From an uncultured Hyphomicrobiales bacterium (lineage in GTDB: Bacteria; Pseudomonadota; Alphaproteobacteria; Rhizobiales; Devosiaceae): 32,642 nucleotides of DNA. The notes beneath the pieces are model-generated. The model worked only from the letters and a program-made list of their open reading frames with translations, made no database searches and was not told the DNA's origin. Of this stretch, positions 1 through 32,642 are shown one piece after another (the stretch's first letter is position 1; each line of letters starts with the position of its first letter). The stretch lies in NCBI GenBank assembly GCA_903842455.1, contig CAIMLX010000276.1:1-32642 (forward strand), in the 5' to 3' direction. The translations under genes and the position numbers were made by a program.

Positions 1-1
1 A

Positions 2-577
2 CCCCTCGACACCGAGCGTCTGGTGCTGCGCGGCTTCGAACGCACCGACATCGACGAACTGGCCAGTTTTTACGCGTTCCCCGAAGCGCAGCGCTACCTC
101 GACCTCAAGGCGCGCAACAAGGCGGACGTGAAAGCGGCGCTCGAGGCGATGCGGCTGCAGACCCGTCTCACCCGGCCCGGCGATACGCTGACCCTGGCCG
201 TCGAGCGCAAGTCCGACGCGCGGCTGATCGGCCATGTCTCGCTGATCTGGACCGATGCGACCGCAGCGCAGGCCGAGCTACGCTTCTTCTTCGATCCTGC
301 GGTGCGTCGCCAGAACTATGGCGCCGAGAGCCTGCGGAGGTTTCTCGATGCCGGGTTCAATGATTTCGGCTTCCACCGGGTGCAGGCCCGTTGCGGCGGC
401 AAGAGCCAGGGGTCGGCGCGATTGCTGAAGGACCTCGGCTTTCGGCTCGAGGCGCACTATCGCGAGCACGCGCTGTTCCAGGGCGAGTGGGACGAGGAGC
501 TGCATTTTGCCATCCTCGACCGCGAATGGACACGCGGCAGCAAGGTGAAGGAACTGCACCGCAACATGGTCGCCTAA
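2..577 (+). CDS. GNAT-family N-acetyltransferase (RimJ/RimL type), 5' end cut by window
   Basis: Likely transfers an acetyl group from acetyl-CoA to an amine; the substrate is unknown. The reading frame is open to the first base and encodes PLDTERLVLRGF before the GTG at 23. That is the typical first beta-strand of RimJ/RimL-type GNAT proteins, so the true start lies outside the window and the GTG at 23 is probably internal. The central strand LRFFFDP is followed by RRQNYGAES, matching the acetyl-CoA pyrophosphate-binding loop (Q/RxxGxG/A). A C-terminal part with SARLLKDLGFR and the hydrophobic end LHFAILDREW also fits. The stop at 577 is followed by a 61-base gap to the trmJ-like gene on the same strand. 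Family assignment is firm; specificity is not inferable. Confidence 0.85.
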   Translation, partial: PLDTERLVLRGFERTDIDELASFYAFPEAQRYLDLKARNKADVKAALEAMRLQTRLTRPGDTLTLAVERKSDARLIGHVSLIWTDATAAQAELRFFFDPAVRRQNYGAESLRRFLDAGFNDFGFHRVQARCGGKSQGSARLLKDLGFRLEAHYREHALFQGEWDEELHFAILDREWTRGSKVKELHRNMVA

Positions 578-638
578 GCACAAAGCTTGATCCAAACTCC
601 GTTCGGACGTATCCCGCAACGCCCGAACGGAGACCCGC

Positions 639-1448
639 ATGGCCGGTACCGACAAGTCGCAGGAGATCATCTACCGCCCCAGCCCGGCGATCATCCTGTG
701 CGAGCCGCAACTGGGCGAGAACATCGGGACCGCGGCGCGGGCCATGGCCAATTTCGGACTCTGGGACTTGCGCGTCGTCAATCCGCGTGATGGCTGGCCC
801 AACGAGCGGGCCGTCGCGGCCGCCTCCCGCGCCGACCACGTCATCGAAAAAGTCCGCATCTTTGCGACCGTCCAGGAGGCGATCGCGGACCTGTCCATGG
901 TGTTCGCCACCACCGCCCGCCAGCGCGACCTGCAAAAGCCGGTCTACGGCCCGGAAGAGGGCAGCCAGCGCATCGTCAGCCATATTGCCGGTGGGGCAGG
1001 AGCTGGCCTGCTGTTCGGCCGCGAGCGCTGGGGCCTTCTCAATGAGGAAATCGCGCTCGCCGATGCCATCGTGACGTTTCCAGTAGAGTCGGCCTTCGCC
1101 TCGCTCAACATCGCGCAGGCGGTGCTGCTGATGAGCTACGAGTGGCGGCGCCAGGTCGACAAGGGCGAGGTGCTGCCGTTCGACGGCGGCCTCGATGCGC
1201 CCGCTCCGCGCGAGGAGTTGCACAACATGTTCGGCCACCTCGAGGAGACCCTCGACCGCAGCGGCTTCTTCAAGACCGAGGACAAGCGGCCGAACATGGT
1301 CAACAACCTCCGCGCCATCTTCGCCCGTGCCTCCCTGTCGAGCCAGGAGATCCGCACCATCCGCGGCGTCATCTCCTCCATCGACCGGATGCACCTGCGC
1401 CACGGCAGGCCGCCCAAGGACAGTGCAGACGAGGGCGGCGAGGAATAG
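639..1448 (+). CDS. trmJ: TrmJ-like tRNA 2'-O-methyltransferase (SpoU/TrmH superfamily)
   Basis: Predicted SAM-dependent methyltransferase that 2'-O-methylates the anticodon-loop nucleotide 32 of tRNAs, as TrmJ does. It is 269 aa, close to the family length. The N-terminal motif 1 is LGENIGTAARAMANFG with the conserved Asn and Arg. Motif 2 is LLFGRERWGL and motif 3 is FASLNIAQAVLLM, which together form the knotted SAM site of the SPOUT fold. The C-terminal roughly 100 residues are charged and helical, as in the TrmJ dimer extension. The ATG at 639 follows a purine-rich GGAGACCCGC. In rhizobia an RNA methyltransferase of this class is commonly found near rpsD, as here. Family is certain; the exact target nucleotide is inferred. 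Confidence 0.88.
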   Translation: MAGTDKSQEIIYRPSPAIILCEPQLGENIGTAARAMANFGLWDLRVVNPRDGWPNERAVAAASRADHVIEKVRIFATVQEAIADLSMVFATTARQRDLQKPVYGPEEGSQRIVSHIAGGAGAGLLFGRERWGLLNEEIALADAIVTFPVESAFASLNIAQAVLLMSYEWRRQVDKGEVLPFDGGLDAPAPREELHNMFGHLEETLDRSGFFKTEDKRPNMVNNLRAIFARASLSSQEIRTIRGVISSIDRMHLRHGRPPKDSADEGGEE

Positions 1449-1503
1449 GGGCTCCCACTTCCGGATTAGTCATCAAACTATCCTTTGACCGGCCGGGGGG
1501 CGC

Positions 1504-2781
1504 GTGGCATCCCAGCGCGCGATGATCTCCCCCGCCCCGTCCGAGCCGTCGAAGCTCGCTTTCACCTACCGTGGTTTCCGCTTTTTCTGGCTGACGACGC
1601 TGCTGGTCAGCTTCGCGGTGCAGATCATGTCGGTCTCGATCGCCTACAAGATCTACGAGGTGACGCGCGAGCCGCTGCTGGTCGGGCTGGTCGGGCTCTG
1701 CCTGTTCCTGCCGGCGCTGGTGCTGATCCTCGTGACCGGTCTGGCAGCCGACCGCTTCAACCGGCGGCTGATCATGACGATCTGCCTGAGCGTCGAACTG
1801 CTCTGCGCCATCGCTTTCCTGCTGTTTACCGAGGTCGAGGCACACGAGGTCTGGCCGCTGTTCATTATCCTCGTGGTGCTCGGCACCGCCCGCGCCTTCT
1901 GGGGACCGGCGGCGCAGTCGCTGGCGCCCAACCTGGTACCGCCCGAGGCGCTCAGCAACGCCATCACCGTCAACGCCTCGGCCTGGCAGTTCGCTTCGAT
2001 CGCCGGGCCGGCGCTGGGCGGGGTGCTGTATGCCTTCGCGGCGCCGGTACCGTTCGCGACGGGGGCGGCGCTGCTCTGCTGTGCAGTGTTCAGCGTGCTG
2101 ATGATCCCGCGGCCGCCGCAGCGGCAATCGACGCAGGCGACCAGCATGGAGACGCTGCTCGGCGGCTTTCGCTACATTTTTTCCAACAAGGTAGTGTTGG
2201 GCGCCATCTCCCTCGACATGTTCGCCGTGCTGATGGGCGGCGCGGTGGCGATGCTGCCGATCTATGCCACCGACATCCTGCAGGGCGGGCCGATCGCCAA
2301 CGGGCTGCTGCGCGCCGCGCCGGGCATCGGCGCCATCGTCATGGCGATTTACCTGACCCGCTTCCCGATCCGGAATTACGCCGGGCGTATCCTGTTCGTC
2401 TTCGTGGCGCTGTTCGGCGCGTTCACGGTGGTGTTCGGCTTTTCGACCTCGATCTGGCTGTCGATCCCGGCGCTGGCGCTGGTGGGCGCCTCCGACATGG
2501 TGAGCGTCACTATCCGCGAGACGATCATGCAGCTGTGGACGCCCGAAGAGGTGCGCGGCCGGGTCAACGCGGTGAACTCGGTGTTCATCGGCGCCTCGAA
2601 CGAGTTGGGCGAATTCCGCGCTGGCACGGTGGCGCATTTCATCGGTCCGGTGGCGGCGGTGGTGATCGGCGGCTTCGGCGCCATTGCGGTGGCGGGTATC
2701 TGGAGCCTGGTGTTCCCGTCGCTGCGGGAGCAGCGCTCGCTCGATCGCAAGATGGTCGCCGACGCCCTTCCGGACGCGTGA
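1504..2781 (+). CDS. MFS transporter (MFS_3 / EntS-like exporter)
   Basis: Inner-membrane major facilitator protein of about 425 aa with 10 to 12 hydrophobic segments, predicted to export small molecules by proton antiport. Motif A appears as GLAADRFNRR after the second membrane segment. The stretches ARAFWGPAAQSLAPNLVP, near residue 140, and WTPEEVRGRVNAVNSVF, near residue 345, are typical of the MFS_3 group that includes enterobactin exporter EntS. The C-terminal tail is short and cytoplasmic. The start is uncertain: GTG at 1504 has a G-rich run just ahead at 1495-1500 but with tight spacing, and an in-frame ATG lies at 1522. No siderophore genes are nearby, so the substrate is unknown. Confidence 0.85.
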   Translation: MASQRAMISPAPSEPSKLAFTYRGFRFFWLTTLLVSFAVQIMSVSIAYKIYEVTREPLLVGLVGLCLFLPALVLILVTGLAADRFNRRLIMTICLSVELLCAIAFLLFTEVEAHEVWPLFIILVVLGTARAFWGPAAQSLAPNLVPPEALSNAITVNASAWQFASIAGPALGGVLYAFAAPVPFATGAALLCCAVFSVLMIPRPPQRQSTQATSMETLLGGFRYIFSNKVVLGAISLDMFAVLMGGAVAMLPIYATDILQGGPIANGLLRAAPGIGAIVMAIYLTRFPIRNYAGRILFVFVALFGAFTVVFGFSTSIWLSIPALALVGASDMVSVTIRETIMQLWTPEEVRGRVNAVNSVFIGASNELGEFRAGTVAHFIGPVAAVVIGGFGAIAVAGIWSLVFPSLREQRSLDRKMVADALPDA

Positions 2782-2941
2782 GCATCCGGCTTGACTCCGG
2801 AGCGTCATCGAACTATCACGCGGACAACTTGACGGGCCACAAGGCCTGACGAGCGCACCCGGGATTCCCAAAAGCGTGGAGTCTGTCGGTCCTGATCGCA
2901 AGACAGGGCAGAGGAGGGCGCAATCACTTTCGCATCCTTGA

Positions 2942-2946
2942 AAGGA
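2942..2946 (+). promoter_or_regulatory. rpsD ribosome binding site within a small inverted repeat
   Basis: AAGGA lies 8 bases ahead of the rpsD ATG at 2952. The surrounding 2934-2947 reads ATCCT-TGAA-AGGAT (inner part), so the Shine-Dalgarno could pair with the upstream ATCCT in a five-base-pair hairpin with a TGAA loop. The ribosome binding site itself is clear; a regulatory hairpin is only suggested. Confidence 0.6.
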
Positions 2947-2951
2947 TTACG

Positions 2952-3569
2952 ATGACTAAGCGCATTCAGTCGAAGCACAAGATCGACCGCCGCCTTGGCG
3001 AAAACCTGTGGGGCCGTCCGTCGTCCCCGCTGAACAACCGCGCGTACGGCCCGGGCCAGCACGGCCAGCGCCGTAAGGGCAAGACCTCGGACTACGGTCT
3101 GCAGCTGCGCGCCAAGCAGAAGCTCAAGGGCTACTACGGCACGATGACCGAGAAGGCCTTCCACAAGCTCTACGTGGAAGCCGCCCGCGTGAAGGGTGAC
3201 ACTGGCGAGCGCCTGATCGGCCTGCTCGAGAGCCGCCTGGCTTCGGTGGTCTACCGCGCCAAGTTCGTCGCCACCCCGTTCGCCGCCCGCCAGTTCGTCT
3301 CGCACGGCCACGTGATGGTGAACGGCAAGCGCGTCAACATCCCGTCGTACCAGCTCAAGATCGGCGACAAGGTCGAGATCAAGGAGCGTTCGCGCCAGCT
3401 CGGCGTCGTGCTCGAGGCCAACCAGCTGGCCGAGCGTGACGTTCCCGACTACCTGGACGTCGATCACAGCCGCCAGGCGGCGACCTACGTGCGCGTCCCG
3501 GCGCTTGCCGACGTGCCGTACCCGGTCCAGATGGAACCGAACCTCGTCGTGGAATTCTACTCGCGCTAA
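2952..3569 (+). CDS. rpsD: 30S ribosomal protein S4
   Basis: Primary 16S rRNA-binding protein that nucleates assembly of the 30S body and helps control decoding accuracy. The 205 aa protein starts [14 protein letters not shown] and has the N-terminal segment with [22 protein letters not shown], followed by the S4 RNA-binding domain. The S4-domain signature region contains [13 protein letters not shown] and [23 protein letters not shown] at about residues 94-137. The C-terminus ends VEFYSR, as in other alphaproteobacterial S4 proteins. The ATG has a good ribosome binding site and the gene ends in an intrinsic terminator, so it looks monocistronic, the usual state in Rhizobiales where rpsD lies outside the alpha operon. 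Whether S4 autoregulates here is unknown. Confidence 0.98.
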
Positions 3570-3594
3570 GCCGCGACCCACGCAATCGAATCGG

Positions 3595-3622
3595 AAAGGG
3601 CCGCCCCATGGGCGGCCCTTTT
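3595..3622 (+). terminator. Intrinsic terminator of rpsD
   Basis: A perfect 11-bp stem (AAAGGGCCGCC at 3595-3605 with GGCGGCCCTTT at 3611-3621) encloses a five-base loop and ends in a TTTT run. It starts 26 bases after the rpsD stop and separates rpsD from the following cassette. Confidence 0.9.
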
Positions 3623-3691
3623 GCTTGCCAGTGCTGTGAAGGGCGCGATCGACCTGCTAGGTTTGGGCAGCTAGGAATCTGGATCACGTCG

Positions 3692-5107
3692 ATGGGCTAT
3701 GCTGCGCGGCTTCGAGACTACGTCAGGCGCGGTACCGGCGAGGCAGTGGTCGCCGAGGGGATCTCGCTCAGCTGGGCAGACATGCTGGGCCGGGTTGAAC
3801 AGGGAGCTGCCGGGTTGGCGGCCGCCGGAATCGGACCTGGCGTCGTGGTTGGGGTTACCATTGCCGACGAAGTGGAGCATTTCGTTGCATGCCTCGCCCT
3901 GCTGCGGGTCGGCGCATGGCAAATCGCGCTTGCGACGCACGACCCCGAACTGGAGCGTCAGGCCATCGCGGCCCGTGCCGGCGTAACGCATGTGTTGCAT
4001 ACAGGAAGCGCTCCAACAGCGTCGGTGCTGCCGCACCTCGCCTGGCCGCGCGCCCCAGCGGCGGCGTTGCCTGACGAGCACCCCGAGGGCGGTGTCATGC
4101 TGCGGACATCCGGAACGACGGGAACGATGAACATCGTGCCGCTTAGCGCTGCAGAGCTCTGCGTGCAGGCCGACCGGAACCGCGAGTATGATGGGGGCCG
4201 GCTATTCCGCCCGGCCTCGATCGAGCACAACAATTCCGAGCGTCACCGGCTCTACTGCGCCGCACTGGGCGGAACAAACGTGTTCCGCCCGCCGGGCGCA
4301 TTCGACACAATCGCCTACTGCCGGCAGATGGGAGTCACCACGCTCGATCTCGCCCTGATGCAAGCGGTGGACCTTGCGGCAAAGGCCCGCGGCGAGGCGC
4401 TGGCGGGCGTCGATATCCGCGTCAGCGGCTCGGCAGTGCCATATAAGGTGCGCAGACAAATCGAACAGAATCTCAGCCGGCGGCTGTTCGTCCGCTATGG
4501 TTCGACCGAGTCCGGCACGGTTTCGTTCGCGGGGCCCGGGGAGCACGACGCTCTCGAATCCGTCGGGCACGTCGTCGACGGCATCGCGCTGCAAATCGTC
4601 GACGCGGCGGACCAGCCGGTGCCAGCGGGGCAGGTGGGGCACATCCGGATGCGCGGCGAGGGGTTCGCCAGGAGCTACCTTGACGGAGCCGAACAGACAG
4701 CGCGGCGCTTCCGCGACGGCTGGTACTGGCCGGGTGACATGGGCAGCCTCGCTGTGGACGGTCGGCTGACCATCCATGGCCGGGCCGACGACATGATCAA
4801 CCTCAACGGCGTGAACATCTTTACCGCCGAGATCGAAGGCGCGCTTGAGGCCCATCCGGCGGTGGCCGCAGCGGCTGCCTTGCCGCTGGACTCAGCGGTT
4901 CATGGCCAGATACCGGTGGCCGCGGTGGAGCTGCGGAGCGGCGGGGTGGCCACCGAGCGAGAACTAGTGGCATATGCGCGCGAGCATCTTGCGCTGCGGG
5001 CGCCGAGACGCATCATCATCCTGGATCGCCTGCCGCGCAACGACCAGGGCAAGATCCTGCGGCGCGAGATCGCCAAGCTGTTCCCCAATCCCAGGAGCAA
5101 GAGTTGA
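3692..5107 (+). CDS. Stand-alone adenylation enzyme (acyl-CoA/NRPS-type AMP-dependent synthetase)
   Basis: ANL-superfamily enzyme predicted to activate a carboxylic acid as acyl-AMP, probably for loading onto the carrier protein encoded next. It is 471 aa from the ATG at 3692; an open frame begins at 3608 but that start sits inside the rpsD terminator. Core motifs: A3 P-loop TSGTTGT at residues 139-145, A5 YGSTESG at 269-275, A7 WPGD at 346-349, A8 hinge GRADDMINLNG at 363-373, and the A10 region RNDQGKI with Lys454. The A3 loop continues TMNIVP instead of the common PKG, so the usual P-loop lysine is absent. Its TGA stop overlaps the TTG start of the ACP gene by four bases, so the two are translationally coupled. 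Substrate unknown; no recognised longer pathway surrounds it. Confidence 0.85.
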   Translation: MGYAARLRDYVRRGTGEAVVAEGISLSWADMLGRVEQGAAGLAAAGIGPGVVVGVTIADEVEHFVACLALLRVGAWQIALATHDPELERQAIAARAGVTHVLHTGSAPTASVLPHLAWPRAPAAALPDEHPEGGVMLRTSGTTGTMNIVPLSAAELCVQADRNREYDGGRLFRPASIEHNNSERHRLYCAALGGTNVFRPPGAFDTIAYCRQMGVTTLDLALMQAVDLAAKARGEALAGVDIRVSGSAVPYKVRRQIEQNLSRRLFVRYGSTESGTVSFAGPGEHDALESVGHVVDGIALQIVDAADQPVPAGQVGHIRMRGEGFARSYLDGAEQTARRFRDGWYWPGDMGSLAVDGRLTIHGRADDMINLNGVNIFTAEIEGALEAHPAVAAAAALPLDSAVHGQIPVAAVELRSGGVATERELVAYAREHLALRAPRRIIILDRLPRNDQGKILRREIAKLFPNPRSKS

Positions 5108-5385
5108 CGGAAGCCGAGATACGCCAGGTGATCTCCGACGCGCTAGTCTATGCGGCTGTGCCGCTTTTTGCCGAGAGTGCCGAGCAATCGGATTTTGTCG
5201 CCGGCCGGCGCGATGTGCGGCTGGACGAGTTCGAGATCGATAGTCTCGCAACGATGGAACTGTGCATCGCCATCGAGCTGAACCTCGGCGTCGAAATCGT
5301 GCCGGGTGACCTGACGGAGATAGCAACGCTTGGTGACATCGTCGCGCTCGCTCAGGGGCGGGTGAACGTCGAGGCAGGCCAGTGA
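5104..5385 (+). CDS. Acyl carrier protein-like (phosphopantetheine attachment domain)
   Basis: Small carrier protein of 93 aa, predicted to hold an acyl group as a thioester on a 4'-phosphopantetheine arm. The attachment motif is FEIDSLATMELCIAIE, with Ser47 in the DSL signature at the start of helix II. A second helix region, DLTEIATLGDIVAL, matches the recognition helix III of ACPs. The start is TTG at 5104 and overlaps the stop of the adenylation gene (TTGA); its own stop overlaps the GTG of the next gene (GTGA). This chain of overlaps argues for fixed stoichiometric expression. It is not the housekeeping fatty-acid AcpP: the sequence is divergent and has no fab neighbours. Confidence 0.85.
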   Translation: MTEAEIRQVISDALVYAAVPLFAESAEQSDFVAGRRDVRLDEFEIDSLATMELCIAIELNLGVEIVPGDLTEIATLGDIVALAQGRVNVEAGQ

Positions 5386-6326
5386 ACCTGCTCGACCTCT
5401 ACAATGCCCGCATCGCGGACGCGAACAGCCTCAACGAAGTGAGCCAGGTGCACATTGTGTTCGCCAACTCACTTACCCCGACGGAGATCGTGTTCCTGCA
5501 CGGCAACCTGTTCGCTGGCAGCAAGCACAAGGCGCCGAAGCTAAGTCCGCTCTGCCGGTTCACGCTGCCCCAGTTGCAAGAGGCCGGCCGGCTATGGATC
5601 GACCAGCATCGGGCGATGCTGGCGGAAATCGGCAAGCCGCGTATCGAGCTCTATCGGCGCTATGAGTTACACGATGCCGTAGTGCTGTTTTCGGCCGACC
5701 GGAAGACGCCGCGACGAAACCTCGTGATCTCGCTCACCGGCGCCAACCAGCGGCTGATGATGCCGATTTCCGGGTACCTGCAGAACTTCGATGGCAAGAC
5801 GACCGATATCCTCTACGTGCGCGACAGTAGCCGGCAGGGGTATCGCGGGGGTATCCCGAAGCTCGCTGGCGACATGGTCGAGATCGGACCGGCGTTGACC
5901 AAGCTCGTCGATCTGAAGCCCTATCAGAGAACGGTCACGGTCGGGGTCAGCGCCGGTGGGATTCCGGGGCTGGTGATGGCGCTTCGGCTGGGCCTCGATG
6001 CGACGCTGGTCTGCGGTGGCAGCAGCCCGGAGCGTGGCCAGTTCGACGAGACCGGCGGGGCAAAGCTCACCGACAGGCTGCGGGAGTGGCGGGAAGCATC
6101 GCTCCACACACGAGTGGTCGTTGGCTACGGAGCGCAGGACGAGAAGGACGAGAGCGCTGCGGCCGAAATCGCGCAATGCGTCGCTGGAGCCGAAGTTGAG
6201 CGGATTGCGCTAGACGGCGTCGAGGTCAAGCACAACTTCATCTACAAGCTGTCCGTGGCGGGCCTGCTGCCGGCGTTCATGTCGGACAGGCTCGGGCTGG
6301 CGGACGAGGATCGGGCTGGCGGCTGA
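5382..6326 (+). CDS. Alpha/beta-hydrolase-like protein of the adenylation-ACP cassette
   Basis: A 314 aa cytosolic protein (no signal peptide or membrane segment visible) of no family I recognise by name. The C-terminal half reads like an alpha/beta hydrolase: strand RNLVISLTG near 112-120, nucleophile elbow GVSAGG with Ser190, a candidate acid in GYGAQDE (Asp253) and a candidate base in VKHNF (His284), in the canonical order Ser-Asp-His. The N-terminal roughly 100 residues carry no obvious motif. The GTG start overlaps the ACP stop by four bases. By context it could be a thioesterase or acyltransferase that releases or transfers the acyl group from the carrier; this is inference. Codons such as tta, cta and gta appear somewhat more often than in neighbouring genes. 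Confidence 0.7.
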   Translation: MNLLDLYNARIADANSLNEVSQVHIVFANSLTPTEIVFLHGNLFAGSKHKAPKLSPLCRFTLPQLQEAGRLWIDQHRAMLAEIGKPRIELYRRYELHDAVVLFSADRKTPRRNLVISLTGANQRLMMPISGYLQNFDGKTTDILYVRDSSRQGYRGGIPKLAGDMVEIGPALTKLVDLKPYQRTVTVGVSAGGIPGLVMALRLGLDATLVCGGSSPERGQFDETGGAKLTDRLREWREASLHTRVVVGYGAQDEKDESAAAEIAQCVAGAEVERIALDGVEVKHNFIYKLSVAGLLPAFMSDRLGLADEDRAGG

Positions 6327-6381
6327 ACTCCCACGGTGCCGGTCCCGCAACCGCGCGGCAATCCTTGCGCCGATCAAACGA

Positions 6382-6407
6382 AACGGGCGGCCCGAAGGCC
6401 GCCCGTT
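6382..6407 (-). terminator. Intrinsic terminator with UUCG tetraloop for the outer-membrane protein gene
   Basis: A perfect 11-bp stem (AACGGGCGGCC at 6382-6392 with GGCCGCCCGTT at 6397-6407). Read on the minus strand the loop is TTCG closed by C-G, the very stable C(UUCG)G form, and is followed by TTTCGTTTG. The T-rich side faces the minus strand, so it serves the OMP gene ending at 6434; it may also stop plus-strand transcription from the cassette ending at 6326. Confidence 0.85.
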
Positions 6408-6433
6408 CTGGATTATTGCCAGTAGCAGGACGC

Positions 6434-7111
6434 TTAGAATGCGACCTTCAGGCCGATGTCGAGGATGCTGGCCGAGGCCGAGCCGGTGTTCTCATCGCCG
6501 TCAACGTCCGTCAGGCTGACTTCGCCGGTCGTCAGGTAACGGTAGCGGCCGGTCAGCGAGATATCTTCGGTGAGCGCGAAGCTAACACCGGCACCGACCT
6601 GCGCGGCCCAGGTGACAGCGCTGTCGTCGATCGACGCAGTCGGAAGGGCCGGGAATTCAGCATCCACAGCGAGCGACGCCACGCCGACGCCACCACCGAT
6701 GAACGGGCTGATGCCGCCCAGGTCGAAGCCGTACCAGCCATTCACCATGGCGTAGGTGATCGAGGCGCTACCGTCGACGTCTGCGTCCACGCCGCCATAC
6801 GTTACGCCGCTTGCGTCGCCGTTGAGGTAGCCGACCTGACCTTCGATCGACAGGCCGTTGCCGAAGTCATAGCCGAGCGAGCCATCGATGCCGTAGCCGG
6901 TATCGAAGCGCATCGAGCCGGGTGTGTCGCCGACGCTCGACACGAAATCGAAATCGTTGATCATCGAAACGCCGCCGAAGATCGAGGCGTAGAAGTTGCC
7001 GGCGGCGACCGGGTCGCTCATGTCGACCGGTGCGTAGACCTGGAGGTCGGCCGCGAAGGCGGTTCCGGTCAGCAGCGACGCGGCGATGAAGGAAAGTGCG
7101 AACTTGGTCAA
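6434..7111 (-). CDS. Outer-membrane beta-barrel protein with signal peptide
   Basis: Predicted small OmpA/Omp25-type outer-membrane barrel of 225 aa. The N-terminus is a Sec signal peptide (TKFALSFIAASLLTGTAFA) with cleavage expected before ADLQVY. The mature part alternates amphipathic strands with Gly/Asp-rich turns, for example GYGIDGSLGYDFGNGLSIEGQVGY (two parts) and SPFIGGGVGV. It ends LDIGLKVAF, the C-terminal phenylalanine signal used by the BAM machinery. The start is TTG at 7111, chosen because AGGGG lies 7 bases upstream and the signal peptide begins exactly there; the longer open frame to 8065 is a shadow of sbmA. Structural or adhesive roles are typical for the family; function here is not determined. 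Confidence 0.88.
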   Translation of the reverse strand: MTKFALSFIAASLLTGTAFAADLQVYAPVDMSDPVAAGNFYASIFGGVSMINDFDFVSSVGDTPGSMRFDTGYGIDGSLGYDFGNGLSIEGQVGYLNGDASGVTYGGVDADVDGSASITYAMVNGWYGFDLGGISPFIGGGVGVASLAVDAEFPALPTASIDDSAVTWAAQVGAGVSFALTEDISLTGRYRYLTTGEVSLTDVDGDENTGSASASILDIGLKVAF

Positions 7112-7118
7112 GATCAGG

Positions 7119-7125
7119 CCCCTTT
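7119..7125 (-). promoter_or_regulatory. Ribosome binding site that fixes the TTG start of the OMP gene
   Basis: On the minus strand the sequence reads AAAGGGGCCTGATC followed by TTG. The AGGGG core is 7 bases from the TTG, an ideal distance, and there is no ATG or GTG in frame nearby that would keep the signal peptide. Confidence 0.65.
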
Positions 7126-7197
7126 GGATTCGTGGAAACACGAGAGGGTCAGGTGCGCTGCGCCGGGTCAACTCAATACCCGGGACGCGGGGCCGAG

Positions 7198-7207
7198 CCA
7201 CTAGTGG
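7198..7207. repeat. Perfect 10-bp palindrome upstream of the OMP gene
   Basis: CCACTAGTGG is a perfect palindrome about 90 bases upstream of the OMP start. It sits in the 206-base gap between the OMP gene and sbmA-like gene, next to a TATATGT run on the minus strand (about 7211-7217) that could be a -10 element. It may be an operator, but short palindromes also occur by chance. Confidence 0.3.
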
Positions 7208-7252
7208 TGGTACATATACATCACACGCGCATGGGCTGCCGGTCAGCCTGGC

Positions 7253-7279
7253 AAAAGGGCCACCCGATGGGTGGCCCTT
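7253..7279 (-). terminator. Intrinsic terminator of the SbmA/BacA-like gene
   Basis: A perfect 11-bp stem (AAGGGCCACCC at 7255-7265 with GGGTGGCCCTT at 7269-7279) with a three-base loop. On the minus strand it is followed by TTTTGCC, and it begins about 38 bases after the stop of the transporter gene. Confidence 0.88.
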
Positions 7280-7317
7280 CGCGTCTTTGGTGGTGTCAGT
7301 CTGGCGCGTCGCAGATC

Positions 7318-8610
7318 CTATTGCGCTGGGGCCGGCTCCGCGGGTGGATGGTCGGCGTGCCAGGCCGCGAGGAAGCGGGGATCGTCGTAGTCGTTGGCGA
7401 TCGGCGCGTCCTTCGGGATATAGCTCTCGAACAGCCGCAGGCGCTTGTAGACCGAGATCAGCGAGATGATGGTGGTCCACGAACTGGCGAAGAACTTGAA
7501 CGAGTCCTCCACCTGGCCGAAGGCGTTGTTCACCTGCTGGAACAGCCCCAGGGTCAGCGCGCCAGTGACGATCGACGGTCCCATGGCGACAAGCGGCACG
7601 AAGTTGGCGCCCTGCAGATAGGCGTAGCGCGCGATGTTGAAGTAGAGATAGTGGCGGTAGAGCCGGAAGTAGTTCGACTGCACGTTCTTGAACAGCTCGC
7701 GGATGGTCGGTGGCCCGGCCCGGTCGGCATGGTCTTCGCCGTAGACCAGTTCCTTGCGCAGCGACGCCTCGACCCGCTGGTTGTGAAACTCGAGGCCGGG
7801 GAGCTTGAAGCCCACCGTGGCGAGCAGCACCGTTCCGAAGGCCGACGAGACCAGCGCCACCCAGACCAGACTGCCGTTCACCGCCCCGAAGAACGGCAAC
7901 TCGGTAATGTTCTCCGACAGGCGCCAGAGCAGCGGCAGGAACACCACCAGCGTCATGATCGAGGCGACGAAACTGACGGCGAGCCCCTCGACGATATTGG
8001 CGAAACGCTGCGTGTCTTCCTGGATACGCTGGCTCGCGCCTTCGATGCCTCGCAGGAGCGGCCACTGGCTCATGTAGTAGAAGGTCATCGCCGTGCGCCA
8101 GCGGAAGAGGTAGTGGGCGATGAAGAAGGCGTTCAGCACCAGCACGGTGATGTTCGGGATCAGCACGAACGCGACCGTCGACATCTCGGTGTAGAACTGC
8201 TCGATGGTCACGCTGTTGGGCGTGGTCAGGGCGGACTGGATCAGGTTGTAGAAGGTGCCGTACCAGTCGTTGAGCCAGGCGCTCACCTGTACGTTGAAGT
8301 AGACGACTTCAACGATGGTCACCGAGCCGACCACACTCCACCAGAACCAGCGGCGATTGCCGCCGATCCAGTACCAGGGAATGCAAAACAGGTAGCCGGT
8401 GACGAGGATGTACTGGTAGAGCCAGACCTTGTCCGAGCTGAAGAACGGCTCTGGCTGGGCCTCGGTCGGGGCGATGCCCAGCCACGGGCCGAGGCTGAGG
8501 ACGCTCTGCAGCGCGGGGCCGATGGTGAACCACACCGTCATGCACAGCGCGGTCCACACTACCGCTGCCGGGAAGAAAAGCCTTGGATTTGGGAAGAACG
8601 AGCGGAACAC
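7318..8610 (-). CDS. sbmA: SbmA/BacA-like peptide antibiotic transporter
   Basis: Inner-membrane transporter of 430 aa that by homology imports peptides (for example proline-rich or NCR peptides, microcins, bleomycin) using the proton gradient; BacA is needed by rhizobia in legume nodules and by Brucella in chronic infection. The N-terminus MFRSFFPNPRLFF, the segment MTFYYMSQWPLLRGIEGASQR (first part), the IQEDTQRFA motif and the late NVQSNYFRLYRHYLYFN region are characteristic of the SbmA/BacA family. About seven or eight membrane segments are visible and there is no ATPase domain, so it is the short SbmA type rather than an ABC fusion. It is alone on its transcript, ended by a strong terminator. 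Whether it is functionally closer to BacA or SbmA cannot be told by eye. Confidence 0.92.
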   Translation of the reverse strand: MFRSFFPNPRLFFPAAVVWTALCMTVWFTIGPALQSVLSLGPWLGIAPTEAQPEPFFSSDKVWLYQYILVTGYLFCIPWYWIGGNRRWFWWSVVGSVTIVEVVYFNVQVSAWLNDWYGTFYNLIQSALTTPNSVTIEQFYTEMSTVAFVLIPNITVLVLNAFFIAHYLFRWRTAMTFYYMSQWPLLRGIEGASQRIQEDTQRFANIVEGLAVSFVASIMTLVVFLPLLWRLSENITELPFFGAVNGSLVWVALVSSAFGTVLLATVGFKLPGLEFHNQRVEASLRKELVYGEDHADRAGPPTIRELFKNVQSNYFRLYRHYLYFNIARYAYLQGANFVPLVAMGPSIVTGALTLGLFQQVNNAFGQVEDSFKFFASSWTTIISLISVYKRLRLFESYIPKDAPIANDYDDPRFLAAWHADHPPAEPAPAQ

Positions 8611-8750
8611 AGCGACTCCTGGGGGCTCCGGAAACTCGGTGTCATCTAACTGACTAAATTCGCAACCCGCAAGGAATGGAACGCACCTTGCTCCGAAGTT
8701 ACCCAGCCGTAAGCTTCCGGTAAGCCGCCGCCTCTGGTATCAGCGGGCGC

Positions 8751-9623
8751 ATGAACGAGATTGTCCCCGCCGCCAAGATCGAATCCGACGCCGAAGAGCT
8801 GTCCGGGGCGCATCCGCTGTTTGCCTCGGCGCCGCGGTCGGTGGCGTTCAACAAGCTGCGCAAGCGGCTGATCCGCAACGTGCGCGAGGCGATCGACACG
8901 TTCGGCATGGCGCGGCCGGGCGAGAAGTGGCTAGTGGCGATTTCGGGCGGCAAGGACAGCTACGGCATGCTGGCGCTGCTGCTTGACCTCAAGTGGCGCG
9001 GCCTGCTGCCGGTCGAGCTCATCGCCTGCAACCTCGACCAGGGGCAGCCGAACTTTCCCAAGCATATCCTGCCCGAATGGCTGACCGCCAACGGCATCGC
9101 GCATCGCATCGAGTACCGCGACACCTACTCGATCGTCACCAGCACGCTGCCGGCTGGCGCGACCTACTGCTCGCTCTGTTCTCGGCTCAGGCGCGGCAAC
9201 CTCTATCGCATCGCGCGGGAGGAGGGCTGCTCGGCCCTCGTGCTGGGGCACCACCGCGAGGACAGCCTCGAGACCTTCTTCATGAACATGTTCCACGGCG
9301 GCCGCCTCGCCGCGATGCCGCCTCGGCTGATGAACGACGAGGGCGATGTCGAGGTGCTCCGCCCGCTGATCTATTGCGGTGAACCAGACCTCGAGAAATT
9401 CGCCGAGCATATGGCGTTCCCGATCATCCCCTGCGATCTCTGCGGCAGCCAGGACGGGCTCGAGCGCAACGCCATGAAGGCGATGATCGACGATATCGAA
9501 AAGCGCATGCCGGGCCGCAAGGACATCATGATCCGCGCCTTGGGCAATGTGCGCCCCAGCCACCTGCTGGACCCCAAGCTGTTCGACTTTCACGGCCTCG
9601 CCGGAACGAAGGCCGGCGACTGA
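8751..9623 (+). CDS. ttcA: tRNA 2-thiocytidine(32) synthetase TtcA
   Basis: ATP- and Fe-S-dependent enzyme that thiolates cytidine 32 of tRNAs. The 290 aa protein has the PP-loop SGGKDS at residues 65-70, and the cluster-binding cysteines Cys140 and Cys143 in [12 protein letters not shown] with a further pair Cys228/Cys231 in PCDLCGSQ. It also carries [16 protein letters not shown] near 166-181 and the ending [16 protein letters not shown] expected for TtcA. The ATG at 8751 is preceded by AGCGGGCGC, a weak ribosome binding site. The gene is divergent from sbmA with a 140-base gap that should contain both promoters. Together with the TrmJ-like gene (nucleotide 32 ribose methylation), this window holds two enzymes that by family act on tRNA position 32. 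Confidence 0.95.
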
Positions 9624-9681
9624 GGTTTCCCAATGCCATCGCGGCTGCGTGTGCTAGTCCACGGCCGTCGCATTCAAGGCC

Positions 9682-9686
9682 AAGGA
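9682..9686 (+). promoter_or_regulatory. Ribosome binding site that decides the start of the IMPase-family gene
   Basis: AAGGA at 9682-9686 is 6 bases ahead of the ATG at 9693. A longer open frame starts at an ATG at 9633, but it has no such site, and the extra 20 residues do not resemble the family N-terminus. Confidence 0.7.
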
Positions 9687-9692
9687 CCAGCT

Positions 9693-10514
9693 ATGCACGA
9701 TTTCGTCATCACCCAGCTCGCCACCATCCTGCGTGAAGCCGCCAAGGCGGAAATCCTGCCGCGCTTCCGCCGGCTCGACGACGGCATGGTGCGGCAGAAA
9801 TCCGAGGCGATCGACCTCGTCACCGAAGCCGACGAGGCGGCGGAGCGGTTCATCGGCGCTGCCGTGAAGCAGGCCTGGCCGGAAGCGCTGTTCGTGGGCG
9901 AGGAGTCGGTGGCGGCCGATCCGCGCCTGCTTGACCGGCTCGATGCGGCGGATTTCGCCATCATCGTCGATCCGGTCGATGGCACCGCCAACTTCGCGGC
10001 CGGGCTGCCGCTCTATGCCACGATGGCCTCGGTGGTGGTGGGTGGCGAGACGGTTGCCGGCATCATCTACGATCCAATGGGCGACGACTGGGTGCTGGCC
10101 GAGCGCGGGGCAGGGGCGTACATGCGCTTCCCCGATGGCCGCTCGCAGCGCCTCCGGGTCTCCACCGCGCCTGCGCTCGACGAGATGATCGGCCACGTCT
10201 CGATGACCTACCTGCCGACTGACAGCAAGCCGCAGGTGATGCAGAACCTTGCCAAGGTGCGGGTGGTCGCGAACTACCGCGTCGCCGGCCACGACTACCG
10301 GACCTTCGCGACAGGCCACTGCCACTTCATCGCGTTCAACAAGCTGATGCCCTGGGATCACCTGGCGGGCTGCCTGATCGCCGAGGAAGCCGGCGGTTAT
10401 ACGGCCCGCTTCGATGGCTCGCGCTACCTGCCGAGCCATCGCGAAGGCGGCCTGATCATCGCCACCGACCGCGACAACTGGGACCTGCTGCGCCGCGAGA
10501 TCTTCACGGTCTAG
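9693..10514 (+). CDS. Inositol monophosphatase-family phosphatase (SuhB/HisN-like)
   Basis: Mg2+-dependent, Li+-sensitive-type phosphomonoesterase of 273 aa. Metal-binding motifs are in place: GEES at residues 69-72, DPVDGTANF at 93-101, and the second metal site PWDHLAG at 220-226. The family includes inositol monophosphatase, SuhB, histidinol-phosphate phosphatase HisN and 3'-phosphoadenosine phosphatase CysQ; these cannot be separated confidently by eye, and no histidine or sulfur genes are nearby. It follows ttcA on the same strand with 69 bases between. Downstream it converges on an MFS gene with only 18 bases between the stops. Confidence 0.88.
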   Translation: MHDFVITQLATILREAAKAEILPRFRRLDDGMVRQKSEAIDLVTEADEAAERFIGAAVKQAWPEALFVGEESVAADPRLLDRLDAADFAIIVDPVDGTANFAAGLPLYATMASVVVGGETVAGIIYDPMGDDWVLAERGAGAYMRFPDGRSQRLRVSTAPALDEMIGHVSMTYLPTDSKPQVMQNLAKVRVVANYRVAGHDYRTFATGHCHFIAFNKLMPWDHLAGCLIAEEAGGYTARFDGSRYLPSHREGGLIIATDRDNWDLLRREIFTV

Positions 10515-10532
10515 GCCGCGCTTACCCGCGGC
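10515..10532. terminator. Hairpin filling the gap between two convergent genes
   Basis: GCCGCG (10515-10520) pairs with CGCGGC (10527-10532) around CTTACC. It occupies the entire 18-base gap between the IMPase-family stop and the MFS stop. There is no T run, so a terminator role is only possible. Confidence 0.35.
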
Positions 10533-11786
10533 TCAGTGCCCGGCATCCGCCGCGGGCTTGCCGTACTGGGCGCCGACGCCGAACAGTTTGCCGTTTTCGG
10601 CGATCAGCACGCAGATCAGCACCAGCGCGCCCATCGAGGCGTAGCCGATGGCGTTGGGGACGAGCGTGCCGTCGTAGTGCTGGCCGATATAGGTGCCGAT
10701 CAGAGCGCCGCCGACGGTCTGGGTGAAACCGAACACCGAGGCGGCGGTGCCCGCCACGCTGCCGAGGGGCTCCATCGACAGGGCGTTCATGTTCGAGGCG
10801 GCCCAGCCGAAGAAGAACTGGATCACCATGAGCATGCCGAAGAACAGCGGAAACGGCACCGGACCCAGCAGCGCAAAGATCACGAAGACCGACGCCATCC
10901 CCACATAGGCCAGGTTGGCGGTGTGGGCCAGCCGCCGCATGCCGACGCGCCTGACGACGCGCGAGTTGATGAGCTGCGCCACAGCGATGGTTCCCGCCAT
11001 CACGGCGAAGGCAACCGGGAAGTAGGGCCCGAGGCCGTAGAGCTCGACGAAGATCTGCTGGCTGGCCGAAATGAAGCCGAACATCGCGCCGAAGAGGAAC
11101 GTGCCGGCGAGGCCATAGAACAGCGCCATGCGGTTGGTCAGCACGATGCGGAAGCCGTCGATGACCGACGTGAAGCTCAGCGCCCGGCGGTATTTGGCGT
11201 GCATGGTCTCGGGCAGGCGAAGGAAGCCCCACAGGCCAATCATCGCCGCGAGCCCGCCCATGAACAGGAAGATATACTGCCACGGCCCGGTCAGCAGGAT
11301 GACCTGGCCGATGCCCGGCGCAACGATCGGGATGGCCATGAAGATCATGAAGGTCAGCGACATGACTTCGGCCATCTCGCGGCCCTCGAAGCGGTCGCGC
11401 ACCACGGCGGTGGCGATGACGCGCGTGCCCGCGGCCCCCATGCCCTGCACGAAGCGCAGCGCCAGCAGGATGCCGAAAGTCGGGGCGAAGATCGCGGCGA
11501 AGGCGCAGACGAGGTAGATGGCCAGCCCGACGAACAGCGGCCCGCGCCGCCCGAACCGGTCGGTGAGTGGCCCGAAGGCCAGCTGCGCGATACCGAAGCC
11601 GAACATGTAGGAGCCGATCACCAGCTGTCGCTCGTTCTCGTTGGACACGCCTAGCGCCTCGCCCATGTAGGGCAGGGCAGGCAGCATCACGTCGATGGCG
11701 AGGGCGTTGAGCGCCATAAGCGCGGCAACAAGGACGATGAACTCGACGCGGGAGATATCCCGCGGCTTGGCAACAGTATCGGACAT
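10533..11786 (-). CDS. Bcr/CflA-type drug-resistance MFS transporter
   Basis: Inner-membrane proton-driven exporter of 417 aa with 12 hydrophobic segments, of the DHA1 Bcr/CflA subfamily linked to bicyclomycin and chloramphenicol export. The start MSDTVAKPRDISRVEF is followed by the first membrane segment ALNALAIDVMLPALPYMGEALGV (in two parts), whose IDVMLPALP motif is the hallmark of this subfamily. Motif A is GPLTDRFGRRGPLF, and FVQGMGAAGTRVIATAVVRD matches motif C-like helix 4-5. The ATG at 11786 is chosen by homology; the same frame stays open for 868 codons into the next gene, which is a GC-rich artefact. It is followed by the convergent IMPase-family gene. Substrate is not inferable. 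Confidence 0.9.
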   Translation of the reverse strand: MSDTVAKPRDISRVEFIVLVAALMALNALAIDVMLPALPYMGEALGVSNENERQLVIGSYMFGFGIAQLAFGPLTDRFGRRGPLFVGLAIYLVCAFAAIFAPTFGILLALRFVQGMGAAGTRVIATAVVRDRFEGREMAEVMSLTFMIFMAIPIVAPGIGQVILLTGPWQYIFLFMGGLAAMIGLWGFLRLPETMHAKYRRALSFTSVIDGFRIVLTNRMALFYGLAGTFLFGAMFGFISASQQIFVELYGLGPYFPVAFAVMAGTIAVAQLINSRVVRRVGMRRLAHTANLAYVGMASVFVIFALLGPVPFPLFFGMLMVIQFFFGWAASNMNALSMEPLGSVAGTAASVFGFTQTVGGALIGTYIGQHYDGTLVPNAIGYASMGALVLICVLIAENGKLFGVGAQYGKPAADAGH

Positions 11787-11905
11787 TTGAATCTCGTCAG
11801 GCCGGGGGAGGGGCCCGGAAAGCCCGGAACATGCCCCCATAGGTCCGGTTTGGCAACCTTTGAAAGCGCAAATGTGATTGCGACAATCGTCTGGGTCCCA
11901 ACCAA

Positions 11906-13132
11906 TCAGGTCGCTGGCTTCAGGCGGAAACTCGAGGCGCCAAGCTCCTTGATCGGCAGGTGAATTGCCGCCGAGGCGAGGCCGAGAATGATCCCGAGGT
12001 ACCACACGAGGCTGTACGAGCCGGTGTTGTCGTAGACGTAGCCGCCGAGCCACACGCCGAGGAACGAGCCAAGCTGGTGCGATAGGAAGGCGATGCCGTA
12101 GAGCATGCCCATGTAGCGCGCGCCGAAGAATAGGCTGACCAGCCCGGCGGTCAGCGGCACCGTCGAGAGCCAGAGGAGGCCCATCGCCGCCGAGAAGATC
12201 AGCGCGCTGGTCAGCGTCACCGGGAACAACATGAACAGGGCGATCGCCACGACGCGGCTGAAGTAGATCGAGGCGAGCAGCAGCTGCTTGGGCAGCTTGC
12301 CGCCGAGGTAGCCGGCCAGCAGCGAGCCGGCAATGTTGAACACGCCGATCACCGCGATCGACCAGCTGCCGGCATCCGGCGACAGCCCGCACTGCACCAG
12401 GTAGGCCGGCAGGTGAACGTTGATGAAGGCGATGTGGAAGCCACAGACGAAGAAGCCGATCACCAGCAGCCGATAGGAGCCGTAGCCCCAGGCGCGCGAC
12501 AGCGCTTCCATGAACTTGAGGTCGGCCTGGCCGGTGACATGCTCGGTCCTGCCGCGCAGCGCGTAGGTCAGCGGGATCACCAGCACCAGCAGCATGGCGG
12601 CGTAAATCAGCGTCGATTGCCAGCCGAAATTCTGGATGAAGGCCTGTCCGATCGGGGCGAAGGCGAACTGGCCGAAGCTCGAGGCGGCCGTGGCGACACC
12701 GAAGATCAGCGGCCGCTTCTCCTGCGGGACGCTGCGCCCGAAGGCCGCCATAACGATCGAAAAGCTCGACGTCGCGATGCCGACACCGGTCAGCACGCCG
12801 GCGGTGAGGCTCATCGCGGTGCCATCGGGCGAGATGGTCATCAGCACGAGACCGAGCGCGTAGATCAGCAAGCCGCCGACTATCACCTTGGCGGTGCCGA
12901 AACGGTCGGCAAGCCCACCGGCGAAGGGCTGGGCCACCCCCCAGGCGAGGTTCTGGATGGCCAGCGCCATGCCCCAGGATTCGCGCGTCAGCCCCAGGTC
13001 GGCAGTCACCGGCAGGGTCAGCAGCCCGAAGCTGGTGCGGATGCCATTGGTCACCGCGGCCAGCAGGCAGCCGGCGATGATGAGCAGTAGCAGCGGCGCG
13101 GCGATCGAACGAGAGGCGGTGACGGACGACAT
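11906..13132 (-). CDS. MFS transporter (NarK/oxalate-formate/MCT-like group)
   Basis: Inner-membrane transporter of 408 aa with 12 hydrophobic segments. It starts MSSVTASRSIAAPLLLLI and continues NGIRTSFGLLTLPVTADLGLTRESWG (two parts), the first-loop pattern of MFS members that resemble monocarboxylate and oxalate-formate carriers. Motif A is GGLADRFGTAKVIVGG. The start is placed at 13132 because GAGG lies about 8 bases upstream; an upstream ATG at 13213 would add 27 residues rich in Cys and His that do not look like a transporter N-terminus. A 119-base gap separates it from the Bcr-type gene downstream on the same strand, so they may or may not share a transcript. Substrate unknown. Confidence 0.85.
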   Translation of the reverse strand: MSSVTASRSIAAPLLLLIIAGCLLAAVTNGIRTSFGLLTLPVTADLGLTRESWGMALAIQNLAWGVAQPFAGGLADRFGTAKVIVGGLLIYALGLVLMTISPDGTAMSLTAGVLTGVGIATSSFSIVMAAFGRSVPQEKRPLIFGVATAASSFGQFAFAPIGQAFIQNFGWQSTLIYAAMLLVLVIPLTYALRGRTEHVTGQADLKFMEALSRAWGYGSYRLLVIGFFVCGFHIAFINVHLPAYLVQCGLSPDAGSWSIAVIGVFNIAGSLLAGYLGGKLPKQLLLASIYFSRVVAIALFMLFPVTLTSALIFSAAMGLLWLSTVPLTAGLVSLFFGARYMGMLYGIAFLSHQLGSFLGVWLGGYVYDNTGSYSLVWYLGIILGLASAAIHLPIKELGASSFRLKPAT

Positions 13133-13290
13133 GGCGCAAACCTCGAAGAGCCGGCGGACGCTACACCTGCAACTGCCATGCAGGAAATGCATTCCAGTGA
13201 TGAGGCCCATCACGCACGCTGATTGCGGGGTGATCGGCCGAGACGAAGCCCCTATATGAAGCGCAGCCGCAGCTGCATGACGGAGATCAA

Positions 13291-13605
13291 ATGATCCGCC
13301 ACATCGTGTTCTTTACCGCCCGCGACCCCGCCGACCTCGGCCGCATCGTCGAGGGGCTGGAACTGCTTGGGCAGATCCCGCACTCGGAGCATTTCGAGGT
13401 GGTGCAGAACTCAAAGGTCGACCAGTTCGGCAACGACGTGGACGTGATCGTCTACGCCGAGTTTGCCGATGAGGCGGCCCTCGCCGCCTACAAGGCGCAC
13501 CCGATCTACGCCGAAGCGACGCGGCGCGTTCGGCCGCTGCGGGAGATCCGCTACGCGGCCGATTTCAAGGCGCTTGAAAAGAAGGCGTTCAGGCGGTCTG
13601 CGTGA
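13291..13605 (+). CDS. Dabb (stress-responsive A/B barrel) domain protein
   Basis: A 104 aa protein of the dimeric alpha/beta-barrel (Dabb) family. It starts [12 protein letters not shown], the classic first beta-strand with the conserved His of Dabb proteins, and continues with [22 protein letters not shown], the second conserved strand-helix unit where the AYxxHP motif lies near residue 68. Function in bacteria is generally unknown; family members bind small or hydrophobic ligands or act in stress. The ATG has GGAG 6 bases upstream. Its last 17 bases overlap the 3' end of grxD on the opposite strand. Confidence 0.85.
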
Positions 13606-13924
13606 CGGCGATGCCCTTGTCGGCGAAGTGTGTCTGCAACTCGCCGGCCTGGAACATTTCGGTGACGATGTCGGCGCCGCCGACAAACTCGCCCTTGATG
13701 TAAAGCTGCGGGATGGTCGGCCAGTTGGCGTAGGCCTTGATGCCTTCGCGCAGTTCCTGATCTTCCAGCACGTTGGCGCTGTTGAAGTCGACGCCGAGGT
13801 AATTCAGGATCTGCACCACGCGGCCCGAGAAGCCGCACATCGGGAAGTCCGGCGTGCCCTTCATGAACAGGAACACGTCGTTACTCTTCACCTGCTGGTC
13901 GATCTTGGCGTTGATGTCGCTCAT
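13589..13924 (-). CDS. grxD: Monothiol CGFS glutaredoxin Grx4/GrxD
   Basis: Class II monothiol glutaredoxin that binds a [2Fe-2S] cluster with glutathione and, together with BolA, functions in Fe-S delivery and iron sensing. The 111 aa protein has the [13 protein letters not shown] motif with Cys30 in CGFS, the cis-Pro motif [16 protein letters not shown], and the GGADIV glutathione-binding element. The start is the ATG at 13924 ([10 protein letters not shown]); a longer frame to 13939 adds MKGRA only. It is the last gene of the minus-strand run that begins further upstream with bolA, but is 89 bases after the aldo/keto reductase start-proximal partner, with convergent overlap with the Dabb gene. 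Confidence 0.95.
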
Positions 13925-14013
13925 GGCTCTGCCTTTCATGCTGGCGGTCCGGACCGCCCGGTTGATCCCGTAGATAATCCTGCACGGGCGCGCTGTCGAG
14001 GGTGCTCCATCGG

Positions 14014-14934
14014 CTAATGCCGATGCTGTGTGTCAGCTATGCGCGCCATGACGGCCTGGGGCAGTTGCCGACCCGGCACCATCGCCAGTTCGGCCAAATG
14101 CTCCGGTCGCGTCGTACCGACCACCGCGACGCTGACCTGCGGGTTGGCCAGCACCCAGCCGAGCGCCGCCTGCGCCGCGCTCCAGCCTTCGATCTCGCGC
14201 AGGAAGCCGTAGCGCATGCCGGCGACCATATCGGCGCGGTGGCGCGGATAGGCCAGCCCGCGCGCCAGGTACCACAGGTCGGACGGGCGCCGCAGTTTGA
14301 GCGCCTGCCTGTCGATGTGGCCCATCGCCAGCGGCATCCCGGCAATCGCCGCCATGCCGCTCCCCGCTGCTGTCCCGATCAGTGCCGCACGGTCGGCCCG
14401 CAGCACGTTGTAGTCGAGCATCACGGTATCGAACCGGCCACTGGCGATGGCCCAGTCGAGCGGCTCCTGGTCGAAACTGTTGAGTCCCAGCAGGCGGAAC
14501 CACCCGCGTGCCCGCAACTGCCACAGCCGCTCGAACAGCGCATCGGTCATTTCGGGGATTTCCGGGCCGTGCAACTGGAACAGCGGGATGGTGTCGAGCC
14601 CGAGCCGCTCGCGGCTGCGGGCGAGGCTCGCCTCGATCGCGTCGGGCGAATAGTCGCGTACCACCTTGCCGTTGATCTTCTCCGGCCCGGCCTTGGTGGC
14701 GATCAGCAGCCGGCTGGTATCGCGGCCCTTGAGCGCCAGCCCCAGCCGGGTCTCGGCGACGCCGCCGCCATAGCTCGCGCCGGTATCAAAGAAGCTGATG
14801 CCGAGCTCCAGCGCCTGGTGCACCAGCGCGATCGCCTGGGCTTCGGGGAACATGGAGCGGCCCCAGAAGCTGGCGCAGCCGAAGCCAAGTTCCGACACCA
14901 GCGCGCCGGTTCGCCCGAAGGGCCGCATCCGCAT
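14014..14934 (-). CDS. Aldo/keto reductase
   Basis: NADPH-dependent oxidoreductase of 306 aa with a TIM-barrel fold. Catalytic tetrad candidates are visible: Asp and Tyr in [11 protein letters not shown] (about residues 50 and 55), Lys in [10 protein letters not shown] (about 85) and His in LFQLHGPE (about 120). The C-terminal coenzyme region [16 protein letters not shown] matches the loop that binds the NADPH adenine phosphate. The start [19 protein letters not shown] has a second in-frame ATG two codons later. Only three bases separate it from the stop of the GNAT gene upstream, so the two are cotranscribed. Substrate is not known; its N-terminus resembles the galactose/pyridoxal dehydrogenase-like AKRs. 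Confidence 0.9.
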
Positions 14935-14937
14935 GGC

Positions 14938-15351
14938 TCAGGTGATCCAGATATACATGCCGATCGAGCCGTGCTGCTCGACCGGTTTGAAGCCATATTG
15001 GGCGTAGAGGTCCTTGGCCGGTCCATCGGCGATCAGGCTGATATAGGCCGATCTCGGCGCATTGGCCCGAAGCCAGCCGACCAGCGCCTCGACGATCCGC
15101 TTGCCCAGCCCCCGCTTCTGGTGCTCGGGCAATACCGCGATGTCGGTGACCTGGAACGCCGTGCCGCCATCGCCGATCACCCGGCCCATGCCGATCGCCA
15201 CGCCCTCGTGCTCCAGCACCACGGCGTAAAGGGTATTGGGCAGGCCGACCGCGGCGGCTTCCGTGGTCTTGGCGCTCAGCCCCACCCTGACGCGCAGGTC
15301 GCAAAATTCCCGCACCGTCGGGGTGCGCTCGACCAACAGGTAGTCACTCAC
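14938..15351 (-). CDS. GNAT-family N-acetyltransferase
   Basis: Small acetyl-CoA-dependent acetyltransferase of 137 aa. The acetyl-CoA loop is present as ITD-type strand FQVTDIAVLPEHQKRGLGKR with the signature QKRGLGK at the turn, and a C-terminal ADGPAKDLYAQYGFKPV, where YxxxGF is typical. The start is placed at the GTG at 15351, which overlaps the stop of the HAD gene (GTGA) and begins VSDYLLVERTPT; an upstream ATG at 15372 would add seven residues within the HAD reading frame. Translational coupling to both neighbours is therefore likely. Substrate unknown. Confidence 0.88.
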   Translation of the reverse strand: MSDYLLVERTPTVREFCDLRVRVGLSAKTTEAAAVGLPNTLYAVVLEHEGVAIGMGRVIGDGGTAFQVTDIAVLPEHQKRGLGKRIVEALVGWLRANAPRSAYISLIADGPAKDLYAQYGFKPVEQHGSIGMYIWIT

Positions 15352-15977
15352 GCCAACCGCTCCGCAATCCATGGATGCCCGGTGGCATCGGTGATGTCGT
15401 TGAACAGCACGGCCTCCCAGCCGGCGGCCTGCGCTGCCTTCACGATGTCCTCGCGGTCATCGAAGAACAGCGGCCTTTCGGCCTGCCGGCCGAGCCGGTT
15501 GTTCACCCAGTCGAAATAGGGCTTTGCCGGCTTGGCGTGCCCGACCCGGGCCGAGTGAAACATGTCCTCGAACACCTCGCCGAACTTCAGCGTCTGCCAC
15601 AGCCACTGGGCCCGCATGTGTTCCTGGTTGGTGGCGAGAAACAACCGGCTGCCGCCCGCATCGCGCAGCCGCCGCACGATGTCGAGCATCGGCTCGTTGA
15701 CGTTGCTGTCGTGGCTCAACCAGTAGCCGACGAACGCCATGGCAGGGCCGCGGTAGCCGAGGCCGGGCAGGGTGCGCTCCAGTGCCTCGAGCAGCGACAT
15801 CTGCCCGACCACCACCTTCTTGACGAACACATCGTAGATGAACTCGCGGTTGAACCTCTCCGGATCGACCCCGAGATCGGCGAGCAGGTTCTCGTTCCAC
15901 CGCACGTGCTTTTCAGGCCGCGCGTGGTAGCCGTTGACCAGCACGCCATCGACATCGAACAGGACGATGCGGGTCAT
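15348..15977 (-). CDS. HAD-superfamily hydrolase (phosphatase-like)
   Basis: Haloacid-dehalogenase-fold phosphohydrolase of 209 aa. Motif I is LFDVDGVLVNG with nucleophile Asp8 and acid/base Asp10; motif II is FLATNQE; motif III Lys is in VGHAKPAKPYFDWV; motif IV is PLFFDDRED. A helical cap domain follows motif I. The ATG at 15977 overlaps the stop of the upstream membrane-protein gene (ATGA), and its own stop overlaps the GTG of the GNAT gene. The natural substrate, most likely a phosphorylated sugar or nucleotide, cannot be predicted. Confidence 0.9.
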   Translation of the reverse strand: MTRIVLFDVDGVLVNGYHARPEKHVRWNENLLADLGVDPERFNREFIYDVFVKKVVVGQMSLLEALERTLPGLGYRGPAMAFVGYWLSHDSNVNEPMLDIVRRLRDAGGSRLFLATNQEHMRAQWLWQTLKFGEVFEDMFHSARVGHAKPAKPYFDWVNNRLGRQAERPLFFDDREDIVKAAQAAGWEAVLFNDITDATGHPWIAERLA

Positions 15978-16552
15978 TGCGGTTCCTTGAACACGGCCTG
16001 CGGCGCGACTTGCCGGAGTTCGGCCATCCAGAGCTTCGCCTCTTCCATGTCCACCCCGAACACCTGCCATTTCCTCCCGCCGAGCGTCAGGAACAGACCG
16101 CTGCCGAGGTGGCCGGACGTTGCCGAGCCGATGGCAAACAGGGCGAGGATGGTGCCGAGGACACCGGCGTTGCTCACCCCGGCCGCCGAAACCGACCCGG
16201 CGCTTTCGGGCACGAACTCGACCTCGGTGAGATCGCCGAGGGCGTGGACTGCCACCTGGCCGCGGCTGCCCACCACCAGCTTGCCGTTGGCGCGGTCGAG
16301 CGCCAGGCCCGAGCCATCGTACCAGTTGGCCGTTTCCGGCTCGATCGTGCTCAGGGCGGCTTCAAAACCAGCCTTGCCTTCCGCCGTGGCCCGGCGGCGC
16401 ACCGGCACCCACAGCGCCCATGGCACGACCATCAGTGCAAGGCTGGGGACGATGAAGGCCTGATCCTCGAAGAACGAAAATGCCAGGCCGAACGCGCCCG
16501 CAGCCGTGGCGGCGATGGCGAGAACCAGCAGCAGAAAGGCCAGCCCCCGCAC
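15974..16552 (-). CDS. Membrane protein of unknown function
   Basis: A 192 aa protein I do not recognise. Two hydrophobic segments lie at the N-terminus (about residues 4-28 and 33-51, the second ending in the basic stretch VRRRATAEGK). A soluble portion with WYDGSGLALDRANGKLVV follows, then a third hydrophobic segment near 125-145 and a soluble tail with LFLTLGGRKWQVFGVDMEEAKLW (two parts). The LALDRANGKLVVG section resembles a small PH-like or beta-sandwich domain, but this is only an impression. It lies 5 bases after bolA and overlaps the HAD gene start by four bases, so it belongs to the same transcript. Real coding status is supported by the overlaps and codon regularity. Confidence 0.72.
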   Translation of the reverse strand: MRGLAFLLLVLAIAATAAGAFGLAFSFFEDQAFIVPSLALMVVPWALWVPVRRRATAEGKAGFEAALSTIEPETANWYDGSGLALDRANGKLVVGSRGQVAVHALGDLTEVEFVPESAGSVSAAGVSNAGVLGTILALFAIGSATSGHLGSGLFLTLGGRKWQVFGVDMEEAKLWMAELRQVAPQAVFKEPQ

Positions 16553-16557
16553 CGGCC

Positions 16558-16791
16558 TCAGTCCGGCGCTTTGGTCTGCAGCGCCAGCGAGTGCAGCACG
16601 GTGCCCATGTCGGTGCCGAAGGCGGCGTTGACCATCTGGTGCTGCTGCACGCGGGTCTTGCCGCGGAAGGCCTCGGAGATCACGGTGGCGGCGTAGTGGT
16701 CGCCGTCGCCGGCGAGGTCGCGGATTTCCACCTTGGCGTCGGGGATCGCGGCGACGATGCGTTTTTCGATCTCATGTGCAGCCATGCCCAT
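16558..16791 (-). CDS. bolA: BolA-family protein
   Basis: A 77 aa BolA-type protein, partner of CGFS glutaredoxins in Fe-S/iron regulation. The core VEIRDLAGDGDHYAATVISE is followed by FRGKTRVQQHQMVNAAF with the conserved RVxxHQ motif containing the cluster-ligand His, and the ending LHSLALQTKAP. The rhizobial type with DGDHYAA is clear. The ATG at 16791 has GGGAG 7 bases upstream; a second in-frame ATG at 16785 is possible. In Rhizobiales bolA and grxD usually follow purL directly; here the two are separated by four genes and msrA plus another gene lie between bolA and purL. Confidence 0.93.
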   Translation of the reverse strand: MGMAAHEIEKRIVAAIPDAKVEIRDLAGDGDHYAATVISEAFRGKTRVQQHQMVNAAFGTDMGTVLHSLALQTKAPD

Positions 16792-16853
16792 GGCGTCTCT
16801 CCCGGATTCGGTGGTGGTTGGAGAGATATGCGGCGGGCGCGCCCCGAACGCAA

Positions 16854-16881
16854 GAAGGGCGCCGGTTGCCCGACGCCCTTC
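16854..16881 (-). terminator. Probable intrinsic terminator of msrA
   Basis: GAAGGGCG (16854-16861) pairs with CGCCCTTC (16874-16881), and the interior CGG/CCG can extend the stem. On the minus strand it begins 18 bases after the msrA stop. The T tail is short (TTGCGTT), so termination may be partial. Confidence 0.6.
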
Positions 16882-16898
16882 GGTTCAATCAGTGCAGA

Positions 16899-17414
16899 TC
16901 AGGCGGCCTGACGCTTGGGCAACTTCCATTCCGGCCGCACCCAGTGGCAGGTGTAGCCGTTGGGGATGCGCTGCAGGTAGTCCTGGTGCTCGGGCTCGGC
17001 GTCCCAGAACGGGCCGACCGGCTGCAGTTCGGTCACCACCTTGCCGGGCCACAGGCCAGAGGCGTTGACGTCCTTGATGGTGTCCTCGGCGACGGCCTTC
17101 TGCTCGGGCGTCACGTAGAAGATGGCGGAGCGGTAGGCCCGGCCGAGGTCGTTGCCCTGGCGGTTCTTGGTCGTCGGATCGTGGATCTGGAAGAAGAACT
17201 CGAGGATGTCGCGATAGGAGATGCGGGCGGGGTCGAAGATGATCTCTACCGCCTCGGCGTGGTCGCCGTGGTCGCGATAGGTGGCGTTGGCCTTGCGGTC
17301 GTCGCCCGAGTAACCCACGCGGGTGGAGATGATCCCATCCTTGTGGCGCAGCAGTTCCTGCGCGCCCCAGAAGCATCCGCCAGCGAGAACTGCCCGCTCG
17401 GTAGTGGTCGTCAT
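16899..17414 (-). CDS. msrA: Peptide methionine-(S)-S-oxide reductase MsrA
   Basis: Repairs methionine-S-sulfoxide in proteins, using thioredoxin to regenerate. The 171 aa protein has the catalytic GCFWG motif at residues 13-17 (Cys14), VGYSGDD in the third conserved strand, and [18 protein letters not shown] (near 75-92), the standard substrate pocket. Near the C-terminus TCHWVRPEW is present; the second Cys may act in resolving. The start [13 protein letters not shown] at 17414 has GGAGAG 5 bases upstream. It is transcribed separately from bolA, judging by the intervening terminator-like hairpin, and is divergent from the FHDAE-motif gene. Confidence 0.96.
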
Positions 17415-17486
17415 GATGCTCTCCGTGTTTTGGAATACGTCCTATATACGTGCTCGTGGGTCGTGACGTTACACCTGTTCACGAAA

Positions 17487-17957
17487 ATGGCATCGGGGGA
17501 CGCTGTGGACGAAACCTACTGGGCGGAGTGGACCGAAAGGCAGCGCTTGGCGCTCGAGTCGCTGCCCGGTGGCTTGGAACTGATCGCGCATTTCGGCTTC
17601 TGTCCCTCTTTCCATGACGCTGAGATCATTCGCCTCGACCTCCAGCGGCGTGGGGCAAGCACCATCGCTCTGCAAACTTGGAAGACCGGTCGGTTCGTAG
17701 ATGATTGCGTAGTCGAGATCACGATCGGGAAGGTCATAGACCTGATGCTCGACGGTTTCTCACAGCAGAATGTAGTAGGGGATATCGCCTTCATCGTCCC
17801 GGCGCCGGTTCGTCCAGACCGCGAGCGCATGTACTTCCCGACCAAGCGGGAAAGCGAGGAGGTCGAAATCCTCATCGCGCCCTGTTACGGGCTCGACGGC
17901 TTCATCCGCTGCCTCGACGTTTCCCTCGCGATACGCCCTTTCGACGGCCTCAGCTGA
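17487..17957 (+). CDS. FHDAE-motif protein, possibly Imm50-like
   Basis: A 156 aa soluble protein with the motif [21 protein letters not shown] near residues 32-52. The (W/C)PSFHDAE signature is seen in a group of small bacterial proteins that includes the Imm50-type family of predicted immunity proteins, but many members lie outside toxin loci, so a function should not be assumed. The remainder is beta-rich and acidic. The ATG at 17487 is chosen; a GTG at 17505, with GGGGGA just upstream, is an alternative. It sits alone on the plus strand between two minus-strand genes, and its last eight bases overlap the end of purL. No toxin gene is next to it. Confidence 0.65.
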
Positions 17958-20175
17958 TCTCACCCGCCATGAATGCCGGGAACCAGCCCTCGTGGGCGGC
18001 CCGCAGCTCCGCGATCGACACTGGACGCGCCTCGCCCAGTGTCAGGCTGTCGCCGCCGGTGGTGCCGATCCACGGGGCGAAGACGCCGGCGTAGGGATAG
18101 ACGTCGTCGTAGAACGTCTGCAGCGCGGCCTTCTTCATCGTCACGAGGTACCGGCCCTGGTCCTCGCCGAAGAACAGCGGCAGCGGGTCGCCGCCGTCGA
18201 GCTGGTTCACGGTTGCACCGATGCCGCCGGCCATCGCCATTTCGGCGAGGCCAACCGCGAGGCCGCCGTCGGAGAGGTCATGCACCGCGGTGGCGATGCC
18301 GTCGCGGATCAGAATTCGGACGAGGTCGCCGACCTTCTTTTCGTGGTCGAGGTCGACCGGCGGCGGGGTGCCGTCCTTGCGGCCGAAAATCTGCGACAGG
18401 TAGATCGATTGGCCGAGGTGCGTACCCCACCAGTCCGGGGCGCCGAACAGCAGGATCGCCTCGTCCTCGGCGGCAAAGCCGACGCGCGCCATCTTGCTCC
18501 AGTCGGGGATCAGGCCGACGCCACCGATGGTCGGTGTCGGCAGGATGCCGCGGCCGTTGGTCTCGTTGTAGAGCGACACGTTGCCCGAAACGATCGGGAA
18601 ACCCAGCGCCCGGCAGGCATCGCCGATGCCCTTCACCGCGTGCACCAGCTGCCCCATGATCTCGGGCCGCTCGGGGTTGCCGAAATTGAGGTTGTCGGTC
18701 GCCGCCAGCGGATCGGCACCGGTAGCCGTCAGGTTACGCCAGCACTCGGCGACCGCCTGCTTGCCACCCTCGTAGGCGTCGGCTTCACAATAGCGCGGGG
18801 TGACGTCGGAGGAAAACGCCAGCGCCTTGGTCGGGTGCCCGTCGACGCGGATGACGCCGGCATCGCCGCCCGGGCGCTGCAGCGAGTTACCCTGGATCAG
18901 GGTGTCGTACTGCTCGTAGACCCAGCGCCGCGACGACAGCGCGGGGGAACCAAGCAGCCGCAGCAGCGCCTCGGCGATGTCCATCTGCGGGATGTCGTCG
19001 GCGGCGAGCGGGGCAGGCGGGATCGGCGCCACCCATGGCCGGTCGTACTCAGGGGCTTCGTCGCCGAGATCCTTGATCGGCAGGTTGGCGACTTCCTCGC
19101 CCTTCCACATCACGCGGAAGCGCAGGTCGTCGGTGGTGTAGCCGACGGTAGCGAAATCGAGCTCCCACTTCTCGAATACGGCGCGGGCTTCCGGCTCCTT
19201 CTCGGGATGCAGCACCATGAGCATGCGCTCCTGGCTTTCGGACAGCATCATCTCGTAGGGCGTCATCGCGTCTTCGCGCACCGGCACGTGGTCGAGGTTT
19301 AGCTCGATGCCGAGGTCGCCCTTGGCGCCCATCTCGACGGCCGAGCAGGTCAGCCCCGCCGCGCCCATGTCCTGGATGGCGATCACCGCGCCCGTCGCCA
19401 TCAGCTCGAGGCAGGCTTCGAGCAGGCGCTTTTCGGTGAAGGGGTCGCCGACCTGCACGGTCGGGCGCTTCTCCTCAATGTCGTCGCCGAACTCGGCCGA
19501 AGCCATCGTCGCGCCGCCGACGCCGTCGCGCCCGGTCTTGGCGCCGAGATAGACCACCGGCAGGCCGACACCCTCGGCCTTGGAGTAGAAAATCTTGTCG
19601 GTGTCGGCGAGGCCGGCCGCGAAAGCGTTGACGAGGATGTTGCCGTTATAGCGCTCGTCGAACTCTACTTCGCCGCCGACTGTCGGCACGCCGAAGCTGT
19701 TGGCGTAGCCACCGACCCCGGCCACGACGCCCGACACCAGGTGCTTGGTCTTTTCGTGCTCCGGCGCGCCGAAACGCAGGGCGTTCATCGCCGCCACCGG
19801 CCGTGCGCCCATGGTGAACACGTCGCGCAGGATGCCGCCCATGCCGGTCGCCGCGCCCTGGTAGGGCTCGATGAAGCTCGGGTGGTTGTGCGATTCCATC
19901 TTGAAGACGATGGCCTGCCCGTCGCCGATATCGACGACGCCGGCATTCTCGCCCGGCCCCTGGATCACCCGCTCGCCGGTGGTCGGCAAGGTGCGCAGCC
20001 ACTTCTTGGAACTCTTGTACGAGCAGTGCTCGTTCCACATCGCCGAAAAGATGCCGAGCTCGGTATAGGTCGGTACCCGCCCGATCAGGTCGAGGATCTT
20101 CTGGTACTCATCCGGCTTCAGCCCGTGGTCGGCAACCAACTGGGGTGTGATGGCGATATGGTTGTTGAACGTCAT
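17950..20175 (-). CDS. purL: Phosphoribosylformylglycinamidine synthase subunit PurL
   Basis: ATP-dependent amidotransferase subunit of the three-part FGAM synthase (PurL with PurS and PurQ), converting FGAR to FGAM in purine biosynthesis. The 741 aa protein is the small PurL type. Early motifs include [18 protein letters not shown] (His50), [14 protein letters not shown] near 73-86, ESHNHPS at 94-100, and [13 protein letters not shown]-type segment near 108-120; the central DMGAAGLT and later [20 protein letters not shown] (in parts) identify the second ATP-grasp-like half. The start at 20175 gives [14 protein letters not shown], the family N-terminus; the longer frame to 20241 is not supported. 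It has its own upstream gap with a TATAGC-like -10 element. Confidence 0.97.
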
Positions 20176-20294
20176 CAGGGGAATCCGGGAATGGGGGGGC
20201 GTGCGCACGCTATAGAGCGTTCGTGGCTTCAGGGAAACCACTCCACCCGTTCACCCCCGGATTTGTCTGCCTCGGATTACCGGCCGCAGCCGCC

Positions 20295-20789
20295 CTAACC
20301 CTTGTAGCCGCACTGCACCGCGGACTGCGTCCCCGGCTGCGTGAGGTAGACTGCTCCATCCAGCGCTTCGCCGCGATAGCCGGCGAACGGGCCGCTGCCG
20401 AAGTCGATACGGCCATCGAGGAAGTAATCCATCTCGCCGCGTGCCCCGGTCCCATCCTGGTAGCTGCCGTCGTTGTTGATGACGAGGTCGATAAACAGGT
20501 AGTTGCCGTTGGCCCAGCACTCGTATTTGCCGACGAACAGCCGGCGGTCGTCGGAGGTCACGATGGCGCCCTCGGATGCTGCCTCGAGCATGAAGGCGGA
20601 CCACCAGTCGTCGTGGGTGATGCCGTCAATCTTGCCCTGAGTGCGACAGGCGCTGCCGTTGACCTCGGTGACAGTCAGGCGTTTTCCCCCCGGGGTGAGC
20701 ACGTCCTGCCCCACGACACAGCTTTGCATCGCCAAAGCTGGAGCACTCATCATTAGAATAGCAAGCAATGCCAGGCCAATCAGACGCAT
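20295..20789 (-). CDS. Secreted protein of unknown function
   Basis: A 164 aa protein with a clear Sec signal peptide (RLIGLALLAILMMSAPALA, cleavage before MQSCVVG). The mature part has four cysteines (in SCVV, SACRT, YECW and VQCGYKG), suggesting disulfide bonds in the periplasm. I recognise no family; the mature sequence contains WANGNYLFIDLVINNDGSY and GEMDYFLDGRIDFGSGPFAGYRG (each in parts), which look like a compact beta-fold. The ATG at 20789 has a strong AGGAGAGG ribosome binding site. A perfect 13-bp palindrome lies 18-30 bases upstream of the start codon. It is transcribed on the minus strand between purL and the CYTH gene. Confidence 0.8.
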   Translation of the reverse strand: MRLIGLALLAILMMSAPALAMQSCVVGQDVLTPGGKRLTVTEVNGSACRTQGKIDGITHDDWWSAFMLEAASEGAIVTSDDRRLFVGKYECWANGNYLFIDLVINNDGSYQDGTGARGEMDYFLDGRIDFGSGPFAGYRGEALDGAVYLTQPGTQSAVQCGYKG

Positions 20790-20806
20790 ATACCTCTCCT
20801 TGTTTT

Positions 20807-20819
20807 GACGTATTACGTC
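20807..20819. promoter_or_regulatory. 13-bp palindrome in the leader of the secreted-protein gene
   Basis: GACGTATTACGTC is a perfect inverted repeat around a central T. On the minus strand a TATACT hexamer at 20833-20828 could be the -10, which would put the transcription start near 20820 and the palindrome right at +1 to +13, a position typical of repressor operators. No matching -35 is evident and no regulator is linked. Confidence 0.45.
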
Positions 20820-20870
20820 GCCACCGAAGTATAAATGCAAGAGACAGCCGACGTTAGCGCCCTGCTGACG

Positions 20871-21341
20871 TTATGATTTTTCCCCGCTGGGCAGGGCGGC
20901 GAGGCTGGAATTGTAGTATTGCGGATCGCCGGTGACCTCGTCGCCGAGCCAGTCGGGTCGTTCGAAGGCCGCGGTAGGACTGTAGAGCTCGATTTCGGCG
21001 AGGAGCAGGCCGTCGTGGCGACCGCGGAACTCGTCCACCACCCATTCGCCGCCCGCCAGTTCAAGCGTGTGCCGCACCTTTTCGATTTGGGCGCCCCGGC
21101 AGTAACCCAGGAGCTGTTTGGCGTCTGCCACCGGCACCTCGTATTCGAACTCGGCGCGCGCCAGCGCCGAGCCACCGGCCTTGATGGTGATGTAGCCGCG
21201 GTGATCGTCCACCGTCCGCACGCGCACCGTAACGCCATTGCTGGTGGCGAGATAACCTTGCCGAAGCTTTTGCGTGCGTTTCACCCGGTCGCGCCAGCTG
21301 TCACCGGCGACGAGGAACTTGCGTTCGATCTCGATGCCCAT
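20871..21341 (-). CDS. CYTH-domain triphosphate tunnel metalloenzyme
   Basis: A 156 aa CYTH protein, predicted to hydrolyse inorganic triphosphate or a related triphosphate with Mg2+. The ExExK signature is at the very start (EIERKF, residues 4-9). Repeated charged beta-strands such as VTVRVRTV, YITIKAG and AEFEYEVP are the tunnel strands, and VDEFRGRHDGLLLAEIELYSP (in two parts) is the typical late EIEL strand. The ATG directly abuts the TAG stop of the CHAD gene, with no base between them. In many bacteria CYTH and CHAD are fused or adjacent and linked to polyphosphate metabolism. Confidence 0.92.
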   Translation of the reverse strand: MGIEIERKFLVAGDSWRDRVKRTQKLRQGYLATSNGVTVRVRTVDDHRGYITIKAGGSALARAEFEYEVPVADAKQLLGYCRGAQIEKVRHTLELAGGEWVVDEFRGRHDGLLLAEIELYSPTAAFERPDWLGDEVTGDPQYYNSSLAALPSGEKS

Positions 21342-22217
21342 CTACGCCGCTGCCTCTTCGGCGGCCCAGCCTTCGAGATAACTCGAGAAGCGCGCGTGCA
21401 GGCCCTTGGGCGTCTCGGCAAATACCTGCCGTCCGAGCGTGCCGATCTCAGCCTCCAGTTCGCGTTGCCGCCGCGCTACGGCGTCGAGCACCATGCCGAT
21501 GTCGAGCTTGCCGAACAGCTCGGAGTCCGCTGTCAGCTTGTCGCGCAGCATGGCCAGGTCGTGGTGCAGGCCGAGCATTTCGGCGAGGTTGCCGACCGCC
21601 TGGTGTGCCGATGGCAGGATATCCTCGGCGCAGGCTTCGAGCAGCCCGAGCTGGTTCCAGTGGTACTTGGTATGCTTCCGCCATTCGTGGAAGCCATCGT
21701 CGCTCGGCTGTGCAGCGACGTGCTGCATCGCCTCGAGGCCCCGGCGATAGGTGTCGGCCAGTCCATCGGCGAGCGTATCGAGATCGATCTTGCCGGTCTT
21801 CCAGCGGTCGGTTCGTGCCCGGATCTGCCGCATGTCGGCCGCGTAGCGCACCAGCCCGGCTTCCTCCTCGCCGCCCGCGTCGGCCGGCACGGTGATCGGC
21901 GCGACGTCGCGTTCCGCCCACTGCATCAACTCGTTGAGCGTATCGGCCGCCACCTTCACGTCCCGCGCCGACGAAACCCGGCGGGCAGCGTCGCCGATGA
22001 AGCCGTTCTCCTCGGCATAGTGACGGAAATCGGACCGGACCAGCCGGAGCAGGGCGCGTAGTTTCTTGGCCCGCCGTCTCGCCTCGTGCACCCGCCTGGC
22101 GGGGGGCTCGTCGGTGTCGTCGGCTATGGCGATGGCCTTGTCGATCTGCTCGCGGGCTATCCGGACGAAGCCCGCGCCGATCGAGGTATCGTCTGCAGAC
22201 CATTGAAAACCCATCAC
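21342..22217 (-). CDS. CHAD-domain protein
   Basis: A 291 aa protein of the conserved histidine alpha-helical domain family, which binds inorganic polyphosphate through basic helices. Typical motifs are VHEARRRAKKLRALLRLVR (near 41-60) and FHEWRKHTKYHWNQLGLL (near 170-187), two HxxRKxxKxxR-type helices, one per half of the domain. Start at 22217 (MMGFQWSADD) with a second Met next to it. It precedes the CYTH gene with zero spacing, forming a two-gene operon. Role with polyphosphate granules is known for the family; here it is inferred. Confidence 0.92.
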   Translation of the reverse strand: MMGFQWSADDTSIGAGFVRIAREQIDKAIAIADDTDEPPARRVHEARRRAKKLRALLRLVRSDFRHYAEENGFIGDAARRVSSARDVKVAADTLNELMQWAERDVAPITVPADAGGEEEAGLVRYAADMRQIRARTDRWKTGKIDLDTLADGLADTYRRGLEAMQHVAAQPSDDGFHEWRKHTKYHWNQLGLLEACAEDILPSAHQAVGNLAEMLGLHHDLAMLRDKLTADSELFGKLDIGMVLDAVARRQRELEAEIGTLGRQVFAETPKGLHARFSSYLEGWAAEEAAA

Positions 22218-22270
22218 ATCGCTCCGTCGTTCGTGGGCGACCTTAGGCAGGGGCGATTGTCATAAACAAG

Positions 22271-22891
22271 TCACACAGCCCGGAGCGACCTTCGCCCGAG
22301 CCAGCGATCGAGGGCGATGACGATGGCGTATAACGCCACGAACCCGGCGAGGATCAGCAGCGCATTGACCACCACCTGCGGGTAGCCAAGCGTGTTGGCG
22401 GCAAGAAACGGGTAGGGGTACTCGTTCACCACCGCTCCCCGCGACATCGCCCAGATCAGGTAGAGCAGCGGATAGACCAGCATCTTGGGGAGATCGCGCC
22501 ACGCGAGCCTGCCGTGGCCCTGGAATAGCAGCCACCACAGCGCATAGAGCACCGGATCGACGTAGTGCAGCAACCAGATATTGATGTCGGCGAGCCCGAA
22601 CAGCAGGAAGTGCACCACCACCATCACCAGCACTATGGCGCCCGCCATCATGCCGCGCACCCAGGGCTCGCGCCACCATCCCAGCCAGCGCCAGTCGACG
22701 AGGTCGGAAAGGTAGATCGCCGCCACCATCAGGTTGCTGAGGATGGTGAAAAACGAGAAGTAGAAGACCACCGCGCCGGCCAGGCTGTCGCCGCCGTTCA
22801 ACCGATTGTCGATGGTCAGGCCGAACTGCAGCAGCAGGGCCGCCAGTGCGATCGCAAACCCGACGACCGTTGCAGCCCGCTTCGCGCCCAT
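22271..22891 (-). CDS. Pr6Pr-type (FAR-17a/AIG1-like) membrane protein, paralog 1
   Basis: An integral membrane protein of 206 aa with six hydrophobic segments. Conserved points in order: FYFSFFTILSNLMVA near 43-57, HYVDPVLYALWWLLF near 113-127, HGRLAWRDLP near 130, and RGAVVNEYPYPF near 155. These match the Pr6Pr / FAR-17a/AIG1-like family, whose bacterial function is not established. The ATG at 22891 starts MGAKRAATVV; the open frame running to 23365 is a shadow of the neighbour. It follows the second paralog with two bases between stop and start. Confidence 0.85.
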   Translation of the reverse strand: MGAKRAATVVGFAIALAALLLQFGLTIDNRLNGGDSLAGAVVFYFSFFTILSNLMVAAIYLSDLVDWRWLGWWREPWVRGMMAGAIVLVMVVVHFLLFGLADINIWLLHYVDPVLYALWWLLFQGHGRLAWRDLPKMLVYPLLYLIWAMSRGAVVNEYPYPFLAANTLGYPQVVVNALLILAGFVALYAIVIALDRWLGRRSLRAV

Positions 22892-22893
22892 CG

Positions 22894-23544
22894 TCAGCTT
22901 CCCCTTCGCCGCCCCAGCAGCTTGTCCGTACCGATCAGTATGGCAGCGAAAATGGCGACCGCAACCAGCAGGATGAGGACGCCGATGGCCACGCCGGCGT
23001 AGCCGTTCTGGCCCGCGTCGAGGATGTCGTAGGGATACTCGTTCACCACTGCGCCCCGCAGCAATACCCAGACGATGTAGAGGACGCCGGGCAGTAGGAT
23101 CAGCGGGAGGCGGCTCCAGGTCAGGCGGCCGTGCGGCACGCCGAATACCCACCACACGAGGTACATGACGGGCGCGATGTAGTGGAGCATGTAGGTCGCT
23201 ACCAGCAGCGCGCCCTCCATCCTGATGTAGGGCGCCAGCATGAAGTGATAGAACAGCATCACCAGCGTGATGAACGCCGCCGCCGAGGCCAGCATGGTCG
23301 TGCGCCGGAACAGCGACAGCCAGCGCCACTCGGTAATCCAGGCCAGGTAGCACACCACCAGCCACAGGTTGGTCAGGTGGGTGAAATAGGTCCAGAAATA
23401 GACGAACGTATCGAGGAACGACCGCGCCACCGGATTGGTGGGGCTGACGACGCTCATCGATGGAAAGATCAGCGAGGCGTCAATGACGAGCCCGGCAGCG
23501 CCGACGGCCACACCGGCACCCGCCCAGGCGAGGGCAATCCGCAC
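22894..23544 (-). CDS. Pr6Pr-type (FAR-17a/AIG1-like) membrane protein, paralog 2
   Basis: A 216 aa membrane protein homologous to its neighbour: FVYFWTYFTHLTNLWLVV, HYIAPVMYLVWWVF, HGRLTWSRLP, and an identical RGAVVNEYPY core. About six membrane segments. The GTG start at 23544 has no clear ribosome binding site, and TATAAT lies directly upstream of it on the minus strand, so translation or start placement is uncertain. The stop is two bases before the ATG of paralog 1. It lies nine bases after the purQ stop. Confidence 0.82.
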   Translation of the reverse strand: MRIALAWAGAGVAVGAAGLVIDASLIFPSMSVVSPTNPVARSFLDTFVYFWTYFTHLTNLWLVVCYLAWITEWRWLSLFRRTTMLASAAAFITLVMLFYHFMLAPYIRMEGALLVATYMLHYIAPVMYLVWWVFGVPHGRLTWSRLPLILLPGVLYIVWVLLRGAVVNEYPYDILDAGQNGYAGVAIGVLILLVAVAIFAAILIGTDKLLGRRRGS

Positions 23545-23553
23545 AATTATATC

Positions 23554-24222
23554 TCAGGCAACCAGTTGATAGAGAGCCGAGAATAGGCCGCGACCGTCGT
23601 CGCCGCCATGTGCCGCCTCGATCAAATTCTCCGGATGCGGCATCAGCCCGAGCACGTTCTTCTGTTCATTGAACACGCCGGCGATATCGTTGATCGAGCC
23701 GTTGGGGTTGGTGCCATCGGCGTAGCGGAACGCCACCTGGCCGTTGCCCTCGACCCGCGCCAGCGTCTCCGCATCGGCGAAATAGTTGCCGTCATGGTGC
23801 GCCACCGGGCAGCGGATGATCTGATCCTGCTGGTAGCCGCGGGTGAAATCGGTGTCGGCGTTCTCGACCTTGAGTTTCACTTCGCGGCAGACAAAGCGCA
23901 GCGAGGCATTGCGCATCAGCACGCCGGGCAGCAGTTGCGCCTCGGTGAGGATCTGGAAGCCGTTGCAGACGCCCAGCACCCGCACGCCCTGCTCGGCACG
24001 CTCGCGGATGATGTTCATCAGCGGCGAGCGTGCCGCAATCGCGCCGGCGCGCAGGTAGTCGCCGTACGAGAAGCCGCCGGGCACCACGATCAGGTCGACC
24101 TTTGGGATATCGGCATCCTGGTGCCAGATCACCGCCGGTGCCTCGCCGCCGATCTTGGTCAGCGCCGCGATCATGTCGCGGTCACGGTTCAGCCCGGGAA
24201 AAACGATGACGGCGGCTTTCAT
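23554..24222 (-). CDS. purQ: Phosphoribosylformylglycinamidine synthase subunit PurQ
   Basis: Glutaminase subunit of FGAM synthase, class I amidotransferase fold, 222 aa. Catalytic Cys86 is in [10 protein letters not shown], and the catalytic dyad His196/Glu198 is in GLMPHPENL. The N-terminal [10 protein letters not shown] and late [11 protein letters not shown] are typical of rhizobial PurQ. The start is the ATG at 24222; GGAG lies 8 bases upstream. It works with PurS and PurL encoded on the same strand in this window, but is separated from purS by an acyltransferase and two tiny genes. Confidence 0.97.
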
Positions 24223-24312
24223 CGGCAAGCTCCACTGCGGATGCCGATGCTTTGATGAGTCTCGATGGCAAAAGCAAGGGTGGGTGGCAAAACCCGCCTG
24301 CGCGGTTGTGAC

Positions 24313-25392
24313 TTATTCGGCGGGAACGGGGTTCGCCGCCGGCTTGACCTCACTGCGGCTGCCCGGCAGATGCGCCCAGGCTGGCCGCTCGAACAGGAAG
24401 CGGCCCCAGCCGGTCTTGCGGATCAGCCAGTAGAGCACCAGCGGCGAAACGAGCGCGATGGTCATCACTGCGATGCTCATCACGCTGGTATCGGTCGACA
24501 GCCCGCTCTTGAGCAGAACGGTCTGGCTTGCGGCCATCGGGATCGAGAAGCTCAGGTAGATGACGATCGAGTGCTCGCCAAGCCAGCGCATCCAGTTCAT
24601 CCAGGGCAGGTTCACCAGCAGTCCCCCAGCGATACACACCGCGATCGAGCCGGTGAGTGCGAGCAGCAAATGCAGCGGCGCGAAGCCCGCATAACCCATG
24701 TCGATGCCGCGCGGGTGCATCGCTGCGCCGCCCGCGAAGACGAGGTACCCTAGGACGATGGCGAAGCCGACGAGCCCGAGCGTGGCAGACAGCGCGTTCC
24801 GCTGCGCCCAATCGACGATGCGGAACACCTGCGGCGCGAAGACATAGCCCGCGTAGAAATAGACGAAGTAGGCCGCGAAGTGATCGACCAGCCCGTAGCC
24901 GGTCTGGATCGGGGCCAGCATCAGCCCGGTACCGAGCAGCAGCGCCGCCCAGTGGGGCACCTTCAGCGCGTGGAACAGCTTGGCGACCAGCGAGTAGACG
25001 GCCAGCATGTAGATGAACCACAGCACGCCGTAGGGTTCGACGACCGCCCAGCCGACCTGCGCCAGGGCCGAGCCCACATCGCCGGTCCCGAGCCCGACCT
25101 TGAAGCCCACCTGCAGTACCACCCACAGGGCGTAGAAATAGATGTAGTGAACCACCCGCCGGTCGGCGTAGAGCCGCCAGGGCCGGGCGATGACCTGGGT
25201 CAGGAACAGGCCCGAAATCAGGAAGAACTCCGGCATCCGGAAGGGTGCCGCCCAGCCTATGACGTAGTGGAGGATGCCTGTATCGTTCAGGTCTTCGCCG
25301 ACACCATAGGCGGAGTGCATCATCACCACGAGGATGATCGAGATGCCCTTGGCGGCATCGACCCAATCGAGACGGTTCGGCTTCACGGACAT
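24313..25392 (-). CDS. Acyltransferase-3 family membrane protein
   Basis: A 359 aa integral membrane protein with about ten hydrophobic segments, of the acyltransferase-3 family (OpgC, OafA-type) that O-acetylates sugars and polysaccharides. The N-terminal signature is RLDWVDAAKGISIILVVMMHS (in parts) with the conserved His26, and RMPEFFLISGLFL near 52-64 is the second conserved helix. The late WMRWLGEHSIVIYLSFSIP is also typical. Substrate is unknown. It has ordinary spacing to purQ and a gap of 119 bases upstream, so it may have its own promoter; nothing links it to purine metabolism. Confidence 0.88.
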   Translation of the reverse strand: MSVKPNRLDWVDAAKGISIILVVMMHSAYGVGEDLNDTGILHYVIGWAAPFRMPEFFLISGLFLTQVIARPWRLYADRRVVHYIYFYALWVVLQVGFKVGLGTGDVGSALAQVGWAVVEPYGVLWFIYMLAVYSLVAKLFHALKVPHWAALLLGTGLMLAPIQTGYGLVDHFAAYFVYFYAGYVFAPQVFRIVDWAQRNALSATLGLVGFAIVLGYLVFAGGAAMHPRGIDMGYAGFAPLHLLLALTGSIAVCIAGGLLVNLPWMNWMRWLGEHSIVIYLSFSIPMAASQTVLLKSGLSTDTSVMSIAVMTIALVSPLVLYWLIRKTGWGRFLFERPAWAHLPGSRSEVKPAANPVPAE

Positions 25393-25511
25393 TGCGGGCT
25401 CCGCGCTTGGTTCAAGGCGGTATAGCGCCTCGCATCCTCCGCTAACCGGAAAGTCTGCAGTTACGCTTAAGCAGAATACTTAACATTTGGTCCGAAGGGC
25501 GACCCGGTCGC

Positions 25512-25595
25512 CTAGAACGGCAGGCCGAAATGCGTCGCGCACGCGACACCAAGGCTCATGAAGAACAGGGCGGAAAGCGAAAAGGTCTTGATCAT
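25512..25595 (-). CDS. Tiny single-pass membrane peptide, paralog B
   Basis: A 27-codon frame, MIKTFSLSALFFMSLG followed by VACATHFGLPF. It has a short basic N-terminus (Lys3) and a hydrophobic core, so a single membrane segment or a signal-like peptide is likely. An in-frame ATG two codons upstream (25601) gives 29 aa. Its support comes from the similar neighbour at 25726-25809: the same length, the identical first 12 bases (ATGATCAAGACC), and about 13 of 27 identical residues without gaps. No good ribosome binding site is visible. A hairpin (CGGCTCC/GGAGCCG) lies just upstream at 25612-25630. Confidence 0.5.
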   Translation of the reverse strand: MIKTFSLSALFFMSLGVACATHFGLPF

Positions 25596-25611
25596 CGTCA
25601 TGCGCTTAGGC

Positions 25612-25630
25612 CGGCTCCGTCCTGGAGCCG
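25612..25630. repeat. Perfect 7-bp inverted repeat upstream of tiny peptide B
   Basis: CGGCTCC (25612-25618) and GGAGCCG (25624-25630) flank GTCCT. The hairpin lies between the two tiny genes; on the minus strand it follows paralog A and precedes paralog B by about 11 bases. It has no T run, so it could be an RNA processing or translation-control element or a weak terminator. Confidence 0.4.
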
Positions 25631-25725
25631 CTGGGGCAGAGGCAAATGCCGCCTGCGAATGAGGGATTGCGCCCGGACGTCTGAACGGAGTGTGAACTCT
25701 GTTGGCGATGACCGGCAGAAAAGGA

Positions 25726-25809
25726 TCAGATGGGAACCGAGGCGTAGGCGGCAAACAGCAGGCCGAGCGTCAGGAAGAACGCGAGCGACAGCGAGACGGT
25801 CTTGATCAT
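25726..25809 (-). CDS. Tiny single-pass membrane peptide, paralog A
   Basis: A 27-aa frame, MIKTVSLSLAFFLTLG followed by LLFAAYASVPI. The hydrophobic core of about 16 residues after Lys3 fits one membrane span. It aligns end to end with paralog B downstream (M-I-K-T-x-S-L-S...F-F...L-G). This frame is too short for usual gene calls. No clear ribosome binding site is visible ahead of the ATG. It lies between purS and the acyltransferase. Coding status rests on the paired conservation. Confidence 0.5.
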   Translation of the reverse strand: MIKTVSLSLAFFLTLGLLFAAYASVPI

Positions 25810-25874
25810 CTGGGTGGTCTTTACTGGGACTGGAGGCGCGCTACGCAGCGCGGCGCTACGTTAGCCGGAGAATC

Positions 25875-26117
25875 TTAAGGCGCGATTTCGATGGTGTAGT
25901 TCTCGATCACCGTGTTCGCCAAGAGCTTCTCGCACATGGCGCGGACGTCGGCTTCGGCCTGTGGCAAATCCGACTCACCGAGGTCGAGGTCGAACACCTT
26001 GCCCTGCCGCACCGCACCGATGCCGGCGAAGCCGAGCGACTTGAGCGAGCCCTGGATGGCCTGCCCCTGTGGGTCGAGAACGCCGGATTTCAGCGTGACT
26101 GTGACGCGAGCTTTCAT
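25875..26117 (-). CDS. purS: Phosphoribosylformylglycinamidine synthase subunit PurS
   Basis: Small accessory subunit (80 aa) that bridges PurL and PurQ in FGAM synthase. It begins MKARVTVTLKSGVLDPQGQAI (in two parts), the PurS hallmark, and contains LGFAGIGAVRQGKVFDLDL and the C-terminal LLANTVIENYTIEI. The start is the ATG at 26117. It follows purC by 54 bases on the same strand, as expected for a purCS unit. Confidence 0.97.
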   Translation of the reverse strand: MKARVTVTLKSGVLDPQGQAIQGSLKSLGFAGIGAVRQGKVFDLDLGESDLPQAEADVRAMCEKLLANTVIENYTIEIAP

Positions 26118-26171
26118 CGCAATGATCCCCGATGGAGGAGAAGGGCAGGGACCATTCGGCCCCCGCCGCCG

Positions 26172-26936
26172 CTATTGCACGAGTCGCGGACCGGTGGTCA
26201 GGGCGTTGTCGGTTTCCACAAGAATGCCGAGCCGCTGCGCCACTTCGCGATAGGCATCGACGAGGCCGCCCAGGTTCTCGCGGAAACGATCCTTGTCGAG
26301 CTTGTTGCGGGTCTTGATGTCCCACAGCCGGCAGTTGTCGGGGCTGATCTCGTCGGCCAGCACCACGCGCATCAGGTCGCCGTCATAGAGGCGCCCGCAC
26401 TCGATCTTGAAGTCGACGAGCTGGATGCCGACGCCCATGAACAGGCCGCTGAGGAAGTCATTGACGCGGATGGCGAGCGCCATGATGTCGTCGAGTTCCT
26501 GCGGGGTGGCCCAGCCGAAGGCGGTGATGTGCTCCTCGGAGACCATCGGGTCGCCGAGCGCATCGTCCTTGTAGCAGAACTCGATGATCGAGCGCGGCAG
26601 CTGCGTGCCGGGCTCAAGGCCGAGGCGCTTCACCAGCGAACCGGCGGCGACGTTGCGCACGATGATCTCGAGCGGGATGATCTCGACTTCCTTGATCAGC
26701 TGCTCACGCATGTTGAGGCGGCGGATGAAGTGCGTCGGGATGCCGAGGCCATTCAGCTTGGTGAAGATGTACTCGGAGATGCGGTTGTTGAGCACGCCTT
26801 TGCCATCGATGATCTCGTGGCGGGCGCCGTTGCCAGCAGTCGCATCGTCCTTGAAATACTGGATGAGCGTGCCCGGCTCCGGGCCCTCGTAGAGGGTCTT
26901 GGCCTTGCCGTCATAGATTTTCCGCCGACGGTTCAT
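26172..26936 (-). CDS. purC: Phosphoribosylaminoimidazole-succinocarboxamide (SAICAR) synthase
   Basis: ATP-dependent ligation of aspartate to CAIR in purine synthesis. The 254 aa protein has the N-terminal [13 protein letters not shown] nucleotide-binding loop, [18 protein letters not shown] (near 89-106), and the late [15 protein letters not shown] and [10 protein letters not shown] motifs of SAICAR synthase. The ATG at 26936 has AGG about 8 bases upstream. It heads the purC-purS stretch; the 267-base gap upstream separates it from the divergent DUF1476 gene. Confidence 0.98.
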
Positions 26937-27125
26937 ATGTTCTGCCTGTCACGATGCGGGGGAGGAATTGCGGCTCTCATGCGCCAGAAACCGCGCTTGT
27001 TGCAAGTCCTTTCACTGGAGCGACCGTCTCGCCTGCTGGCTGCGTTACCAATAGCATAGCGATTTCATCGCACTGGGCCTTTGGGCCGGCTGGCGGAGGC
27101 ACGTTATGACGCGGGGGTGAGGCCG

Positions 27126-27154
27126 TTGATTTGCCCGGCCATCCATCCTATCTC
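27126..27154 (+). promoter_or_regulatory. Candidate promoter of the DUF1476 gene
   Basis: TTGATT at 27126-27131 and TATCTC at 27149-27154 are separated by 17 bases. Transcription would begin near 27161, about 43 bases ahead of the ATG at 27204. The rest of the 26937-27203 gap shows no other clear element; the purC promoter must lie on its left side. Confidence 0.35.
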
Positions 27155-27203
27155 CGGTGGCACACGAGGGCGCCCGGCAAGGGCACAACAGCGGAGAGCC
27201 GAG

Positions 27204-27527
27204 ATGGCGACTTTCAACGATCGCGAAAAAGGTCAGGAAGCGAAGTTCGCTCATGACTCCGAGCTGCGCTTCAAGGCGGAAGCGCGCCGCAACAAGCTCC
27301 TGGGCCTGTGGGCCGCAGAGCACATGGGCCTGAGCGACGAGCACGCTAAGGAATATGCCGGCGCAGTCGTCGCCTCCGATTTCGAGGAAGCCGGCGACGA
27401 GGACGTGTTCCGCAAGGTTTCAGGCGACCTCAAGGCCAAGGGCGCCTCGGTCTCCGACGACATGATTCGCCAGAAGATGGCCGAACTCGTCGCCGTCGCC
27501 CGCGAGCAGGTCCTCAATGAGGGCTGA
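27204..27527 (+). CDS. DUF1476 protein, F1-ATPase zeta subunit (inhibitor) family
   Basis: A 107 aa protein of the DUF1476 family, whose Paracoccus member is the zeta subunit that blocks ATP hydrolysis by F1-ATPase. The N-terminus MATFNDREKGQEAKFAHD (the inhibitory segment in the family) is followed by RFKAEARRNKLLGLWAAE and a four-helix C-terminal part. The ATG at 27204 has GGAGA upstream at good spacing; the open frame to 27081 is an artefact. It is ended by a strong terminator. Proximity to purC and purB is typical for Rhizobiales. Confidence 0.93.
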   Translation: MATFNDREKGQEAKFAHDSELRFKAEARRNKLLGLWAAEHMGLSDEHAKEYAGAVVASDFEEAGDEDVFRKVSGDLKAKGASVSDDMIRQKMAELVAVAREQVLNEG

Positions 27528-27553
27528 GCTTTAACAAAGCGAACTAGCAGGGG

Positions 27554-27585
27554 ACCCCGCGCCAGCAGCGCGGGGTTTCTTTTTG
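27554..27585 (+). terminator. Intrinsic terminator of the DUF1476 gene
   Basis: A perfect 9-bp stem (ACCCCGCGC at 27554-27562 with GCGCGGGGT at 27568-27576), loop CAGCA, followed by TTCTTTTTG. It starts 27 bases after the stop and reads only on the plus strand. Confidence 0.93.
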
Positions 27586-27590
27586 CTGCG

Positions 27591-28139
27591 TCAGATCCGC
27601 TGCATCAGCCTTGTGAACATCAGCAGGCCTTCGGGCCAGGGGCCGTGGCCGGAGGCCTCGTTGATGTGGCCGGCGTCGCCGGCGAAGTGGAGCTCCGAGC
27701 CCCAGGCCGTGGCCATGTCGGCAGCGCGGTCGCGGGAGACCAGCGCATCGGTGTCGGATGCCACCAGCAGCGAGGGGAAGGGCAGGGGGTCGGTCGGCAC
27801 CGCGCCAAAACTCTGCGCCGCCCGCGGAATGGCCTTGCCCTCGTGATCGGGCGGCGACACCAGCAGGGCGCCCTTGACCTTGCCGGCCGGCAGGCGCGAC
27901 GCGGCGTGCACCAAGGCTGAAACGGCGAGCGAGTGCGCCACGAGCACGACCGGCTTCTGCGCCGCCTCGACGGCCTCGACGATCGCGGCCGTCCAGTCGC
28001 GGAGGTCGGGCTCGTCCCACTCGTCCTGCTCCACCACCCTGCCGGTCGAGAACCGCTCGGCCCAGCGGCGCTGCCAGTGCCCGGGGCCTGAGTTGCCGAG
28101 CCCCGGCAGGATCAGGATTTCGACATCGGCGATTCTCAT
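27591..28139 (-). CDS. RBBP9/YdeN-family serine hydrolase
   Basis: A 182 aa alpha/beta hydrolase of the RBBP9/YdeN family. The start ILILPGLGNSGPGHWQ contains the oxyanion motif of this family. Ser70 lies in LVAHSLA, a candidate Asp in ASDTDALV (Asp129 or Asp131) and His158 in GHINEASGHGPWPEG, in the usual order. Bacterial substrates are unknown, but small esterase activity is reported for relatives. Its ATG overlaps the stop of purB by four bases (ATGA), so it is the second gene of a purB operon. Confidence 0.92.
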   Translation of the reverse strand: MRIADVEILILPGLGNSGPGHWQRRWAERFSTGRVVEQDEWDEPDLRDWTAAIVEAVEAAQKPVVLVAHSLAVSALVHAASRLPAGKVKGALLVSPPDHEGKAIPRAAQSFGAVPTDPLPFPSLLVASDTDALVSRDRAADMATAWGSELHFAGDAGHINEASGHGPWPEGLLMFTRLMQRI

Positions 28140-29458
28140 GGCTCGGGCCCGAAGACGCGCTCGAACAGCGCATCGACATGCTTGAGGTGGTAGAAATCAT
28201 CGAACATCGCATCGATGTCGCCTGCGCTCAGCTTCCCCGCCACTTCCGGGTCAGCCTTGAGCAGCGCCGCGAACATCCCCGTGCGGTCGCCGCGCGCCTG
28301 CCACACCTGCATGGCGTTGCGCTGCACCGCGGCATAGGAGTCCTCGCGGCTCAGGCCCGCCTGGGTCAGCGCCAGCAGCACGCGCTGGGAATTGTGGAGG
28401 CCGCCGAGCAGGTCGAGGTTGCGGCGCATGTTCTCGGGGTAGACCATCAGGTTGTCGATCAGCCCGACCAGCCGGTTGAGCGCGAAATCGAGCGTTACCG
28501 TGCCATCGGGCCCGATCATCCGCTCGACCGACGAGTGCGAGATGTCGCGCTCGTGCCAGAGCGCCACGTTTTCGAGCGCCGGGGTGACCATGCCACGCAC
28601 CAGCCGCGCGAGGCCGGTGAGGTTCTCGCTCAGCACCGGGTTGCGCTTGTGCGGCATGGCCGAAGAGCCCTTCTGGCCGGGCGAGAAGAACTCCTCGGCC
28701 TCAAGCACCTCTGTGCGCTGCAGGTGCCGCACTTCGGTCGCCAGCCGCTCGATCGAGGAGGCGATGACACCCAGCGTCGCGAAAAACATCGCGTGCCGGT
28801 CGCGCGGGATCACTTGCGTCGAAATCGGCTCGACCGTCAGCCCGAGCTTCTCGGCCACATAGGCCTCAACGCGCGGGTCGATATTGGCGAACGTGCCGAT
28901 GGCGCCGGAAATCGCACAGGTGGCGATCTCCGCCTTCGCCGCCTTAAGCCGAGCCTTCGCCCGGTCGAATTCCGCATAGGCCTGCGCAAGCTTGATGCCG
29001 AAGGTCGTCGGCTCGGCGTGGATGCCGTGACTGCGGCCGATGGTGATCGAGTACTTGTGCTCCTTGGCTCGCTTCTTGATCGCCACCAGCAGCCGGTCGA
29101 TATCGTCGAGCAGGATGTCGGATGCGCGGCTCAGTTGTGCCGCGAGGCAGGTGTCGAGCACGTCCGACGAGGTCATGCCCTGGTGCAGGAAGCGCGCCTC
29201 CGGGCCGACGATCTCCGCCACATGCGTCAGGAACGCGATCACGTCGTGCTTGGTGGTCCGCTCGATCTCGTCGATGCGTTCGACATCGAAAGTCGCCGCG
29301 CCACCCTTGGCCCAGATCGCCTCGGCCGCCTCGACCGGCACCACGCCGAGTTCGGCGAGCTTGGTGGTCGCGTGCGCCTCGATCTCGAACCAGATGCGGA
29401 ACCTCGTTTCCGGGGACCAGACGGCTACCATCTCGGGGCGGGAATAGCGCGGAATCAT
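28136..29458 (-). CDS. purB: Adenylosuccinate lyase
   Basis: Cleaves fumarate from SAICAR and from adenylosuccinate in purine synthesis. The 440 aa protein has the fumarase/aspartase signature GSSAMPHKRNP at residues 264-274, the first catalytic-site TSSDV at 96-100, and SHGIHAEPTTFG near 143-154 with catalytic His144. The start MIPRYSRPEMVAVWSPETRF (in two parts) is standard for the alphaproteobacterial enzyme. It overlaps the serine hydrolase start downstream and is 34 bases after the rpe stop upstream, so rpe-purB-hydrolase may form one transcript. Confidence 0.98.
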   Translation of the reverse strand: MIPRYSRPEMVAVWSPETRFRIWFEIEAHATTKLAELGVVPVEAAEAIWAKGGAATFDVERIDEIERTTKHDVIAFLTHVAEIVGPEARFLHQGMTSSDVLDTCLAAQLSRASDILLDDIDRLLVAIKKRAKEHKYSITIGRSHGIHAEPTTFGIKLAQAYAEFDRAKARLKAAKAEIATCAISGAIGTFANIDPRVEAYVAEKLGLTVEPISTQVIPRDRHAMFFATLGVIASSIERLATEVRHLQRTEVLEAEEFFSPGQKGSSAMPHKRNPVLSENLTGLARLVRGMVTPALENVALWHERDISHSSVERMIGPDGTVTLDFALNRLVGLIDNLMVYPENMRRNLDLLGGLHNSQRVLLALTQAGLSREDSYAAVQRNAMQVWQARGDRTGMFAALLKADPEVAGKLSAGDIDAMFDDFYHLKHVDALFERVFGPEP

Positions 29459-29492
29459 CAGCTTCTCGTGTCTTGTTCGCGTAACGGATGAG

Positions 29493-30170
29493 TTACGCAG
29501 TCATCGTGGTGGCGGCGTTGCGGATGGCCGAGATGCGGCCGGCATAGGTCGTCGGGTCGTTGCCGGCGAACACCGCAGTACCGGCGACGAGCAGGTCGGC
29601 ACCGGCATCGGCAAGCGCCCGGGCATTGTCGACCGAGACGCCGCCATCGACTTCGAGATCGATGGCCCGCCCGCCGATTAGCGCTCGCGCCTGCGCGATC
29701 TTGGTCAGCGCCTCGGGGATGAACTTCTGTCCGCCGAAGCCGGGATTAACGCTCATGATCAGGATCAGGTCGACAGAGCCAATCACGTGCTCCAGCACGC
29801 TCACCGGCGTCGCCGGGTTGACCGCCACGCCGGCCCGCTTGCCCTCGGAGCGGATGGCCTGCAGCGAGCGGTGAAGGTGCGGCCCGGCCTCCGCGTGCAC
29901 GGTGATCGAATCGGCGCCGGCCTTCGCGAACGCCGTGATGTAAGGATCGACCGGCGCGATCATCAGGTGCACGTCGAGCACTTTGCGAGTCAGCGGCCGG
30001 ATCGCCCGCACCACCAGCGGCCCGATCGAGATGTTGGGGACGAAGTGCCCGTCCATCACATCGACATGGATATACTCCGCCCCGCCCGCATCGATCGCCC
30101 GGATTTCCTCGCCCAGCCGGGTGAAATCGGCCGAGAGGATGGAGGGCGCAATACGGATCGGACGGGTCAT
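29493..30170 (-). CDS. rpe: Ribulose-phosphate 3-epimerase
   Basis: Interconverts ribulose-5-phosphate and xylulose-5-phosphate in the pentose phosphate pathway; a metal-dependent TIM-barrel enzyme of 225 aa. Motifs: IAPSILSADF at 7-16, HVDVMDGHFVPNISIGP with His35 and Asp37, LDVHLMIAP, MSVNPGFGGQKFIP, and LEVDGGV with the second catalytic Asp. The ATG at 30170 gives the family N-terminus MTRPIRIAPSIL; a GTG at 30188 would add six residues and cannot be excluded. It supplies ribose-5-phosphate metabolism next to the purine genes. Confidence 0.97.
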   Translation of the reverse strand: MTRPIRIAPSILSADFTRLGEEIRAIDAGGAEYIHVDVMDGHFVPNISIGPLVVRAIRPLTRKVLDVHLMIAPVDPYITAFAKAGADSITVHAEAGPHLHRSLQAIRSEGKRAGVAVNPATPVSVLEHVIGSVDLILIMSVNPGFGGQKFIPEALTKIAQARALIGGRAIDLEVDGGVSVDNARALADAGADLLVAGTAVFAGNDPTTYAGRISAIRNAATTMTA

Positions 30171-30271
30171 GCGGATGGCCTGGGACACGTGGGAAGCTTC
30201 GTCCGTGCTTACCCCGTCACACCAGCGCTGTCACCCGTATGTCGCGCCGTCCGAGGCACCCCACCAGCCGA

Positions 30272-31873
30272 TCACTCCTCGACGAGGCCGCTGCCGACGA
30301 TCCGGAACGCCGTACCGAAGCTGTGCCGCGCCCCTTCGGGCACGGTGACATGCAGCCCGGCCTCGTCGCGCCGGAACGCCAGCGCCTCGCCGCCGCCACC
30401 GACGACTTCCACCCGCCCGACATCGCCGCTGACCAGTTGCCCGCCGGAGCGCAGCGCGGCGATCGTCAGGGTTGGCGCGGCGACGCCAAGCGTCGTGGCG
30501 AACAGCGCATCGGGCCGGGTGGTGAAGCGGATATCCTCGCCGGTGAAGGGCGCCGCCGACCCTTCGCCGAACTGGCCGGACCGCACCTCGGTCGGCCCCT
30601 CGCCGAATATCCGCCAGGGCCGCGTCTCGTGGATGGCCGCGCCGAAGCGCTGCATCCACTCGCCGACGGCGGAAACGATGGCGCGCTCCTCGCTGTCGAT
30701 GGTGCCGTCGCCGCGCATAGGGATACTCAGCAGCAGGTTGCCGTTCTTGGCCACCACGTCGCACAGCCGATGCACCACGGCATCGGCCCGCATGTAGGCC
30801 TTGCGCTCGAAAATTTCGCGCTTGTAGTGCCATTCGCCGATGCAGGTATCGGTCTGCCATACGTCCGGCACGATGCTCGAGCGAAAGCCACGCTCCACAT
30901 CCTCCACCAGCGTCCCCTGCCGGTCGGCCGCGAGTTCCTTGGTGTTGAGCACCACGTCGAGCCCGCCGCGTGTCGCAATCGAGCGATTGTAGAAGTGCGC
31001 CGCGATATCGAGCCCGGCCTGCCCGAGCGGCAGGTCGAAATTGTCGAAGTAGACGAGATCGGGATCGTAGCTGTCGATCAGGTCCTTGCAGCGCCGGTAC
31101 CAGTCGCGCACGAAGATCGGGTTGGCGAGCGGCGGGTTTTCGTCCCAGACGCGGTCATGCGCCTCGTGCCAGGCCTGCGCCTCCTTGGCATCGGTAAGAC
31201 CATCGGGCATGGGCATCACGGCGCCGGCATAGACCTCCTGCGGGTCGAGCCCCTCCCACCAGGTGCCGGCCCCGTCGTTGCGCCCAAGGCGGAATGCATC
31301 GTAGCGCTCGCCGGCGCGGGGGCCTTCAGGGTCATAGCCATAGGCGGTCTGGAACCAGTGCCACGCGTGGGCGGCGTGATTGCTGACCCCGAACCGCAGG
31401 CCGTGATGACGCGCCCTCTCGGCCCAGGTGCCGATGATGTCGCGCTTGGGCCCGAGCCGCATGCTGTTCCACGGGTGCCAGCGCGAATCCCACGCATCGA
31501 AGTTGTCGTGGTGGTTCGCCATGGCAACGAAGTAGCGCGCCCCGGCGGCCTTGTAGAGCGTCAGCAGGTCATCGGGATCCCAGTTCTCGGCCGTCCATTG
31601 CTGCTGGATCTCGATGAAGCCGACATCGGCCGGATGCCCGTAGTGGCGGACGTGATGCTCATATTGCGCCGTGCCCTGGATATACATGTGCCGGGCATAC
31701 CAGTCGCCGGCCTCGGGCACGCATTGCGGCCCCCAATGGGCCCAGAGGCCGAACTTGGCGTCGCGATACCAGTCGGGCACGCGATAACCCGCCTTCAGCG
31801 AAGCCCAGTCCGCCGCGAACGGCCCCTCGATGCGCTTGTCACCGACGATATCCAGCGTTGTCCTTACCGTCAT
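30272..31873 (-). CDS. GH29-type alpha-L-fucosidase-like glycosidase
   Basis: A 533 aa glycoside hydrolase of family GH29, cleaving alpha-L-fucosyl linkages in known members. The barrel start KFGLWAHWGPQ at 40-50, ANHHDNFDAWDS at 119-130, FGVSNHAAHAWHW near 161-173 and PDLVYFDNFDLP with candidate nucleophile Asp277 are all in family order. No signal peptide is visible, so it is probably cytoplasmic and would act on imported oligosaccharides. The start at 31873 (MTVRTTLDIV) has AGGA 5 bases upstream; the longer frame to 32035 is not needed. No transporter for oligosaccharides is in the window. Specificity for fucose is inferred. Confidence 0.87.
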   Translation of the reverse strand: MTVRTTLDIVGDKRIEGPFAADWASLKAGYRVPDWYRDAKFGLWAHWGPQCVPEAGDWYARHMYIQGTAQYEHHVRHYGHPADVGFIEIQQQWTAENWDPDDLLTLYKAAGARYFVAMANHHDNFDAWDSRWHPWNSMRLGPKRDIIGTWAERARHHGLRFGVSNHAAHAWHWFQTAYGYDPEGPRAGERYDAFRLGRNDGAGTWWEGLDPQEVYAGAVMPMPDGLTDAKEAQAWHEAHDRVWDENPPLANPIFVRDWYRRCKDLIDSYDPDLVYFDNFDLPLGQAGLDIAAHFYNRSIATRGGLDVVLNTKELAADRQGTLVEDVERGFRSSIVPDVWQTDTCIGEWHYKREIFERKAYMRADAVVHRLCDVVAKNGNLLLSIPMRGDGTIDSEERAIVSAVGEWMQRFGAAIHETRPWRIFGEGPTEVRSGQFGEGSAAPFTGEDIRFTTRPDALFATTLGVAAPTLTIAALRSGGQLVSGDVGRVEVVGGGGEALAFRRDEAGLHVTVPEGARHSFGTAFRIVGSGLVEE

Positions 31874-31913
31874 CTTCGTCCTGCCCCCGCCGGAGTGTCC
31901 CATCGCGACCGGA

Positions 31914-31929
31914 ATGTCTCCCGGGACAT
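31914..31929. promoter_or_regulatory. Inverted repeat upstream of the GH29 gene
   Basis: ATGTC-TCCCGG-GACAT: five-base arms separated by six bases, 41-56 bases upstream of the GH29 start on the minus strand and within the 230-base gap shared with the divergent ccdA-like gene. It could bind a sugar-responsive repressor. The arms are short, so it may be chance. Confidence 0.3.
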
Positions 31930-32103
31930 CCCGCCGCCGCTCGTGGCGGGGGAGGTGAAACGGGATGCCGCGCGATGTCAATCGACCGAAACGTCGTCCG
32001 GATGCTCGCAGCGAGCCGGCTGCTGCACACGTCAAGCACCATCACGTGCCATTGACCATCCAGTCGCATTCCCCCCCAGTTCGAAACCCGCTACACCCCG
32101 CGC

Positions 32104-32642
32104 ATGGAAGGCTTCTCGTTTCCCCTCGTATTCGGTGCAGGCGTGCTGAGTTTCCTCAGTCCCTGCGTGCTGCCGCTGGTGCCGCCCTATCTCACCTACA
32201 TGAGCGGGGCGAGCTTCGACCAGTTGCGTGCCGATGGCACCTCGGCAGGCGTCATCTGGCGGAAGTCGGTCTTCACTTCGCTGTTCTTCATCGCCGGGTT
32301 CTCGATCGTCTTCGTGCTGTTCGGCGCGACGGCGACGGCGCTTGGCCAATCGTTCCGGCAGGTGCTGCCGATCCTGATGCCGCTCGCCGGCATCGTCATC
32401 ATTGCCATGGGCCTGCACTTCCTCGGGGTGTTCCGAATCAGATGGCTGGACATGCAGGTGCGCCATAACGGCCCCGGCGTCGCCTCCGGTCCGCTTGGTG
32501 GCTTCCTGCTCGGCCTCGCCTTCGCCGTCGGCTGGACCCCGTGCATCGGCCCGGTGCTCGCCGCCATTCTCGCGGTCGCCTCGAGCCAGCAGACGGCCCT
32601 CGATGGTGCGCTGCTGCTCGGGCTCTACTCGCTCGGCCTCGG
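32104..32642 (+). CDS. ccdA: CcdA/DsbD-type cytochrome c biogenesis membrane protein, 3' end cut by window
   Basis: Inner-membrane protein that passes reducing equivalents from cytoplasmic thioredoxin to periplasmic thiol proteins, needed for cytochrome c maturation. The visible 179 codons start MEGFSFPLVFGAGVLSFLSP; the first redox Cys is in LSPCVLPLVPPYL and the second in GWTPCIGPVLAAI, the CcdA signature pair on membrane segments 1 and 4. The ATG at 32104 has no strong ribosome binding site. The gene is open at the right edge of the window. It is divergent from the GH29 gene. The partner thioredoxin-like gene is not in view. Confidence 0.92.
   Translation, partial: MEGFSFPLVFGAGVLSFLSPCVLPLVPPYLTYMSGASFDQLRADGTSAGVIWRKSVFTSLFFIAGFSIVFVLFGATATALGQSFRQVLPILMPLAGIVIIAMGLHFLGVFRIRWLDMQVRHNGPGVASGPLGGFLLGLAFAVGWTPCIGPVLAAILAVASSQQTALDGALLLGLYSLGL

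Follow-up and report, generated by a model that had tools for sequence, protein, structure and literature searches.

Small systems that combine adenylation, a carrier protein and a transfer step, such as Dlt and Alm, modify bacterial surfaces. AlmEFG of Vibrio cholerae places glycine on lipid A with the help of a ligase, a small carrier and a transferase to the surface molecule, the names of ligase and carrier being swapped between the two papers (PMC12930378, PMC3783018), and AlmG has a lysophospholipid-acyltransferase (LPLAT) domain (PMC3783018). In DltABCD, which is responsible for the D-alanylation of teichoic acids, the stand-alone ligase DltA loads the small carrier DltC (PMC12930378, PMC3783018).

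Here, we analyzed a trio of genes with a related layout in a window of 32,642 nucleotides, which is an entire contig of a genome assembly from a Devosia bacterium (Devosiaceae; G000, 4.56 Mb in 280 contigs). The trio spans positions 3692-6326 on the + strand and encodes an adenylating enzyme of the ANL superfamily (ANL, 471 aa, 3692..5107), a carrier protein (93 aa, TTG start, 5104..5385) and an alpha/beta-hydrolase-fold protein (HYD, 314 aa, GTG start, 5382..6326), with each gene pair overlapping by 4 bases. The original prediction had described these overlaps as TTGA and GTGA, and a recheck of coordinates and frames gave the same result. Among related loci, whose junctions were read by eye, the 4-base overlap recurs at 8 of 10 ANL/carrier junctions, L024 and L026 being the exceptions. 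For the carrier/HYD junctions, the count is 9 of 11, with a one-base overlap in L025 and an ambiguous junction in L024. A hairpin with T residues directly behind it was spotted by eye in the sequence 3' of rpsD, and the trio may therefore have its own promoter.

The trio is nearest in shape to AlmEFG and Dlt and belongs to neither of them, since it differs in the fold of the third protein and the genome lacks DltD. As in AlmEFG, an adenylating ligase and a small carrier are accompanied by a third protein; however, HYD has a predicted alpha/beta-hydrolase fold without a family match instead of an LPLAT-type domain, and ANL lacks the amino-binding Asp, having Asn180 in its place. With Dlt, the trio shares a stand-alone ligase and a small carrier, but DltD (PF04914) was not found in the genome of the window, while it is present in 2 of 14 control genomes, and the carrier reaches only 13.8 bits against the dltC model of NCBIfam, which has a cut-off of 52.35. 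No described system of the trio's shape was apparent in the open-licence literature searched, just as the original prediction had been unable to name one.

The assignment of the first protein as an ANL enzyme with intact core motifs is well supported. It matches PF00501 at 117.5 bits and PF13193 at 47.3 bits, both above the Pfam cut-offs, and in alignments its adenylation motifs are complete (TSGTTG, GDxG, GRxDD and PRNxQGK), with Lys454, Asp349 and TSGTTG conserved in all 8 rows. The predicted model (pLDDT 87.5, pTM 0.82) has the ANL fold, so that the AMP-binding and C-terminal domains, the motifs and the fold matches all place the protein in this superfamily. However, the fold matches are scattered across the superfamily, including MatB, McbA, MenE and DhbE (1md9, rank 49), and therefore the fold does not settle the substrate class. 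More can be said from the A4 region, where the signature IEHNNSxRHRLYC..GG (residues 177-194; 4220..4273, + strand) contains an invariant Glu178 (15/15 rows). In a profile alignment, Asn180 is aligned with the Asp of the FDVS motif of an NRPS A domain, by which amino-acid-activating A domains bind the alpha-amino group of their substrate. Asn is found at position 180 in the Devosia rows as well as in L060, L062 and L063, whereas L061, L064, L065 and L066 have other residues there. According to a report on DhbE and EntE, Asn is also present at position 235 of these aryl-acid enzymes (PMC10296737), which resemble ANL in being stand-alone A domains but differ in that siderophore genes were not recognised beside the trio and the fold similarity is merely general. 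Because Asn180 replaces the amino-binding Asp and Asn also occurs in DhbE and EntE, the substrate of ANL is probably not an ordinary alpha-amino acid but may be an acid of another kind, such as an aryl or hydroxy acid.

The second protein had been predicted to be a carrier with a DSL serine, and this holds: it matches PF00550 (PP-binding) at 27.7 bits against a cut-off of 20.8, and within the motif Asp46-Ser47-Leu48, Asp46 and the putative phosphopantetheine site Ser47 (codon 5242-5244) are invariant in 10/10 aligned sequences. A single phosphopantetheinyl transferase match of the ACPS type was found in the genome, and judging from this match, the one ACPS-family protein could attach the phosphopantetheine to the carrier.

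For the third protein, structure prediction yielded an alpha/beta-hydrolase fold (pLDDT 91.8, pTM 0.91; model built with 12 sequences), preceded by a helical N-terminal part. Regarding the catalytic triad, for which Ser190, Asp253 and His284 had been proposed, Ser190 and His284 are borne out, whereas the acid residue is Asp256 instead of Asp253: Ser190 and Asp256 are each present in 26/26 close relatives and His284 in 25/25 of those reaching this column (L060 stops earlier), while position 253 is Asp in only 1 of 26. In the model, Ser190 (codon 5949..5951, + strand) lies at a nucleophile elbow between strand 183-189 and helix 190-203, Asp256 follows strand 244-250 at the beginning of helix 254-266, and His284 follows strand 271-275. 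The predicted structure thus has the elbow serine, the acid after the next-to-last strand and the histidine after the last strand, as in alpha/beta-hydrolases. Foldseek matches in the PDB were led by AntI, which is described as a polyketide-shortening enzyme, followed by many esterases, with low TM values (about 0.4-0.5) and high rmsd values (5-14 Å); such matches do not tell a transferase and a hydrolase apart.

HYD could not be placed in any named family of the libraries searched. Neither Pfam nor NCBIfam gave a match even at E<=1, so that no named hydrolase or thioesterase family was hit, and the single protein matched no PDB sequence at E<=5, while the family profile reached only E 0.011 or weaker against PDB sequences, with ordinary hydrolases as matches. 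Searches against PHROGs and PADLOC were likewise negative at E<=0.1. A defence system was rejected as an explanation on the basis of the PADLOC result, and phage or plasmid cargo was rejected given that there were no phage matches and a single weak plasmid match (E 4e-3). Scans of the genome-contig and viral-contig collections with the single HYD protein were unproductive.

The HYD family is rare. Its profile matched 10 of 385 class genomes at E<=1e-8 and 4 of 398 phylum genomes at E<=1e-15, counts that both include the genome of the window and distant relatives lacking a carrier, and the single protein matched 12 of 397 order genomes at E<=1e-3. Where close relatives exist (n = 26 at profile E<1e-50, excluding the duplicates L032, L033 and L137; the profile was made from 15 of them), all 26 are accompanied by a carrier gene. 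A scripted rule located this gene upstream of HYD, in the same orientation, for 25 of them, and in the 26th (L043) the carrier is present but a long open frame of the neighbour misled the rule. An ANL gene is located within 2.5 kb of HYD in 16 of the 26 close relatives and a P450 gene within 1.5 kb in 9, with L044 having neither. Among more distant HYD proteins, several have long N-terminal parts and the carrier is often missing.

A scan of genome contigs with the ANL alignment resulted in 48 loci, 11 of which encode ANL, carrier and HYD together (L055-L058 from Devosia or Hyphomicrobiales, and L060-L066); L071 has distant forms only, and the remaining 36, mostly with more distant ANLs, lack the full set in the stretch examined. 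Outside Devosia, the trio was encountered in records assigned to Caulobacterales, Cellvibrionales, Betaproteobacteria and Stella and in Sphingomonadales-like ones, some of the record titles being doubtful. The gene order is shared by L061, L064 and L065, it is carrier-HYD-ANL in L063 (ANL incomplete in the stretch examined), and in the Stella locus L139 ANL is encoded on the opposite strand. The trio is far beyond chance and represents a genuine gene module, because its Devosia copies retain 25-75% protein identity and because it recurs elsewhere. Since the genomic contexts differ between loci, the trio itself is the conserved entity, which agrees with the proposal of a self-contained unit without larger pathway genes; as also stated at the outset, no NRPS, PKS or fatty-acid locus was seen around it.

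Within Devosia, the trio comes and goes at one site. rpsD and sbmA (SbmA/BacA, PF05992) are adjacent, facing each other on the same contig, in 18 of 19 genomes, the exception being G012, in which they are on separate contigs. Six of the 19 genomes carry all three trio genes, and in 5 of these (G000, G001, G003, G014 and G017) the trio is located between rpsD and sbmA; the site in G001 contains two ANLs in tandem. In the sixth, G013, the rpsD-sbmA gap contains an ANL without carrier and HYD, and the full trio is encoded on another contig. The gap comprises only 132-840 bases between matched ends in 12 Devosia genomes, and an ANL search at E<=1e-40 found no trio-type ANL in these 12 gaps. The trio is thus an accessory insertion into a gap that is short and trio-free in most Devosia. 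A functional tie to SbmA/BacA was rejected, as sbmA adjoins rpsD in the 12 trio-free genomes as well. The outer-membrane protein gene neighbouring the trio in the window was also considered as a conserved partner and dismissed: in the remaining Devosia with a trio, gene calling gave no such gene in the rpsD-sbmA interval, so that it lies outside the conserved unit.

The reading that we favor, and to which we give about an even chance, is that of a compact module for acyl transfer. ANL would adenylate a carboxylic acid with ATP and attach it, in thioester linkage, to the phosphopantetheine arm at Ser47 of the carrier; HYD would, through Ser190-His284-Asp256, accept the acyl group on Ser190 and pass it on, the acceptor probably being a glycan, lipid or protein of the cell surface. 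What we infer here is that ANL loads the carrier, that Ser190 is acylated, what the acceptor is and what kind of acid is used. The presence of carrier genes in 26/26 and of ANL in 16/26 relatives argues for a module, as do the large groups shared by the ANL and HYD trees (see below). The original prediction, according to which the hydrolase releases or transfers a carrier-bound acyl group, is in accord with the unit, the fold and the triad, while it is by inference that transfer is chosen over release: no gene for an oxygenase or other modifying enzyme was recognised next to the window's trio, and if the loaded acid were simply hydrolysed off again, ATP would be spent for nothing. A surface molecule is favored as acceptor because several relatives lie near glycan, sulfotransferase or outer-membrane-protein genes.

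One of these associations is found in L062, a Caulobacterales MAG, in which HYD is fused to a Sulfotransfer_4 domain (PF17784, 1.9e-33) and followed by a gene for a Stf0 sulfotransferase. A sulfotransferase gene also adjoins P450-carrier-HYD in L027 and L045, and the L143 stretch contains several at a distance of some kilobases. In G013, a homologue of a Legionella-OMP-like protein is encoded two genes away from the trio, with a glycosyltransferase close by, and homologues of this pair (38% and 77% identity, the latter over 78 residues) adjoin a sulfotransferase-P450-carrier-HYD unit in G017. In raw counts, this glycosyltransferase is encoded in 6 of 19 Devosia genomes (4 of 6 with the trio, 2 of 13 without). 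Furthermore, an RgpF rhamnan-synthesis gene (PF05045, 2.2e-23) lies between the trio and sbmA in G003, an ABC-2 exporter and glycosyltransferases are encoded in L045, a Wzt-type ATPase in L066, and a polysaccharide pyruvyl transferase in L050, which has distant HYD and carrier forms only; a weak distant match (E 4e-3) comes from a capsule/Kdo locus on a Novosphingobium plasmid. Against a surface acceptor, the called genes that flank the trio in the window and at the rpsD sites of G001, G014 and G017, part of them scanned with Pfam, included none recognised as a glycan gene, and the Sphingomonadales-like trios are surrounded by metabolic genes, with no glycan link seen. A gene of 144-156 aa preceding the outer-membrane protein gene in L026, L161 and L164 was considered as a candidate HlyC-type acyltransferase, but this found no support, with no Pfam match at E<=0.01, one unrelated NCBIfam match (E 0.05) in 1 of the 3, and no PDB match at E under 1 for the one tried.

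The relative conservation of the three proteins bears on the transfer reading as well. Among the six Devosia copies, HYD identity (25-48%) is lower than ANL identity (51-75%) in 15/15 pairs, with the carrier at 36-68% and the G013 ANL cut by a contig end; it is as though one donor were kept constant while the acceptors varied. However, fast evolution of HYD is not general, since in four Sphingomonadales-like loci HYD (63-76%) is nearly as conserved as ANL (69-84%) and the carrier (70-83%). Two large groups appear in both the ANL tree and the HYD tree. The first unites Devosia, Caulobacterales and Cellvibrionales and the second L060 and the Sphingomonadales-like set, and such agreement would be expected if the unit is inherited as a whole. 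This is countered by L043, whose ANL, on a long branch, and HYD fall into different groups. Within Devosia, the trees conflict as to whether the copy of G017 or that of G003 is nearest to the one in the window, both with 99% SH-aLRT, which could reflect reassortment or loss after a tandem duplication like that of G001.

The best-surviving alternative, possible but in our estimate unlikely, is that HYD is a dedicated thioesterase, which would release a carrier-bound acid after its alteration by an enzyme encoded elsewhere, e.g., an oxygenase. This is the logic of NikP1/NikQ/NikP2 in nikkomycin biosynthesis, in which an amino acid is hydroxylated while bound to the carrier and the altered acid is released as a building block. 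This arrangement of ligase, carrier, P450 and hydrolase comes close to a sister form of the trio, in which a P450 takes the place of ANL. It differs from the trio in the window, which has no adjacent P450 and whose HYD gave no hit to the thioesterase families of Pfam and NCBIfam at E<=1. The HYDs of the 9 P450-linked relatives form one clade (98% SH-aLRT in a quick tree). As single sequences, the P450s of L027, L028, L045, L047 and L049 have no Pfam match and that of L046 is sub-threshold; a profile of six, however, matches solved P450s from 1.8e-11, with the biotin-pathway P450 3ejb at 1.1e-7, and FGxGx[HR]xCLG[RK] is retained in the seven sequences inspected, which identifies them, at the level of sequence, as divergent P450s. 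The P450 match of L143 is split across two frames, and in G010 P450 and carrier are retained while HYD was not found there. In L043, the gene preceding the carrier encodes an aKG-HExxH beta-hydroxylase (TIGR04267, 1.8e-25), again in agreement with release of an altered acid, and the same applies to the top fold match AntI. A fragment of an ordinary P450 (PF00067, 1.7e-43) is also encoded in the genome of the window, on another contig beside a glycosyltransferase. On the other side, besides the lack of a recognised oxygenase gene next to the trio, the special P450 of the sister units is absent at E<=1e-10 from this genome and from 2 of the 5 other trio-bearing Devosia, and the P450 unit and the trio co-occur in 3 of 19 Devosia genomes (trio in 6, P450 in 4), which is not significant (one-sided hypergeometric, 0.071).

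That the trio is a displaced piece of an ordinary natural-product cluster appears improbable. The assembly is fragmented into its 280 contigs, and the other pathway genes could sit elsewhere in the genome; however, the trio recurs in several contexts, and the three PP-binding matches of the genome lie in open frames of just 83, 259 and 178 aa, so that, judged from these matches, no large NRPS/PKS-like enzyme is encoded. Equally improbable is the view that ANL is an acyl-CoA ligase of metabolism, next to which a carrier and a thioesterase for editing or scavenging happen to be encoded, and that no special product is made, for although the best NCBIfam scores of ANL come from acyl-CoA ligase models (far under their cut-offs) and its fold resembles MatB, McbA and MenE, the ligase is conserved together with carrier and HYD, in mostly overlapping genes and shared large tree groups.

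Returning to acyl transfer to the surface as the preferred reading, a broader proposal can be made, which is speculative and which we regard as rather doubtful in its entirety. HYD may be the founding member of a so far undescribed acyltransferase family that depends on carriers and uses a catalytic serine. ANL, P450 or aKG-HExxH hydroxylase, together with a carrier of its own in each case, would act as exchangeable front ends, and the activated acids would be placed in modular fashion on outer-membrane proteins or on glycans of the surface. Such a system, spread over several Gram-negative groups, would be a Gram-negative counterpart of Dlt and Alm, with an acceptor enzyme that changes fast in Devosia. 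In any case, this rare trio, present or absent at a single site depending on the genome, has a third protein without a family in the libraries searched. With only three defined proteins, its substrate and acceptor are open to direct biochemistry, and solving the role of HYD would give a nameless family both a name and a job.

Among the 19 Devosia genomes, rpsD is adjoined by a SbmA/BacA-family transporter gene in 18, whether or not the trio of ANL ligase, carrier and alpha/beta-hydrolase-fold protein (HYD) is present; in the window, this transporter gene lies at 7321-8610 on the minus strand (PF05992). Between HYD and the transporter gene, the window carries an OMP_b-brl outer-membrane protein gene (6437-7126, minus strand), which adjoins HYD, and no gene of this type was found between rpsD and sbmA among the called genes of the other trio-bearing Devosia. 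In Devosia G003, an RgpF-type rhamnan-synthesis gene (L024 6770-7693, plus strand; PF05045, 2.2e-23) sits between the trio and sbmA.

Four Devosia loci encode a Legionella-OMP-like protein together with a GT1 glycosyltransferase (L027 7179-13581, L026 3-3473, L161 6766-11705 and L164 673-5449). This pair lies beside a trio, a P450, a sulfotransferase or a unit made up of sulfotransferase, P450, carrier and HYD genes. In 3 of the 4 (L026, L161 and L164), a protein of 144-156 aa without family is encoded upstream of the Legionella-OMP-like protein.

Outside Devosia, the gene order of L064 and L065 is shared with a Sphingomonadales contig, and the MAG titles of these loci (Kuenenia and Rhizobium, respectively) may therefore be unsuited to their organisms, as may the title Desulfomicrobium (L060). 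A Caulobacterales MAG encodes HYD fused to a sulfotransferase domain (L062 10655-12178), followed directly by an Stf0 sulfotransferase gene.

A P450-carrier pair lacking HYD in Devosia G010 (L149 7064-8505) occupies the same place as the P450-carrier-HYD unit of G014 (L028). In a further locus, a carrier-HYD-ANL set is immediately preceded by an aKG-HExxH-type beta-hydroxylase gene (L043 7769-8767; TIGR04267, 1.8e-25), and the two together possibly represent a third kind of carrier-acting oxygenase unit.
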